From Candidatus Tectimicrobiota bacterium (GTDB taxonomy: Bacteria; JACPUC01): DNA of 64,000 nucleotides. The translations under genes and the position numbers were made by a program. The stretch lies in contig JACPUC010000025.1 in assembly GCA_016192455.1 (NCBI GenBank), positions 20,357 through 84,356 of the forward strand, in the 5' to 3' direction. Below the pieces are notes generated by a model. The model saw only the letters and a program-made list of their open reading frames with translations, was not told the DNA's origin and did not search any database. Positions 1 to 64,000 of the stretch are shown in pieces (within the stretch, counting starts at the first letter, position 1; every line of letters begins with the position of its first letter).

Positions 1-1543
<1,543 letters not shown>

Positions 1544-1638
1544 CCGGTATCCCTGCCTGTCAACCCTGTCCGCGATTCCCGCCCGCGCCGTGGGTCAGGT
1601 CGCATCCCAGGCGTCGCGGCCGGCCGCGCCGGTCATCG

Positions 1639-3573
1639 TCAACGCATCACGAAGTAGAGCACGAGCAGCATGGCGCCCAGGACCATGGTCACGGCGTAGC
1701 TCTTCACGTAGCCGGTCTGCAGGCGGCGCAGGGCGCCGCTGGCGCCGCGGATGAGGTCGGCGGCCCCGTTGGCGATGCCATCGATCACCAGCACATCGAA
1801 GCCCCGCCAGAGGATGGTCCCCAACTGCTTCACCGGCCTCACGACGAGGAGGTCGTAAGCTTCGTCGACGAAGTACTTGCCGCATAGCAGCCGATACAGC
1901 CACGCGTTCACCTCGGCCGCCCGCTGCGCCAGCTCCGGCCGCTGCAGGAAGAACCGCCGCGCCATGACGAGGCCGGCGACGGCGATGGCCAGCGACACGA
2001 TCATCATGAAGAGCTCGAAGCCGATCGCCGCATGACCGGCCTCCGCGGCGGCCGCTCCGTGGGCGAGGGGGGCGCGCGCCAGGACAGGCTCCAGGAAGCT
2101 CTTAAAGAGGTTCCCCCCTTGAATGAGGGGCAAGCCGACGAAGCCGCCGAGGATCGACAACACCGCCAGGACCACGAGGGGCCGCGTCATCACCTTCGGC
2201 GACTCATGGATGTGGGCGGCGCGCTCCGCCGACACGCGCGACGGGCCATGGAAGGTGAGATAGATCAGCCGGAACATGTAGAGCGCCGTCAGGAACGCCG
2301 TGAACGCGGCGACCGCCCAGAGGAAGAGGCTCTCCTGCAGGGTCTCCCAGAGAATCTCGTCCTTGCTGAAGAAACCGGCGAAGGGAAAGATGCCGGCGAT
2401 CGCCAGGGCGCCGATCCAGAAGGTGATGCCGGTGGTGCGCAGTTTGGAGAACAATCCCCCCATCCTGCGCAGGTCCTGCTCTCCACCCAGGGCGTGAATG
2501 ACGCTGCCGGAGCCAAGGAATAAGAGCGACTTGAAGAAGGCGTGCGTCATGAGGTGGAAGATGGCGGCGGTGAATGCGCCGACGCCGCAGGCGAGGAACA
2601 TGTAGCCGAGCTGGCTCACCGTCGAATAGGCCAGGACGCGCTTGATGTCGGTCTGCACCAGGCCCATGGTGGCGGCGAAGAAGGCGGTCGCCAGACCGAT
2701 GCCGGCCACCACCGTGAGGCTCAGCGGCGCCAGCGCGAAGAGGGCGCTGGTGCGCACCACCATGTAGACCCCCGCCGTCACCATGGTGGCGGCATGAATG
2801 AGGGCGCTCACCGGGGTGGGACCCTCCATGGCGTCGGGCAGCCAGACGTAGAGCGGAAGCTGCGCCGACTTGCCGGTGGCGCCCACGAAGAGGAGCAGCG
2901 TGATCGCCGTGATCGCCGCGCCGCTGACGACGCCGCTCTGGACGAGCTGCGGCGCCTTGCTGAAGACCGTCGTGAAGTCGAGACTGCCGAAAAGGGCGAA
3001 GATGAGAAAAATGGCCAGAAGGAACCCGAAGTCGCCGACGCGGTTGACGATGAACGCCTTCTTCCCCGCGTCGGCTGCTGATTTCCGTTCGTACCAGAAG
3101 CCGATGAGCAGGTAGGAGCAAAGCCCCACCCCTTCCCAGCCGACGAACAGGAGGAGGAAGTTGTTCGCCAGCACGAGGATCAGCATGGAGAAGATGAAGA
3201 GGTTGAGGTAGACGAAGTAGCGCCGGAAGCCGGGGTCGCCGTGCATGTAGCCGATCGAGTAGACATGGATGATGAAACCGACGCCGGTGACCACGAGCGC
3301 CATGATGATCGAGAGCTGATCAACGAGCAGCCCGAAGCCGGCGGAGAGGCTGCCGGAGGCGATCCACGTATAGACGTTGAGTTCGATGTGGCGTTGCTGC
3401 GGGGGCAGCTTCAGGAGCGCCAGGAACGCGCCCACGGCAACGAGCAAGGCCAGGCCCACCACCGCCGAGGCAAGCCAGCCGATGCCGCGCTCGCTCATCC
3501 TCCCGGTCACGAAGAGGTTGAGGAACACCCCCAGGAGCGGCAGGGCAAGCATGAGCCAGGCAAGATCGAGCAT
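1639..3573 (-). CDS. nuoL: NADH-quinone oxidoreductase subunit L
   Basis: Largest antiporter-like subunit of complex I, placed at the distal tip of the membrane arm, with a long C-terminal lateral helix that braces the other channels. The protein is about 644 residues, normal for NuoL, with many membrane helices. Visible motifs are [19 protein letters not shown] (conserved Glu), the [31 protein letters not shown] loop (named here in part: [18 protein letters not shown]) and the [10 protein letters not shown] segment. I chose the ATG at 3573 because AAGGAAGG lies about 10 bases upstream; an in-frame TTG at 3597 is the alternative. nuoK ends 45 bp upstream and nuoM follows, so it is co-transcribed in the nuo operon. 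Confidence 0.95.
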
Positions 3574-3618
3574 GGTGGAAACACCTTCCTTGGACAACGA
3601 GTGGGGAGCAGCGGCAGC

Positions 3619-3930
3619 TCACCCGCGCAGCAAGTTCACCTCATCCACATCCACCGACTCGCGCGAGCGGAAGATCGTCAGGATGATCGCCAGCCCCACC
3701 GCAACCTCCGCCGCGGCCACCGTCATGACGAAAAAGAAGAAAATCTGCCCCGACATCGAGTGCAGGAAGCGGGAGAAGGCGATGAACGACAGGTTCACGC
3801 CGCTGAGCATGATCTCGATGCACATGAAGATGACCAGGGCGTTGCGGCGCAGCAGGACGCCCGCCACGCCGATGCTGAAGACGATGGCGCTGAGGACGAG
3901 GTACCAGGAAAGCGGCACGGTGAAGGACAT
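3619..3930 (-). CDS. nuoK: NADH-quinone oxidoreductase subunit K
   Basis: Small three-helix membrane subunit of complex I (103 residues, the usual length), homologous to MrpC antiporter subunits. The two buried glutamates of the family are visible: one in the helix [13 protein letters not shown] and one in [12 protein letters not shown], both needed for proton coupling in studied enzymes. The start lies 4 bp from the nuoJ stop, which suggests translational coupling. It sits between nuoJ and nuoL as in most bacteria. Confidence 0.96.
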
Positions 3931-3934
3931 GGCA

Positions 3935-4489
3935 TCAATCCGCGCGTGAGGAGGCGGCGGGCGGTGGCGACGACGCGCCGAGCGGACGCCGTCGCGCCAG
4001 CACCATGGCCCCGATCATGGCGACGAGGAGCAGGACCGAGGTCGCCTCGAAGAGGAACAGGAAGTCGGTGAAGAGGAGCTTGCCGAAGACCTGCGCGTTG
4101 CCAAGCTCGGCCAGGCGCTGCGGCGTGAACTCCCCCTGCGGCCCCAGCCGCACTTCGCCCGCCACCGTGACGGCCACCAGGCCGAAGAGGATGATCGTCA
4201 GGATGAGACCAAAGAGCTTCTGCCAGCGCAGCTTCGCCTCGGGCGCCTGGCGGTCGCGCACGTTGAGGAGCATGACGACGAAGAGGAAGAGGACCATGAT
4301 GGCGCCGGCATAGACGAGCACCTGGAGCACCGCGATGATCTGCGCCTGCAAGAGCACGAACTGCCCTGCCAAGCCCAGGAACGCCAGGATCAGGAAGAGC
4401 GCGCTGTAGACCGGGTTCCTCTGCGCCACGACCATGAGCGAGGCGCCCACGAGAATCACCGCCAAGATGACGAACATGATGAGTTCCAT
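3935..4489 (-). CDS. nuoJ: NADH-quinone oxidoreductase subunit J
   Basis: Membrane subunit of complex I (about 184 residues, five predicted helices). The segment [19 protein letters not shown] is the conserved NuoJ third helix, which undergoes a pi-bulge transition during turnover in studied complexes. I chose the ATG at 4489 ([13 protein letters not shown]); an in-frame GTG at 4498 is possible. The C-terminus is Pro/Ser/Ala-rich and poorly conserved. Upstream lies a 150-bp spacer and then nuoH. In a canonical operon nuoI separates nuoH from nuoJ; it is absent here. Confidence 0.94.
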
Positions 4490-4643
4490 CACGCGCACCC
4501 ACGGGATGACGCAGCGCCCTCGCGGAGCTGCGCGTTCTCTCCTCGCTCCGGCCCCGCGGCTCGCCTCGGGAGCCGCGCGCCACCCTGCTTCCTGAACCGC
4601 CTGAAGAGTCCCCTGCCGAGCGGCATGGCGCGGCGGCGTCGCC
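4490..4643. other. nuoH-nuoJ spacer where nuoI is absent
   Basis: This is the canonical position of nuoI, which needs roughly 450-550 bp. The spacer is about 150 bp and none of its frames shows the two CxxCxxCxxxCP motifs of NuoI, so there is neither gene nor visible remnant. It contains a perfect 8-bp inverted repeat (CGCGGCTC at 4555-4562 with its complement at 4570-4577, 7-base loop) that could fold as an intercistronic hairpin in the mRNA. Confidence 0.7.
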
Positions 4644-5669
4644 CTACACCCACTTCGCCACCACCAGGTAGCCGCTGTAGAAGATGTTGAGGATCGCCAG
4701 CGGCAGGGTGATCTTCCAGCCCAGGCGCATGAGCTGATCGTAGCGGAAGCGCGGCAGCGTCCAGCGCACCCAGACGAAGAAGAAGAGCATTACCCCCACT
4801 TTGAGGACGAAGGCCAGCACCTGCGCGAGACTGAGGAGCAGCGGCGGCAGCCCCGCCTGCTCGAGGTAGGGGACCTGCCAGCCGCCGAGGTAGAGGCTGA
4901 CGACCACCGCGGAGGCGGTGAGCATGTTGGCGTACTCCGCCATGAAGAACATGGCGAACTTCATGCTGCTGTACTCGGTGTGGTAGCCGCCGACCAGCTC
5001 GGGCTCCGCCTCCGGCAGATCGAACGGCAGGCGGTTCGTCTCGGCGAAGACGGCGATGAGGAAGATGATGAACCCCAGCGGCTGCATCCAGAAGTTCCAG
5101 CGCAGGCCGCTCTGCGCCGCGACGATGTCGGGCAGGCGCAGCGATCCCGCCACGATGAGCACCCCGACGGCGGCGAGGCCAAGGGAGAGCTCATAGCTGA
5201 TCATCTGGGCCGAGGCGCGCAAGCCGCCGATGAGCGAGTACTTGCTGTTCGACGACCAGCCCGCCAGGACGACGCCATACACCCCCATGCTCGTCAACGC
5301 GAAGATGTAGAGGAAACCGATATTGACGTTGGCGATGACGAGCGGGATGTCGCGCCCGAAGAGCGGCAGAGTGTTGCCGAAAGGGATGACCGCCATGGTG
5401 ATGAAGGCCGGCACCAGCGCCACCAGCGGCGCCAGCAGGTAGACCGGGCGGTTGACGTAGTGCGGGATGAGGTCCTCCTTGAACATGAACTTCAGGCCGT
5501 CGGCCAGCGGCTGCAGGAGGCCGAAGGGACCCACTCGGTTCGGGCCGCGCCGGTCCTGGATGAAGGCGCTCACGCGGCGCTCCACGAGCGACAGGTAGGC
5601 CACCATGGTCAGGTAGACCCCAAAGACGACGAGGATTTTCACGATGGTGATGAGCAGGTCGGTCATCAT
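4644..5669 (-). CDS. nuoH: NADH-quinone oxidoreductase subunit H
   Basis: Membrane subunit of complex I that forms the quinone-access chamber with NuoB and NuoD and links the peripheral and membrane arms. 341 residues with eight or more hydrophobic helices. Family hallmarks are [19 protein letters not shown] near the N-terminus, the [19 protein letters not shown] acidic loop (quinone-site region) and [13 protein letters not shown] near the C-terminus. The start codon overlaps the nuoG stop as ATGA (5666-5669), so translation is probably coupled. The partners NuoB and NuoD that complete its quinone site are not encoded in this window. Confidence 0.96.
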
Positions 5670-7243
5670 GCTTGCAGCGCCACCCCCAGGGAGCCGAGCT
5701 CGGCATAGACCGCCTTGACATAGGCGGGAACTTCCACCGCAATCTCCTGCATGATGTCCGCCGGCGAGTCATAGGCCCACTCCGCCCCGAGCTGCTGGGC
5801 GAGATCGCGGAGGATGCGCCAGTCGGCCCGCGCGTCGCCGGGCGGATGGAAGGCGCGGTGAAGCCGCTGCACGCGGCCGCCGTCGTTCGTGAAGCTCCCG
5901 TCCCGCTCCGGGAAGGCGCTGCCCGCCAGCACCAGATGGGCAAGCTGCGTGGTGGCGGTGGGCAGGATGTCCTGCACGAGAAGGCCCTGCAGCTTGCCGA
6001 GGGCGGCGCGAATGCGGTCGCTCTCCCCAAACTCCCCCACGGGATCTTCGTGCAGCACGTAGAGGACGGAGATTTCCCCCGCCTCGATGCCGGCAAGGAT
6101 GCTCTCCCAGCCCTCCTTCCCGGCGGCCACGCAGCCCAGCTCCCTGGCGCCGCGATAGTTGGGCGACTTGTCGGCCTTGTAGAGGAAGCCGTCGGCGCTC
6201 TCCGGTCCCTTGTCGCGCGGGCGGCAGTCGAGGCGCTTGCCTCCGAGCACCTGGGTGAGAAGTTTGCGAAAGAGGTAGAGCTCCTCGTTGGTGGCGAAGG
6301 GACCGGCCAGCCCCGCCAGGGCTGCCGCCTTGGCGCCTTTCAGCAGCTCCGCCGCCTGGCGCAGGGCGTTCCGCCAGGCCGTGGGGCGCTGCGCCGCGCC
6401 TGACTTCACCAACGGTGTGGCGAGTCGCGTAGCAGCATGGACGTACTTGTACCCCAGCCGCCCCGTGTCGCACATCCAGTGTTCGTTCACGGTGTCGTTG
6501 ATGCGCGGGGTGAGCCGCATGATCTGGCCGTGGCGGTGCCAGACGGTGATGTTGCAGCCGGTGCTGCATCCCGGGCAGATGCTTGCCGTCTGCGCCATCT
6601 CCCAGACGCGCGACTTGAAGCGGTAGTCGCGGTTCGTCAGAGCACCCACGGGGCAGAGATCAATGGTGTTCATCGAGTAGTTGTTGTCGAGCTGCCTGCC
6701 GGGGGAGGTGCCGATCTCCACGTGGTTGCCGCGCTGCAAGAAGCCGAGCTCGGAGGTCTTGGTGATCTCGTCGCAGAAGCGGATGCAGCGGGAGCAGAGG
6801 ATGCAGCGCTCGGCGTCGAGCATGACGCGCGGTCCCACCGGCACGCGCTTGGGTTTGTGGACCTTCTCTTCGATGAAGCGGCTGTACCCCTGGCCGTGCT
6901 CGAAGGCGTAATCCTGCAGCTTGCACTCGCCGCACTGGTCGCAGATGGGGCAGTCGAGGGGATGGTTGACGAGGAGGAACTCCATCACCCCCTGGCGCGC
7001 CTGCACCGCCATCTCGGAGGTGGTCTTCACCACCATGCCGTCGGTCGCCTGGGTGTTGCACGCGATGAGGGGCTTCGGCTGCCCCACCACCTCGACCAGG
7101 CACATGCGGCAGTTGCCGGCGATGGAGAGCTTCTCGTGCCAGCAGTAGTGGGGGATGGTGATGCCGAGCTGCTTGGCGGCCACGATCACCGTGGTGCCGG
7201 GATTAACGGTGATCTCCTTGCCATCTATGGTCACCTTGGGCAT
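5666..7243 (-). CDS. nuoG: NADH-quinone oxidoreductase subunit G (short form)
   Basis: Iron-sulfur subunit of the NADH-dehydrogenase module that passes electrons from NuoE/NuoF toward NuoI/NuoB. Seen in the 525-residue protein: a [2Fe-2S] set (Cys34, 45, 48, 62), the N5 motif with His94 and Cys98/101/107, the N4 set (Cys147/150/153 and Cys197), and an N7-type set Cys223, 226, 230 and 258. The C-terminal molybdopterin-oxidoreductase-like region is much shorter than in 700-900-residue NuoG proteins. The start is the ATG at 7243, preceded by AAGGTGA; a nearly identical 14-base copy of the start region (ATGCCCAAGGTGAC) lies 17 bp upstream. It overlaps nuoH by 4 bp and follows nuoF by 35 bp. Confidence 0.93.
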   Translation of the reverse strand: MPKVTIDGKEITVNPGTTVIVAAKQLGITIPHYCWHEKLSIAGNCRMCLVEVVGQPKPLIACNTQATDGMVVKTTSEMAVQARQGVMEFLLVNHPLDCPICDQCGECKLQDYAFEHGQGYSRFIEEKVHKPKRVPVGPRVMLDAERCILCSRCIRFCDEITKTSELGFLQRGNHVEIGTSPGRQLDNNYSMNTIDLCPVGALTNRDYRFKSRVWEMAQTASICPGCSTGCNITVWHRHGQIMRLTPRINDTVNEHWMCDTGRLGYKYVHAATRLATPLVKSGAAQRPTAWRNALRQAAELLKGAKAAALAGLAGPFATNEELYLFRKLLTQVLGGKRLDCRPRDKGPESADGFLYKADKSPNYRGARELGCVAAGKEGWESILAGIEAGEISVLYVLHEDPVGEFGESDRIRAALGKLQGLLVQDILPTATTQLAHLVLAGSAFPERDGSFTNDGGRVQRLHRAFHPPGDARADWRILRDLAQQLGAEWAYDSPADIMQEIAVEVPAYVKAVYAELGSLGVALQA

Positions 7244-7278
7244 GGCGTCACCTTGGGCATGAGTGTGCGCTGCTCCCG

Positions 7279-8613
7279 TTACGCTGAGACTTGCACGGGG
7301 ATCAGATCGGCGCGGCGGCCGCCCAGGACCCCCGGCACGGGACCGGGGTCCGGCAGGCCGCTGCCCCGCCGGATGCGCTCCTCGAAGTCGGCGCGAAACC
7401 GGCTGATGTTGTAGCGGATGGGCCAGGCCGCGGCGTCGCCGAAGGGGCAGATGGTGCGCCCTTCCATATTGGCGCAGATCGACAGGAGGAGATCGAGGTC
7501 CTCCATCCTCCCCTGCCCCGCTTCGATGCGGCGCAGAATTTGCGGTATCCAGCCGCTCCCCTCGCGGCAGGGAGTGCACTGCCCGCAGGACTCATGGTGG
7601 TAGAACTCGGCGATGCGCCGGGTGACCGCCACGATGTCGGTGGTCTCATCCATGACGATGATGGCGCCGGTGCCGAAAAGCGAGCTAACCGTTCGCAGGC
7701 CGTCGTGGTCCATCGGCGTGTCGAGCATCTCCGCCGTCAGGATCGGCGTCGAGGAGCCGCCGGGGATCACGCCCTTGATCTTGCGGCCGCCTGGGACGCC
7801 GCCGGCGTGCTCATAGATGATTTCGCGCAGCGGCGTGCCAAGAGGGAGCTCGTAGAGCCCCGGCCGGTTGACGTGGCCGCTGACGCCGAAGAGGGTGGTG
7901 CCTGGGCTTGCCTTGGTGCCCATGCTGCGATACCAATCGGCGCCGTGCTTGATGATGTGGGGCACCGTGCAGAGGGTCTCGACGTTGTTGACCGTCGTCG
8001 GGCAGCCGTACACCCCGTAGCCGGCGGGAAATGGCGGTTTGGGCCTCGGGTAGCCGCGTTTGCCCTCCAGCGACTCCATGAGTGCCGTCTCTTCGCCGCA
8101 GATGTAGGCACCGGCGCCGCGGTAGAGGATGATGTCGATGTCGTGCCCGGTGCCGTCGAGGTTCTGTCCCACAAACCCCCGAGCGCGCGCCTCCTCGAGG
8201 GCCGCGCTGAGGCGCCGGTAGCCCAGGCCGAACTCCCCCCGCACATAGACGAAGGCCAACTTCGAGCGAATGGCGTAGGCGCCGATGATGATGCCTTCGA
8301 TGAGGCTGTGGGGATCGGTCTCGATGATCTTGCGGTCCTTGAAGGTGCCCGGCTCCCCCTCGTCGGCGTTGCAGCAGAGGTAGTGCGGCTTCTTCGGCTC
8401 CTTCGGCATGAAGCTCCACTTCACGCCGGTGGGAAAGCCGGCCCCGCCCCGGCCGCGCAGGCCGGAGGCCTTCACGACCTCGACGACCTCCTCGACCGTC
8501 AGGCGCAGCGCCTTCTTCAGGCCCTCGTAACCGCCGCGCTCGATGAAGACGTCGATCGTCTCGGCGTTCGGCACCTCGAAGTTCTTGCTGATGATCCTGA
8601 TCTGCTCAGCCAT
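7279..8613 (-). CDS. nuoF: NADH-quinone oxidoreductase subunit F
   Basis: FMN- and NADH-binding subunit of complex I, the electron entry point. 444 residues, normal length. The NADH-binding glycine-rich motif GLRGRGGAGFPTG is at residues 51-63, the FMN-site stretch YLCCNADEGEPGTFKDR follows near residue 80, and the N3 [4Fe-4S] ligands are in ESCGQCTPC (341-349) plus Cys389 in TICPFGD. I chose the ATG at 8613 (MAEQIRII), which matches family N-termini; the open frame extends to 8667 without support. Encoded between nuoE and nuoG as in canonical operons. Confidence 0.96.
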   Translation of the reverse strand: MAEQIRIISKNFEVPNAETIDVFIERGGYEGLKKALRLTVEEVVEVVKASGLRGRGGAGFPTGVKWSFMPKEPKKPHYLCCNADEGEPGTFKDRKIIETDPHSLIEGIIIGAYAIRSKLAFVYVRGEFGLGYRRLSAALEEARARGFVGQNLDGTGHDIDIILYRGAGAYICGEETALMESLEGKRGYPRPKPPFPAGYGVYGCPTTVNNVETLCTVPHIIKHGADWYRSMGTKASPGTTLFGVSGHVNRPGLYELPLGTPLREIIYEHAGGVPGGRKIKGVIPGGSSTPILTAEMLDTPMDHDGLRTVSSLFGTGAIIVMDETTDIVAVTRRIAEFYHHESCGQCTPCREGSGWIPQILRRIEAGQGRMEDLDLLLSICANMEGRTICPFGDAAAWPIRYNISRFRADFEERIRRGSGLPDPGPVPGVLGGRRADLIPVQVSA

Positions 8614-8689
8614 TGCTACGCCGCCGGCGCCTCCATGCGCTTCGCTCGGCCGGGGTGCTCCCAGCACGCTCGCTCTGCCCCATCGCTGC

Positions 8690-9154
8690 TCAGGGAAGCT
8701 CCGCGAGGTAGGCCGTGAGTCGTTCCGTCGAGAGATTCTCCACGTAGTCGCTGTTCACCTGCATGGCGGGCGCTCCGCCGCAGGCAGCCAGGCACTCGAC
8801 CGTGCTCACGCTGAAGCGCTGGTCGGCGGTCGTCTCACCCGGCTTGATGCCAAGCTTCTTCTGGATCGCCTGGAGAATCTCGCCGCTGTTCCGCAGCATG
8901 CAGGCGATGTTCGTGCAGACCTGCAGGTGGTAGCGGCCCACCGGCTTCTTGTTGAAGAGGGTATAGAAGGAGGCAACCTCGTGCACTTTGATCGGCGGCA
9001 GTCCGAGGAGCTCGGCCACGTAGTCCTGCGCCTGCGGCGACAGCCAGCCCAGCTCCTCCTGCACGAGGTGGAGCACGGGCAGCACGGCCGAGCGCTTCTG
9101 CGGGAAGCGCGCGATGGTGTCGCGAATCTTCGTCAACTGCTCCTCGGAGACCAT
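8690..9154 (-). CDS. nuoE: NADH-quinone oxidoreductase subunit E
   Basis: Thioredoxin-fold [2Fe-2S] subunit (cluster N1a) of the NADH-dehydrogenase module, partner of NuoF. 154 residues. The four cluster ligands are visible as Cys80, Cys85, Cys121 and Cys125 (CTNIAC and CLAACGGAP). The N-terminal helical part contains LPVLHLVQEELGWLSP, typical of the family. The upstream neighbour is nuoC across a 129-bp spacer, where nuoD normally lies. Confidence 0.95.
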   Translation of the reverse strand: MVSEEQLTKIRDTIARFPQKRSAVLPVLHLVQEELGWLSPQAQDYVAELLGLPPIKVHEVASFYTLFNKKPVGRYHLQVCTNIACMLRNSGEILQAIQKKLGIKPGETTADQRFSVSTVECLAACGGAPAMQVNSDYVENLSTERLTAYLAELP

Positions 9155-9283
9155 GGCTCTTCTGCTCTTGCTCCTGTCACCGTACCCGGCGTGCCGACGG
9201 TGAGGATCGCGGCGGTTGCCTGGGGTAGCTCCGTTCCATCTCGCCCATGCGGCGCGAGGAATCGCCTGCCGCCGCCGGGCAAC
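9155..9283. other. nuoC-nuoE spacer where nuoD is absent
   Basis: The spacer is 129 bp, far too short for nuoD (about 1.2 kb), and no frame resembles NuoD. It holds a perfect 7-bp inverted repeat, TCACCGT at 9177-9183 with ACGGTGA at 9197-9203, and otherwise nothing recognisable. Confidence 0.7.
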
Positions 9284-9748
9284 TCACCGGCCCTGCAAGG
9301 GAAACTCCTTCCGCAGCGGAAAGTCGGTGAAGTCTTCCGGCATGAGGATGCGACGAAGATCAGGGTGGCCCTCGAACTGGATGCCGAAGAGGTCGTAGGT
9401 CTCCCGTTCATGCCAGTTGGCTGCCGGCCAGAGACTGGTCAGCGAGGGCAGGGATGGATGCTCGGCCGGCACATCGGCCTTCAGCCGCAAGCGGGCATTG
9501 CCGAGAAAGGAGTAGAGGTGGTAGACGACGGTGAAGACGTTGCGCTGCTGCACGTAGTCAGCCGCCGTCACGTCGGTCAGCATCTCGAAGCGCAGCTCGG
9601 GATCATCCCGCAGAACGCGGCAGATGTCCACCAGGCGCGCCGCCGCCACGAGCACCGTCATCTCGCCGCGGAACTCCTGCACCTCGCGGAGCGCCTCTCC
9701 GAACCGCTCTCTCAGCTTCATCACCGCGCGCTCAGCATGCTCCTCCAT
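9284..9748 (-). CDS. nuoC: NADH-quinone oxidoreductase subunit C
   Basis: Peripheral-arm subunit of complex I (30-kDa subunit family) that packs against NuoD and NuoB. 154 residues, normal for a stand-alone NuoC, so it is not a NuoCD fusion. Family signature: NWHERETYDLFGIQFEGHPD followed by the LRRILMPEDFTDFPLRKEFPLQG tail (shown in part as RRILMPEDF and FPLRKEFPL). Starts at an ATG (9748) directly before nuoE in this operon, although nuoB would normally precede it and nuoD follow it. Confidence 0.95.
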   Translation of the reverse strand: MEEHAERAVMKLRERFGEALREVQEFRGEMTVLVAAARLVDICRVLRDDPELRFEMLTDVTAADYVQQRNVFTVVYHLYSFLGNARLRLKADVPAEHPSLPSLTSLWPAANWHERETYDLFGIQFEGHPDLRRILMPEDFTDFPLRKEFPLQGR

Positions 9749-10019
9749 GGGTCATCCAACTTGCTCTGAGGTGGGAATCAATGAGTGATCGTCGGGTGAA
9801 CGAGGGGGTGAGCGCCGCTCCGCCCGCTCTCAGGCATCCAGCTTAGCGCCGCATCCCACGCGGATTGCTCGACTGTCTCGGCGGCCCTGGCCGGCGCTCG
9901 AGCCGCCGCTCCGGCCCCGTGCTGGCTACCGGCGTCCGGTGCGCCTCCGAGCCGGAAGCTGGCGTTCCGAGGTCTCGCAGAGGTTGCCACGCCCCCGACG
10001 GCCCCGTCTCTTGCCCCGG
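9749..10019. other. nuoA-nuoC spacer where nuoB is absent
   Basis: The 271-bp spacer occupies the nuoB position. NuoB needs about 480-550 bp and a conserved N2-cluster motif (tandem cysteines plus two further Cys). None of the frames on either strand shows these. The sequence is GC-rich with imperfect inverted repeats around GCCGG/CCGGC blocks. I see no gene in it. Confidence 0.65.
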
Positions 10020-10376
10020 TTAATCCCACTCCAGCGCCCCCCGGCGCCACACGTAGACGTAGCCAAGGAGCAGGATCACCAGAAAGATGGCCATGGAAAC
10101 GAAACCGAACAAGCCCAATTCCCGCAGCACGATCGCCCACGGGAAGAGCGGCACCGCTTCAATATCGAAGAGCACGAAGAGGACCGCAATGAGGTAGAAG
10201 CGGATGGAGAGGCGCAGGGTGCCGGAACCACGGGGAACCACGCCGCACTCGTAGGCCGCGAGCTTCTCGACGGATGGCTTGCGCGGCCCCATAAGGTGCG
10301 TGAGGACGAGCACGAGCAGCCCAAAGCCCGTGGCGAGGACGATGAGGATGAGGATCGGCACGAAGGTTTCTTCCAT
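10020..10376 (-). CDS. nuoA: NADH-quinone oxidoreductase subunit A
   Basis: Three-helix membrane subunit of complex I, first gene of the operon here. 118 residues from the ATG at 10376 (a GTG at 10379 is equally in frame). The conserved cytoplasmic loop YECGVVP with its family-specific Cys is present, followed by RLSIRFYLIAVLFVLFDIEAVPLFPWA, of which FDIEAVPLFPWA is the best-known NuoA motif. A candidate promoter lies at 10450-10479. Confidence 0.95.
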   Translation of the reverse strand: MEETFVPILILIVLATGFGLLVLVLTHLMGPRKPSVEKLAAYECGVVPRGSGTLRLSIRFYLIAVLFVLFDIEAVPLFPWAIVLRELGLFGFVSMAIFLVILLLGYVYVWRRGALEWD

Positions 10377-10449
10377 CACTCAGCCCGTCTCGAACCGTCC
10401 GGCAGTGCCCGCTCGCCCACCGCTCTGGGATTCCTACCGCGCGGCAGGA

Positions 10450-10479
10450 AGCCTACCGCATCCGATCCCTCTTCGTCAA
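10450..10479 (-). promoter_or_regulatory. candidate sigma-70 promoter for the nuo operon
   Basis: On the minus strand, TTGACG (10474-10479), an 18-base spacer and TAGGCT (10450-10455). The -35 matches the consensus at 5 of 6 positions, the -10 at only 3 of 6. It is the best candidate in the short region upstream of nuoA, with a predicted transcript start near 10443, about 65 bases before the start codon. Confidence 0.4.
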
Positions 10480-10525
10480 GCAAATTACCAGGCAGCAGTG
10501 CGCCACAGCACTGCCATGCCTCTCC

Positions 10526-10938
10526 TCAGACAGCCAAGCTCGCCTCAATGCCGGCCAGGGCGACGCGCTCATCATCCTCCGAGCTGGCGCCGCTGACGCC
10601 GACGCCCCCACGACCCGACCATCCTCGTCGATGACACAGCCGCCGGCAACGGGGATGATCTTGCCCTCGCTCAAGCTGGCGAGGCTGGTGAAGAACGCCG
10701 GGTTCGCCGCCGCCCGCTCCGCCGTGGCGCTGGTCGGCCGCTGGAAGGCCACCGCGGAAAACGCCTTGCCGATGGCGATGTGCGGCCGAAAGAAGCTGGC
10801 TCCATCTTCGCGCGCCAGCGCCACCAGGGCGCCTCCGGCATCCACCACGGCGATGCAGAGGGGTGGCAAACGGAGATCGCGGCCCCGCCGCAACCCCGCC
10901 TCGATGATCGCCTGGGCGCGCTTCAGCGTCAGAGCCAT
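10526..10938 (-). pseudogene. DUF336 / GlcG-HbpS family protein, frameshifted
   Basis: Members of this family (GlcG/HbpS, cob(I)alamin adenosyltransferase-like fold) are small alpha/beta proteins; some bind haem, but most have unknown roles. The N-terminal two thirds reads from ATG 10938 as MALTLKRAQAIIEAGLRRG onward, through FFTSLASLSEGKIIPVAGG. After VIDEDGRVVG the frame drifts into non-family sequence, while the next frame reads VGVSGASSEDDERVALAG to a stop at 10526. One extra base in the C5 run at 10605-10609 (G5 on the coding strand) would restore a 137-residue protein of normal family length. It is therefore a recent single-base deletion or a sequencing error in a homopolymer. If not repaired, the protein ends in an unrelated tail that runs to 10453. 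Confidence 0.8.
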
Positions 10939-11016
10939 GCCGCTCCCCCGCCGCGCCGCCCGGCGCCCCATGGGCCGCGCTCCGGGCGCTTCCCGGCTCC
11001 CAGCGCCGCCACTCTC

Positions 11017-11781
11017 TTAGACCACGCGCACCACTCGTTTCCCCTGCAGGAGGCTCAGATCGTGGTTCGGGAAGGCGAGGTCCGGTTGGGTGGCGGTGCT
11101 GATGGCGCGCTCGAGCGCAACGACGCAGTCGGCGAGGTTGTAGTACCACCCCACGGGCAGCCGCTCGTGCAAATTTCGATAGGTGTACGCCACATCTCCG
11201 CAGATGACGGCGGTGCCAAGCGGGGTCGCGGCGCTGACCATCTGGGAGCCCGGCGTATGCCCCCCCACGCGCACCACGCCGAGACCCGGCAGGAGCTCCG
11301 TGTCCCCCTCCACCAGGCGCACGCGGCCCGCCTGCACCAGGCGCTCAAGCGCCGGCCTCACCTTCGGCTGGATTTGATTGTTAAAGTAGGGGTAGCGCAT
11401 CAGCGGCCCGGTCCAAAACTCATACTCGGCGCGCTGAATCACGAAGGTGGCCCGCGGGAAAAAATCGAAGCCGGTGAAGTGATCGAGATGGAAATGCGTC
11501 ACGATGACGGTTCGCACCTCATCGACCTTCACCCCGATCTCCGCCAGCAGCCCCGGCGGTTCGCGAAAGTTCTTCCCCTGCGCCCAGGCGGCGCTGACGT
11601 AATCCGGATGGTAGCCGGTATCCACGACCACGGCGCCGTCGGGTCCGTCAAGACACCAGATGATGTACGGCACCGGTTCCTCGCGCCCTGCGTCGCTGCG
11701 GATGCACGGCATGATGCCGGAGCGCATCCAGTTCTCCGCCATCCCAACCATGAGGGCATATACTGCGTAGGTCGGTGGCAT
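11017..11781 (-). CDS. metallo-beta-lactamase-fold hydrolase, AHL-lactonase-like
   Basis: Predicted dinuclear metal hydrolase of 254 residues. The metal-binding motif THFHLDHFTG puts His96, His98, Asp100 and His101 in the HxHxDH pattern, and GGHTPGSQ and CGDVAYTYRNLHE supply the later ligands. The overall plan (N-terminal IIWCLDGPDGAVVVDTGYHPD, then HxHxDH) resembles N-acyl homoserine lactonases such as AiiA-type enzymes, but this subgroup also includes hydrolases of other cyclic esters and the substrate cannot be read from sequence. No signal peptide, so it is probably cytoplasmic. Divergent from the receiver-MBL gene at 12132. No quorum-sensing genes are nearby. Confidence 0.8.
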   Translation of the reverse strand: MPPTYAVYALMVGMAENWMRSGIMPCIRSDAGREEPVPYIIWCLDGPDGAVVVDTGYHPDYVSAAWAQGKNFREPPGLLAEIGVKVDEVRTVIVTHFHLDHFTGFDFFPRATFVIQRAEYEFWTGPLMRYPYFNNQIQPKVRPALERLVQAGRVRLVEGDTELLPGLGVVRVGGHTPGSQMVSAATPLGTAVICGDVAYTYRNLHERLPVGWYYNLADCVVALERAISTATQPDLAFPNHDLSLLQGKRVVRVV

Positions 11782-12131
11782 CCGATCCCTTTCGATTCAG
11801 CACGAGGCTCATCCGCATCTTAGCCAACGCCTCCCCAGCCGGTCAAGGTGAGCCCAGCGCACCGCGAACTCCGGGCGGCGAGCCTCCAGGTGGCGAGCCT
11901 TCAAGCGCTTCGGCGCAACAAGTGCCTGGAAATCGGCAGCCGCGCAGCGCGATCTCCTCGTTCAGCTTGCGGCTCCGGGTGCTTGCCGCAGGGCCCTTGC
12001 CGCCCACCTGTGGCGAGGGTTTGGCGAGACGCTTTACACCAGGAAACGATCTGATTATAGTCGGAGTGCCTTCGCTCCACGCTGCTGGGGTGGGAGGCTG
12101 GACGCAACCATGTCGCAGTCGGGGTGGAGTT
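11782..12131. other. divergent intergenic region between two MBL-fold genes
   Basis: 350 bp without a supported gene. An open frame on the plus strand continues through it in phase with the downstream gene, but the translation is Pro/Gly/Arg-rich and unlike any domain. The right part holds a good promoter (12033-12061). Nothing else is recognisable. Confidence 0.6.
12033..12061 (+). promoter_or_regulatory. sigma-70-type promoter of the receiver-MBL gene
   Basis: TTTACA (12033-12038), a 17-base spacer and TATAGT (12056-12061): 5 of 6 matches in both hexamers with ideal spacing, in an otherwise GC-rich background. The predicted start is near 12068, leaving a 5' leader of about 64 bases before the ATG at 12132. 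Confidence 0.7.
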
Positions 12132-13382
12132 ATGCCCCCTCTTCGCATCGCGGTGATTGATAACGACCCAGCGCTGCTCCAGGCGGTCGAGGTGGAGCTC
12201 CGCTCCGGTGGCTATCAGGTGCTCTGCCTCCAGGAGGGCACCACCGCGGTCGAGCAGCTCCCCGTCTTCAAGCCGCAGCTCATCTTCCTCAACGCTTCCT
12301 TTCCCAAGATCGTCGGCAAGATCCTGGGTGAGCGCCTGCGGAGCGTCGCCGACCTGCGTCAAAGCAAGATCGTCCCCTTCTCCGCCCACGTTCCCGGGGC
12401 TGCTCGCCACGCCGCGGCAGCCCTCGACGCGGATGACTTCTTGGATTCCCCCTGCGCACCAGCGGCGTTCCTGGCAAAAGCGCAAGCGCTGCTTGGCGGG
12501 CAGGTGGGCGTGCGCTTCTGGGGGACGCGCGGCTCCATCGCGGCGCCATCCGCGCAAACCGTGCGCTATGGCGGCAACACTTCGTGCGTGGAGATTCTTT
12601 TGCCCGGCCATGACGAGCTCCTGGTCATCGACGCCGGCACCGGGCTGCGTGTGCTGGGCAACGCCAAATTGGCGGAACGCAAGGAGTGGCATGGCCACAT
12701 CTTTATCAGCCACACCCACTGGGATCACATCCAGGGGCTGCCCTTCTTCACCCCCTGGTACCTGCCGGGCAACAGCTTCACCCTCGTCTCCACCGATCAG
12801 AATGAGCTGCCGCTCGAAAAGGTCATCGCCGGGCAGATGATCTCCGCCTACTTCCCGGTCGACTTTGAGAGGCTCGGCGCGGACATCGCCTTCAAGAAGC
12901 TCACCGAAGGCGATCACACCATCAATCGCCTGCGCGTGGAGACCCTGCTGGCGAACCACCCCAATGTGACGTTGATGTTCAAGTTCCATCTGGCGGGGAG
13001 GAGGATTGTTTACGCCACGGACAATGAGCTTCAGTGGCCGAACGAGAAGGGCGTTGACCCCATGGCCGCGCATCGCGCCCGCATGGTGGCATTCTTCCGC
13101 GGCGCCGACCTCCTCATCCATGATGCGCAGTACACCGATGACGAGTATCGAAGCAAGCGCGGCTGGGGCCATTCCACCTGGCGGGAGGCGCTCGATATCG
13201 CCATTCGCAGCGAGGTGAAGCAGCTCGTCTTCTTCCACCACGATCCCGATCACTCGGACGAGATGCTCGACCGCATCTCCGCTGAGTGCGGCGAGGACTT
13301 GGAGAAGCGCGGTATTAAGCTGCCGGTCTGCTTGGCGAAGGAGGGGGAGAAGGTCTTGCTCGAGACCAGCCCGCACCCGTAG
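12132..13382 (+). CDS. degenerate receiver domain fused to MBL-fold hydrolase
   Basis: 416-residue two-domain protein. Residues 1-122 look like a CheY-type receiver (RIAVIDNDPALLQAVEVEL, then FLNASFP and DADDFLDSP). The acidic pair is present (Asp10, Asp12), but the phosphoacceptor position is Asn54 and the conserved Lys is replaced by Ser106, so it is probably a pseudo-receiver that cannot be phosphorylated normally. Residues 126-416 are an RNase Z/phosphodiesterase-like metallo-beta-lactamase domain with GTRGSIAAPSAQTVRYGGNT and the metal site HTHWDH (His194, His196, Asp198, His199), and later IVYATDNE and FFHHDPDH. The start is chosen by the domain boundary; GGAG lies only 2 bases upstream. 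The substrate is unknown; related proteins are annotated as cyclic-nucleotide or nucleic-acid phosphodiesterases. No partner histidine kinase is adjacent. Confidence 0.8.
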   Translation: MPPLRIAVIDNDPALLQAVEVELRSGGYQVLCLQEGTTAVEQLPVFKPQLIFLNASFPKIVGKILGERLRSVADLRQSKIVPFSAHVPGAARHAAAALDADDFLDSPCAPAAFLAKAQALLGGQVGVRFWGTRGSIAAPSAQTVRYGGNTSCVEILLPGHDELLVIDAGTGLRVLGNAKLAERKEWHGHIFISHTHWDHIQGLPFFTPWYLPGNSFTLVSTDQNELPLEKVIAGQMISAYFPVDFERLGADIAFKKLTEGDHTINRLRVETLLANHPNVTLMFKFHLAGRRIVYATDNELQWPNEKGVDPMAAHRARMVAFFRGADLLIHDAQYTDDEYRSKRGWGHSTWREALDIAIRSEVKQLVFFHHDPDHSDEMLDRISAECGEDLEKRGIKLPVCLAKEGEKVLLETSPHP

Positions 13383-13560
13383 GAAGGCGGAGGGGCGGGC
13401 CATCGCCGGCGCAGCGGCGGGTGCCGCGACGCCGCCGCCACGATCTTAACCCATCGCTCCTCACCATGCGTCTGCGTATCAGCGAGTTTCGATACGACCT
13501 GCATTTGGTAGTTGGTATCGAACGCCTCGGCTGAACGACTCGATCGTCTCCCAGCTTCCC

Positions 13561-14733
13561 TTACTTTTCCAGGTCGCGCACCGAGAAGGCGAAGAGTGCG
13601 GCTGAGGTTACCAGCAGAGCCGAGATTACCTCGAACGAGTGTGCATAGCCGATCTGGGCAATCAGAATCCCCGCCACGATAGGTCCGGCGGACTCGCCGA
13701 TGTCCCAGATGGTGCCAAAGACCCCCATCGCCGAACCCATTCGCCCCGCCTTTACCAGGTCCGCGACCAATGCGGTCGTGACGGGCGTTACCGCGGCAAC
13801 ACCGAGCCCGAGAAGGGCCGACAGGCCGATGAGCGCGGCGAGATTGGCGACCCTGAAGATCAAGGATAGCGACGCGGCGCAGACCAAAAGGCCGATGATG
13901 ATGACGGGTTTGCGGCCGGCGCGGTCCGATGCCGCCCCGGCTAAAGGCTTCGCCAGCATGGCGGTGGCAAGCTGCGCACCGAGGACCACGGTAATCTGGG
14001 CGTCGTTGAGCGACATCGATGTGCCGTAGGTGGGAAGGAAGCCGAGAAAGGCACCAAAGCCGACGTACATCATCGCCTCCACCCCGGAGACAATGAGGAC
14101 AGGTGGACTCGAGAGCACCTCCGCGAGCCCCTGCCAGAACTTCTTGGATCGGGCGGTCAAGGGGTCCGCCTCGATTCCCCTGGAAGCGGGCGGCTCAGGT
14201 AAGCGCAGAACCATGAGGAGGGGAAGAATACCCAGAACTCCCACCAGCAGGTAGGTCGCTGAGTAGCTCGCCGTGTAGAAGAGAACCATCCCCCCAATGA
14301 GCGGACCAACCGTTGAGCCGACATCGTTGGCTGACGTGAACCATCCGAGCCGAGCGCCGCGCCTCTCCATGGTCAGGTCGGCGACATAGGCCGCCGCCAC
14401 GGGAGAGAAGATGGCCGTGGCGAAGCCGTGCAGGAAGCGAAGGAGCAGCAAGGTGGTTGGCGTGCTGATCAAGGGGTAGAGGAAGGGAGGCCCCGCGAAG
14501 AAGAGACTCCCAATGAGCATCAGCCGTTTTTTCCCCACCAAATCGGAGATGGCGCCGGCGGGCAGCTTGACGAAAATTCCGCTCACGGTTGAGGCCGCAA
14601 CGATCAAACCAAGCAGTTCCGGGGTTGCCCCAAGGTCCTGCGCGAAGCGCGGCAGCACGGGACTGCGCGCCATCTGGTAGCCGAGCCGCGACACCATGCT
14701 CGCAAGAACGATGGCCGCAAACGCGTTCATCAT
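13561..14733 (-). CDS. MFS transporter
   Basis: Major facilitator superfamily permease of about 390 residues with twelve predicted helices. The A-like motif between helices 2 and 3 (GAISDLVGKKRLMLIG) and its repeat in the second half (AGAASDRAGRKPVIIIG) are clear. It resembles drug/metabolite exporters of the TetA/YajR-like broad class, but the substrate cannot be assigned. Its ATG (14733) overlaps the stop of the upstream DUF2148 gene as ATGA, with AGGAAGG just before it, so the two proteins are probably made together. Confidence 0.85.
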   Translation of the reverse strand: MMNAFAAIVLASMVSRLGYQMARSPVLPRFAQDLGATPELLGLIVAASTVSGIFVKLPAGAISDLVGKKRLMLIGSLFFAGPPFLYPLISTPTTLLLLRFLHGFATAIFSPVAAAYVADLTMERRGARLGWFTSANDVGSTVGPLIGGMVLFYTASYSATYLLVGVLGILPLLMVLRLPEPPASRGIEADPLTARSKKFWQGLAEVLSSPPVLIVSGVEAMMYVGFGAFLGFLPTYGTSMSLNDAQITVVLGAQLATAMLAKPLAGAASDRAGRKPVIIIGLLVCAASLSLIFRVANLAALIGLSALLGLGVAAVTPVTTALVADLVKAGRMGSAMGVFGTIWDIGESAGPIVAGILIAQIGYAHSFEVISALLVTSAALFAFSVRDLEK

Positions 14734-15440
14734 CCTTCCTCGGACGCGGAAAGGGGTCGGTGCATCCACCTGCCTGCGTCACTCTTGAGCGGAAGCGTGC
14801 GCGTGGGTGGCAGAACCTCAAGTTCGGGCGAGGAGAAATCGACCGCGGGCGTTTGGACATCGAAACCGATGTTCTTGTGCGTCACGCTCAGCGACAGCGC
14901 GACAGCCACCTCGGCTTGAATAATCCCCAGTTTCCTGGCCGCCACCGCAATGCGGGTCTGACAACGGCTGTCCACGTTGTTGATGCTTGCCGCTTTGGCA
15001 GCGGAACCGACAGCGATCCCCAGGTCGATGTTCCTCAGATTGCATTGCGGACCAGCGAACTCGAATGGTTCGCTGTCGGCGCGCAGCTTTTTGGTGGCCT
15101 CCATGAACTCGGCGCACGTCGCATATCCACATGCGCCGCAATCATAGATCGGAGGATACCAGCCCTTCAAACCAATAAACAAGACGCCATCCAACTTCTC
15201 AGCCGCAGCGGCGTCCCGAAACCAGATCGCCTGTTTGCGTTCTTTGCCTCTCGCCCGCATCCAAGCAGCCAGCTTTCTTAGGGTTTCCTTGTCGTCTACA
15301 AAGATAGTTTCGATGAATAAGGGCTTGCCTTTGAGAAAGAGCTGCCCACCGGACTTGGGCGCGGTCACGGCGGCTGCGGCGCAGAGCTGGGCAACATTTC
15401 GCACCACCTCTTCACGAACTTCCTCGATATTCTGGAACAT
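14730..15440 (-). CDS. DUF2148 ferredoxin-domain protein
   Basis: 236-residue protein of the DUF2148 / COG4739 family, which are ferredoxin-domain proteins of unknown function found largely in anaerobes. The cluster motif is YDCGACGYATCAEF (Cys spacing CxxCxxxxC), with another Cys in GPQCNLRNIDLG. The C-terminal region contains AAKAASINNVDSRCQTRIA and a conserved AVALSLSVTHKNIGFD segment. It probably binds an Fe-S cluster in the cytoplasm; the reaction is unknown. It is translationally coupled to the MFS gene (4-bp overlap), an uncommon pairing that hints the pair handles one compound. No promoter was recognised upstream. Confidence 0.85.
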   Translation of the reverse strand: MFQNIEEVREEVVRNVAQLCAAAAVTAPKSGGQLFLKGKPLFIETIFVDDKETLRKLAAWMRARGKERKQAIWFRDAAAAEKLDGVLFIGLKGWYPPIYDCGACGYATCAEFMEATKKLRADSEPFEFAGPQCNLRNIDLGIAVGSAAKAASINNVDSRCQTRIAVAARKLGIIQAEVAVALSLSVTHKNIGFDVQTPAVDFSSPELEVLPPTRTLPLKSDAGRWMHRPLSASEEG

Positions 15441-15627
15441 TGGCTGCCCTCAAACGGTTGGAAGGTAGGATTTTGCAACCTGGGCGGTGGAAGTCAATGA
15501 CCCACAGGTGTCAGGCGGAAGATTGCGCTTTGCCCGTTGTTCCGCGATACGCACCGTAACTCGTCTCACGTCTCGGAACTAGCCATGCTAAGTCGCTGCG
15601 GGGGGCGGATGTGGCGAGGAGAGGGTT

Positions 15628-15650
15628 GTGGGGGATCGAGGATCCCCCAC
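15628..15650. terminator. perfect hairpin downstream of ubiD
   Basis: Perfect 10-bp inverted repeat (GTGGGGGATC, loop GAG, GATCCCCCAC). It lies about 90 bp beyond the ubiD stop on the minus strand and before the DUF2148 gene. No T run follows in either direction, so a role as a rho-independent terminator is doubtful; it may act as an mRNA 3'-end stabiliser. The rest of the 298-bp gap (15441-15738) shows no gene. Confidence 0.4.
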
Positions 15651-15738
15651 GACGGGAGCGTGTCGCACCCCTGTCCGCTGGTTCGCCTTGACGCTCGCGC
15701 CTCCAGCAACGTGGGGGCGGAACCTTCAGGACGGAAGA

Positions 15739-17262
15739 TTAGTCACGCGCTCCGCGCTTCACGGCGGAGTGCGTCAGCTCCTGCTTAAAACCGTACTCTT
15801 TCCAGCGCCGCCGCACGTTGTCTTCATCTTCCTGCGCCAGGTGCACCGTGGGCGGGTAGCGCTCGCCATCCCACTTCTCCTGCGGCTCGAACTCCCAGTT
15901 GATCGTGCAATCGAAGAGGACGCGGTTCCACTTGCCGGTGCCGAAGCGGCGGACATCGTTGTCTTCCGCGCGGGTGCTGGGATCGAGGGGGGAGCCGATC
16001 ATGCCGGGGAAGATCACGAGGTCGTTCTCTCCGGCGTTGAAGCGATAGGCGAGCGCCCAGTCGAGCGCCGCGTAGTCGTGGATATCGATGTCGTCATCAA
16101 CCACCATGACGTGCTTGTAGCGCTGCTGCGAGGCGCCGGTCCCCCAGAGCGCCGCCGCGACCTGCTTGGCGTGCCCGCGGTAGAACTTCTTGATGGCGAC
16201 GACGATGTTCGTGCCGTTCGTCACCGGGTGCACGCAGACGTCCACCACCCCCGGCACGCCGTTCGTATCGAGGATGCTCCAGGCCACCGCCGCCCGCTGG
16301 ATGGCGGAGGTGACGCTGTTCTCGTTCAGCATGCCGGGCAGGGTGCCTTCGAGGGTGCCGCGCAGGATGGGGTCGTTGCGGTGCGTGATGCAGGTCACAT
16401 CCATGGCCGGCTTCAGGCTTTCCAGTCCCCCGTAGTAGCCGGTGTACTCGCCGAACGGTCCCTCCATCATGAAGGTGGAGGGATCGGTGCCGATCTGCCC
16501 CTCGAGGACGATCTCCGCCGTGGCGGGAACGAGCAGATCGACGGTCTCGCAGCGCACCACGTCGGTCGCCTCGCCGCGCATCGCGCCCATGACATCGTAC
16601 TCGCTGACATGCGCCGGCACCGGCGCCGAGGCGATGAAGGGCAGCATCGGGTCCCAGCCGAGCACCACCGCCACCGGCATCGGCTCGCCACGCCGCTGGT
16701 GCTTGATGAAGTGTTGGCCAATGTGCTGCCCGCCGATGAGCAGGAAGCCGATGGTATGCTTGTTGAGGACCTGCCCGCGGTAGACCCCGACGTTCAGGAC
16801 GCCGCTGTCGGGATCGCGGCTCACGACGCCGGCGAAGGTGACGATGTAGCGTCCCCCGTCGCGGTGGTGCCAGCGCGGCACCGGGAACTGGTAGAGGTCC
16901 ACCGCATCGCCGAGGAGGATGTTCTCCTTCACCGGGCCGGTCGCCACCTCGCGAAAGGGCATGGGGGTCTTGAGGCGCTGCCGGTACTCGTTGACGAGGT
17001 CGCGGTAGTGCGTCTGCCGCGGCAACCCCATGGCCTGCGCCACCCGCGCGTAGGTCGCCAAGCCGCCGGTGAACAGCCTGGTGGAGATGGTATCGCGGTG
17101 GCCCGTGATGTTCTCGAAGAGGAGCGCCGGCCCACCCTCGCTGAAGGCCAGCCGTGTGATGGCGCCGATCTCCCGGTCCCAGTGCACCTCGGCACCAATC
17201 TGCAGCAGGTCGCCTGCGCCCTCGAGCGCATTGAGCCATTCCCGTAGATCTGCGTAGGCCAT
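15739..17262 (-). CDS. UbiD family (de)carboxylase, paralog 1
   Basis: Prenylated-FMN-dependent reversible decarboxylase of aromatic or alpha,beta-unsaturated acids, cytoplasmic. 507 residues, normal for UbiD. Family features: WHHRDGGRYIVTFAGVV, the Arg in LNVGVYRGQVL and the Glu in EGPFGEYTGYYGG, which belong to the conserved E-R-E active-site set; the third acidic residue is probably in VVDDDIDIHD. The ATG at 17262 is preceded by GGGAG at 6 bases and is preferred over the ATG at 17268. It is driven by a good promoter at 17472-17500, with an MFS gene upstream on the same strand. UbiX, which makes the cofactor, is encoded at 34925. The substrate is unknown; it may be ubiquinone precursor or an aromatic acid from catabolism. 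Confidence 0.9.
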   Translation of the reverse strand: MAYADLREWLNALEGAGDLLQIGAEVHWDREIGAITRLAFSEGGPALLFENITGHRDTISTRLFTGGLATYARVAQAMGLPRQTHYRDLVNEYRQRLKTPMPFREVATGPVKENILLGDAVDLYQFPVPRWHHRDGGRYIVTFAGVVSRDPDSGVLNVGVYRGQVLNKHTIGFLLIGGQHIGQHFIKHQRRGEPMPVAVVLGWDPMLPFIASAPVPAHVSEYDVMGAMRGEATDVVRCETVDLLVPATAEIVLEGQIGTDPSTFMMEGPFGEYTGYYGGLESLKPAMDVTCITHRNDPILRGTLEGTLPGMLNENSVTSAIQRAAVAWSILDTNGVPGVVDVCVHPVTNGTNIVVAIKKFYRGHAKQVAAALWGTGASQQRYKHVMVVDDDIDIHDYAALDWALAYRFNAGENDLVIFPGMIGSPLDPSTRAEDNDVRRFGTGKWNRVLFDCTINWEFEPQEKWDGERYPPTVHLAQEDEDNVRRRWKEYGFKQELTHSAVKRGARD

Positions 17263-17471
17263 ACCCATCTCCCTGTGCGATCAGCTCGTCCCTCGGCACC
17301 GCGCCGAGCCCCGCAGAGCTCGGCGAACAGCGCGCACCCCTCTCGCTCCGGCCGGAAGCCCGGCTGGCTTCCAGGTGGCCTCTGAACGTCCGCTGCTTTG
17401 GTGTGGTGGAAAGGGGAACGCTGCAGCCCATGCAAGCGCTCCACCGCGGGGCTGCGCGGCAGCATGCCTGT

Positions 17472-17500
17472 ATTCTAAGACCAGGGAGCAGGGCTGTCTA
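17472..17500 (-). promoter_or_regulatory. sigma-70-type promoter of ubiD paralog 1
   Basis: On the minus strand, TAGACA (17495-17500), a 17-base spacer and TAGAAT (17472-17477), with 5 of 6 matches in each hexamer. The predicted start near 17465 leaves a leader of about 200 bases. That leader includes a perfect 7-bp hairpin (GGAAGCC at 17354-17360 with GGCTTCC at 17366-17372), so regulation in the leader is possible. Confidence 0.6.
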
Positions 17501-17548
17501 CCCTGCCGCCGCTCGGCGGTTGTGGCGCGTCGCGCCGTTCAGGCGGCC

Positions 17549-18829
17549 TCAGCGCGACCGGGGCGTCGCCGCAGGCGCGGTTCCCCGGCTGCTGGCCGGT
17601 GCGCGGCCCATGGCCACAATGCAGAGGCAGGCGATCCCCATAGCCGCCAGGACGATGAGGAATGGCACCGTGTAGCTCCGCCAGCGATCGAAGAGCATGC
17701 CTGCAAACCAGGCCCCGAAGGCTCCGGAGAGGCCATAGACGATTTCGAACAGACCCATGATGAAGCCGAGCCTGCGGCCCGGCGCAATGTCGGAGATGAG
17801 CGCTCCGTAGATCGGGCTGAGGGCCCCCAGGCCGATGCCGTAGCAGAGCAGAAAGGCATAGAGGACCGTGATGCCGAGGTGGATATTCATGAAGAGGAGG
17901 ACGCCGGCGGCGCTGCAGGCGCTGCCCAGCAGGTAGGCGCGGCGGCGTCCGACGCGGTCCGAGGCGTAGCCCCCCAGCAAGCTGCCGCAGGTGCGCATGA
18001 TGTTCACCAGCCCGAGGCTCGTCGCCGCCAGCATGGGGGTGTACCCAACGTCCACCATATGGGCCACGGCGTGGATCATCATCAGGTTGTTGGTGAAGCC
18101 AATCACCATCGCCACCGGGAACATCAGTTGGAAGTCCCGCGAGCGCGCAATGCTGGCGAAGGGGGGCGAGGCATCGCCGGCGGGGCTGGCAATGTCCGAG
18201 CTTGAGGCAGCCGGGCTCTCGGCAGGCGGCGCCCCATCGACCGCCAGCCCCATGGCCTCGGGCCGCGAGCGCTGGAAGATGAGGCTGAGGGGAACGAGGA
18301 GGAGCGGAATGAGGAGGCCGAAGAGGAGGTAGGCGGTGCGCCAGTCGTATCGTTCGATGACCCACTGGATGCCGGGACCGAGGAAGAGGAGGCCGACGCC
18401 GATGCCGGCGATGGCAATGCCGTTGGCGGTCCCCAGGCGCCGACGGAACCAGCGGGCGATGTAAGCGGCATTCGGTCCGAAGCCAAGGGCGCTGATGCCG
18501 AACGCAATGACGAACCCTTGCAGGACGTAGAGGTGCCAGACCGCGTCGATACGGCTGCTCAGCACCAACCCCAGGCCCAGCAGCAGCGCTCCGAGAGGGA
18601 AGAGGCCGCGCGGCCCGAAGCGGTCAAACAGGCCGCCGACGAGCGGCGAGCTCAAGGCGTAGACGACCATGCCGAGGGAGTACGCCCCGGCGGTGCTGCC
18701 GCGCGACCAGCCGAAGTCCTTCAGGAGGGCCACGTAGAAGATGGAGAACGAGAAGCGCGCCCCGACGGCCAGGGCGAAACAGACGAAGGAGACGCCGACG
18801 ATGATCCAGCCGTAGTAGAGCTTACGCAT
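17549..18829 (-). CDS. MFS transporter, monocarboxylate/OFA-like
   Basis: 426-residue major facilitator with twelve helices. It begins MRKLYYGWIIVGVSFVCF, a start typical of the oxalate/formate and monocarboxylate transporter groups, and carries LVGGLFDRFGPRGLFPLG and GGYASDRVGRRRAYLLG as the two loop motifs. A Ser/Pro/Ala-rich central loop lies near residues 205-225. It precedes the ubiD gene in the same direction, which suggests uptake of an organic acid that the decarboxylase acts on, but ubiD also has its own promoter. Substrate is inference only. Confidence 0.85.
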   Translation of the reverse strand: MRKLYYGWIIVGVSFVCFALAVGARFSFSIFYVALLKDFGWSRGSTAGAYSLGMVVYALSSPLVGGLFDRFGPRGLFPLGALLLGLGLVLSSRIDAVWHLYVLQGFVIAFGISALGFGPNAAYIARWFRRRLGTANGIAIAGIGVGLLFLGPGIQWVIERYDWRTAYLLFGLLIPLLLVPLSLIFQRSRPEAMGLAVDGAPPAESPAASSSDIASPAGDASPPFASIARSRDFQLMFPVAMVIGFTNNLMMIHAVAHMVDVGYTPMLAATSLGLVNIMRTCGSLLGGYASDRVGRRRAYLLGSACSAAGVLLFMNIHLGITVLYAFLLCYGIGLGALSPIYGALISDIAPGRRLGFIMGLFEIVYGLSGAFGAWFAGMLFDRWRSYTVPFLIVLAAMGIACLCIVAMGRAPASSRGTAPAATPRSR

Positions 18830-19166
18830 GCTTCTCTGGGGTTAGGGTGAGGGGATAGGAAAAACCTGCCAGCAGGAGGCTCACGCGCCACGATGCACCT
18901 CGATCGGGAGGTACCCGCGGGCGCGCCCGCGTAGCACGACGGGCGGGGCGAGCCCCACCCCTACGAATGGGAGCTCACCGCAGGCGCGCCGAAGCAACGG
19001 CAACGGCGGACCTCACCGGCTCGGCAAGGCGATGGAGCAAGGTGGTTGCGCCCCCCGATGCCTCGGCAGCGCACGCAGCTTGACTTTCGCGGGGGTGAGT
19101 GCAACCTTAGTACGTCTGCCCTGATTTGCCAAGGGAATGCTCTAGGGGTGCGGTCAGGAGCGTACG
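18830..19166. other. divergent intergenic region, MFS / rhodanese
   Basis: 337 bp without a gene between divergent transcripts. It contains a self-complementary block (CGCGGGCGCGCCCGCG near 18917-18932) and a weak plus-strand promoter candidate: TTGACT at 19080-19085 with AACCTT 17 bases downstream. No operator was recognised. Confidence 0.5.
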
Positions 19167-20009
19167 ATGAGTTCCCCCCTGTCCAACGACGCGACGTCTT
19201 CCATCCTGGTCACGCCGGAGTGGCTGCAGGCGCGCCTGGGGGACCCTGCCCTGCGCGTCATCGACGTGCGTCCGGCGGAGAGCTTCGCCAAGGGGCACAT
19301 CGTGGGCGCCGCGAACATCGACCTCTACGGCATGACCTGGCACGACACGTCGCCGACGGGGCTGCGGGATTTCCAGCAAACCATGGAGGCGGCTCTCTCC
19401 GGCGCGGGCGTCACCCACGAGCACACGGTCGTCTTCTACCAGGGGAACAGCGGCATGGTGGCGGCGCGCGGCTTCTGGATGCTCGAATACTTCGGGCACA
19501 GCTCGCCGCGCATCCTGGACGGCGGCCTGAAGGCGTGGTCGGCCGCCGGCTTCGGCCTCACCCACGTGATGGACCCGCCGGCGCCAAGTACGTTCAAGGC
19601 CAGGCTCACTCCTCTCCGCCTCGCCACCTATGAGTACGTGCGCGCGCACCTGCATGATCCCAACGTAGTGCTCTTCGATGTGCGCGCGCCGGAGGAGTAC
19701 TACGGCGAACACGTGCGCGCGGCGCGCGGCGGCGTCATCCCCGGCGCCGTCAACTGCGAGTGGACGCAGGCGCTCGCCGAGGACGGGCGGTTCAAGGACC
19801 CGGCCGAGCTGTGGCCGCTCTACGAGGGGCTGGGGATCAGCGCGGCGAAGGAGATCATCCCTTACTGCCAGGGAGGCTTCCGCTCCTCGCACGCCTACGT
19901 TGCCCTGCGTCTGCTCGGCTATGGGCGGCTGCGCAACTACATGGGCTCCTGGAAGGAGTGGGGCGACCGCCTGGAGTTGCCGATCGAGACGCCCCAGCGG
20001 CCGCGCTAG
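19167..20009 (+). CDS. two-domain rhodanese (thiosulfate/3-mercaptopyruvate sulfurtransferase)
   Basis: 280-residue tandem rhodanese that transfers sulfane sulfur from thiosulfate or mercaptopyruvate to an acceptor. The N-terminal domain (about 1-135) carries RVIDVRPAESFAKGHIVGA but lacks an active-site Cys (FYQGNSG at the loop). The C-terminal domain has the CH2 motif and the catalytic loop YCQGGFRSSHAY, with the reactive Cys. Cytoplasmic, no signal peptide. Its stop overlaps the stop of the convergent isochorismatase gene (CTAG shared, 20006-20009). Confidence 0.9.
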   Translation: MSSPLSNDATSSILVTPEWLQARLGDPALRVIDVRPAESFAKGHIVGAANIDLYGMTWHDTSPTGLRDFQQTMEAALSGAGVTHEHTVVFYQGNSGMVAARGFWMLEYFGHSSPRILDGGLKAWSAAGFGLTHVMDPPAPSTFKARLTPLRLATYEYVRAHLHDPNVVLFDVRAPEEYYGEHVRAARGGVIPGAVNCEWTQALAEDGRFKDPAELWPLYEGLGISAAKEIIPYCQGGFRSSHAYVALRLLGYGRLRNYMGSWKEWGDRLELPIETPQRPR

Positions 20010-20626
20010 GAAGCCGGCTCGAGAGCCGCGATGAGCGTCTCCGAAGCGACCACCTCGGCGAAGATGGGCAGGATATGCTCGACGGAGAAGGCGTGCATGG
20101 CGGCGTTCATGCTAGCGCAGCAATCCTCCGCGACGAGGACACGGTAACCGGCGTCGGCGGCGTGCCGCGCCGATGACTCGACGACGAAGTTTGTGGCCAC
20201 CCCGCAGAGGATGAGGGTGGAGGCCCCCAGCCCGGTGAGGATCACCTCGAGGGGGGAACCGTAGAAGGCATTGACGCGCAGCTTGTTCACCACCAGGTCG
20301 CCGGGCTGGGGCGCAATGGCGGCGTGGACCTCCGCACCCCACGAGCCCTTGACGAGGGTCTGGCTCTTGCGGGCGCCGCGGAACATGCGGGCGTTCTCGC
20401 GCACCTCCCGGTGGCCAGGCTCGTAGGCCACGATGATGTAGATGACTGGCACCTGGGCGCGCCGCGCGGCTTCGGCCAGGGAAGCGATGCGCGGCAGGAT
20501 GGCGCGCTCCGCAACCTGAGCCGCAAAGCCCCAGGGCACCATCTTCCCTTCCGGGTGAATGATCTCGTTTTGACAATCCATGATCAGCAGCGCGGTGCTG
20601 TCATGGTCGAGTGCAAGACGGCTCAC
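20006..20626 (-). CDS. isochorismatase-family cysteine hydrolase
   Basis: About 206 residues with the isochorismatase/nicotinamidase fold. The N-terminal catalytic Asp is in ALLIMDCQNEIIHPEG, a Lys is in ARKSQTLVKGSWG (equivalent to the catalytic Lys region), and the nucleophile Cys is in LILCGVATNFVVESSARHAADAG (shown in part as LCGVATN). Substrates in this family range from nicotinamide and isochorismate to ureido and carbamoyl acids; none can be assigned. I chose the GTG at 20626 because GGAGG lies 8 bases upstream; the longer frame would run into the divergent DMT gene. Convergent with rhodanese, and only 29 bp from the DMT start. Confidence 0.85.
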   Translation of the reverse strand: MSRLALDHDSTALLIMDCQNEIIHPEGKMVPWGFAAQVAERAILPRIASLAEAARRAQVPVIYIIVAYEPGHREVRENARMFRGARKSQTLVKGSWGAEVHAAIAPQPGDLVVNKLRVNAFYGSPLEVILTGLGASTLILCGVATNFVVESSARHAADAGYRVLVAEDCCASMNAAMHAFSVEHILPIFAEVVASETLIAALEPAS

Positions 20627-20655
20627 CCCCTCATCCTCCAGCACGAACGGTTCCC

Positions 20656-21525
20656 ATGCTGCCGCAATTCTTGGCGCTCGGCGCGTCACTCTCCTTCGGC
20701 TTCCTCATCGTCTTCGTTCAGCTCGGCCTGAATGCTGGCGGCACACCCCTCGCCAGCACCATCCTTAACCTGGTGGTCAACACCCTCTTCCTCTGGGTCT
20801 TCCTGATTGTCTGGGGGGATCTCGGGCAGGTGCTGAACACCGGCGTCTGGGTCTTCCTCCTCATCGGCGCCTTCGTGCCCGGCCTGGCGCGCTACTCGTA
20901 CTTCCACGGCGCCCAGCGCATCGGCGCCTCCCGTTCGGCGACGCTCAAATCGCTCAGCCCCCTCTTCTCCGTGCTCATCGCCATCTCAGCCTTCGGCGAG
21001 CGCCTCACGCCGTTCACCGCGGTCGGCACGGCGCTGATCGTGGCGGGGATCCTCCTCGTCTCCAGCAAGCGCGGCGCGCAAGAGACGTGGCCAAAGGTCT
21101 ACCTCATCTTTCCCCTCATCACGGCCCTGCTCTTCGCATTGCGCGACAACCTGGCGCGTTTCGGCTTCAACCTTGTCGCTTCGCCGCTCGTCGGCGCCGC
21201 CATGGCCGCCACCGGCGGGTTCTTGAGCTTGCTGCTCATCAGCAGGGTGCAGGGAAGCGCTGGGCAGCTCCACATGCAACATCGCAGCTCGCTCTACTTT
21301 GCCGCCTCCGGAGTCTTCGGCGGCATTGCGTATATCTGCCTCTTCACGGCGCTCTCGACCGGCCGCGTCGTCACCGTGGCCCCCTTGCTGTACGCCGATC
21401 CTCTCCTGGTGCCGGTGATCTCGTACATCCTCCTGCGCGGCAGCGAGCCCCTGAGCTGGCGGCTGGCGCTCGGCGCGGTCTGCGTCGTGTCCGGCATCAC
21501 CTTCATCTTCCAGGCGCGCGTCTAA
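20656..21525 (+). CDS. EamA/DMT-family transporter
   Basis: Drug/metabolite transporter of about 289 residues, with ten hydrophobic segments and the two EamA repeats. The first repeat ends SLSPLFSVLIAISAFGERLTPFTAVGTALIVAGI and the second VAPLLYADPLLVPVISYILLRGSEPLSWRLALGAVCVVSGI, each carrying the family's acidic residue (ERLTP, SEPLS; longer stretches not repeated here). These proteins export metabolites such as amino acids or cofactors; the substrate is unknown. The ATG at 20656 fits the start of the first helix; an ATG at 20611 would add 15 residues and overlap the divergent isochorismatase gene. Confidence 0.85.
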   Translation: MLPQFLALGASLSFGFLIVFVQLGLNAGGTPLASTILNLVVNTLFLWVFLIVWGDLGQVLNTGVWVFLLIGAFVPGLARYSYFHGAQRIGASRSATLKSLSPLFSVLIAISAFGERLTPFTAVGTALIVAGILLVSSKRGAQETWPKVYLIFPLITALLFALRDNLARFGFNLVASPLVGAAMAATGGFLSLLLISRVQGSAGQLHMQHRSSLYFAASGVFGGIAYICLFTALSTGRVVTVAPLLYADPLLVPVISYILLRGSEPLSWRLALGAVCVVSGITFIFQARV

Positions 21526-21652
21526 CCTCTGCGGCCCGCCGGCGGTCGCCGCTCGACCCGCGGCGGCGCCTCGATGGCGCACCGCGCCCCTGATCCCTCG
21601 GGGTTAAGGTGGGCAGCGCGGCGGAGCGGGAGGCTCGCTGGCGGCAGGCAGC

Positions 21653-23032
21653 CTACGCGGGGCTGGGCTGATCCGGGAAGTACTCGCTCCAGCGCTGGAC
21701 CACGCGCTGGGCGACCTGTGCCGGCACGTTGGGGAGGAGGTAGCGTTGCAGCGGCGCATCCAGGGCTTTCGTGGCATCGATGCCCATCTTCGCCACCGTG
21801 TTGTTGACGGCCATCGGATCGGCATTGTTGCTCTTCGCCCCAGGGATGACGAAGATGTCGCGCTCAAAATCAGAGCGCGTGGCGATCGCCCACTCGACCT
21901 CGTAGGGGTCCTCGATGTCGATATCCTCGTCGACGACGATGGCGCGCTTCAGGAGGTCCTGACTGGCAAAGGCGGCGAAGGCGGCGCTCTTCCCCTCCCC
22001 TTCGGTGCGCTTCTTGATGGCGATGACGGCATGGAAGCGGCACGACCCTCCCTCGCTCATGAAGACGCGCTGGGTGCCGGGGACGGTCTTGCGCACATCG
22101 CGGAAGAGGGTCGCCTCGCGCGCGATGCCGCCGATGAGGAGGTGCTCGGGATGCTTTCCGGCGCTCACCACCTGCAGAATGGGATGCTCGCGGTGGGTGA
22201 CGCACTTGACGTGCAGGCGTGGGTTCTGCTTCCGGCCGCCGTAGGTGCCGGGGAACTCGCCGAACGGGGCCTCCTCGGCGAGGTCATCGGGGTGCATGAC
22301 CGCTTCGATGACGATCTCGGCATGCGCCGGCACCTCGAGGTCCACCGTCCTGCACTTCACGACCTCAAGCGGTTCGCCGAAGATGCCGCCCGCAACCCGC
22401 AACTCGTCATAGCCGAGCTCGAGGAGGCATTGCGAGGCGACGAGCACCGCCGGGTGGTTGCCGACGACGAACGCCAGCTCCAGCGGCCGCCCCAGCTCGA
22501 AGCAGCGTTTGCGGATGGTGTGCAGGTGGGTGGGAGCGATGTTCGTCCCCATCACCGCCGGCTCCTGGATGTGCAGGCGATTGATGGAGACGTTCCGCAC
22601 CCCAGTGTCGGGATGCTTGGCGATGCAGACGCCGGCGGAGATGTACGGCCCGGCATCGAACTCGGAGAGGGTGGGAATGGGGAACATTTTCAGGAGGTCG
22701 ATGTCGTGATCGACGACCACCTCCTGGCAGGGTGCCTCCTGCACCGAGCGCGGCTCGATGGGGTGCTCCACGGCGTGGACCACGCGCGCCTGCACCTCGG
22801 AGAGCGGCAGATTGAGGGCGGCGGCGAACTTGCCGCGGGTGTTGAGCACGTTGCCCACGGCCCGCCCGCCGGAACCCCGCAGCTTCGTGAAGAGGACGGC
22901 GGGGCCACGTTTCAGGCGCCAGAGGATGCCGGCGAGCTCGAACCGGGGATCAACCTCGGCGGCGGCATGCCACAGCTCGCCCGCCGCTTCGTACCTCTCC
23001 AGGGCATGGCGCAAACTCTGCGACACAAACAT
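21653..23032 (-). CDS. UbiD family (de)carboxylase, paralog 2
   Basis: Second prenylated-FMN-dependent decarboxylase, 459 residues, diverged from paralog 1. The conserved Arg is in VRNVSINRLHIQEPAVMGTN and the Glu in EEAPFGEFPGTYGGRKQNP; metal-site residues lie around NVSINR and HLHTIRKR. The acidic VVDEDIDIEDPYEVEWA segment matches the family C-terminal part. I chose the ATG at 23032 (MFVSQSLRHALERYE), with a GGGAAAGG stretch upstream, because further extension to 23221 has no homology-like content. It lies between the DMT exporter and the ABC transporter cluster; its substrate may be the compound those transport. Requires UbiX (34925). Confidence 0.88.
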   Translation of the reverse strand: MFVSQSLRHALERYEAAGELWHAAAEVDPRFELAGILWRLKRGPAVLFTKLRGSGGRAVGNVLNTRGKFAAALNLPLSEVQARVVHAVEHPIEPRSVQEAPCQEVVVDHDIDLLKMFPIPTLSEFDAGPYISAGVCIAKHPDTGVRNVSINRLHIQEPAVMGTNIAPTHLHTIRKRCFELGRPLELAFVVGNHPAVLVASQCLLELGYDELRVAGGIFGEPLEVVKCRTVDLEVPAHAEIVIEAVMHPDDLAEEAPFGEFPGTYGGRKQNPRLHVKCVTHREHPILQVVSAGKHPEHLLIGGIAREATLFRDVRKTVPGTQRVFMSEGGSCRFHAVIAIKKRTEGEGKSAAFAAFASQDLLKRAIVVDEDIDIEDPYEVEWAIATRSDFERDIFVIPGAKSNNADPMAVNNTVAKMGIDATKALDAPLQRYLLPNVPAQVAQRVVQRWSEYFPDQPSPA

Positions 23033-23164
23033 TTCCTTTCCCACCCGGCCATGGGATGAACGCCGCGGTCGTTCCGCGCCCTGGCAGCAGCTCCATGGGA
23101 GGAGACAGCAGCGCCCACGACACCTTCCAGGGGCCGAAGAGAAGACTCGGAGGTGAGGTGAAAG

Positions 23165-23193
23165 AGCCCTGCAATGCGAGCGCACGCAGGGCT
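23165..23193 (-). terminator. likely terminator of the ABC transporter operon
   Basis: An 8-bp perfect stem (AGCCCTGC at 23165-23172, GCAGGGCT at 23186-23193) with a nested 4-bp stem (TGCG AG CGCA). It begins 66 bases after the stop of the last ABC permease gene and is followed on the minus strand by a short pyrimidine run (CTTTC). The structure is strong and the U tract weak. Confidence 0.5.
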
Positions 23194-23258
23194 TCCTCAA
23201 CGTCTCGCAACTCCAGGGCACGCCGCCTGCGAGGCGCAGTCGCGGTCGGCCCCGCCCC

Positions 23259-24122
23259 TTATTGGCGCGTCACGGTGGTGGACCAGGGGCAGAGCACCTT
23301 CTCAAGCCACTGGATGAACCAAGTCGAGAGAATGCCCAGAATCCCGAAGGTGATGATGCAGGCGAACATCTGCTGCACCAGCATGAGCTGGTACGACTCC
23401 CAAAGGAGGTACCCCAAGCCGGAGTTGGTCGCTTCCAGCTCCGTGACGAAGACCAGGATGAGCGCGATGCCGGCGCCCAGACGCAGGCCGGTGAAGATAT
23501 TCGGCAGGGCTCCCGGCAGCACGACCTTGAGGAAAATCTGCCGTTCCGAGGCCCCGAGGTCGCGCGCCGCTCGGATGAGGATGGGATTAAGCGTCTTCAC
23601 GCCGGTGACCGTGTTGATGAGCACCAGGAAGAGCACGCCGACGAGGATCGTCACCACCTTCGAGGGGTCGCCCAGGCCGAACCAGAGCATGAAGAGCGGG
23701 AAGAGGGCTGACTTCGGGATGGGGTAGATCGCGGCAACGAGCGGGTCAACGATGTCCTCGATGATCTGCGACCAACCGACGAACAGGCCGACGATGATGC
23801 CGAGAAGGGAGCCGTAGAGGAAGCCCTGGCCCGTGCGCAGGAAGCTCATCCAGATGGCGTACGGCAAGGTCCCATCGGCCGTGAGCCGCACGAAGACGCG
23901 CAGAACGGACAAGGGGGGCGGGAGAAAGATTTCGCCCACCTTGCCGATGCGCACGATGAGCTCCCATGCCACCAAGAGAATGAGGGGCGAGAGGACGCGG
24001 ATCACCGTGGAGCGCGGGAACCACGACTTCCTTGGGAGCTTCAGACCTTCAAGGCCGGTGAGCTCGACCGCCAGCGCTCCGCCTGCTTGCCTGCCGCCTA
24101 GGTTGGAAACGTCAGTAGTCAT
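23259..24122 (-). CDS. ABC permease, NitT/TauT (SsuC-like) type, A
   Basis: Inner-membrane permease of the nitrate/sulfonate/taurine uptake family, 287 residues, about six helices. The cytoplasmic EAA loop that contacts the ATPase is DLGASERQIFLKVVLPGALP. A soluble N-terminal stretch of about 40 residues precedes the first helix. It follows ATPase 24138 with a 15-bp gap, so the two probably form one transporter. No periplasmic binding protein is encoded next to it. Possible substrates in this family include taurine, sulfonates, pyrimidine precursors and aromatic acids such as phthalate. Confidence 0.88.
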   Translation of the reverse strand: MTTDVSNLGGRQAGGALAVELTGLEGLKLPRKSWFPRSTVIRVLSPLILLVAWELIVRIGKVGEIFLPPPLSVLRVFVRLTADGTLPYAIWMSFLRTGQGFLYGSLLGIIVGLFVGWSQIIEDIVDPLVAAIYPIPKSALFPLFMLWFGLGDPSKVVTILVGVLFLVLINTVTGVKTLNPILIRAARDLGASERQIFLKVVLPGALPNIFTGLRLGAGIALILVFVTELEATNSGLGYLLWESYQLMLVQQMFACIITFGILGILSTWFIQWLEKVLCPWSTTVTRQ

Positions 24123-24137
24123 GGCTTCGTTCTCACT

Positions 24138-24926
24138 CTAAAGTTCGCGCTCGCGGCGCATGCTCTTGTCGACTTCCGCTGCAATATGCTCCGCCAGCAT
24201 CGCCAGAACCTTGACCTCGCGCTCGTTCGTCGTCGAACGGGGCCGAGGGATGTCCGCGATGTCGATGATCTCCTTGACCCGCCCGGGGCGCGAGCTCATG
24301 AGGACGATGCGTTCGCCAAGGAGGACCGCTTCTTCCAGACTGTGGGTGACGTACACGAAGGTCTTCTTCGTCTTGCTCCAGATGCTGACGAGCTCCGTCT
24401 GCAAGACGCGCCGCGTCTGCGCATCGAGGGCCGCCAAGGGTTCATCGAAGAGGATCACCTCCGGGTCGTTGGCCAGGGCGCGCGCCAGCGCCACACGCTG
24501 GCGCATGCCGCCCGAAAGCTCGTTCGGGAAGCGGGTCTCGAAGCCGGTGAGGTTCACGAGTTCGATGTACCGCTCCGCTTCGCGGTAGCGCGCTCGCTTC
24601 CGAACCCGCCGCATCTCCGGTCCGAACGCGACATTGTCGATGACGGTGCGCCAGGGGAAGAGGGCGTACTCCTGGAACACCGTACAGGTGAGGCGCTTGT
24701 TGTCATGACTCTTCTCGGTGAAGGTGATCTCTCCACTTGTCGGATGATCAAGCCCCGAGAGCATGAACAACAGGGTCGACTTGCCGCAGCCGCTCGGACC
24801 CAACAGGATGAGGAACTCCGAGCGATTCAGGTCAAGGTCTATGCGGTCGAGCGCGTGGACGTACTCACCGGTGCGCTCGACGAAGAAGACTTTCGTGAGG
24901 TTACGGATTGCGCAGATATTCTCCAT
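24138..24926 (-). CDS. ABC ATPase, NitT/TauT (SsuB-like) type, A
   Basis: 262-residue ATP-binding subunit. Walker A is GPSGCGKST, the Q-loop is in VFQEYALFPWRTVIDNV, the signature is LSGGMRQR, Walker B is VILFDEPLAALD and the switch His is in VTHSLEEA. This is the standard TauB/SsuB layout. It lies 15 bp from permease A on its 3' side, and 124 bp separates it from permease B upstream, so it may also serve the other permeases. Confidence 0.9.
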   Translation of the reverse strand: MENICAIRNLTKVFFVERTGEYVHALDRIDLDLNRSEFLILLGPSGCGKSTLLFMLSGLDHPTSGEITFTEKSHDNKRLTCTVFQEYALFPWRTVIDNVAFGPEMRRVRKRARYREAERYIELVNLTGFETRFPNELSGGMRQRVALARALANDPEVILFDEPLAALDAQTRRVLQTELVSIWSKTKKTFVYVTHSLEEAVLLGERIVLMSSRPGRVKEIIDIADIPRPRSTTNEREVKVLAMLAEHIAAEVDKSMRREREL

Positions 24927-25049
24927 GCGGTCACATTCTCAGCAGGTGTCCAACAAGAGCGGCCCGGCTGCCTCCGTCAGGAAGCGACAAGGACTCACTT
25001 CATCCCCCCAACGCCGCATTTCTTAGCACGCGGGGCTCCACCTCCCTCC

Positions 25050-25880
25050 TCACTTCGACTCGTGCTGCGTCTCCTCATGCCAGTGCAGGACCAGGGCACG
25101 CACCTTCTCGAGAATCTTCTGCAAAAGGTAGCCCAACACCGAGATGACGAGCAAACCGGCGAACACTGAAACCGAGTCGGCGAATCGCTGCGCCACCATG
25201 ATGTAGTTCCCAAGGCCGCCGCCGCCCATCAGCATCTCCGAGACGATGACGACGATGATGGAGATGGGCATGGCGATCTGCGCCCCGTTGAGGACCTGCG
25301 GCAGCGTCGCGGGGAAAATCACCTTGCGGAGTAATGAGTTCTCACTCGTCCCCATGTTGCGGGCCGACCAGAGGAGGTACTTATCCACCCCCATGGTGCC
25401 GAGGTAGGTGGCAGTGACGATCGGGAAGGTGCAGGCCAGGGTCGCCAGGAAGATCTTCGGCCTGTCGAAGAGGCCGAACCAGAGGATGAAGATCGGCAGG
25501 AAGCTGATCTTCGGAGTCGGGAAGCCGATGGAGACGATGGGATCGAAGAACCAGTGGATGACCCTGATCCTCGCCATGGAGATGCCGATCGGCACCGCAA
25601 TGACGAGGGCCACGCAGAAGCTGAGGAGGGCGCGGTAGGTCGTCAGGGCGGTATCTCGAATGAGGTCGGCCTCCAGGGTCGCCTTGTAGACTCCCTTCAG
25701 AATGCTTGAAACGCTCGGCAAGAGGAACGGGGTCACCAGGTTGAGGCGGGCCACCACCTCCCAGACGATGATGAGGAGGAGGACGGAGTAGTACTTCTTG
25801 AGGATGACCAGCGGACTGGGAACCGCAAGCCCGCCGCTCCTGCCAGTCGCCGCAACCGCCTGGGTGTCGGAAACCGCCAT
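25050..25880 (-). CDS. ABC permease, NitT/TauT type, B
   Basis: 276-residue permease with about six helices and the EAA loop NMGTSENSLLRKVIFPATLP. Its ATG (25880) follows the stop codon of permease C directly (TAA then ATG), with GGAGGAG just upstream, so it is translated with permease C. Two different adjacent permeases suggest a heterodimeric channel, less usual for this family, where homodimers dominate. Confidence 0.88.
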   Translation of the reverse strand: MAVSDTQAVAATGRSGGLAVPSPLVILKKYYSVLLLIIVWEVVARLNLVTPFLLPSVSSILKGVYKATLEADLIRDTALTTYRALLSFCVALVIAVPIGISMARIRVIHWFFDPIVSIGFPTPKISFLPIFILWFGLFDRPKIFLATLACTFPIVTATYLGTMGVDKYLLWSARNMGTSENSLLRKVIFPATLPQVLNGAQIAMPISIIVVIVSEMLMGGGGLGNYIMVAQRFADSVSVFAGLLVISVLGYLLQKILEKVRALVLHWHEETQHESK

Positions 25881-26699
25881 TTACTCCTCCCTCCAGATCA
25901 GGATACGACGCATGATGGTAAGGTAGGCGCGGTCAGCGAAGAAGCCCAGCAGGGTAATGGTGAGCACCGCGGCGAACATCCCCGCGTATTCGCCGCTCTC
26001 GCCGAGGAAGAAGATGAGGAAACCAAGACCAGACTTTGCCGCCAGCATCTCCGAGCTCACCAGGAGGATGAAAGAAATGGCGAGCGCCATGCGGATGCCG
26101 CTGAGGATGTCGGGCAGGGAAGCCGGTACCACCACGCGCCAAAGGAGCTTGCCCTCCCGCGTCCCCATGTTGCGCGCCGACCAGATGAGGTAGCGATCGA
26201 CGCCACGCGCTCCATTGAAGGCGCTGATGACGATGGGGATGAGGCAGCCCGCGAAGATGACCGCGATCTTCGAGATATGGCCCAACCCCAGCCAGATGAT
26301 GAAGATGGGGATGAGAGCCGGTTTGGGGATGGGATACGAGATCATCACAATGGGCTCGAAGAAGTCGCGCAGCTTCTGGAACCACGCCATGGCGATGCCG
26401 AGGGTTACCCCCAGGATGATCGACAGACCCAAGCCAACCATGCCCCGCCACATGGAGGCCGCGGTGTTGGTCACCACGGTGCTGGCGAAGAAACTCCTGA
26501 CGGCGTCCCACAAGAACGTGCCCGATTTGGCTATCTCGCCATCGGCAAGGAACTCCAGCCAGCGATGCACGACGTCGAAAAACGACGGCAGGAGGGAATC
26601 CGGCACGAACTTCAGCTCCGAGGCCATCTGCCACGCCGCCAAGAGGATGAAGATCGGCGCGTAACGCCAGAGAACCACGATGGTCGACCGTACGGTCAT
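25881..26699 (-). CDS. ABC permease, NitT/TauT type, C
   Basis: 272-residue permease (about six helices), EAA loop NMGTREGKLLWRVVVPASLP. The ATG at 26699 is preceded by an AGAGGAAAG Shine-Dalgarno; the frame extends to 26744 without support. It ends immediately before permease B. A long periplasmic segment after the first helix (about residues 30-95) is larger than in permeases A and B. Confidence 0.88.
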   Translation of the reverse strand: MTVRSTIVVLWRYAPIFILLAAWQMASELKFVPDSLLPSFFDVVHRWLEFLADGEIAKSGTFLWDAVRSFFASTVVTNTAASMWRGMVGLGLSIILGVTLGIAMAWFQKLRDFFEPIVMISYPIPKPALIPIFIIWLGLGHISKIAVIFAGCLIPIVISAFNGARGVDRYLIWSARNMGTREGKLLWRVVVPASLPDILSGIRMALAISFILLVSSEMLAAKSGLGFLIFFLGESGEYAGMFAAVLTITLLGFFADRAYLTIMRRILIWREE

Positions 26700-26870
26700 G
26701 GTTCTTTCCTCTCCGCCCTCAGAATCCCGCCCTGCGCACGCCACGGCGCCGGCCCAACCGCGCTCTTCTCCGGCAGGCGGCGGTGACGCTTTCCGCCTTC
26801 TCCCCTCAGCACCTCGGGCCTGCCGCGCCGGCCTCGGACACGGCAGGACCGTGCCCCCGAGGCGAGCTGC

Positions 26871-27659
26871 CTAGCCATCGAGAGGCCCCGCCTTGTCCAC
26901 CTCCTCGCGCACACTTTTCCAGATCTGGTGCGTCTTCTGAGCGAAGGCGGCGCTCTCCAGCACCTCTTCGGTGCTCTTGTAGCCGGCGAACTTCGTGTCC
27001 ACAATCTCTTTGATACGTCCGGGGCGAGCCGTCATGATGACGACCCGGTCCGCCAGGTAGACCGCCTCGCGCACATCGTGGGTCACGAAGAGCACCGTCT
27101 TCTTGCGTTTGCTCCAGATGCTCAGCAACTCTTCCTGCATCACGCCGCGGGTCTGCGCGTCGAGCGCCCCGAACGGCTCATCCATGAGCAGGACCTCGGG
27201 GTCGAAGGCAAGCGTCCGGGCGATTGCCACGCGCTGTTTCATGCCGCCGGAGAGCTGGCTGGGGTAGTGGTGCTCGAAGCCGGTGAGCTTCACCATATCG
27301 ATGTGCTTGCGGGCGATCTTTTCGCGCTCGGCTTTGGGGATCTTCTGCTCCTCCAGGCCGTACGTGACGTTGCGCAGCACCGTCTTCCACGGAAAGAGAG
27401 CGAAGTGCTGGAAGACGATGCCGCGATCCGGCCCGGGCGCCTCCACCGGTTTGCCATTCACTTTGATCTCGCCAGCCGTGAGATCGAGAAAGCCAGCGAC
27501 CATGTAGAGCAAGGTGCTCTTGCCGCAGCCGCTCGGCCCCACGATGGCGACGAACTCATTCTCCCGCACCTCCAGGCTCACCTCGTCGATAGCAAGAACA
27601 GGATAGCGCTTGTCCGGGTTGTAGATTTTCCTCACATTGCGCGCAACGATGTCAGCCAC
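26871..27659 (-). CDS. ABC ATPase, NitT/TauT type, B
   Basis: 262-residue ATP-binding subunit: Walker [11 protein letters not shown]-loop [17 protein letters not shown], signature LSGGMKQR, Walker [13 protein letters not shown] and switch VTHDVREA. I chose a GTG start at 27659 with AGGAGA about 12 bases upstream, because the conserved part begins [12 protein letters not shown]; upstream codons are low-complexity. First gene of the ABC operon, 171 bp ahead of permease C, with a promoter candidate at 27952-27981. Confidence 0.9.
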
Positions 27660-27929
27660 CTTGGTTCGTCTTCTCCTGTCCGATGAAACCGTCGCCCCGC
27701 GCAGGGTGCACGCCCACGCCGCACGCACCGCGCCGCTTGGCTTTCCCAGCCACCCCTCTCCCGGCCCCTCCACAACGTTGGGGGCTTACGAAGCCGTTAC
27801 CCTCCATAGTCACCTGGGCTGCCGCCGCTCTTGCACTCCCTTCTGCCTCGCCAGCGGCGCTCGATAAGACTTCGCCCTACCGCAACGTCATGCATCTCGG
27901 CAATCGTGACACCAGGAGATCCCTAACGC

Positions 27930-27958
27930 TTGAGCCCTACGACAAGACTTCATTATAA
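27930..27958 (+). promoter_or_regulatory. promoter candidate toward the maturation operon
   Basis: TTGAGC (27930-27935), a 17-base spacer and TTATAA (27953-27958) on the plus strand. The -10 overlaps that of the opposite promoter, so the two would compete for polymerase. It lies about 350 bp from the MocA-like gene. Confidence 0.35.
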
Positions 27959-27981
27959 CAGGATCGCGGACAGGGATACAA
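27952..27981 (-). promoter_or_regulatory. extended -10 promoter for the ABC operon
   Basis: On the minus strand, TTGTAT (27976-27981), an 18-base spacer and a perfect TATAAT (27952-27957) preceded by TG at the extended -10 position. The transcript start would be near 27945, leaving a leader of about 285 bases before the GTG at 27659. Confidence 0.55.
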
Positions 27982-28185
27982 CCTCACTTTTGCCTCATGG
28001 AGCCGGCGGCGCTCCCCCCAACACCCTTGAGCAGAAACGGCATCAGCAGCGCCTTGCGCCCGGCCACCCCGCACCCATGTGGAGATCGTTCACCCCTTGT
28101 GGCATGTTCGTACTCAAATGTCAAGGCGCGCACTGCCCTCCCCCTGCTCCCGCGCTCCAGGGTGATGCGCCCCTTCCGATGGGCG

Positions 28186-28214
28186 TTGAAAGCATCTGGA
28201 CAACCACATAGACT
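28186..28214 (+). promoter_or_regulatory. promoter candidate of the Mo-hydroxylase maturation operon
   Basis: TTGAAA (28186-28191), a 17-base spacer and TAGACT (28209-28214): 5 of 6 and 4 of 6 matches. The predicted start at about 28221 coincides with the ATG of a 32-codon open frame that ends over the MocA start. Confidence 0.5.
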
Positions 28215-28220
28215 GAGAGT

Positions 28221-28319
28221 ATGAAAGGAGTGAATGGAGCAGAGAAGGGAAACGCCTGGCTCGGCGTGGGTCGATTCCAGCTCGCCGAGGCGAAAGCTGC
28301 TGCTCTGCCACCACCATGA
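28221..28319 (+). CDS. possible 32-residue leader ORF
   Basis: ATG at 28221, in frame to a TGA at 28317-28319 that overlaps the MocA-like ATG (ATGA at 28316-28319). The peptide begins MKGVNGAEKGNAWLGV and ends in three prolines. It would be leaderless, because the ATG falls at the predicted transcript start, and it could couple translation to the next gene. A 32-codon frame in GC-rich DNA can easily be chance, so this is only a candidate. Confidence 0.2.
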   Translation: MKGVNGAEKGNAWLGVGRFQLAEAKAAALPPP

Positions 28320-28921
28320 GCGCCATGAAGTTCGTTTGCATCCTCTTGGCGGCCGGTCAATCCGTCCGCATGGGCCGCACGAAGCAACTGCTGCCGTGGG
28401 GTGCAAAGACCATCCTTGAGGCCACGATCCAGCATTACCTGGCTGCCGGGTTGGACCATCCCTATGTCGTCATCGGCAGTGATGCCGAGCGGCTGCGGGT
28501 GCTCTTGAAAACCGCGCCGGTGCACCTCGTCTTCAACCCCCACTTCCCCGAGGGCATGGGCGCCTCGCTGCGGGTGGGGGTCCAGGCCGCGCCGCGCGAC
28601 TGGGATGCCCTGGTCATTGGCCTTGGTGATCAGCCCACCCTCTCGGAGGCAACCATTCAGGCGGTGCTGGACGCCTACCGTGGCGATCCTCGCCCCATCG
28701 CCGTCCCCACCTATCAGGGCCGGCGCGGGCACCCGGTGGTAATCGGCCGGCGCTTCGCCGCGGAGCTCCAGGGGCTCAGCGGCGACATCGGTTGCCGCAA
28801 GCTCCTGGCGGCTCATCCCGATGATGTCTGCGAGGTCGCCGTCGATGACCCCGGCGTCATCTGCGATATCGATACCCCCGAGGAGTACGCCGAAGCGCTG
28901 GCGCGGCTTCCCAAAACGTGA
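28316..28921 (+). CDS. MocA-like molybdenum cofactor cytidylyltransferase
   Basis: 201-residue nucleotidyltransferase with the signature LLAAGQSVRMGRTKQLLPW and the substrate-loop motif GLGDQPTLSEATI. Proteins of this MocA/MobA-like group add CMP (or another nucleotide) to molybdopterin, as required by xanthine-dehydrogenase-family enzymes. The C-terminal RGHPVVIGRRF and CDIDTPEEY are also typical. It begins the plus-strand set yqeB, yqeC, xdhC, coxD-like and coxE-like, which supports a role in molybdenum hydroxylase maturation. Start at ATG 28316; an ATG three codons later is also possible. Confidence 0.88.
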   Translation: MSAMKFVCILLAAGQSVRMGRTKQLLPWGAKTILEATIQHYLAAGLDHPYVVIGSDAERLRVLLKTAPVHLVFNPHFPEGMGASLRVGVQAAPRDWDALVIGLGDQPTLSEATIQAVLDAYRGDPRPIAVPTYQGRRGHPVVIGRRFAAELQGLSGDIGCRKLLAAHPDDVCEVAVDDPGVICDIDTPEEYAEALARLPKT

Positions 28922-29212
28922 GTCGAAACCGCGGCGAGGGTGCGCCGGAAATTCGCTGCGGCATGGCGGTTGGCGGTTCGGCGGGGCGCCTGCGGCGAAG
29001 CGAGGTCTCGGCGCGCAGCCCATCCGCGCCGGCATCTCAGGCGGAAGGGCGGCCATCGCGCCGGCCTTCCAAACCCCCAGCCGCCGCGCAGCAGGACTCC
29101 CCGCGCTTCCTTCCCGCGGCGGGCGGGGGCGAGGCGAAGCTGCCGAGCGGAATCAATCATCTCTTTTTGCCCCAAGTGCTCCTACCACGACGATGAGGAG
29201 GCGGGTGCACGC

Positions 29213-30124
29213 ATGACATCCATTCCTGAGTGCAAGGTCTTCATCCGCGGCGCGGGTGAGCAGGCAAGCGGCGTTGGGCATCGCCTGGCGCGCTGCGGCT
29301 TTCACGTCTGCATGGCGGAGGTGGCCCGTCCTCTCGCGGTGCGCCGCGAGGTGGCGTTCTGCGAGGCGGTGCTGGATGGCACCAAGACGGTCGAGGGAAT
29401 CGAGGGCATCCTGGCCCATTCCGTTGCGGACGTGACAGAGACCTGGAGGCGCCGCAGGATCGCCGTGGTGGTGGACCCGGAGTGCAGCCTCTGCGCCGAG
29501 TTGCGGCCGCACGTCGTCGTCGATGCCATCCTCGCCAAGCGGAACATCGGCACCCACATGAAACTGGCGCCCCTGGTCATCGGCCTGGGTCCGGGATTTA
29601 CGGCCGGGATGGACGTGCACGCCGTGGTTGAAACGAATCGCGGCCATGATCTCGGCCGGGTCATTCTCAGCGGCAGCGCCGAGCCGGACACCGGGGTCCC
29701 CGGCAGCATCGGTGGCTACTCCATTGAGCGCGTCTTGCGCTCGCCGTGCGCGGGCCACCTGAAAGCGGTGCGCCACATCGGCGATGCCGTGGCGGCGGGT
29801 GAGGTGATCTGCACCGTCAATGGCAACATCGTCAACACAACGATCAGCGGGGTGCTGCGCGGCCTGCTGCGCGATGATCTGGTAGTCCCGGCGGGGTTCA
29901 AGCTCGGCGATGTTGATCCGCGCGCCGCCCGCGAGGCCTGCTTCACCATCTCCGACAAGGCACGCGCCATCGGCGGCGGCGTCCTCGAAGCCATCCTCAT
30001 GCACCTCTATGGCATACGCTCCGTCGGCGCCCCGCAACCCGCAGGAATGGAGGCAGGGAAGCCACAGGCGGCCCCGACACGCGGCGGTGTCACAGGCGCC
30101 TCGCCGTCGCGGACGGCTTCGTGA
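29213..30124 (+). CDS. yqeB: YqeB-type selenium-dependent molybdenum hydroxylase maturation protein
   Basis: 303-residue protein of the EF2563/YqeB family, linked by gene neighbourhood to selenium-dependent molybdenum hydroxylases. It contains a dinucleotide-binding-like N-terminus (VFIRGAGEQASGVGHRLARC, of which RGAGEQASGVGHRL is characteristic), then GLGPGFTAGMDVHAVVETNRGH, the family's most conserved region. Start is the ATG at 29213, preceded by GAGGAGG; the upstream frame is non-conserved. yqeC begins 10 bp after its stop. The C-terminal 30 residues are Gly/Ala/Pro-rich. Whether selenium is used here cannot be told from the window, as no selD or selenoprotein is present. Confidence 0.88.
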   Translation: MTSIPECKVFIRGAGEQASGVGHRLARCGFHVCMAEVARPLAVRREVAFCEAVLDGTKTVEGIEGILAHSVADVTETWRRRRIAVVVDPECSLCAELRPHVVVDAILAKRNIGTHMKLAPLVIGLGPGFTAGMDVHAVVETNRGHDLGRVILSGSAEPDTGVPGSIGGYSIERVLRSPCAGHLKAVRHIGDAVAAGEVICTVNGNIVNTTISGVLRGLLRDDLVVPAGFKLGDVDPRAAREACFTISDKARAIGGGVLEAILMHLYGIRSVGAPQPAGMEAGKPQAAPTRGGVTGASPSRTAS

Positions 30125-30134
30125 GGCAGGCGCC

Positions 30135-31028
30135 ATGAGCGAACAGCCCGCCAATGCGCGGCGCCTCCGCCCGGGGGGTGAGCCGTCGTTGACGACGGCC
30201 CTGGAGCTGCAAGGGGGAACCCTGCTGGCGCTCGTGGGGGGCGGCGGCAAGACGTCGCTCATGTACGCGGCCGCCGAGGAATTGGCGGCGGCGGGGCGCC
30301 GGGTGGTCTGCACGACGACGACGAAGATCTTCCCCCCCGCGGCCGATCAGCATGATCGCCTCCTCCTGAACGCTGACGCGGACGCGCTGCGGGCCCAGCT
30401 CCAGGAGGTCTTCGCGCCCGATCGGCGCAGCGCCGAGGGGGGCAGCGGCGGGCGGGCGCGGCAGCCCCGCGTCGTGGTGGCGCGCCGGCTGATCGAGAAC
30501 GGCAAGCTGGAGGGCGTGCCGGCGCAGTGGCCGCTCGAGTTCTTGCGCCGCGGTCTGGCGGACGTTGTCCTGGTGGAGGCCGACGGCGCGGCTCGCAAGC
30601 CCTTCAAGGCGCCGGCGGCGCACGAGCCGGTGTTGCCCGAGGGCGCCACCATGGTGGCGGCCGTGGTCGGCCTCGACGCCCTGGGCAGCCCCCTCGACGC
30701 CGAACACGTTTTCCGGCCAGAGATGGTCGCCGAACTCTGCGCCCAAGCCATGGGCTCGGAGGTCAGCATTCCCAGCATCACAAGGGTGCTCCTTAGCCCC
30801 CGTGGCTTTCTCAAGGATGTGCCCGAAGGGATTGCGTTCTGCGCCGTGGTGAATAAAGTTGACGGTGCCGCTCAACTCCCACTCGCAAGCAAACTCGGAA
30901 TGTCTATACTTAGGTGTGGGGGGAGGCGTGTGCGCCGCGTGATCCTGACGCGCCTGCATCCCTCCCCGACGGTGCTGGCAATCCTGCTCCCAGAGGTGCT
31001 GTCCTCTCCGACCAGCCCATGGGCCTAG
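30135..31028 (+). CDS. yqeC: YqeC-type selenium-cofactor biosynthesis protein
   Basis: 297-residue putative GTP/ATP-binding protein of the YqeC family, paired with YqeB in organisms that mature selenium-dependent molybdenum hydroxylases. Glycine-rich P-loop-like motif LVGGGGKTSLMYA near residue 35, then VCTTTTKIFPP, VVLVEADGAARKPFKAPAAHEP and VVNKVDG, all family hallmarks. The ATG at 30135 follows yqeB by 10 bp, so it is in the same operon. The reaction is not established experimentally; the family is known mainly from genomic context. Confidence 0.88.
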   Translation: MSEQPANARRLRPGGEPSLTTALELQGGTLLALVGGGGKTSLMYAAAEELAAAGRRVVCTTTTKIFPPAADQHDRLLLNADADALRAQLQEVFAPDRRSAEGGSGGRARQPRVVVARRLIENGKLEGVPAQWPLEFLRRGLADVVLVEADGAARKPFKAPAAHEPVLPEGATMVAAVVGLDALGSPLDAEHVFRPEMVAELCAQAMGSEVSIPSITRVLLSPRGFLKDVPEGIAFCAVVNKVDGAAQLPLASKLGMSILRCGGRRVRRVILTRLHPSPTVLAILLPEVLSSPTSPWA

Positions 31029-31158
31029 AGGGGACCGCGGCGCGCGCGGCGTCTCTCCCTTCTGCATGGTGCTTCTGGGAGGGAAGGGCGCTTCAGCATC
31101 GAGGTGCGCTTCAGGCAAGGCGACGCAGAACGATAGGCAACACAGGAGAGTCTCATTC

Positions 31159-32265
31159 ATGGATCCGGTGTTTGATGAGATCGTCCGGCTGCAGGAAGAG
31201 GGGGAAGTCGGCGCGCTGTCCACGATCATCTCCTCGAAGGGCTCATTGCCCATGAGTGGGCGCGCCAAGATGCTGGTGAAGGCGGACGGCACCTTCGTCG
31301 GCACCGTGGGTGGCGGCTGTCTCGAAGCCGACGTCTGGGCCGCGTCGCAAGAGGTCATCGAACAGGGCGTCCCGAAGGTCTCCAGCTTCACGCTTACCGA
31401 AGAGGAGGCCGGCGAGAGCGGCCTGATCTGCGGCGGCAGGGTGAGCGTCTTCACCGAGCCGGTCCTGCCCTCGGTCATGAATGATATCTATCGGGAGCTA
31501 TTGCGCATCAGCCACGAAGAGGGCAAGGTGGTGCTGGCCACTATCGTCAAACCGGACCGCACCAGGTGGGGCGACCATCGCAAGGTGCTCATGCAGGAGA
31601 GCGGGCGCCTGATCGGCAGCTTTGGCGGGGGCAAGGTGGAGAGCCAGGTGGTGGACGCCTGCCACCAGGCACTCGAGGACAACCTGCCGCGCAGCTTCAG
31701 CCTCGAGCTCAGCGAGGAGGAGGTGGAACGGCTCGATCTGCCACGCCAGATCGAGGTCTTTATCGAACCGTTCTTCTCGCAGCCGGTCATGTACCTCTTG
31801 GGCGGCGGTCACGTCTCGAAGTTCATCTCGAGGGTGGCGCATCTGGCCGGCTTCAAGGTGGTCGTCATCGATGATCGCCCCATGTTCGCCAACCCGGAGC
31901 GTTTCCCGGACGCCGCCCAGACCATCGTGGACGACTTCGTGAAAGTCTTCGATCAGCTCACCGTGAACGACCGCTCCTACCTCGTCGTGGTCACCCGCGG
32001 CCACCAATGGGATGGCCCGATCCTCGAGCAGATCTACCAGCGTGGCCTGCAGCCGCGCTACCTCGGCATGATCGGCAGCAAGGCGAAGAAGAAGGTGATG
32101 TGGCGCCAGCTCAAGGAGAAGGGCCTCTCCCAGGAGTTCCTCGATTCCGTGCACTCGCCGATGGGGCTCAGTATCGGCGCCGACAGCCCCGGTGAAATTG
32201 CAGTGAGCGTGGTGGCGGAGTGCATCCTGGCGCGGCGCGGACCACACAAGCGTTTAAACTTCTGA
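31159..32265 (+). CDS. XdhC family molybdenum hydroxylase maturation factor
   Basis: 368-residue XdhC/CoxI-family protein. These bind molybdenum cofactor, promote its sulfuration and deliver it to xanthine-dehydrogenase-type apoenzymes. The N-terminal XdhC_CoxI domain has ALSTIISSKGSLPMSGRAKM and GTVGGGCLEADV, and a second copy-like segment GSFGGGKVESQVV. The C-terminal Rossmann domain contains YLLGGGHVSKF, VVVIDDRPMFANPERFP, VVTRGH and YLGMIGSKAKKK. The ATG at 31159 has AGGAGAG 8 bases upstream. It sits 130 bp after yqeC. Confidence 0.92.
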   Translation: MDPVFDEIVRLQEEGEVGALSTIISSKGSLPMSGRAKMLVKADGTFVGTVGGGCLEADVWAASQEVIEQGVPKVSSFTLTEEEAGESGLICGGRVSVFTEPVLPSVMNDIYRELLRISHEEGKVVLATIVKPDRTRWGDHRKVLMQESGRLIGSFGGGKVESQVVDACHQALEDNLPRSFSLELSEEEVERLDLPRQIEVFIEPFFSQPVMYLLGGGHVSKFISRVAHLAGFKVVVIDDRPMFANPERFPDAAQTIVDDFVKVFDQLTVNDRSYLVVVTRGHQWDGPILEQIYQRGLQPRYLGMIGSKAKKKVMWRQLKEKGLSQEFLDSVHSPMGLSIGADSPGEIAVSVVAECILARRGPHKRLNF

Positions 32266-32465
32266 GCACTCCGTGCTACCCTGCGTGTTCTGTGGCAGGC
32301 GCGGCCGGCGCCCGGCAGGTCTCGGTGACACCCCTGCGGAGATCGTTCCGATAACCCTACCAGTGCAAGGTGATGAGGTAACGGCGCGGCGCCGGAGCGG
32401 GTTGGGTCGTCGCGGTATCGTTGTGACCGGTTGACATGAAGCATGCACCAAGTGAGGACCCCAGC

Positions 32466-33371
32466 ATGTTCGAGAGTATTGAGGACGTTCTGAAACGCCT
32501 TGAGGGGGAGCTCTACGTCAGCGATCGTGCCCTGGCGACGAGCATCTTCCTCTCCCACAAGCTGAAGAAACCAATCTTTCTTGAGGGCGAGGCGGGGGTC
32601 GGCAAGACGGAGGTGGCCAAGGTGATGAGCCGCATCATGCGCACCAAGCTCATCCGCCTGCAATGCTATGAAGGCCTCGATGCCAACACCGCCCTCTATG
32701 AGTGGAATTACTCGAAGCAGCTCCTGCGCATCCGCCTCGAGGAAGCCAGCAAGGTCTCGCGCGACGACATCGGGCGCGCCATCTTCAGCGAGGAGTTCCT
32801 CATCAAGCGCCCCCTGCTCGAGGCGATCCAGTCCTCCGGCGACAACCCGCCCGTGCTCCTCATCGACGAGATCGACCGCTCCGATGAAGAGTTCGAGGCC
32901 TTCCTCCTCGAGGTGCTCTCCGATTTCCAGATCACCATCCCGGAGATCGGCACCATCAAGGCCAAGCACCATCCCACGGTCATCCTCACCTCGAACCGCA
33001 CGCGCGAAATCCACGACGCCCTGAAACGCCGCTGCCTCTATATGTGGATTCCCTACCCGAGCTACGAGAAGGAGTTCCACATCGTCACGCTGAAGGTGCC
33101 GGAAATCCGCGAGGCGCTCGCCAACCAGGTTTGCCAGTTCATGCAGATTGTGCGCAATATTGAGTTCTACAAGCGCCCAGGCATCGCCGAAACCCTCGAT
33201 TGGGCCCGCGCCCTCCTGCACATGAACTGTGATGACCTGGAGCCCGAGGTGGTGGAGGAGACGCTCGGCTGCATCTTCAAGTACCAGGAAGACATCACCA
33301 AGATCAAAGACGAAGGGATTGAATCGCTGCTCAACCGCATTGATGCCGGCAGATCGATCGTCGCCGGCTAG
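32466..33371 (+). CDS. CoxD-type MoxR AAA+ ATPase
   Basis: 301-residue AAA+ ATPase of the MoxR/CoxD group. Walker A EGEAGVGKTEVAK, Walker B VLLIDEIDRSDEEFEAFLLE (core LLIDEIDR), sensor 1 ILTSNRTREIHDALKRRCLY with the arginine finger region (core TSNRTREIHDALKRR). In carbon monoxide dehydrogenase bacteria CoxD acts with the VWA protein CoxE to finish the Mo active site, and the order here (XdhC, CoxD-like, CoxE-like) fits that. The ATG at 32466 has GAGGA upstream; a 30-bp longer ATG start at 32436 is possible. Confidence 0.9.
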   Translation: MFESIEDVLKRLEGELYVSDRALATSIFLSHKLKKPIFLEGEAGVGKTEVAKVMSRIMRTKLIRLQCYEGLDANTALYEWNYSKQLLRIRLEEASKVSRDDIGRAIFSEEFLIKRPLLEAIQSSGDNPPVLLIDEIDRSDEEFEAFLLEVLSDFQITIPEIGTIKAKHHPTVILTSNRTREIHDALKRRCLYMWIPYPSYEKEFHIVTLKVPEIREALANQVCQFMQIVRNIEFYKRPGIAETLDWARALLHMNCDDLEPEVVEETLGCIFKYQEDITKIKDEGIESLLNRIDAGRSIVAG

Positions 33372-33434
33372 AGGGAAGCCGCTCCCCCGCTGGTCGCCGC
33401 GCAGCGGTCTCAGCAAGCCAATGAGGAACCACGA

Positions 33435-34733
33435 GTGCAGCCGCGTGTGTCATCCCCGAAACGATCAGACCTGCGGAAGAAGACGCTCTTCAATAGTCTC
33501 CTGAGCTTCTGTCGCTTGCTGCGGCGCGTGCAGCTCGATGTGACCACGGGGAAAATTTTGGACCTGCATCGCAGCCTGCGCTACCTCGACCTGTCGAATA
33601 AGACGGATTTCTACAACGCCTGCAAGATCAACCTCACCTCCAGCAAGCACGAGATCGACATCTTCGATCAGGTCTTCGCCCAGTTTTGGCGGCGCCTCGA
33701 CACCTCCCCGGAGGAGGCGGGCTGCGCCCCCGAGAACTTCGAGCGCCAGCCGGAGGAGAACATCTTCCCACCCGACCAGCAGACGGACAAGGAGGTGGAG
33801 GAGCCGCAGCCGGGGCAGGATGAGCGCCAGTCAAGCGCCCCCGCCGACGCCTCCGAGACGACGCCGGAGTACCAGGTCCTGGAGAACGAAGAGGCGGAGT
33901 CGACCCGCGAAGATGAGCTCTCCGACCAGCTCAGCCAGGTCCAGGCAATGTCGTACAGCCCGGACGAAGTGTTGCTGCGCAAGGACTTCAGCGATTTCCA
34001 GGAAGAGGAGGCCAGAGAGTTCCGGCGCGCCATCGCCCTGCTGGCGCCGAAAATCGCCACCCGCCTCAGCCGGCGGCGGCATGCCTTCGCCAAGGGGCGC
34101 CTCATCAACCTGCGCACCACGATCCGCAAGAACCTGCGCTACGGCGGCGATATCATCGAGCTGGCGCGCGCCCGGCGACGTATCAAGAAGAACCGTATCG
34201 TCCTCTTCTGCGATGTCAGCGGCTCCATGGACTGCTACAGCAAGTTCCTCATCCAGTTCATCCACAGCATGCAGAACGAGGTGAGCGGCGTGGAAACCGT
34301 GGTCTTCTCCACGCGCATGACGCGCATCACCGGCCTGTTGAAGCGCAAGGGGGTGATGGAAGCGCTCTCCGAGATCGCCATCCACGTGCACGACTGGTCG
34401 GGCGGCACGAACATCGGCAACTCCCTGGCCACCTTGAACTCGCGCTACGGCGGCACCATGCTGAACAACAAGACTATCGTCATCATCATCAGCGATGGCT
34501 GGGACCGCGGCGACACCCAGGTGCTGGAGCGGGAGATCAAGCGCCTGAAGCGGCGCATCGCCAAGCTCATCTGGCTCAATCCCCTCCTGGGCAGCCCCGA
34601 CTACAAGCCGATCTGCAAGGGGATGACGGCGGCGCTGCCGCACTGCGACTACTTCCTGCCGGCGCACAACCTCGAAAGCCTCATGGTGCTCAGCAAGACC
34701 TTGAAGCCGCTCGTGCTCGCCGGCGCGGCGTAA
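33435..34733 (+). CDS. CoxE-type VWA-domain protein
   Basis: 432-residue partner of the AAA+ protein, with a C-terminal von Willebrand A domain. The metal-ion-dependent adhesion site is visible as DVSGSMDCYSKF, with WSGGTNIGNSL and IIISDGWDRGD as the other MIDAS loops. The middle (about residues 90-150) is a Glu/Asp/Gln/Pro-rich disordered linker, and the N-terminus is a CoxE-type helical region. GTG start at 33435 with AGGAA 6 bases upstream, 63 bp after coxD-like. Last gene of the maturation operon, followed by a strong terminator. Confidence 0.9.
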   Translation: MQPRVSSPKRSDLRKKTLFNSLLSFCRLLRRVQLDVTTGKILDLHRSLRYLDLSNKTDFYNACKINLTSSKHEIDIFDQVFAQFWRRLDTSPEEAGCAPENFERQPEENIFPPDQQTDKEVEEPQPGQDERQSSAPADASETTPEYQVLENEEAESTREDELSDQLSQVQAMSYSPDEVLLRKDFSDFQEEEAREFRRAIALLAPKIATRLSRRRHAFAKGRLINLRTTIRKNLRYGGDIIELARARRRIKKNRIVLFCDVSGSMDCYSKFLIQFIHSMQNEVSGVETVVFSTRMTRITGLLKRKGVMEALSEIAIHVHDWSGGTNIGNSLATLNSRYGGTMLNNKTIVIIISDGWDRGDTQVLEREIKRLKRRIAKLIWLNPLLGSPDYKPICKGMTAALPHCDYFLPAHNLESLMVLSKTLKPLVLAGAA

Positions 34734-34779
34734 GGGGGCGTCGGCGAAGACCACACCCAGGCTCCGCCCCGCAGGCCCG

Positions 34780-34812
34780 AAAAAACCCCGGCACGACGGT
34801 GTCGGGGTTTTT
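34780..34812. terminator. bidirectional rho-independent terminator
   Basis: A6, stem CCCCGGCAC, loop GACG, stem GTGTCGGGG, T5. One G-T wobble is in the stem. With A on the left and T on the right it can stop transcription from both sides, as needed between the convergent coxE-like and ubiX genes. Confidence 0.9.
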
Positions 34813-34924
34813 CGTTGCTCACTCGCGCCGCTCAGCCGCCTCAAGGCAGCCTCGCGCGCCACGCTGCCTGGCCGCCCCCCGGCGCCCTGGTTCAGGGCGC
34901 AGGCCGGCGCCGCCGCCTCCCGCC

Positions 34925-35563
34925 TCAGCGGATATCGCCCACCGGGCCCTCGTCCTGGGTGATGACGCTGTCCCCCTCCATGCCCTTCCAGCGTTTCACG
35001 AGCTGGTGCTCAATGCCGAACATATCGAGGGCTCGCCCGCAGGAGTGATCGACCACCTGCTGCAGACTGCGCGGGCGGGAGTAAAAGGAGGGAATCGGCG
35101 GCCAGATGATCGCCCCCATCTCGGTGACGTGCGTCATCATGCGCAGGTGGCCGATATGGAACGGCGCCTCGCGGATCATCAGAACCAGGCGCCGGCGCTC
35201 TTTCAGCACCACGTCGGCGGCGCGCGTCATAAGGTTATCGTTGTACGAGTTGGCGATGCCGGCCAGGGTCTTGATGGAGCACGGTGCGATGATCATGCCT
35301 TCGGTCCTGAAGGAACCGGACGAGATCGAAGCACCGATGTCATACTCATCATGCACCACGTCCGCCAGCTTCGCCAGCTCCCCCACCTTCCAGTCAGTCT
35401 CATGCTCAATGGTGCGCCGCGCCGGGCCCGACATCACGAGGTGGCATTCGATTTCAGGAATCTTGTGCAGCTCCTCGAGGATGCGAACCCCATAGATCGA
35501 ACCAGACGCCCCGGTGATGCCAACGATGATCCGTCGCTTCCCCTTCTCGCCGCCCGTGGACAT
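34925..35563 (-). CDS. ubiX: UbiX flavin prenyltransferase
   Basis: Makes prenylated FMN from FMN and dimethylallyl (pyro)phosphate, the cofactor of UbiD decarboxylases. 212 residues. The nucleotide-binding motif GITGASGSIYGVRILEEL is at the N-terminus; SGSFRTEGMIIAPCSIKTLAGIA (core APCSIKTLAGIA) and RRLVLMIREAPFHIGHLRMM (core REAPFHIGHLRNM-like, here REAPFHIGHLRMM) are classical UbiX/Pad1 motifs. ATG at 35563 chosen over a longer frame to 35578. Both UbiD paralogs are in the same window, 12-20 kb away. The C-terminus is extended relative to short UbiX proteins. Confidence 0.93.
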   Translation of the reverse strand: MSTGGEKGKRRIIVGITGASGSIYGVRILEELHKIPEIECHLVMSGPARRTIEHETDWKVGELAKLADVVHDEYDIGASISSGSFRTEGMIIAPCSIKTLAGIANSYNDNLMTRAADVVLKERRRLVLMIREAPFHIGHLRMMTHVTEMGAIIWPPIPSFYSRPRSLQQVVDHSCGRALDMFGIEHQLVKRWKGMEGDSVITQDEGPVGDIR

Positions 35564-36031
35564 GCGTCGTATCCTCATCGAGGAGCGCCAGGCCCCGCAC
35601 CCTCACGCCGGCCTCGACGCGAGCCTTCCGGCAGGCCTCGCATCGCGGTGCCGTGCGTGCCGATCCTTGTCGCTCTCCTGGTTCCTAACGGGACTGACCT
35701 GCCGCTGCCAAGCGGGGCGCGGTGGGCAGGGATCACCTCTGCAGAACGAAGCGCCTCGCGGCTGCAAACCCAGCGGCGCGCGAGGGGACACGGCTCCCTC
35801 GCGGGTTTCTGCGATCTCACCTGAAAACATCACGGTAGTAGAGGTACACGCCAGCCCGCCGGCAAATGCGAACCGCGCGCTGCGCCGGCGTGCCTCAGCC
35901 CGAACGAGGCCGGCGGCACGGCAGTACGCTAGCAGAACCTCGGCCGAATGTAAATTGGCGCGGCGTCACGCTCCACGCACCACGGCGGCGCGAGAACGGC
36001 CAAGGTCGGCGCGCCCCGGCGGCCGGCTGGC
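35564..36031. other. intergenic region between rluA-type gene and ubiX
   Basis: About 470 bp without a supported gene. It holds a strong inverted repeat, CGCGAGGG (35779-35786) with CCCTCGCG (35796-35803), flanked by outer arms AAACCC (35766-35771) and GGGTTT (35803-35808). The outer arms are separated by an asymmetric bulge. It lies upstream of ubiX and downstream of the pseudouridine synthase gene, so it could be a transcript end or leader structure. No promoter was convincing. Confidence 0.5.
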
Positions 36032-37126
36032 TTACGCGCCGCGCCGCAGGCGTTCAAGAACGGCGCGGAAATCGTCCGGCAGGGGCGCCGAGCAGTACAC
36101 GAACGTCGTCCGCGGCAGCGCCCGCTGCTCCAGCGCCGCCGCGGTCCCATCGCCGGCGCGGCCCTCAATCTCCGCGTGCCGGCAGGCGGAGTGCTGGGAG
36201 CTGCTGGAGGGGGTCCTCGATGGCTGCGAGCGGGGGTGCCGGAAGCTGAGCGCGGCGGCATGCAGCAGGGGGCGGCTGAGGAGACGCCCGGGAAGGGCGT
36301 TGCCGGCGGCGTCGCGGAGCACTCCGCCGGTCATGCTCATGGCTGCCTTGCCATAGGTCGCATCGCCCACGACGCCGTGGCCGAGGTGCGCCAGATGCAC
36401 GCGCACCTGGTGCGTCCGCCCGGTCTCCAGGCGGAGCTCCAGGAGGGTTGCGGCGGCGAAGTACTCGAGCACGCGGTAGTGGGTCACCGCGCGCCGCCCA
36501 CCGCGCGCCACCACCGCCATCTGCTGGCGCTTCGTCGGGTGGCGGCCGATCGGCGCCTCGACGCTGCCCCGGTCGGGCCGCACCAGCCCCCACACCAGCG
36601 CCACGTAGCGCCGCCGCATCGTCCGCGCCACGAGCTGCGCGGAGAGCGCGCGATGGCTCAGGTCGTGGCAGGCGACGGCGATCAGGCCGGAGGTCCCCTT
36701 GTCGAGCCGGTGCACGATGCCGGGCCGCTCAACCCCGCCGATGCTCGACCAGGCGCCGCGGTAGGCCAGCAACGCGTGCACCAGCGTCCCCGCCGGGTGC
36801 CCCGGCCCCGGATGTACCACCATGCCGGCGGGCTTGTTCACGACCAGGAGATCATCATCCTCGTAGACGATCTGGAGCGGCAACGCTTCGGGCGTGAGGA
36901 GGAGCGGCCGCGCCCGCGGCTCCCGCACCGCCACCTGCTCGCCGCCGCGCAGTTTTTGTCCCGCCTTCGCCGCCTTGCCGTTGACGAGCACCAGGCCCCC
37001 CGCAATCAGGCGCTGCGCTTGCGACCGCGACAGGTGCGGCAGCAGCGCCGCCAGCGCCAGGTCGAGGCGTTCGCCGCGCCGCGAGGTCTCGATGGTCAGC
37101 TCACGGAACTCGTCGCTCGCAGCCAT
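36032..37126 (-). CDS. RluA-family 23S rRNA pseudouridine synthase
   Basis: Isomerises uridine to pseudouridine in rRNA (RluD-like). 364 residues: an N-terminal S4 RNA-binding domain (RLDLALAALLPHLSRSQAQRLIAGG, core LSRSQAQRLI), then the catalytic domain with NKPAGMVVHPGPGH and the active-site HRLDKGTSGL, whose Asp is the nucleophile, and GRTHQVRVHL. Near the C-terminus, after LHAAALSFRHP, about 40 non-conserved Ser/Arg/Ala-rich residues separate this from the final APLPDDF motif. That is an insertion relative to usual family members. lspA lies upstream, the common arrangement. Confidence 0.93.
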   Translation of the reverse strand: MAASDEFRELTIETSRRGERLDLALAALLPHLSRSQAQRLIAGGLVLVNGKAAKAGQKLRGGEQVAVREPRARPLLLTPEALPLQIVYEDDDLLVVNKPAGMVVHPGPGHPAGTLVHALLAYRGAWSSIGGVERPGIVHRLDKGTSGLIAVACHDLSHRALSAQLVARTMRRRYVALVWGLVRPDRGSVEAPIGRHPTKRQQMAVVARGGRRAVTHYRVLEYFAAATLLELRLETGRTHQVRVHLAHLGHGVVGDATYGKAAMSMTGGVLRDAAGNALPGRLLSRPLLHAAALSFRHPRSQPSRTPSSSSQHSACRHAEIEGRAGDGTAAALEQRALPRTTFVYCSAPLPDDFRAVLERLRRGA

Positions 37127-37222
37127 GATCACAGCCCGCCGGCTGGCGCCGCACCCAGGGTGCGCACCTGCCCACCGCCTGAACCGCCGCCCGCCGCGCC
37201 AGGGACCGCCCTCTCCGGCTCG

Positions 37223-37708
37223 TCAACCGTCGGCCCCGGTCCGCCCCTCGCCGGCGCGGTAGCCCAGCGCGTAGAGCGCCACGCCGACGACCAGGCAGCT
37301 ATCTCCGAGATTGAACGCCGGCCAGTGATAGCGGCCGATCGAGACATCGAGGAAGTCGATCACCTCCCCGTAGAGGAGCCGGTCCACCATGTTGCCGGTG
37401 GCGCCGCCCAGCATGAGGGCCAGACTTACCGCCGTTATCGCCTGCTCGCCGCCGCGCCGATAGAGGTGCACGAACACCAGCACCGCAACGCCATAGGCGA
37501 CGGTGAACAGCAGCGTGCTCGTGGCGCGGCTGAAGCCAGCCAGGAGACCGAACGCCGCCCCCGTGTTGCGCACGTGCACGAGCTGGAAAAAGCCGTCGAG
37601 CAGCGCCAGGCTGGCGTTCTGGGGGAGGCCGCGGAGGACGAGCAGCTTGCTCGCTTGATCAGCGACCACGACGGCAAGCAGGACGAGGAGAAAAACGCGG
37701 CGACGCAC
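37223..37708 (-). CDS. lspA: lipoprotein signal peptidase
   Basis: Aspartyl peptidase of the inner membrane that removes signal peptides from prolipoproteins. 161 residues with four helices. The two catalytic Asp motifs are present: GNMVDRLLYGEVIDF and FNLGDSCLVVG. I chose the GTG at 37708 with GGGAG 5 bases upstream; the frame is open much further but would overlap the end of ileS. Usual ileS-lspA-rluD order. Confidence 0.93.
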   Translation of the reverse strand: MRRRVFLLVLLAVVVADQASKLLVLRGLPQNASLALLDGFFQLVHVRNTGAAFGLLAGFSRATSTLLFTVAYGVAVLVFVHLYRRGGEQAITAVSLALMLGGATGNMVDRLLYGEVIDFLDVSIGRYHWPAFNLGDSCLVVGVALYALGYRAGEGRTGADG

Positions 37709-37800
37709 AGGCGCTCCCACGCAAGAGCTTCGGCGAAGACTGCGGCGAAACCCGCCCCACGCCAAGGCGCGCCGCCGTGGGGCAGCGCCGCGCCGCGGCG

Positions 37801-40641
37801 TCAGCGCGGCGTTCCGTCGAGGCGGGCGGCGCAGCGCCCGCAGACGCTCGGGTAGCGCGGGTCGTTGCCGACGTTCTCGCTGATCACCCAACAGCGCCCG
37901 CATTTCGTTCCCCGCGCCGCCGACCAGTCCACCGCCAAGCCGGGGAGCGTGGCGCTGCGGTAGGCCGTCGTCGGGGCCTCGACGCCGCGGCGCACGGCCG
38001 CCGAGGAGACGATGAAGAGCGTCCAGAGATCGTCGGCCGCCTCGTTCAGCGTCGGCAATGCTCCGTCCGCGACGTAGAGGTCCACGTGCGCTTCAAGGCT
38101 GGCGCCGATCTCCTTCCTTTGGCGGGCGCCCTCGAGCACCTTCAGGACCTCGCCGCGCACCGCCATCAGCTCCTCCCAGCGCGCCGCGAGCGGCTCGTCC
38201 CGCCACGCCGCCGGAGCTTCAGGCAGGGTGCTGAGGTGGACGCTGGGGGCGTCGTCGAGTCGGTTCGGGAAATGCTCCCAAATCTCTTCCGCCGTGAATG
38301 AGAGGATGGGGGCCATGAGGCGCACGAGGCAGTCCAGGAGGTGGTGGAGCACCGTCTGGGCGGCGCGCCGCGCCGGGGCGTCGGCGCGTTCGGTGTAGAG
38401 GCGGTCCTTGATGATGTCAAGGTAGACCGCGCTCAGATCGACGCTGCAGAAGTTCTGAATGCTATGGTAGACGACGTGGTAGTCGTGTCGCGCGAAGGCG
38501 CCGCGGACGCGCTCGATGAGCGCCGCCAGCCTGTGCAGCAGGTAGCGATCGAGCTCGGGCAGCGCGGCATGGGGTTGGGCGTGCCGCCGCGCGTCGAAGT
38601 CGCTGAGGTTGCCGAGCAGGAAGCGGCAGGTGTTGCGAATTTTGCGGTAGGCCTCGGCCAGCCGGGTGAGGATCTCCTCCGAGATGCGGATGTCCTCGCG
38701 GTAGTTCTCCGAGGCCACCCAGAGGCGCAGAATCTCGGCGCCGTTGCGGTCGATGATTGTCTGCGGCGCAATGACGTTGCCGAAGCTCTTCGACATCTTC
38801 TTGCCGGCGCCGTCCACGACGTAGCCGTGCGTCAGCACCTCGTGGTACGGGGCGCTGCCGTGCGTGCCGACGGCGGCGAGCAGCGAGCTGTGGAACCAGC
38901 CGCGGTGCTGATCGCTCCCCTCGAGGTACATGTCCGCCGGCCAGCGCAGGCCGGGGTAGTGGACGCGATCCTCGAGCACCGCCGCATGGCTGACGCCGCT
39001 CTCGAACCAGACGTCGAGGATGTCCTCCCCCTTGGCGAACTCCGCGTGCCCGCAGGCGCCGCAGCGGCTCCCGTTGGGCAGCAGGTCGGCGCTGTCGCGC
39101 TCGAACCAGAGGTCGGCGCCATGCTTCTCGACGAGCGCCGCGACGTGCTCGGCCAGCTCCTGACTGGCAAGGTGCGCGCCGCAGCGCAGGCAGCGGAAGA
39201 CGGTGATCGGCACGCCCCAGGAGCGCTGCCGCGAGATGCACCAGTCGGGCCGGTGCTCCACCATGCCGTAGATGCGCTCCCGCCCCCAGGCGGGAATCCA
39301 GCTCACCCGCTCGATCTCCGCCAGGGCCTTGCGCCGCAGGTCGTTCGTCTCCATGGCCACGAACCACTGCGGCGTGGCCCGGAAGATGAGGGGATTCCGG
39401 CAACGCCAGCAGTGCGGATAGGCGTGCTGGAGGCTGCGCTCCGAACGCAGCGCGCCGACCTCGCGCAGCTTCTCCACGACCGTCGGGTTGGCCTCGAAGA
39501 CCTGCCGGCCGGCGAAGAACTCGACCCCCTCCATGAAGCGCCCGTCATCATCCACCGGGTTGTAGACCTCGAGCCCGTAGCGCTGCCCAACCACGTAGTC
39601 CTCGGCGCCGTGGCCGGGGGCGGTGTGCACGCAGCCTGTCCCCTGATCGAGGGTGACGTGCTCCCCGAGGAGGAGCCGCGATTCGCGGTCATACAGCGGG
39701 TGCCGGCAGACCCAGTCCTCCATCTCCGCGCCGCGGAAGCGCGCGGCGATCTCGTAGGAGCGCACCCCAATCTCCTCCATGACCAGCGGCACGAGGCGCT
39801 CGGCCATGATGAGGAGTTCGCCGTCGGCGGCCACGGCCGCGTAGTCGAGATCGGGATGCACGGCGACGGCGAGGTTCGCGGGGATGGTCCAGGGCGTCGT
39901 GGTCCAGATCAGCACGGCGGCCGGCGTGCCCGCCGCCCCTCCCAGCAGCGGCGAGCCGTCCGGCAGGCTGGCCTTGAGCAGGGGGAAGGCCACGATGATC
40001 GACGGCGAGCGGCGCTCCTCGTACTCCACTTCGGCTTCGGCCAACGCCGTGCGGCAGGTGAAGCACCAGTGGATCGGCTTCAGGCCGTGGTAGACGTTGC
40101 CGGCGCCGATGAGCTTGCCCAGCTCGCGGACGATGGTGGCTTCGTAGTGCGGCGTCATCGTCAGGTAGGGTCGCTGCCAGTCACCCAGCACGCCGAGGCG
40201 CTGGAACTCCCGCCGCTGCACGTCCACGAAGCCCTCCGCGAAGGCCCGGCAGCGCTGGCGCACCTCAAGCTTTGTCAGCCGCAGCTTCTGCTCGCCGAGC
40301 TCGCGGTCCACCTGGTGCTCGATCGGCAGGCCGTGGCAGTCCCAGCCGGGCACGTAGACCGCGTCGCGCCCCTCCATATTCTTCACCTTGACGATGATGT
40401 CCTTGAGAATCTTGTTCAGGGCCGTCCCCATGTGGATGTGGCCGTTGGCATAGGGAGGACCGTCGTGGAGGATGTACTTCTCCGCCCCGGCGCGCGCCCG
40501 GCGCAGCATGCCGTAGAGGTTCATCGCCTCCCAGCGGGCGAGAATTTCGGGTTCCCGCTGCGGCAGGTTCGCGCGCATGGGAAACGCCGTGTGGGGCAAG
40601 TTCAGGGTATCTTTCAGGTTCACCGGCATGGACTCGCTCAT
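37801..40641 (-). CDS. ileS: isoleucyl-tRNA synthetase
   Basis: Charges tRNA-Ile. 946 residues. The class I HIGH-type motif is PPYANGHIHMG (residues 62-72) and KMSKS lies at 615-619. The CP1 editing domain shows WTTTPWTIPANLAV, and the C-terminal zinc site has CGRCWVISENVG and CGRCAARLDG (CxxC twice). This is the bacterial form with the C-terminal Zn domain. ATG at 40641; alternatives are 40674 and 40629. The whole opposite strand stays open here, which is composition only. Confidence 0.97.
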   Translation of the reverse strand: MSESMPVNLKDTLNLPHTAFPMRANLPQREPEILARWEAMNLYGMLRRARAGAEKYILHDGPPYANGHIHMGTALNKILKDIIVKVKNMEGRDAVYVPGWDCHGLPIEHQVDRELGEQKLRLTKLEVRQRCRAFAEGFVDVQRREFQRLGVLGDWQRPYLTMTPHYEATIVRELGKLIGAGNVYHGLKPIHWCFTCRTALAEAEVEYEERRSPSIIVAFPLLKASLPDGSPLLGGAAGTPAAVLIWTTTPWTIPANLAVAVHPDLDYAAVAADGELLIMAERLVPLVMEEIGVRSYEIAARFRGAEMEDWVCRHPLYDRESRLLLGEHVTLDQGTGCVHTAPGHGAEDYVVGQRYGLEVYNPVDDDGRFMEGVEFFAGRQVFEANPTVVEKLREVGALRSERSLQHAYPHCWRCRNPLIFRATPQWFVAMETNDLRRKALAEIERVSWIPAWGRERIYGMVEHRPDWCISRQRSWGVPITVFRCLRCGAHLASQELAEHVAALVEKHGADLWFERDSADLLPNGSRCGACGHAEFAKGEDILDVWFESGVSHAAVLEDRVHYPGLRWPADMYLEGSDQHRGWFHSSLLAAVGTHGSAPYHEVLTHGYVVDGAGKKMSKSFGNVIAPQTIIDRNGAEILRLWVASENYREDIRISEEILTRLAEAYRKIRNTCRFLLGNLSDFDARRHAQPHAALPELDRYLLHRLAALIERVRGAFARHDYHVVYHSIQNFCSVDLSAVYLDIIKDRLYTERADAPARRAAQTVLHHLLDCLVRLMAPILSFTAEEIWEHFPNRLDDAPSVHLSTLPEAPAAWRDEPLAARWEELMAVRGEVLKVLEGARQRKEIGASLEAHVDLYVADGALPTLNEAADDLWTLFIVSSAAVRRGVEAPTTAYRSATLPGLAVDWSAARGTKCGRCWVISENVGNDPRYPSVCGRCAARLDGTPR

Positions 40642-40782
40642 CGTCACGCTCGCATGGTTGGGCCGCGACAGCACGGCGCCTGCTTCGATCTCCCGCCTTC
40701 TGCTCAGGCGGACATCGCGGCTGCCCTTCGATGTCCCCGCTGGATCAGTGCGAAGCCGGCAGGCTGCGCCGGTCTCGCATCG

Positions 40783-41421
40783 TCACATGCCAAGCGCGAG
40801 ATGCGAGACGCCGCGGATCAACGGCCACATCCCGCGGCTGAAGATGCCAAAGGGGTCGAAGAAGATCAGGAACATCAGGATGAACATGCCGAACGGTTCG
40901 ATGCGGCTTACCAGCTCGCCCTGCCGGTCGGGCAGCAACCCGACGAGGATGCGCCCCCCGTCCGCCGGGGGGATGGGCAGCAGGTTGAAGACCGCCAGCA
41001 GCACGTTGAGCTGAACGCTTAAGGCCACGATCGCGGCCACGGGCAGCACCCCGCCGACGTCGTTCGGCAGCGTCCGGAAGAGGAGCCCGCTGACGATCGC
41101 CAGGGCGACGTTGGTGGCCGGCCCCGCTGCGGCGACCCACACCATGTCGCGCTTCGGGTCGCGCAGGTTCCAGAAATTCACCGGCACCGGTTTGGCGTAG
41201 CCGAAGAAGAACCCCGTGGTCAACATCAGGAAGATCGGCATCAGCACCGTGCCGATCGGGTCGATGTGCGCCAGGGGGTTGAGCGTCAGCCGTCCCATGC
41301 GGCGGGCGGTCGGGTCGCCGAGCCGGTCCGCCACCCAGCCGTGCGCGACCTCGTGAAGGATCACCGCCACCAGCAGCGGCACGGCGAGGAGGAAGATTTC
41401 GCGCAGCATCGCCGGGTTCAC
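40783..41421 (-). CDS. M50 site-2-protease-like membrane metalloprotease
   Basis: 212-residue membrane peptidase of the rhomboid-independent M50 family. Zinc motif HEVAHG is in the first helix and the third ligand in NLLPIPPADGGRIL (NxxPxxxxDGG). No PDZ domain, so it belongs to the short form, often near ileS or tRNA nucleotidyltransferase genes. Substrates unknown. A GTG at 41421 with AAAGGGG upstream is my choice; an ATG at 41409 is the alternative. Confidence 0.9.
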   Translation of the reverse strand: MNPAMLREIFLLAVPLLVAVILHEVAHGWVADRLGDPTARRMGRLTLNPLAHIDPIGTVLMPIFLMLTTGFFFGYAKPVPVNFWNLRDPKRDMVWVAAAGPATNVALAIVSGLLFRTLPNDVGGVLPVAAIVALSVQLNVLLAVFNLLPIPPADGGRILVGLLPDRQGELVSRIEPFGMFILMFLIFFDPFGIFSRGMWPLIRGVSHLALGM

Positions 41422-41512
41422 GCTTCCGGCCCCTTTCTCGTTGCGGCGCGGCATGGACGCCGCACACACCCCTGCCGGCCGCGCCGGCAGGCCGTGCCGC
41501 GCCCAGCCGCAA

Positions 41513-44179
41513 TCAGCGCCCCGGCGCCGCGGCGCCGGCACCGGCGCGAGCGTCGCTGGCCACGAAGGTGCGACGCACAAATTGCAGCTCGGCGGCTCGA
41601 TCCGGCAGCTCGCCGTTCAGCTTGCGCTCGCGCAGGGCGCGCAGCGCCTCTCCCAGCAGCGGGCCGGACGGCAGCCCCAGCCTCAGCAGGTCGTCGCCGC
41701 TGAGCAGCGGCGTCATGGCGCGCAGCTCCCGTAGGTAGCGCACCACGTGCTGCCGCGCCGGCTCGCCGTTGAGGCTCGCCATGAGGCTGAGCACCCCGTC
41801 CAGGGAGAGCTGTTCGCACTGCGCCACAATGGCCGCCGGCGGAACGCCCGGCTGCCGCAGGGCGGCGCTTGCAACCGGCGCCTGGGCGTGATCGGCGAGG
41901 AGCCGCTGCACATCCTTGCCCCGCAAGCCCAGCCGCAGCGCCAGGCGCCCCGCCTCGGCGCCATCGAGGCCGCGGACCAGGCCCAGGAGGTAGACCATCC
42001 AGCGCCGCGCGCCGCGCGCCGCAGGGAACTCGAGCTGGTGCCAGGCCAGCGCCTCCCGCGTCGCCTGCAGGTGCCGAATCATGCCGACTTCCAGCGCGAG
42101 GGCGGGGTGCAGGCAGCGCAGCAGTCCCAGCTCGTCGAGCCGGCCGAGCGCCGGCAGCGGATCGCGCTCCGCGAAGATGAGGCAGAGCTCGTGCAGGATG
42201 CGCGGGCCGCTGACGCGACTCAGCACACTATGCTTCAAGGCGTTCTTCAGGAGCCCCAGCGTCTGCCGCCCCATGCGCATGCCGAAGCGCTGCTCGAACC
42301 GCACCGCCCGGAAGGCGCGCGTCGGGTCATCGACGAAGCTGAGGCTGTGGAGGACGCGAATGACGCGGTCCTTGAGGTCGTGCTCGCCGCCGAAAAAGTC
42401 GATGAGGCGCTTGGCGTGCGGGCGGTTGAGCTTGATCGCCAGGGCGTTGATGGTGAAGTCGCGGCGGCCCAGATCTTGCCGGATGCTGCTCTGCGCCACC
42501 TCCGGCAGGGTGCCGGGCGCGGCATAGAACTCGGTGCGCGCCGTGGCCACGTCGAGGCGGAAGCCATCGGGGAAGATCAAGACGGCCGTGCCGAACGCCT
42601 GGTGGCTGCGTACCTTGGCGCCGAGCTCCGCGCCGAGGGCGCGGGCGAACGCCACGCCATCCCCCTCGATGACGAGGTCCACGTCGTAGGTCTCGAGGCG
42701 CAGCAGCAGGTCGCGCACCAAGCCCCCCACCACGTAGACGCCGACTCCCTGGCGGTCAGCCACCTCCGCGGCCTTGGCGAAGAGCTCCCGGATGCGCGCC
42801 GGCAGGCGGTCGCGCAGAAGGCCGGCCACAAATCTTCCCCGTACCCGCGAGCCGGCATCGACGCTGAGCAGGCCATGCCCGTCCAGCGGCTCATGCCGCG
42901 GCAGGGGGAGGTCGACCTGGCGCCGGCAGATCACCCCCAGGGGCGCGCCGCTCTCCGCCTTCCGCACCAGCACGCCATGTCCCTGGCTTTCGTGCAGGGC
43001 GGCCTCCACCTCGGCGATAGCGGCGTCCGAGGTGACGCTCCGCAGGCCGTGATCCATGTACTCCCCCACCGCCTCGCCCCCCAGCCCATAGGCCAGGGCG
43101 CGGTCAAGGATGCGCCGGGAGACCAGGCCCACCAGCTCGCCCGCCTGCTCCACCGGCAGCACCTCACGCTGGCGACGCTGCATGAGGGCCTGGGCGTCAC
43201 GGAGCGTCATGCGCTGCGGAATCGGCAGGAGGGGCGGGCGCGCCAAGTCGCGGGCCGTCAGGCGGCGCCCGACGCCGGCGCGCAGCAGGCGCACGACGAG
43301 CCCCTTCAGCTCATAGAGGGTGCGCTCCTTCACCGAAGCCGAGGCGGCGCTGGGGTGCCCCCCACCGCCGAGGGCTTGCGCCAGCTCTCCCACATCGACG
43401 GCGGGGTGTCGACTGCGGGCGATGCAATGCACCTTGTCCTCCATACGGACCAGGGCCACCACCACCGGCAGCCGCGTCACCTCCCGCAGCCGATGGACCA
43501 CCGCGGCGGCATCAGGGACGTAGTCCTCCGCCTCGGCCGTGGCTAGGTTCACCTCCACGCCGTAGATCACCTGATGTTCCATGCCGGCCAGGAGTTGATG
43601 GAGCAGGCGCACCTGCGGCGGGTTCAGGGCAGGGTGGAGGTATTCAAACACCACCGGCGCCTGGGCCCCGTGCGCCAGGAGGTAGGCCGCCGCCTCCAGG
43701 TCCGCCGGCGAGGTCGCCACGGAGGTGAACGAGCAGGTGTCCTCGTAAAGCCCGAGGGCCAGGATGGTCGCCTCCTCGGTGGAGAGCGATATTCCGCGCT
43801 GGCGCAGCAGCTCCACGAAGATTGTCGTCGTGGAACCACGCGCGCAAATGGTATACTCAGCGCCAGGGATGCGCTCCTGCGGCTGGTGATGGTCGTAGCA
43901 GCGCAGGCGAACGCCCGGCCGGCGTCCCACCGCGCCCAGCGGCCCAATGCGCGACAGGTCGGTGGTATCGACGAGCACGAGCTCATCGATGGCGTCCAGG
44001 TCCACGTCGGTGAGGTTGAACACCCGCATGGGGCAGAGGGCCTGGCGGAGGTAGGCGCGCAGAGCTGGCTCCTGCGTGCCGGAAAAGACCGGCATGAGCT
44101 CCGGGAAGAGCTTGTGCGCCGCGAGCATCGAGGCGAAGCCGTCGAAATCCGCGGTGGTGTGGGTGGTCACAACTCTCAT
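41513..44179 (-). CDS. tRNA nucleotidyltransferase with DHH and CBS domains (A-adding/CC-adding type)
   Basis: 888-residue multidomain protein. Order: DHH phosphoesterase (HTTADFDG near 7-14, DHH at 96-98) with DHHA1 (GGGGHPSAAS near 275), two CBS motifs (about 320-440), then a class II poly(A)-polymerase/tRNA nucleotidyltransferase head (VVGGLVRDLLL and YDVDLVIEGD near 490-515, RRDFTINALA, then the RNA-binding helical region). Such fusions in Aquifex and deltaproteobacteria build part of the tRNA 3' CCA end. In those organisms CC- and A-addition can be split between two enzymes, so a second one would be expected elsewhere. Good minus-strand promoter at 44288-44315. Confidence 0.92.
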   Translation of the reverse strand: MRVVTTHTTADFDGFASMLAAHKLFPELMPVFSGTQEPALRAYLRQALCPMRVFNLTDVDLDAIDELVLVDTTDLSRIGPLGAVGRRPGVRLRCYDHHQPQERIPGAEYTICARGSTTTIFVELLRQRGISLSTEEATILALGLYEDTCSFTSVATSPADLEAAAYLLAHGAQAPVVFEYLHPALNPPQVRLLHQLLAGMEHQVIYGVEVNLATAEAEDYVPDAAAVVHRLREVTRLPVVVALVRMEDKVHCIARSRHPAVDVGELAQALGGGGHPSAASASVKERTLYELKGLVVRLLRAGVGRRLTARDLARPPLLPIPQRMTLRDAQALMQRRQREVLPVEQAGELVGLVSRRILDRALAYGLGGEAVGEYMDHGLRSVTSDAAIAEVEAALHESQGHGVLVRKAESGAPLGVICRRQVDLPLPRHEPLDGHGLLSVDAGSRVRGRFVAGLLRDRLPARIRELFAKAAEVADRQGVGVYVVGGLVRDLLLRLETYDVDLVIEGDGVAFARALGAELGAKVRSHQAFGTAVLIFPDGFRLDVATARTEFYAAPGTLPEVAQSSIRQDLGRRDFTINALAIKLNRPHAKRLIDFFGGEHDLKDRVIRVLHSLSFVDDPTRAFRAVRFEQRFGMRMGRQTLGLLKNALKHSVLSRVSGPRILHELCLIFAERDPLPALGRLDELGLLRCLHPALALEVGMIRHLQATREALAWHQLEFPAARGARRWMVYLLGLVRGLDGAEAGRLALRLGLRGKDVQRLLADHAQAPVASAALRQPGVPPAAIVAQCEQLSLDGVLSLMASLNGEPARQHVVRYLRELRAMTPLLSGDDLLRLGLPSGPLLGEALRALRERKLNGELPDRAAELQFVRRTFVASDARAGAGAAAPGR

Positions 44180-44287
44180 CGGCTAGACCGCACCGGGGGC
44201 GTCCGCACAGCCAAGACGGGAGCGGGGATGCAACGAAGCGCAGAAGACCAGAACCTACCGCGACACAGGAGGCTGGGAGTCGTTGCT

Positions 44288-44315
44288 AATATAACACGCG
44301 AGGTTGAAATATCAA
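44288..44315 (-). promoter_or_regulatory. promoter of the tRNA nucleotidyltransferase gene
   Basis: On the minus strand, TTGATA (44310-44315), a 16-base spacer and TATATT (44288-44293), preceded by TG at the extended -10 position. Each hexamer matches at 5 of 6. The leader would be about 100 bases. Confidence 0.65.
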
Positions 44316-44367
44316 GCAGTTAGAAGTTCTGCCCTAGCTTGACATGGAGCGCATGCCGACCTACCCC

Positions 44368-44397
44368 TTGGACTTGGAGTCGTCTCAGGCATATCAT
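44368..44397 (+). promoter_or_regulatory. promoter candidate of the nfeD-slipin operon
   Basis: TTGGAC (44368-44373), an 18-base spacer and TATCAT (44392-44397). The predicted start would be only a few bases before the ATG at 44406, so the mRNA would be nearly leaderless. A perfect TTGACA at 44339-44344 has only a weak -10 (TACCCC) and is an alternative that gives a longer leader. Confidence 0.4.
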
Positions 44398-44405
44398 GGT
44401 CAGCT

Positions 44406-45701
44406 ATGCGACACCTTCTCGGCACACTCGTCCTCCTCCTGGTGCTGCTCCCCGCGACAGCGCCCGCCCGCGAGGTGGTGCTCCTGACGTTTGACGGCCC
44501 CATCAGCCCCGTGGCCGCGGAGTTCTTCACCGCCGGCATTGACGCCGCCCAGGAGCGCAACGCCGAGCTCCTCATCATCCAGCTCGATACGCCGGGGGGG
44601 CTGGATACGTCGATGCGCTCGATCATCAAGCGGATGTCCACTTCGACGGTGCCGATCGCCGTCTACGTGGCGCCGGCGGGAGCCCGCGCCGCCTCCGCCG
44701 GCACCTTCCTCACCATCGCCGCGCATCTTGCCGCCATGGCGCCGGGCACGAACATCGGCGCCGCCAGCCCCGTCAGCCTCACGGGGGGCATGGATGAGAC
44801 GATGGCCGCGAAGGTGACGAATGACGCCGCGGCCTACATCCGCTCCCTGGCCGAACAGCGCAAGCGCAACGCGCACTGGGCCGAGCTGGCGGTGCGCAAG
44901 GGCGTCTCGATCTCCGCGGAGGAGGCCAAGCGCCTGGCGGTCATCGACCTGGTCGCCAAGGATGTGCCGGAGCTCCTGACAGCGCTGGACGGGCGGCGCG
45001 TCCACCTCGAGGGTGGCCCGGGCGGCAGCCGCGAGGTCAGCCTCAGCACCCGCGACGCCACGCTGCGGACGTTCGAGATGTCGTGGCGCCTGCGGGTCCT
45101 CAATATCCTCGCCAACCCCAACCTCGCCTACCTCCTCTTGCTGCTGGGGTTTTACGGCCTCATCTTCGAGCTCTCCAGCCCGGGCTCCATCGGCCCCGGC
45201 ATCCTGGGCGGCATCTCGCTCATCCTCGGCTTCTATGCCTTGCAGGTGCTGCCGGTCAACTATGCGGGGCTTCTCCTTATCCTCTTGGCCCTGGCGCTCT
45301 TTCTCCTGGAGCTCGTCGTGCCCAGCTTCGGCATGCTCACCATGGGAGGGATCGTCTCGATGTTCCTGGGATCGCTCCTGCTCTTCGATCGCAGTGTGCC
45401 GTTCCTGCGCATTTCCCTCGCCGTGATCATCCCGGCCATCGCCGCCACCGCCGCGTTTTGCGTGCTCCTTCTGGGGGCCGTCATCCGCACCCACCGCAAG
45501 CCGCCGACCACAGGTCTCGAGGCGCTGGTCAATCAGGTCGGCACGAGTCGCTCACCATTCCCCGGCACGGGGACGGTGCTCGTCCATGGCGAGCTCTGGC
45601 ACGCCATGAGCCGGGACACGATCGCGCCGGGAGACCTCGTGCGCATCGTCAGCGTGAAAGGGCTTACCCTCACCGTGGAACGACGCGAGAAGGAGGTGTA
45701 G
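44406..45701 (+). CDS. NfeD-type membrane serine protease (ClpP-class)
   Basis: 431-residue protein with a cleavable-looking signal peptide ([18 protein letters not shown]), a ClpP-fold protease domain, four or more membrane helices and a C-terminal OB-fold NfeD domain. The catalytic Ser97 is in ARAASAGTF and Lys136 in MAAKVTND, matching the Ser-Lys dyad described for the Pyrococcus stomatin-specific protease. The slipin gene follows after 1 bp, the well-known NfeD-stomatin operon. Role: membrane protein quality control, by family. Confidence 0.92.
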
Positions 45702-45702
45702 C

Positions 45703-46488
45703 ATGCTGTCCTTCGGCACCACGATCTTCCTGGTGATCATCGTCATACTCCTGCTCAGTACGGTGAAGGTCGTGAAGGAGTATGAGCGCGCGGTCATCCT
45801 GCGCTTGGGACGCCTGCACAAGGCGAAAGGGCCGGGGCTGATCATCCTGCTGCCGATGATCGACCGCATGTTCCGCATCAGCCTGCGCCTGGTGACGATG
45901 GACGTGCCGCCGCAGGACGTGATCACCCGCGACAACGTCTCCGTGAAGGTGAACGCGGTGGTCTACTTCCGCGTGATGGCGCCGGACAAGGCGGTCATCG
46001 TGGTGGAGGATTACCTCTACGCCACCTCGCAGCTCGCCCAGACGACGCTGCGCAGCATCCTCGGCCAGGTTGACCTCGATGATCTCCTCTCCAATCGCGA
46101 TGAGATCAATGAAAAGCTGCAGCACATCCTCGATGAATCCACCGATCCCTGGGGCATCAAGGTGACCAACGTCGAGGTGAAGCACGTGGACCTGCCGCAA
46201 GAGATGCAGGGGGCCATTGCGCGACAGGCCGTGGCGGAGCGCGATCGGCGCGCCAAGGTCATCCACGCCAAGGGCGAGTTCGAGGCCGCCGCGCAGCTCG
46301 GCGCCGCCGCCGACATCATCACCGCGCATCCGGCGGCCTTGCAGTTGCGCTTTCTGCAGACCCTGACGGAGATCGGCGCGGAAAACAACACGACGACGAT
46401 CTTCCCCCTGCCGATCGAGCTCCTCCGGCCCTTCCTGGCGCTGGCCGATGCAGGCGCGAAATCTTCTCCGCCGACGCCCCCGGCGTAG
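45703..46488 (+). CDS. slipin (stomatin/prohibitin family)
   Basis: 261-residue SPFH-domain protein anchored by one N-terminal helix ([16 protein letters not shown]). Slipin features: [28 protein letters not shown] and [24 protein letters not shown] (core [10 protein letters not shown]), then IEVKHVDLP-like and a coiled-coil [26 protein letters not shown] (core [11 protein letters not shown]). It forms membrane scaffolds and is the expected substrate or partner of the NfeD protease. AGGAGG lies 6 bases before the ATG. Confidence 0.94.
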
Positions 46489-46515
46489 CCGGCGGCAACC
46501 GCGCGCCGAAAGCAA

Positions 46516-46547
46516 CGCGCCTCGTCATGACCGCGCGGAGAGGCGCG
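46516..46547. terminator. hairpin after the slipin gene
   Basis: Perfect 8-bp stem CGCGCCTC (46516-46523) with GAGGCGCG (46540-46547), 28 bases beyond the slipin stop. No T run follows, so it is a candidate 3'-end structure rather than a proven terminator. The remaining gap to kdsA shows no gene. Confidence 0.35.
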
Positions 46548-46772
46548 GCAGCCGACCCGGGACTTTGCGCCATCCCTGGAACCGGGCGGAAGGAATTGTT
46601 GGGGGAAGGCTGAATCGCTAGGGAGGTTTTCGGCCGGATTCTTGCTCCTGAATCTTGCCGCGAGCCGTGCCGCGCCGCGCGAGGAGGGAGGCGCGCCTCA
46701 CCGCAGGCACGGCGCAGGCAGGCGCGGGGGCGATGTTCCCACGCACCACACCGTTGGCGCACCCTGCATCAC

Positions 46773-47666
46773 TCAGCGCGGCGCACGTGCCGCGCGCCGC
46801 CCCGAGCTGATCGCATGGATCGCCCGGAGCTGCTCGAGGAGGGACGGCAGCTCGGTCTCCGGCAGCATGGTGGGCCCGTCGCTGGGGGCCGTGTCCGGAG
46901 CCTCGTGCACCTCCATGAAGACGCCGTCCACGCCGACCGCCACCGCCGCCAGCGCCAGCGCGGGGACGAAGCGCCGCTCGCCGCCGGAGGAGGCGCCGCG
47001 ACCGCCCGGCTGCTGGACGCTGTGCGTGGCATCGAAGATCACCGGGTAGCCGAGCTGGCGCATGATCACCAGCGAGCGCATGTCGGCGACCAGGGTGTTG
47101 TAACCGAACGACGCTCCCCGCTCGGTGAGGAAGAGGCGCCGGTTGCCGGTGGACTCCAGCTTCCTGATCACGTGCTCCATGTCCCAGGGGGCGAGGAACT
47201 GGCCCTTCTTCACGTTCACCGCCGCGCCGCTGTCGCCGGCCGCCAGAAGCAGATCAGTCTGCCGGCAGAGGAAGGCCGGAATCTGCAGCACATCGACGAC
47301 GGCGGCGGCCTGGCTCGCCTCGTCGGGGCTGTGCACGTCGGTGAGGATCGGCAGGTCCGTCTCCTCTTTGACCCGGCGCAGGATGCGCAGACCCTCGGCA
47401 AGGCCCGGACCGCGGAACGAGGTAAGGGAGGTGCGGTTCGCCTTGTCGTAGGAACTCTTGTAGATGAGGGGGATGCCGGCCGCCTCCGCGATCGCCTTCA
47501 GGCGCCGCGCGCTGGCAAGGGCCCGCGGGGCGCTTTCGATGACGCACGGTCCGGCAATGAGGAGGAGCGGTTGATCCGCCCCGATCTGCCAGCGCCCAAC
47601 GCGGACGCGCACGGGCGCTGCGCTGCCTGCCTCTCCGTCCGCGCTGCCCGCCGAGTCCTGCTGCAT
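46773..47666 (-). CDS. kdsA: 3-deoxy-8-phosphooctulonate (Kdo-8-P) synthase
   Basis: Condenses arabinose-5-phosphate and PEP to Kdo-8-phosphate for LPS inner core. 297 residues with an N-terminal extension of about 20. Motifs: LIAGPCVIES, YKSSYDKANRTS, FRGPGLAEGL, TDVHSPDEA, VNVKKGQFLAPWDM and LTERGASFGYNTL. The Asn and metal-site residues used to separate metal-dependent and -independent forms are in CVIES and the DG.FMEVHEAPD region; the Cys there points to the metal-dependent type. Last gene of the polysaccharide operon, downstream of pyrG. Confidence 0.95.
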   Translation of the reverse strand: MQQDSAGSADGEAGSAAPVRVRVGRWQIGADQPLLLIAGPCVIESAPRALASARRLKAIAEAAGIPLIYKSSYDKANRTSLTSFRGPGLAEGLRILRRVKEETDLPILTDVHSPDEASQAAAVVDVLQIPAFLCRQTDLLLAAGDSGAAVNVKKGQFLAPWDMEHVIRKLESTGNRRLFLTERGASFGYNTLVADMRSLVIMRQLGYPVIFDATHSVQQPGGRGASSGGERRFVPALALAAVAVGVDGVFMEVHEAPDTAPSDGPTMLPETELPSLLEQLRAIHAISSGRRAARAPR

Positions 47667-47784
47667 CTGTGGTACTCAATCGCCGCCGGCGGCCCCGCCC
47701 CCGCAGCGGCAGAGCGCCTAGCCTTCTTCCAGCACCCCTTGCGCCGAGTTTGCCAGCCCTCGCGGCCTGACCCACTTGCACGCC

Positions 47785-49413
<1,629 letters not shown>

Positions 49414-49596
49414 CTAGGAGAGTGGAGGAGGCTCCAGGGCAGGTCGAGCACCTTAGGAAGGAACGTGTTCTACCAGATCGTGTAGCTCTCGCGCCTTGGC
49501 GCCCATAGGTGCCACTATATCTTGTCTCCCGGAAGTTTTCCAGCTCATTTTCTTAGCACCCGACCCCTCTCGTGCAGACCCACCCCGCCGCGGGGG

Positions 49597-50394
49597 TCAG
49601 GAGGCGGCGCCTTCGAGCAGCGCGCGCACGCGCTCCAGATCGGCAGGGGTGTCAACGCCGATGAGATCGAGCGGGCACGCCGGCACCTTGATGCGATAGC
49701 CGTGCTCCAGGGCCCTGAGCTGTTCGAGGCGCTCCAGGCGCTCCAGGGGCGTGCGAGGCAGGGTCACGAACTTCAGGAGGAACTCCCGCCGGTACCCATA
49801 GAGCCCCACATGTTTCCAGTAGCGCGGCTGCCCTTCGTCTTCGCCCACCTCGTGCAGGTCCCGCCGCGCCGCCGGGATCGGGGCGCGCGAGAAGTAGAGG
49901 GCGAAATCGCGCAGGTCGGTGACCACCTTCACCACGTTGGCATCGGCGACCTCGCCGGGGTCATGGAGCGGCACCCGAATGCTGCTCATCGGCAGCTCGG
50001 CATCGGCCAGCAGCGGGGCGAGGGCGGCGCGCACGGCAACCTCCTGGATGAGCGGCTCGTCCCCCTGGATGTTGACGATGAACTCCGCCTCCAGGTCCCG
50101 CGCGGCCTCGCCGAGGCGGTCGGTGCCGGTGGCGTGGTCGGCGCGCGTCATCACCACCTCGCCGCCGAAGGCCCGCACGGCATCGGCGATGCGCGCGTCA
50201 TCGGTGGCCACGAGGACGGCGTCGAGGCACGGCATGGCCGCGGCGCGCTCGTAGACGTGCTGGATCATCGGCTTGCCGGCCAGCCGGGCGAGCGGCTTGC
50301 CGGGAAGGCGACTGGAGTGGTAGCGCGCCGGGATGAGCGCCACGATGCGGCCGCGCGGCCCGCGATGCTCACCGGCGCGCGCGGGCTCCTTCAT
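49597..50394 (-). CDS. kdsB: CMP-Kdo synthetase
   Basis: 3-deoxy-manno-octulosonate cytidylyltransferase, activating Kdo for transfer to lipid A. About 265 residues: IPARYHSSRLPGKPLARL, VATDD, EVVMTRADHATGTDRL, NIQGDEPLI and the YGYRREFLL region are diagnostic. ATG at 50394 chosen; the open frame extends to 50460 but overlaps the preceding transferase gene. It lies between the sugar-phosphate transferase and pyrG. Confidence 0.95.
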   Translation of the reverse strand: MKEPARAGEHRGPRGRIVALIPARYHSSRLPGKPLARLAGKPMIQHVYERAAAMPCLDAVLVATDDARIADAVRAFGGEVVMTRADHATGTDRLGEAARDLEAEFIVNIQGDEPLIQEVAVRAALAPLLADAELPMSSIRVPLHDPGEVADANVVKVVTDLRDFALYFSRAPIPAARRDLHEVGEDEGQPRYWKHVGLYGYRREFLLKFVTLPRTPLERLERLEQLRALEHGYRIKVPACPLDLIGVDTPADLERVRALLEGAAS

Positions 50395-50449
50395 GGCCGA
50401 CGCCTCCAGCGCCGCGGCGGAGGGGCGGCGACCCTTTTCCTGGCTAAGC

Positions 50450-51862
50450 TCAGTAGGCATCGCGCGCGGCCAGGCAGCGCCATACCGTCATGGCGATGAT
50501 GCGCAGATCGAACCAGAGGGACCAGTGCTCGATGTAGTAGAGATCGTACGTAATGCGCCGTTCCAGCGAGGTGTTGCCGCGCCAGCCGTTGATCTGCGCC
50601 CAGCCGGTCATGCCGGACTTCACCTTGTGCCGCAGCATGTACTGGGGCACGAGCTGGCGGAACTTCTCCACGAAGACGGGCCGCTCCGGCCGCGGGCCGA
50701 CGATGCTCATCTCGCCCCGCAGCACGTTCATGAGCTGCGGCAGCTCATCAAGGCTGAAGCGGCGCAGCCAGGCGCCGACGCGCGTGCGGCGCTGATCGTC
50801 GGGGGTGGCCCACACCGCCCCCGTCGCCTCCTCGGCGCGCTCGCGCATGGAGCGGAACTTCAGCATCGTGAAGGTGGTGCCGTCGAGACCCATGCGCTCC
50901 TGGCGGTAGATGACGCGGCCGGGCGAGCTGAGCTTGATGGCGATGGCGATCACCCCAAAGAGCGGCGCCAGCAGCAGCAGGCCCAGCCCGGCCACGAGGA
51001 GATCGGCGAGGCGCTTCAGGAGGCGGCTCCAGCCGACCAGCGGCGTCTCCTGGAGATTGACGAAGGGGATGCCCTCGAACTCCTCGACGCTGCCGCGCAT
51101 GGTGCGGTACTGCAGGAGGTCCGGCGCCACGCGGATGTCCACCGGGGCGTCGCCGATGCTCCGCAGCACGCCCTCGATTCGCTCGTAGGCCTCCAGGGGC
51201 AGCGCGAGGATCACCTGATCGATCTGGAAGCGCTTCAGGAAGCTCCCCACCTCCTCGTAGGTGCCGAGCACCTCGATGGTGTCGACGAAGGTCTTCACTT
51301 TCTCCAGTCGGCGGGTGAAGAAGCCAACGATCTTGAAGCCGAGCTCGGGGTGGGCGTTCAGGCGCCGGGCGATCTCCCGCCCCAGCTTCCCGGCGCCGAC
51401 GATCACCACGTAGCGCAGGTTCATGCCGCGCCGCCGCATCTCTCGCAGCACCGCGCGGAAGGCCAGGCGATAAAGGCTCATGCCGCCCAGGCAGAGGACG
51501 CCGAAGAAGGCGAACGCCACGCGGGAGTAACTGTAGCGGCGGTCCAGGAAGGTCACCGCAAGGAGGGCCAGCATCCCCAAGCCGATCTGCCTCGTGAGGC
51601 TCGCAAGCTCGCGACCGATGCTGGTGGTGCGACGGGACTGGTACTGGTAGCCGTAGTGGAGCACCACCGCCCAGATCGGCACGAGGTAGATGAGCAGGTA
51701 GAGGTACTGCGCCAGCGGCGGGACCGTCTCCTCGGGGTGGAAGAGCGGCACAAGGGGCGTGGCGAAGCGCAGCTCGTAGGCGCCGATCCAGGCTCCCACC
51801 GCGATGAGGAGGTCCCCCAGAAACATCAGGGTAGAGAAGAACTGGCTGTGCTGGCGCAGCAT
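50450..51862 (-). CDS. undecaprenyl-phosphate glucose phosphotransferase-like (WcaJ/WbaP type)
   Basis: Polyprenyl-phosphate sugar-1-phosphate transferase that starts O-polysaccharide or exopolysaccharide chains on the lipid carrier. 470 residues: four N-terminal helices, a CoA/NAD-binding-like central domain ([17 protein letters not shown]), then the bacterial sugar transferase domain with [21 protein letters not shown] (core MLKFRSM), [22 protein letters not shown] (core [13 protein letters not shown]) and [17 protein letters not shown] (core SGMTGWAQ). Sugar specificity (glucose versus galactose) cannot be decided. In the operon it follows the large glycosyltransferase gene. Confidence 0.92.
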
Positions 51863-51902
51863 GGCGAGGCTCGCATGGCCCGCTCGGCATCACCCCGGCG
51901 CC

Positions 51903-54900
51903 TTAGCTGGCAGCCTGGGGCCGCCGGGCGCAGGCCAGGAGGTAAAGCTTCAGCGGCTGCCCGGGTCGCCAGTCGGTGAGGCGCTCCCACCACAACCCAA
52001 GCCGCAGGCTCGCACCGTTCATGACCATATAGTACGCAGTTCCGGGGTGCAGGGAAACTGTTATCTCATGGAACCCCGTCGCCGCCAGGAGGGACTGCAG
52101 TCTGCCGGGCCGATTAGCGCGGTAGAAGGTGGGATGCACCTCGGCGTCCCGGCGCTCGGTCAGGAGGCGCCGCGCCAGCCCGCGCTTCCATCGCAGCGGC
52201 AGAAGCCAGGAAGCAACCATGAGCGGATTGAGGAGGTTCGTCGTGAAGAGGAGACAGGCGCCGCCGGGGGCGAGGACGCGATACATCTCGGCGAGGCAGG
52301 CGCGGGGCCGCCGCAGGTGCTCCAGCACCATCAAGCCGGCGACGACGTGAAACGAGGCGTCGGCAAACGGCAGCCACGCAAGGTCCGCCTGCACCTGCAG
52401 CCGGCGGGGGTCTCCCACGGGCGAGGCGTCGGGGCGAGCCGCGCGGAGATGCCGCAATGCGGCCTCCGACGTGCCCGGGGAAGGCGCCAGGCCGGTCTCA
52501 GCAGGCCGCTCCAGATCAGCGCCGACGATGCAGGCTTCCTCCCCCAGCGCCTGCCGCAGGAACGGCGAGCCGCCGCAGCCGGCATCCAGGATGCGCTTCC
52601 CCCGCCCTAGTTCCTTCGACAGGTCTGCGAGCTGTCGATAGCAGGCGGCAAACGCCGGGCTTTCATGCCCGTACCTGGCGCGGTACCAGCTCCGCGCCCG
52701 TGCCGGCGGCGTTGCGCTCCACCGGCGAGGTGGAGTCGCGCGGCGCGGGGGAAAGGTGCCGGCAGCCCCTGGCGGAAACTGCGTGCGCGCCTGGCCGGGC
52801 GGCTCGTTGCCGCCTGACCGCCTCGACGGCCCGGGCAGCCCCGCCAGCTCATGGTACAGAGCCTCGAACGCCGCGGCCATGGCGGCAGGGTCCTGGAACG
52901 CCGCCACCCTGCGAACGGCGCGCTCCGCCATGCCGCGCGCCTGCTCCGGATCGGCGAGGAGCGCCGCGACGGCGGCCGCCATGGCCGACGCGTCGCCCCG
53001 CGGCACGATGCGTCCCTCGACGCCGTCGCGCAGGAGCCCCGCTTCGCCGACGCAGTCGGTCGCCACCACCGGCACTCTTCGGGCCATCGCTTCGAGGAGG
53101 ATGAACGGCAAGCCCTCCCAGCGCGACGGCAGCACGAAGAGGCTGCTGGCCGCAAGGATGTCGAGCGCATCGCGGCGGTAACCGAGCAGTCGAACGCTCC
53201 CCGTCAGGCGGGCGCGTTGGACTTGATCTTGCACCAGAGGCCGCAATGGACCATCCCCAATGATCAGGAAGCGCGCCATGGGGTAGCTGCGCAGGACCAG
53301 CGCGGCCGCCTCGACGAAGAGGGCGGGATTCTTCTGCTCGACGAGTCGCCCCACCATGGTGACCCAGGGAGCCTCGACGGCGCCGGACAGGTCCGCAGCG
53401 GCCTGGTCAAGCTCCCGCAGGAGCGACGCGCGCAGATGCCGGCGTTGCGCCGCCGAGACCTGGGGCGCGGCAGGAATGGTGTTGGGAATGAGGCGGAGGC
53501 CGTCAGGGCTCCGCAAGCCCGCCCGCAGGGCCTGCCGTCGCTCTCCTTCCGACTCGACCACGATCACCCCGCCGAGGCGCGCCGCAACACGCTCCATCTG
53601 CCGGTAGCGCCAGCCGGCTCCTCCACCCATGAGGAATGGGAAGGCGTGCGGCGAGTAGCAGAGCGGCACGCCGCTCACCAGGCCCGCCAGCCGGGCCAGC
53701 ATGCCGGCCTTGCTGCTGTGGGCATGGAGCACGTCGATCGGCTCGCGCCGCAGCAGGCGGAGCAGAGCCAGGAAGGCCCGCAGGTCATGCCAGGGCGACA
53801 CCGAGCGCACCATCGGCAGCGTGACATGCGGAATGCCGAGCCGGGCAAACCCTAGCGCGAAGGGCTCCTGCCGCTGGCGGCTCGCCTGGGAGAAGGCCGC
53901 CGAGGGAGGCGGCGAGCAAGCGCCGCTGACGGCGATGCGCCGCCGATCCAGAGCGCGGCTGAGGCTGAGGACGAACTTCTGCACGCCGCCGCCGTAGGGC
54001 TGGGCGATCTGCAGGAGACGCAGGCGGGGATCGCGGCGTCGGCTCGCCGGCAGGCGCCGATCCAGGCGCCGCTCCCGCAGGAGACGCGGCGTCTCCCGCA
54101 GCACCTGGCCGTAGACGCGCAGCAGATGGGGTGCGCGCAAGCAGGCATAGCCCAGGAGCAGGAGCTCCGCCGCCGCCAGCGCTGGGAGCTGCGCCAGAAC
54201 CTGCCCAGCCGTGCTGTTCCGCAGGATCGTCCGGTAGCGGTTGCGCATGACATGTTGCTGGAACGGCGCCGGCCGGCCGAAGAAGCGTTTCGTCCCCAGG
54301 GAGCCGCCGCGGGCGTGCCAGGCAACCGCCTGCGGCTGGTAGCGGAAGCGCCAGCCTCGGCGGCGCGCTCGCCAGCAGAGATCGAGGTCCTCGTAGAAGG
54401 CAACGTAGCGGCTGGGGAAAACGTCGCCGCGCGGGGCCACGTCGGCGAGCATGGCGCGCCGCAGGAGGGCCGCGGCGCAGCAGACGCCGAAGACCTCGCC
54501 GGCCTCCTCGAACTGGCCCGCATCCAGCGCCCCGGCGCCCCGGTCGCGGGCGAAGAACCCTGCCCCCAAGAAGAGGCCGGTCGAGTCGAGCCGCGGCGGG
54601 ATTCCCGCGGCCGCGCGGCCCCCCTCGGGCAGCCGCAGCAGCTTGCCGGTGGCGCCGCCGGCTTGGGGGTGGGCCTGCAGCTCATCGACGAGGTGTTCGA
54701 GGTAGTCCGGCGCCAGCACCACATCGGCGTTGAGGAGGCAGGCGAACTCTCCCCGCGCCTCCAGGAGGCCCTGGTTGTTGGCCGTGGCGAAGCCCTCGTT
54801 CACGGCGTTGCGGAGGCAGTGCGCCTCCGGTTGATGAGCGCGGACGAGGTCGAGCGAGCCGTCCTGCGAGCCGTTATCCACGACGATCAGCTCCCAGGAG

Positions 54901-55019
54901 GTGAACGTCTGCCCGCGCAGGCTCTCCACGAGGGCAGGAAGCCATCCGGCGCTGTTGAAGGTGACGAGCATGATGGAGACGCGCGGGGCGGCTGGCACGA
55001 GGTTGGCGGGAAGGCTCAT
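51903..55019 (-). CDS. three-domain fusion: GT2 + GT4 glycosyltransferase + methyltransferase
   Basis: Single frame of 1038 residues. Residues about 10-240 are a GT2 (GT-A) transferase: VSIMLVTFNSAGWLPALVESL, VVDNGSQDGS, LNADVVLAPDYLE and YEDLDLCWRARRRG. Residues about 335-745 are a GT4 (GT-B) transferase: YGGGVQKFVLSLSRAL, NTIPA, VGRLVEQKNPALFVEAA (core GRLVEQKNP) and PSRWEGLPFILLEAMA. Residues about 800-1038 are a class I SAM methyltransferase: ILDAGCGGSPFL, GLMVLEHLRRP and YRVLAPGGACLLFTTN. A hydrophobic stretch (ALAAAELLLLGYACLRAP) lies between the transferases, so it may associate with the membrane. Its ATG overlaps the epimerase stop (ATGA, 55016-55019). Probably adds two sugars and a methyl group to a repeat unit or its terminus. 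Confidence 0.88.
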   Translation of the reverse strand: MSLPANLVPAAPRVSIMLVTFNSAGWLPALVESLRGQTFTSWELIVVDNGSQDGSLDLVRAHQPEAHCLRNAVNEGFATANNQGLLEARGEFACLLNADVVLAPDYLEHLVDELQAHPQAGGATGKLLRLPEGGRAAAGIPPRLDSTGLFLGAGFFARDRGAGALDAGQFEEAGEVFGVCCAAALLRRAMLADVAPRGDVFPSRYVAFYEDLDLCWRARRRGWRFRYQPQAVAWHARGGSLGTKRFFGRPAPFQQHVMRNRYRTILRNSTAGQVLAQLPALAAAELLLLGYACLRAPHLLRVYGQVLRETPRLLRERRLDRRLPASRRRDPRLRLLQIAQPYGGGVQKFVLSLSRALDRRRIAVSGACSPPPSAAFSQASRQRQEPFALGFARLGIPHVTLPMVRSVSPWHDLRAFLALLRLLRREPIDVLHAHSSKAGMLARLAGLVSGVPLCYSPHAFPFLMGGGAGWRYRQMERVAARLGGVIVVESEGERRQALRAGLRSPDGLRLIPNTIPAAPQVSAAQRRHLRASLLRELDQAAADLSGAVEAPWVTMVGRLVEQKNPALFVEAAALVLRSYPMARFLIIGDGPLRPLVQDQVQRARLTGSVRLLGYRRDALDILAASSLFVLPSRWEGLPFILLEAMARRVPVVATDCVGEAGLLRDGVEGRIVPRGDASAMAAAVAALLADPEQARGMAERAVRRVAAFQDPAAMAAAFEALYHELAGLPGPSRRSGGNEPPGQARTQFPPGAAGTFPPRRATPPRRWSATPPARARSWYRARYGHESPAFAACYRQLADLSKELGRGKRILDAGCGGSPFLRQALGEEACIVGADLERPAETGLAPSPGTSEAALRHLRAARPDASPVGDPRRLQVQADLAWLPFADASFHVVAGLMVLEHLRRPRACLAEMYRVLAPGGACLLFTTNLLNPLMVASWLLPLRWKRGLARRLLTERRDAEVHPTFYRANRPGRLQSLLAATGFHEITVSLHPGTAYYMVMNGASLRLGLWWERLTDWRPGQPLKLYLLACARRPQAAS

Positions 55020-55963
55020 GGGCGGGGCGAGGTCTTGCGAATCCACTCCCACGTCATCGCCATCCCCTCTTCGAGGGAGACGCGGGGGGTCCAGTTGAGT
55101 TCCCGGCCGATGAGACGGGTATCGAGGATGCTCACCGGCACATCGAGCTTGCGCGCGGCGGTATGGCGGACATCGAGGTCAACCCCGGTGACCACCTGGA
55201 CGAGGCGCAGGAGCTCGCGCAGGGAGACGCCGCGTCCGCTCCCCACGTTGAAGATGCGCTGCGGCGAAGGGCTGTGGAGCGCCTTCACAAAGGCCTCGAT
55301 GACATCCCCGACGTAGAGGTAGTCGCGCGTTACCGAGCCGTCGCCCCAGATGATGATCGGCTCGCGGCTCCAAGCCCGCGCCAGGAAGACCGTCACCGCC
55401 CCCTGGGCGGCGTTCGGGTTCTGGCGCTCGCCGTAAGGGTTGGCGATGCGCAGGGAGCAGAAATCCAGGCCATGGAGATGGCGGTAGAGCACCAGGTACT
55501 TCTCGATCATGAGTTTCGAGATGCCGTAGGCACAGAAGGGGTTGGTGGGCGCTGACTCCGGAATCGGCACCTCGGTGGGCACGCCGTAGATCGTGCCGCC
55601 GGACGACGAGAAGACGATCTTGCGCACTCCCGCCTGCACCGCGGCATCGAGGAGGTGCAGCGTGGAAACGACGTTGGACTCCAGGTCATAGGCGGGGTTG
55701 TCGTTCGAGGTGCTCGGCAGCGTGGTGCTGATGAGGTGGAAGATGCAGGTCACCCCTTGAACAGCGGCAGACACCTCGGCAACGTTCGTGAAATCCCCCT
55801 CATAGAGCTCGACCTCGGCAAGGAGGTGCGCCACGTTGGCGGTATCGACGTGCTGACGGTCGAAGAGGCGCACGCGGTAGCCGGCGGCCAGCAGAGCCTC
55901 CGCCAGGTGCGAGCCCATGAAGCCGCAGCCACCAAGGATGAGACAGGTTTCCTGCTTCATCAT
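55016..55963 (-). CDS. NAD-dependent nucleotide-sugar epimerase/dehydratase (GalE-like)
   Basis: 315-residue short-chain dehydrogenase fold. N-terminal GGCGFMGSHLAEALL binds NAD, SSSGGTIYG contains the active Ser, and YGISKLMIEKYL has the YxxxK catalytic pair. NPYGERQNP and FNVGSGRGVSLRELL match UDP-glucose 4-epimerase relatives. It provides a nucleotide sugar for the polymer. The ATG at 55963 (or 55960) follows the GT4 gene by 21 bp, and its stop overlaps the next start. Confidence 0.9.
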   Translation of the reverse strand: MMKQETCLILGGCGFMGSHLAEALLAAGYRVRLFDRQHVDTANVAHLLAEVELYEGDFTNVAEVSAAVQGVTCIFHLISTTLPSTSNDNPAYDLESNVVSTLHLLDAAVQAGVRKIVFSSSGGTIYGVPTEVPIPESAPTNPFCAYGISKLMIEKYLVLYRHLHGLDFCSLRIANPYGERQNPNAAQGAVTVFLARAWSREPIIIWGDGSVTRDYLYVGDVIEAFVKALHSPSPQRIFNVGSGRGVSLRELLRLVQVVTGVDLDVRHTAARKLDVPVSILDTRLIGRELNWTPRVSLEEGMAMTWEWIRKTSPRP

Positions 55964-55984
55964 CCGCCCGCCGACGTCCCGGCC

Positions 55985-57409
55985 TCAGCGCTCGCCCGCC
56001 GCAGGCCGCGTGAACTCGTAGTAGGTCTTCTCGATCTCGGTGACGCTCTCGGCGATCGTCGCCACCGGCGCGATGTCGCGGCGCAGCCTCGGCAGAAGAT
56101 CGGCATCATCGATGACCTCCTGGAGGAGCGCCGCCAACCCCGCATGGTCGCCGCGCTCGAAGAGCAGGCCGTTGCCCTGGTGCACGATGAGCTCCGCCAA
56201 TCCTCCCACATTCGAAGCGATCACCGGCGTCTTCGTATCGAGCGCATGCAGGACGATGAGGGGCGAGTTCTCGTACCAGATGGAGGGGACGACCAGCACG
56301 TCGAGATCCTGCAGCACCCGCCCAACGTCCTCATTCGGAAACGAGCCGGCAAAGATGATGCCCGGGTCATCTCCGGCAAGCTCGCGCAGGTAGCGGGCAT
56401 ACTCCGGGAAGTGGCCGAGGTCGCCGTAGAGGCGCAGCGCCGCGCCCCGCCGCTGCCGCAGGGCCTTGAAGGCCTTGATGAGGACATGGGCGCCCTTGTG
56501 CTCGTAGAGGGTGCCGATGTAGCCGATCCGCCGTCCCCCGGCCGGAGTTTTGCCGGCGAAGGGGCGCGTCCAGGCGGCGTTGATGCCGAAGGGGAGCTTG
56601 CGGATGAGGCCGGCGCGGATGCCGTTCTCCACCAGGATGCCGCGCATCAGGTCGGTGGCCACGAAAATGCGCTGCACTTGGTTGAGCTGGCGCCGCAGGT
56701 AGCCGCGCCGATCGAGCATCGCCTTCAGGAGGTGCAGGCGCGGGTCCTCGTGGACGGGGAAGAAGCGGTGTCGCAGGGTGAAGAGCCCCAGGACGAAGTT
56801 GGACCGCCTGGCGATGGCGCGCCGAATATCCGCCGGCTGCGACTGGGCCACGCAGCAGCGCAGGCAGGAGACGCCGCTCCAGGTGGGGCCGCGGCAGAGC
56901 GACTGGTCATGACGCTTGAGCTGCGTGACCGGGCACACGAACCAGAAATCCGTGGCCGTGAAGATGCGTGGAATCCCCAAGGCCGCCACCGCTTCCAGCA
57001 CCGCTGCCGAGAGGCGATGGCAGTGCAGGAGGTGAACGATGTCCGGCTTCAGCTCGCGCGCGTACTCATGGACGTGTCGCAGCACGGCCTCGTTGCGGTA
57101 CTCATCGTAGCCTGGGTTCTCCCCAATTGCCGGGTGATGGTGGAAGCGCCGCACCGGCAGGCCATCGACCTGATCGCTGCTGAAGGGCTGCGATCGCGCC
57201 ACCCCCGGCGCGGCCGGCTCGGCGGCCAGGATGTGCACCTCGTGCCCGCGGCGCCGCAGCTCGCAGGCATACTCGTACGTCAAGATCTCCGTGCCCGAGA
57301 AATAGCGCGGCAGAAACTGGTGCACGGTCAGGAGAATCCGCACGGCAGGCCCCAACCTTCGTGTGACGCGTCGTCGGCGCGACATGCTGCCAGCGCGCGC
57401 CGCCGTCAC
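55985..57409 (-). CDS. GT4-family glycosyltransferase
   Basis: Retaining GT-B transferase of about 474 residues. N-terminal LTVHQFLPRYFSGTEILTYEYA (core FLPRYFSGTE), HLLHCHRLS; C-terminal IGYIGTLYEHKGAHVLI, FAGSFPNEDVGRVL and PSIWYENSPLIVLHAL with the catalytic E(x7)E-like segment. A Cys-rich insert (SLCRGPTWSGVSCLRCC) lies near residue 170; this occurs in some WcaI/RfaB-like relatives. GTG at 57409 overlaps the stop of the upstream gene as GTGA; an ATG at 57385 is an alternative. Confidence 0.88.
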   Translation of the reverse strand: MTAARAGSMSRRRRVTRRLGPAVRILLTVHQFLPRYFSGTEILTYEYACELRRRGHEVHILAAEPAAPGVARSQPFSSDQVDGLPVRRFHHHPAIGENPGYDEYRNEAVLRHVHEYARELKPDIVHLLHCHRLSAAVLEAVAALGIPRIFTATDFWFVCPVTQLKRHDQSLCRGPTWSGVSCLRCCVAQSQPADIRRAIARRSNFVLGLFTLRHRFFPVHEDPRLHLLKAMLDRRGYLRRQLNQVQRIFVATDLMRGILVENGIRAGLIRKLPFGINAAWTRPFAGKTPAGGRRIGYIGTLYEHKGAHVLIKAFKALRQRRGAALRLYGDLGHFPEYARYLRELAGDDPGIIFAGSFPNEDVGRVLQDLDVLVVPSIWYENSPLIVLHALDTKTPVIASNVGGLAELIVHQGNGLLFERGDHAGLAALLQEVIDDADLLPRLRRDIAPVATIAESVTEIEKTYYEFTRPAAGER

Positions 57410-59850
57410 CCTTGCGCGGCGCGACGAGCCCCGAGGCGTTGCAGCAGTCGAGCAAGACGGTGGCGGAGCTGGGCGTTGATCTGCTGCGCCTGCTGGCCGA
57501 TCACCTCAGCCTGGTGCAGGAGGTGGGCATCCTTCTGGGCCAGGGCGTGCTCGAGCCGGCGGAGCTGCTGGGTCAGCTCCTCATCGTGTTGCTGGAGGCG
57601 CTCGTAGTGACGCTGCAGGGTGACGAGCTCCACTTGCGCCAGGTGGCGCTGCTCGTTCAGCTCGTCAATCTTATCACGCATCGCCACGGCCTGGCTGTCG
57701 TACTTCTGGAGCTGCTCCTTGTACTGCTGCCCTTGCGCCTCGTAACTGCCGCGCTCCTCGCCGAACTGCTCCAACTGCTGCTGGTACTGCTGCGCCTGCT
57801 CCTGGTACCGCTGCATCTGCTCCTGGTACCAGGTGAACTGCTGCTCATAGGCGTGCGCCTCGCGCAGCAGGCGTTCCTCCAGCTTCACCTTCTCGATCTC
57901 GAGCTGGTGCGCATGCTCCTGCCAGCTCCGCCGATCGGCCATGACGCGCTCAACCTGCTGCTGGTGCGACTGAATGGTGGCGCGGTACTGGTTGGCGGAG
58001 CGGTCGAGGCGCTGCTGGTAGTCGCGCTCCTTCTCTTCCTGGAGCTGGAAATAGAAGAGAGACAGCATCGTCAGCACCGGCGAGAAGTCGAAGGGCTTCT
58101 CATGGGTGGTATGCACGAGGCGCTGCACGGCCGCATGCTGCGCCTGGCTGAGCGGCGCCTTGCTGACCAGGAGGAGCTGCCGGTAGTAGTGATCGCTGGC
58201 GTCAAGCGAAGGGCTCAGCTCATTAAGGAACCCCGTGAGCTTGCGTGAGACGTGGTTGAGCCTCGGGTTGGCATCAAGGTAGAAGTAGGCGCCCATGGTG
58301 AGGAGCCAGACGGTGAGCGGGGTGTTCGGGATGCGCACGAGATCGGCGGCCCCCTGGGAACCGAAGAACTCCTCCACCTCACCCACGGCCGGCAAGCCAT
58401 ACTGGGCGTGCTCGCCGAGGTAGCGATGGCTGGCGCGCGAACGGAACTTGATAAACTCCGAGAGGATCTCCTCCGCCTGGCTGACGGCGCGGCTCTCGAA
58501 GGGCCCGGCAATGATCACCTGCCGGCTGGCGACGCGCCAGAGTTCCGCCAGGAACGTCGGTCGTCTCTCCCGCTCCAGGTGCTCGAGGACATCCACGCTG
58601 GTCACGACATCGAACTCGCCCTCGGCATACGGCAGCGTCAGGCCGTCACCCACCACGGAATGCCGCGAATCAAACCCTTGCAGATCAATGACGGTCACCT
58701 GCTCCGCGGGGAGGAATCCCAGAATCTGCCCCGGGTAGCCCCCCACGTCCAGGACCCGTAGCGGGCGCTCCTCGTGGCAGCGCAGCAGCGTCACCGCTTC
58801 ACGTAGAGAGCGGTAGCGCTGGTACTGGTCGAAGGGGAGCTGCAGGTTGTGGCTGGCGAAGTCGCTGTAACTCGCGTCCACGCTGACGGCGAGCACGTCC
58901 ACGTGTTGGTACTCGCCCGCCAGCAGGGTGATCTCATGCCCGCCGGGGAGGACGGAGAACTCCGCCAGTCCGCGCTCGCCGCTCAGGTAGGCGACGCGCC
59001 GCTCATCCACGATGACCTGGAGGTCCTTGGCGAGCGCGAGGCGCAGCTCGAGCCGCACGGCGAGCGGTCGGTCGCCCTCGTTCAGGAGGTAGAGCGAGGC
59101 GCTCGTGGTGAAGGAGCGCGACCCCGACAAGGGCGACCAGCCTTGGCGCAGCACGCAGCGCAGATCAGGGTGCGCCACCGGCTGCAGGATATCGGCTTGG
59201 GCGCCGAAGTAGTCCTTGCCGAAGGCGGCAAGGAGCCGTTCACCGGTTTCTTCCAGCGGCGGCTTCAGCGCCAGCACCTCGAGGTTGTACTCCTCGGTAT
59301 GGAAGCGGAAGGCGCGGAGAAAGCCAAGGTCGCGCAGCCAGCCGAGCCAGGTGGAGGGCGGCCGCTCGGAGAAGTGGGTCTTCTCCGGGCGATGAAAGTG
59401 GAGCGGATCGGGCGTGCCCAAGAAGAAGAGACCTCCCGGCCGCAGGACCCGCCACGCCTCCCGCAGCATCGCCTGGGGCGTTTCGAGGTGCTCCGCGAGA
59501 TCGAACGCCGTCACCACGTCACAGCTCTCGGAGAACACCGGCAGCACCTCGGCCATGGCAAGGCCGAGCCTGCCGCGCAGCTCGGGGGTGTAGCGCAGGG
59601 CATAGTCGCTGACGTCCAGCCCGCAGGCTCGCATGCCGTGCGCCCGGGCTTCACCCACGAGGTAGCCGTGGGCGCAGCCGAGGTCGAGCCAGCGCAGGCC
59701 GTCGCCGCGCGCCTCGCGGATGAAGCGGAGGTAACCCTCCCAGGTGGGATGGGCGTGCTCGTACCCCTCCGCGGGGTAGCCGCTGTTGCTGCCGTGAAAG
59801 TAGCCCTCGTGGTACAGCCCCTGCCAGTCGGCGAAGCTCGTCCGAACCAT
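57406..59850 (-). CDS. double methyltransferase with C-terminal heptad coiled coil (WbdD-like architecture)
   Basis: 814 residues. First SAM methyltransferase at about 40-200 (LRWLDLGCAHGYLVGEA at 52-68, FDLAEHLETP, WRVLRPGGLFFLGTPD). A beta-rich linker domain spans about 225-345. A second methyltransferase-like domain lies at about 360-470 (VLDVGGYPG at 366-374, SVDVLEHLERE). A helical part follows, and a long coiled coil runs from about 605 to 805. Within the coil, residues 674-722 are seven contiguous heptads, each with Tyr or Phe at the second position (for example YQEQMQR, YQEQAQQ). In E. coli O9a the chain terminator WbdD is a methyltransferase-kinase whose coiled coil measures chain length; a kinase domain is not seen here. 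Role as terminator/ruler is inference. ATG 59850; stop overlaps the GT4 start. Confidence 0.85.
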   Translation of the reverse strand: MVRTSFADWQGLYHEGYFHGSNSGYPAEGYEHAHPTWEGYLRFIREARGDGLRWLDLGCAHGYLVGEARAHGMRACGLDVSDYALRYTPELRGRLGLAMAEVLPVFSESCDVVTAFDLAEHLETPQAMLREAWRVLRPGGLFFLGTPDPLHFHRPEKTHFSERPPSTWLGWLRDLGFLRAFRFHTEEYNLEVLALKPPLEETGERLLAAFGKDYFGAQADILQPVAHPDLRCVLRQGWSPLSGSRSFTTSASLYLLNEGDRPLAVRLELRLALAKDLQVIVDERRVAYLSGERGLAEFSVLPGGHEITLLAGEYQHVDVLAVSVDASYSDFASHNLQLPFDQYQRYRSLREAVTLLRCHEERPLRVLDVGGYPGQILGFLPAEQVTVIDLQGFDSRHSVVGDGLTLPYAEGEFDVVTSVDVLEHLERERRPTFLAELWRVASRQVIIAGPFESRAVSQAEEILSEFIKFRSRASHRYLGEHAQYGLPAVGEVEEFFGSQGAADLVRIPNTPLTVWLLTMGAYFYLDANPRLNHVSRKLTGFLNELSPSLDASDHYYRQLLLVSKAPLSQAQHAAVQRLVHTTHEKPFDFSPVLTMLSLFYFQLQEEKERDYQQRLDRSANQYRATIQSHQQQVERVMADRRSWQEHAHQLEIEKVKLEERLLREAHAYEQQFTWYQEQMQRYQEQAQQYQQQLEQFGEERGSYEAQGQQYKEQLQKYDSQAVAMRDKIDELNEQRHLAQVELVTLQRHYERLQQHDEELTQQLRRLEHALAQKDAHLLHQAEVIGQQAQQINAQLRHRLARLLQRLGARRAAQG
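57685..57831 (-). repeat. seven 21-bp units encoding the heptads
   Basis: 147 bp of imperfect 21-bp tandem units coding residues 674-722 of the double methyltransferase. The third-unit neighbours share runs such as CTGCTCCTGGTACC on the plus strand. The units are diverged but in register, so the array likely arose by internal duplication and could change copy number by slippage. Confidence 0.75.
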
Positions 59851-59876
59851 GGGAGCACCTTGTCGCGGCGCCTCAC

Positions 59877-61124
59877 CTAGCGGCGCGCGATGGCAATGAA
59901 CTGAGCCGGCAAGAGGGAATCGGCAAGCCCGGAGCCGCGGGGCAGGAGATGCTCGTTCAGGAGCGCGAAGAGTTGGCGCGTCCAGGCGGCCTCCGGGAAC
60001 GACCGGTGCACAAACAGGCTGAACGCCTGGAGGAGCGCCTGGGAGCTGGTTCCCTGCGGCGTGATCGTCACCTCGCGAAACGGCTGCAACAACAGACGCA
60101 GCCCCTGATCCGTGAAGCGCCAGAAATCGCGCGGGTAGTTGTGGACCTCCCAGACGAACGGCGCCGAGAGGTAGAGCGTGCCGCCGGGTTTCAGAACGCG
60201 GTGCATCTCCTCGACGAGCCCCTTGGGTTCCTCGACGTGCTCGAGGACCTGCGTGCTCAGCACCAGGGCGAAGCTGCCATCGGCGAACGGCAGCGGCCCC
60301 CGTGAGCTTACCAGGCAGTCGATGTTGGGATGGAGCTCGATATCGACGCCGATGTAGCGCCGCGTCCAGCCGGCGAAGATCGGGTAGTACGGCTTCTCTC
60401 CGCACCCCAGGTCGAGGATAGCATCGCCGGCGGTGAGCTGCAAGCGGTTGGCGAGCGCCAGGAGGTCCTGGCTGAGCCGGCTCAAGCTGAAGTAGCCGGG
60501 ATCGTCCAGGCTTGGCAGGCGGCGCGCCCGGCCTTGCCAGCTTGCGTAGAGCTCGCCGTCGATCGGCAGGCTGTAGCCGACGCAGGGCGCGCCCCAGAAG
60601 CTCCAGCAGTAGCTGTTCTCGCGGCCGCGGGTGTGGGTGGTAAGGACCAGGCAGACCGTGCGGCCGCCGAACCTGCCGAGATCAACCCGCGCCTGCACCC
60701 AGCGCGGCGCGAGCGCCTGCCGCTCGCCCGCGCCCGGCGGAATGCCGCGGCGGTTCGCGGCGGGGCGTTCGCCTGCCTCGCTGCCGCCGGCGGCCGCTTC
60801 GGCCGCCCCCGCCGACGCCGCGGGTCCCACGCAGCTTTGCCAGAGCAGCTCGCGCCCGCCCTCCGCTTCCACCCACAGCTCAAACCAGACGCCCCGCCCG
60901 CCCAGGTGCTGCCAGCAGCTCGGATCGAGGCCGCAGCCGACCTCCAGCCAGGCGTGCGGCGGCACGGCCAGGGTGAACGCCAGGCTGGCCGGCGGATGCG
61001 CGAAGATCGCCTGACGCTCGTCGCCGTCGATGCTGACGCGCTGCACCTTGATCGTCTCAAGGTAGCTCTCGCGCACTTCGGCGACCGGTAGTTCTTTGAT
61101 GAGATCGTAGCAGGTGACGTCCAC
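59877..61124 (-). CDS. methyltransferase with N-terminal beta-domain
   Basis: 415 residues. The C-terminal half is a class I SAM methyltransferase (AILDLGCGEKPYYPIFAGW, VLEHVEEPKGLVEEMHRVLKPGG (core LEHVEEPK), FWRFTDQGLRLLL). The N-terminal about 200 residues look like a beta-sandwich (SLAFTLAVPPHAWLEVGCG, GVWFELWVEAEGG, VCLVLTTHTRG) with a Gly/Ala-rich insert, perhaps sugar- or glycan-binding. GTG start at 61124. Likely modifies a sugar or chain end in the polysaccharide made by this operon. The fold of the N-terminal half is inferred, not recognised by motif. Confidence 0.8.
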   Translation of the reverse strand: MDVTCYDLIKELPVAEVRESYLETIKVQRVSIDGDERQAIFAHPPASLAFTLAVPPHAWLEVGCGLDPSCWQHLGGRGVWFELWVEAEGGRELLWQSCVGPAASAGAAEAAAGGSEAGERPAANRRGIPPGAGERQALAPRWVQARVDLGRFGGRTVCLVLTTHTRGRENSYCWSFWGAPCVGYSLPIDGELYASWQGRARRLPSLDDPGYFSLSRLSQDLLALANRLQLTAGDAILDLGCGEKPYYPIFAGWTRRYIGVDIELHPNIDCLVSSRGPLPFADGSFALVLSTQVLEHVEEPKGLVEEMHRVLKPGGTLYLSAPFVWEVHNYPRDFWRFTDQGLRLLLQPFREVTITPQGTSSQALLQAFSLFVHRSFPEAAWTRQLFALLNEHLLPRGSGLADSLLPAQFIAIARR

Positions 61125-61187
61125 CTCGGCCCCGTTCGGTCGTGTCGGTTCCTGTCGCGCCAGGCCGCTCCCCGCCCGCAGCCGCCG

Positions 61188-62150
61188 CTAGGCTCCCGCC
61201 TGCGGCACGCCGGAGGGAGGCGCCGGCGACCAGAAGCTGTCGAGGTAGCTCCAGCACCAGTACTGCTCGGGGAACCGTTTCACGTAGCGTTCAAAGACAT
61301 CCACGCTACCTTGGAAAAGCCACTCGATCTCTTGCGGATCGCCCGGCCGTTGGCTGGGGATGAGCGGGGGCTCGATGACCCCAACCTTGTGGTACAGCCC
61401 CTCGAGGTAGACGAAGAAGGGGACGATAGCTGCCCCGCGCAGCGAGGCGACGCGCGCAAAGCTCGTCTGCAGGAGCATGGAACCGCCCAGGAACTTCGCC
61501 GCGCGCCGGCGGCCGAGGGGACCGAGCTGGGCGTCCAGGACGATGATGACGGCATCGTTGCGCGCCAGGCTGCGGTAGACGGGCCGCAGGTAGGCGCCCA
61601 CCTGAATCTGCTCGCCGCCCATGTGGTCGAGGAGGCGCGCCGACTTGTAGCGGCAGTAGTGCACGATGGCGGGGTGGAGGTGCGTCGTATCAACAGAGAG
61701 GTCCTGGGTGAGCATGCTGAGGTGGTAGCCGAGCTTGCCGAGCGTGGCGGCCAGCAGGTCGAAGCGGCCGAAGTGCCCGGTGAGGAAGATGACGCCCTTG
61801 CCGCGCGCCAACGCTGCGTCCAGGTGCTCGAGGCCGTGGATGGTGAGGTAGGGCTGCCGCGCCCGCGGCCGCAGGCGGCGGTAGAGGAAGGTGTCGAGGT
61901 GCTCCACCGCCATCATGCCACAGTGCCGCTCGATGAATGCCTCCCGCTCGCGGAGGCTGAGACCGGCGCCGAACACCTGCCGCAGGTTGCGGCGCACCGC
62001 GGCGCGGTAGGCGCGGTCGAAGGGGTTGATGCCCGCCCGCGCCCAGCTCCGCACCGCCCCATGCGCCAGGCGCACCGGCAGCGAGGCGCAGCCGCGTGCG
62101 AAGAGGAAGTAGTAGGGCCACCCCAGCAGGTAGAGGAAGTCGCGGTGCAT
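61188..62150 (-). CDS. LpxL/HtrB-like lysophospholipid acyltransferase
   Basis: 320-residue member of the late lipid A acyltransferase family, peripheral on the inner membrane. Catalytic HX4D motif is HFGRFD (His126, Asp131), preceded by GKGVIFLTG; VIIVLDAQLGPLGRRRAAKFLGG (core LGRRRAAKFLGG) and AIVPFFVY follow. A hydrophobic N-terminus (FLYLLGWPYYFLFARG) anchors it. It would acylate Kdo-lipid A or a related acceptor. Encoded between the Wzt-type ATPase and methyltransferase genes, an uncommon place for this enzyme. ATG 62150. Confidence 0.88.
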   Translation of the reverse strand: MHRDFLYLLGWPYYFLFARGCASLPVRLAHGAVRSWARAGINPFDRAYRAAVRRNLRQVFGAGLSLREREAFIERHCGMMAVEHLDTFLYRRLRPRARQPYLTIHGLEHLDAALARGKGVIFLTGHFGRFDLLAATLGKLGYHLSMLTQDLSVDTTHLHPAIVHYCRYKSARLLDHMGGEQIQVGAYLRPVYRSLARNDAVIIVLDAQLGPLGRRRAAKFLGGSMLLQTSFARVASLRGAAIVPFFVYLEGLYHKVGVIEPPLIPSQRPGDPQEIEWLFQGSVDVFERYVKRFPEQYWCWSYLDSFWSPAPPSGVPQAGA

Positions 62151-62198
62151 CACCGGCGTGGACCTTCAGCCGCGCGCGCACGGAGGCGCTCGCGTCTC

Positions 62199-63404
62199 CT
62201 AAAGCTTCCAGACGTGCTCGAGGCGGCAGACGCCCACCTCCTTCGTGGCATGGCGGACCACGAAGGGGCAGACCTTCTCCGCCATGTCGTAGACGTGCAC
62301 CCCGGTATTGTCGAGGAGGAAGATGGTCAGGGCGTACTCTCCCGAGAGGATCTCGAGGCGCGGGAAGGCGAGCGATTTCTGTTGCACTCCCACCTCGGCG
62401 AGGGGCGGGTAGCCGTCAATCTCCGTACTCACGCCGTAGACCAGCGAGCCATCGTTGCGCACGATGACCACCGCCAGCACCGGCGCGTACGCCGCGTCGA
62501 AGACCTCGAACGCCACCTCCACCTGGAAGCTGTCGCCGTAGGCGACCTCCTGGGCGGCCTGCGTGGGGCTCCCTCCGCCTTTCGAGATGCGGATGTCGCG
62601 CAGGGCCGGATGGTGGTGCGGCCGCGCCGGAGCCTGGTTCGCCACCAACGCCGCCTCGCCGGTCTCCTTCACATCGAGGCTGCGCTGGTAGTCCACGTAG
62701 GCGTCAACGACGGCGTCGGCCGCGCCGAAGCCACGCAGCCTGCCTGCGTCGATCCACGCCACCTGATCGCAAATCTGCTTGAGTTGCCAGGTGTTGTGGG
62801 AGCAGAAGAGGATCGTCTTGCCCCTCGCCTTGAAGCTCAGGATCTTATCGACGCACTTCTTCTGGAAATGCTGGTCCCCGACAGAGATGACTTCATCAAT
62901 CATCAGGATGTCGGGATCAAGGAGGGTCGTCACCGAGAAGCCGAGGCGCAGGAACATTCCGGTGGAGTAGATTTTCACCGGCTGCTCCATGAAGGCCCCA
63001 AGCTCCGAGAAGTCGACGATCTCCTGGTACCTCGATTCGATCTCCCGCGGCGACAGGCCGAGGATGGCGCCGTTCATGAAGACGTTCGCCCGGCCGCTGA
63101 ACTCCGGGTGAAACCCCATGCCGAGGTCGAAGAGCGTGGCGATGCGCCCCTCCCGGCGCACGCGGCCGCTCGTCGGCTGCATGATGCCGGCGAGAATTTG
63201 CAGCAGCGTGCTCTTGCCGGCCCCGTTGGCGCCGACTATCCCGAGCGTCGTCCCTTTCGCCGTCTGGAAGGAGATGTCGCGCAGGGCCCAGAGATCCTGA
63301 TGCAGCACCCGCCGTCCAAAGGAGACCGCCTCCCTGAGGCGATCCGCGGGTCGCCGGTAAAGGGCGAACCTCTTGCTCACCTGCGTTACTTCGATGGCCA
63401 GCAA
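62199..63404 (-). CDS. wzt: Wzt-type O-polysaccharide ABC ATPase with C-terminal glycan-recognition domain
   Basis: 401 residues. The nucleotide-binding domain (about 1-245) has Walker A GANGAGKST (58-66), the Wzt/TagH-type signature YSTGMFLRLGFSV and Walker B ILMIDEVISVGD, with the switch His in CSHNTWQL. Residues about 265-401 form a beta-sandwich-like extension, as in E. coli O9a Wzt, where it recognises the terminal modification of the finished chain. TTG start at 63404 supported by GAGGAG 6 bases upstream and no other near start. The permease partner Wzm is not encoded next to it. First gene of the long operon. Confidence 0.88.
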   Translation of the reverse strand: MLAIEVTQVSKRFALYRRPADRLREAVSFGRRVLHQDLWALRDISFQTAKGTTLGIVGANGAGKSTLLQILAGIMQPTSGRVRREGRIATLFDLGMGFHPEFSGRANVFMNGAILGLSPREIESRYQEIVDFSELGAFMEQPVKIYSTGMFLRLGFSVTTLLDPDILMIDEVISVGDQHFQKKCVDKILSFKARGKTILFCSHNTWQLKQICDQVAWIDAGRLRGFGAADAVVDAYVDYQRSLDVKETGEAALVANQAPARPHHHPALRDIRISKGGGSPTQAAQEVAYGDSFQVEVAFEVFDAAYAPVLAVVIVRNDGSLVYGVSTEIDGYPPLAEVGVQQKSLAFPRLEILSGEYALTIFLLDNTGVHVYDMAEKVCPFVVRHATKEVGVCRLEHVWKL

Positions 63405-63740
63405 GCTCGGCTCCTCGGCATCATCGGTGGGACGGAGAGGCGATCGCCCCCGCGTTGGCGCCAGGCGTTTGCGCCTCGATCCCTGGAAACCCCCAGGTCA
63501 GGCCCTCGTGCAGAGATGCCCCCTGGCGCAGTTCCACACGCCCAGCACCGCGCTCTTGCAACGCCTGTCTCCGCCAGCATGCTAGGGTGAATCGCCCGCA
63601 GCGTCAAGGGGAACCTCGCGTAACCCATTGAGACCGCAGCGAAAACCTCCTGTGCCGCAGGTCGCTTCAAGGTCTCCGCTGGGCGGCGCGGCGCGCCGCT
63701 GGAAGGCATACCCCAGCTTCGTCGCCAGTGTCCTGTTTCA

Positions 63741-63819
63741 CAAATTCTATCGCAAGAATTTGCGAGGGAGCTTCGCCCCCTCGCGCACCCCGACTACGCG
63801 AGCTGCTGCGCAGCTCGCG
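63741..63819. repeat. cluster of three hairpins
   Basis: Three stems in 80 bp. CAAATTCT (63741-63748) pairs with AGAATTTG (63755-63762). GCGAGGG (63762-63768) pairs with CCCTCGC (63778-63784). CGCGAGCTGC (63797-63806) pairs with GCAGCTCGCG (63810-63819) across a 3-base loop. All three are perfect. Such stacks are typical of REP- or MITE-like intergenic elements; no copy was recognised elsewhere in the window. Confidence 0.55.
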
Positions 63820-63911
63820 GGGATTGGGGGTGTGAGGAAGCAAAGGTCTTCCGCAAAAACTCTCCCACCACATGGCCCGAAGAAGGCGTCCGATTAAGGA
63901 TGGAATTTGTG

Positions 63912-63938
63912 TGACGCAACACTAGTACTACTGTGTCA
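63912..63938. promoter_or_regulatory. imperfect 27-bp palindrome, possible operator
   Basis: TGAC...TAGTAC...GTCA dyad: 18 of 27 positions match the reverse complement, with ACTAGTACTA near the centre. It lies about 510 bp upstream of the wzt start. It may be a regulator site or the end of a mobile element cut by the window edge. Confidence 0.25.
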
Positions 63939-64000
63939 TAAGATTCATCCCGCCCGTGTCTCGCGGCCGCACCCGAGACAGGGGTGGCGGCGGAGCAGGG

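Follow-up and report, generated by a model that had tools for sequence, protein, structure and literature searches.

We propose that P0001, an 814-residue protein encoded on the minus strand of the window (57406-59850, ATG start), where the window is the whole 64,000-nucleotide stretch of DNA analyzed, probably terminates and, as a ruler, sizes the chains of a surface glycan that depends on an ABC transporter, most plausibly LPS O-antigen. The proposal draws on the sequence of P0001 and of its neighbors: its catalytic domains are joined to an extended coiled coil, a Wzt protein with a cap-binding domain is encoded in the same operon, and a wzm gene lies on what appears to be the adjoining contig. 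The measurement of surface sugar chain length is known in detail for a few enteric coiled-coil terminators, and P0001 would add to these, far outside the enterobacteria, a terminator with a new combination of domains. The genome to which the window belongs encodes LpxC and hence is expected to make LPS. It has no relative below domain rank among the genomes compared, suggesting that it is deep-branching.

P0001 consists of a first methyltransferase domain (MT1; residues 8-215, 59206-59829), a conserved beta-rich domain (residues 216-334, 58849-59205), a second methyltransferase domain (MT2; residues 335-570, 58141-58848) and a helical coiled-coil tail (residues 590-813, 57412-58083). The original prediction of two methyltransferase domains in an 814-residue protein is borne out by the open reading frame and by two Methyltransf_11 stretches in the Pfam scan (E = 5.7e-26). 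Both domains belong to the class I SAM methyltransferases and have their motifs intact, WLDLGCAHGY in the Methyltransf_11 domain MT1, and VLDVGG and D.LEH in MT2. The SAM cores of the two are related, yet the domains fall into separate subfamilies marked by the signatures GYFHG..SGY (MT1) and FDxYQRY (MT2). Among solved structures, the top matches of the methyltransferase profiles include sugar O-methyltransferases (6uv6; 3bus, which we take to be RebM), over the SAM core only. Pfam and NCBIfam scans found no kinase family in P0001. The beta domain between MT1 and MT2, which the original prediction did not contain, gave nothing beyond noise in Pfam or PDB. A role in holding the substrate is plausible by analogy, as an additional, CBM-like beta domain is present in Klebsiella O7 ORF6.

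The tail is matched by FPP and SMC coiled-coil profiles over residues 605-806, and the hydrophobic period of 3.5 over residues 600-806 lies above all 2000 shuffles. Aromatic residues recur at positions 668, 675, 682, 689, 696, 703, 710, and 717 (YYYYFYYY) with a spacing of exactly 7, and this ladder of eight aromatics was reached by 0 of 20,000 shuffles. The corresponding in-register heptads occupy 57700-57849, and the DNA has a 21-bp tandem period (57700-57842). The ladder had been described as seven heptads with an aromatic at a fixed position; the fixed register stands and the count is eight. The best-fitting register places the aromatics at core position d. This disfavors, if not decisively, a surface glycan-binding strip, which we had considered as a role for the ladder. 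The AlphaFold model of P0001 is shallow, with a single relative (L041) as the only extra sequence, and its methyltransferase and beta part is too poor for use (pLDDT about 30). The coiled coil had been expected to be continuous in a predicted structure, and the modeled tail is indeed helical over residues 590-813, but it is split into two helices (590-697 and 704-813) by one Gly-rich break at 698-703, where the pLDDT is about 57-79. The helical tail spans ~220 residues, and the C-terminal end of the coil is basic and amphipathic.

Variation of the tail among close relatives fits a ruler. In L077, L078, and L079, close relatives of one another from an unrelated bacterial class, the catalytic halves are 87-97% identical over 600 residues without gaps, while the tails differ by indels of 21, 35, 7, and 3 residues. 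Three of the four indels are thus whole heptads, as expected if coil length is free but the register must hold, and the comparison of heptad number between relatives, proposed with the original prediction, turns out in its favor as far as sequence goes. Coil length seems to be a variable that mostly preserves the register, with the 3-residue indel as the one exception. Since rulers that differ by 3, 1, or 5 heptads are here attached to nearly identical enzymes, these proteins offer a natural test of the ruler model without engineering. Tails of family f144 carry an in-register HxxN ladder instead, which spans several hundred residues and reaches up to 14 copies in a single register (L074:6661-9783). 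This ladder may represent polar layers in the coil core or a ligand ladder.

P0001 is part of a tight minus-strand operon, with spacings of -37 to +63 bp, that runs from wzt through a kdsB-like gene at 49597. The wzt gene (62199-63404) is followed by a gene for an LpxL/HtrB-like acyltransferase (Lip_A_acyltrans; 61188-62153), by a third methyltransferase gene, whose 415-residue product combines a jelly-roll-like N-terminal module with a methyltransferase (59877-61124), and by the P0001 gene. The next gene encodes a GT4 glycosyltransferase (55985-57409), overlaps the P0001 gene by 4 bp and is a partner kept in relatives. Further downstream are genes for a GalE-like, NAD-dependent sugar epimerase (55016-55963), a GT2-GT4-methyltransferase fusion with probable polymerase or adaptor glycosyltransferases (51903-55052), a WcaJ-type undecaprenyl-phosphate glucose-1-phosphate transferase for initiation (50450-51862) and the kdsB-like gene (CMP-Kdo synthetase; 49597-50460), which overlaps wcaJ by 11 bp. 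Beyond it come a pyrG-like and a kdsA-like gene with wider spacing; the names kdsB, pyrG, and kdsA come from reading the sequences by eye rather than from a family search. The Pfam scan confirmed the third methyltransferase and the fused one, both of which had been noticed before.

The Wzt protein, an ABC ATPase with a C-terminal carbohydrate-binding domain, has the glycan-recognition domain that had been assigned to it: Wzt_C (PF14524) scores 48.1 bits (E = 1.6e-12) against a curated cut-off of 30.4. Its best solved match, the Wzt of Aquifex aeolicus (8dku), aligns nearly end to end (residues 3-395, E = 8.5e-69) and is the closest solved Wzt. In Aquifex, Wzm/Wzt reads a 3-O-methyl cap and the Wzt domain binds 3-O-methyl-mannose (PMC9445017). 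Seven side chains of the Aquifex cap pocket were compared (Ile299, Leu300, Asn313, Thr346, Ala348, His350, and Trp362), and the window Wzt keeps only Thr346. Hence, the pocket has diverged, and the end group is probably different from 3-O-methyl-mannose. In the Wzt proteins of f144, Asn313 and Thr346 are mostly kept and a DHWER stretch is shared.

A polysaccharide permease gene (wzm) is found neither before wzt nor elsewhere in the window. The window ends where contig C28 ends, in the end of an insertion sequence (IS; 63923-64000), and contig C7 opens directly with a wzm gene that points towards C28. The terminal repeat of the IS is present on the two contig ends, and we infer a gene order wzm-IS-wzt across the assembly gap. 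The repeat was dropped as proof of the join because the same IS end occurs on three contig ends; the join therefore rests mostly on the complementary orphan wzm and wzt genes. The terminal repeat, TAGTACTACTGTGTCATAA, is flanked by CTAG and lies at the wzm stop codon (63923-64000; L006:1-144), and IS copies with this repeat interrupt the assembly at several contig ends. The same genome has a second locus with wzm and a Wzt_C-type wzt (L122; G000:C6:186000-204000), with its own glycosyltransferases and a methyltransferase match just behind wzt.

Full-length relatives of P0001 occur in 2 of 386 other genomes (G281 and G143, both of family f144) at 31-33% identity, and the full MT1-beta-MT2-coil architecture thereby recurs in another, unrelated bacterial class. 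In the class of f144, matches at E ≤ 1e-40 are present in 10 of 14 genomes. A search of genome contigs with P0001 returned one MT2 relative (L041), and no relative was found in viral contigs. Nine loci could be assessed for their neighborhood (the window, L042, L043, L074, L075, L076, L078, L079, and L080), with L077 and L081, which lie at contig ends, left out of the count. The wzt gene is located at most two ORFs upstream of the terminator gene in all assessable loci but one, the exception being a full-length relative without nearby wzt (L078), and a GT4 gene is the next gene after the terminator in 9/9. Within f144, no wzm was seen close to the wzt-terminator-GT4 trio. One relative (L081) has no coil. 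That the protein is again found beside wzt in a distant class, and that coil lengths change mostly in heptad steps, supports the central claim of the original prediction, namely a role in chain termination in which a coiled coil is the ruler and Wzt the reader. In genus g333, a radical SAM gene is found directly upstream of the double methyltransferase (L079:10472-11521, L078:7311-8615), and in L079 it sits between wzt and the double methyltransferase.

MT2 belongs to a broader family, with matches at E ≤ 1e-30 in 21 of the 386 genomes. MT2 alone, joined to a coil, is encoded immediately after wzm-wzt in L041 (Planctomycetota) and in L048, from a further lineage, so that MT1 looks like the added part of P0001. 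In L049, wzm-wzt, an MT1-like gene, a GT2 gene and MT2 form a single run. The Planctomycetota protein (L041:6024-8765), from a metagenome-assembled genome, has a coil of ~650 residues with extended internal repeats that are almost identical (~110 aa as judged by eye). Homologs of MT2 are also encoded where wzt is missing, for instance beside GT4 or radical SAM genes (L044 and L045), and MT2 alone is thus no proof of termination. A different variant is present in G390, where a methyltransferase sharing the motif EIHDYPGDHWRYS with the third methyltransferase of the window is fused ahead of MT1-beta-MT2-coil, and yet another methyltransferase gene lies between this triple fusion and wzt. This fusion ties the third methyltransferase of the window to the terminator. 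The triple methyltransferase fusion (L080:8248-11742, 1164 aa), behind wzt and the further methyltransferase gene, has a tail of ~410 residues.

How P0001 might work can be outlined from these components. The WcaJ-type transferase would start the chain on undecaprenyl phosphate, and the GT2 and GT4 proteins would lengthen it at the membrane. With its basic and amphipathic character, the C-terminal end of the coil could provide a membrane seat near the polymerase, with which it may make contact. From there, the coil would keep both methyltransferases at a distance of about 30 nm, such that only long chains would be methylated. Methylation would cap the terminal sugar, possibly with two methyl groups, and capping would stop growth. 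The Wzt C-terminal domain would then recognize the capped end, leading to export by Wzm/Wzt. The third methyltransferase (59877-61124) probably contributes to this end-group chemistry as well. The end group, which the original prediction took to be possibly methyl-based and new, would likely bear one methyl group or possibly two.

P0001 might instead be a single-methyl terminator like E. coli O8 WbdD, in which only one methyltransferase, probably MT2, would make the cap, and MT1 would be accessory, serve as a scaffold or act on the penultimate sugar. This is a serious alternative, even if we do not expect it to be true: MT2 alone with a coil is found behind wzm-wzt, and MT1 of G390 has lost the N-terminal signature and much of motif I and looks degenerate. 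However, the SAM motif and the signature of MT1 are intact in the window and in all aligned relatives except G390 (42-49% identity), and two distant lineages both retain the double form. With both domains active, P0001 and its relatives might constitute a separate terminator lineage, in which two methyltransferase domains (three in one relative) act in series on one chain end to give a multiply O-methylated cap, a diverged Wzt pocket serves as the reader, and the ruler evolves by whole heptads with an in-register ladder (Tyr here, His-x-x-Asn in relatives). We advance this scheme only tentatively. Should the two domains indeed modify one and the same end, the known end groups would be extended by a cap with several methyl groups and by a new binding specificity of Wzt.

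The methyltransferases might instead decorate sugars inside the repeat unit, with the coil as a scaffold of the polymerase complex and chain length set otherwise. Further methyltransferases of the operon (the third methyltransferase and the GT2-GT4-methyltransferase fusion) could be such backbone enzymes, and MT2 homologs are found in loci without wzt. We nevertheless consider backbone methylation unlikely given the recurrent wzt neighborhood, the presence of Wzt_C and a coil length that varies mostly in heptad steps. Moreover, an extended coiled coil is a mark of terminators in the ABC-transporter pathway (PMC11231755).

As a putative terminator, P0001 resembles WbdD, both of E. coli O9a and Klebsiella O3 and in its methyl-only form in O8/O5, in having an N-terminal methyltransferase and a long C-terminal coiled coil. 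As in WbdD systems, the operon goes with Wzm/Wzt, Wzt has a cap-binding domain, and length control by the coil is expected. In contrast to WbdD of O9a/O3, which is built as methyltransferase-kinase-coiled coil, P0001 has a beta domain and a second, different methyltransferase in place of a kinase, and its methyltransferase-plus-coil core is of the FDxYQRY family. Orthology with WbdD was rejected because neither a sequence or profile match nor a kinase was found, and no chain named WbdD was among the PDB matches listed for P0001 and A1 or among the best 60 of 77 for A4. The suggestion that the kinase had been replaced by a second methyltransferase finds no support in this form: sequence and profile comparisons gave no WbdD similarity, and MT2-plus-coil is a more widespread unit that exists alone.

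Coiled-coil terminators are widespread, their catalytic modules vary, and examples include those of Klebsiella O4 and O7 (PMC11231755). Klebsiella O7 ORF6 (PMC11231755) likewise combines a methyltransferase, a second catalytic domain, an extra beta domain and a coiled coil, and the closest structure of its methyltransferase, CgnL (7pd7), also matches MT1 of P0001. However, the second domain of ORF6 is a kinase and polymerase glycosyltransferases follow its coil, whereas P0001 has a second methyltransferase, a beta domain between the methyltransferases and glycosyltransferases encoded as separate genes. Methyl-only caps are known from E. coli O8 WbdD (PMC3482155) and from Geobacillus WsaE, which adds a 2-O-methyl group (PMC2943079). 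WsaE shares with the window system a methyl-only termination for which Wzt is the predicted reader and a methyltransferase module tied to glycosyltransferases, but in WsaE the methyltransferase is fused to them. In the open literature, with subscription journals mostly outside the search, we found no description of a two-methyltransferase coiled-coil terminator. We know of no double-methyltransferase coiled-coil protein in Rhizobium etli CE3, which we liken to the window system by its sugar and not by its enzymes. The terminal 2,3,4-tri-O-methylfucose of its O-antigen is a precedent for a multiply O-methylated terminal sugar (PMC4153317). Hence, the class itself is already known as regards coiled-coil terminators, methyl-only caps and a tri-O-methylated terminal sugar. 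New here are the joining of two (in one case three) methyltransferase domains, the occurrence of this composition in distant lineages and the natural length variants in heptad units.

That P0001 is a terminating Kdo transferase dependent on CMP-Kdo, in the manner of Klebsiella O4 ORF7 (GT137), is very improbable. The kdsB-like gene overlapping the operon and the kdsA-like gene directly downstream could point to it, but such genes also belong to the ordinary set for core LPS. GT137 shares the outline of P0001, two methyltransferase-resembling Rossmann-like domains followed by a coiled coil (PMC11231755), but ORF7 of O4 gave no domain prediction and is set apart by this description, whereas both P0001 domains have canonical SAM motifs and strong Methyltransf_11 scores.

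Two further observations concern the genes between wzt and P0001. The LpxL/HtrB-like acyltransferase gene (61188-62153) occupies an unusual site, inside a polysaccharide operon between wzt and the methyltransferases. The N-terminal ~200 aa of the third methyltransferase (59877-61124) form a beta module with the signature GD.R...aHPPs...W...fC.a.W, over which no Pfam family was found in this protein. The module is shared with GT4 proteins of relatives and a B12-radical-SAM protein (further sites at L042:8476-10272, L045:10849-12831, and L044:12071-15958) and is likely a carbohydrate-binding module.
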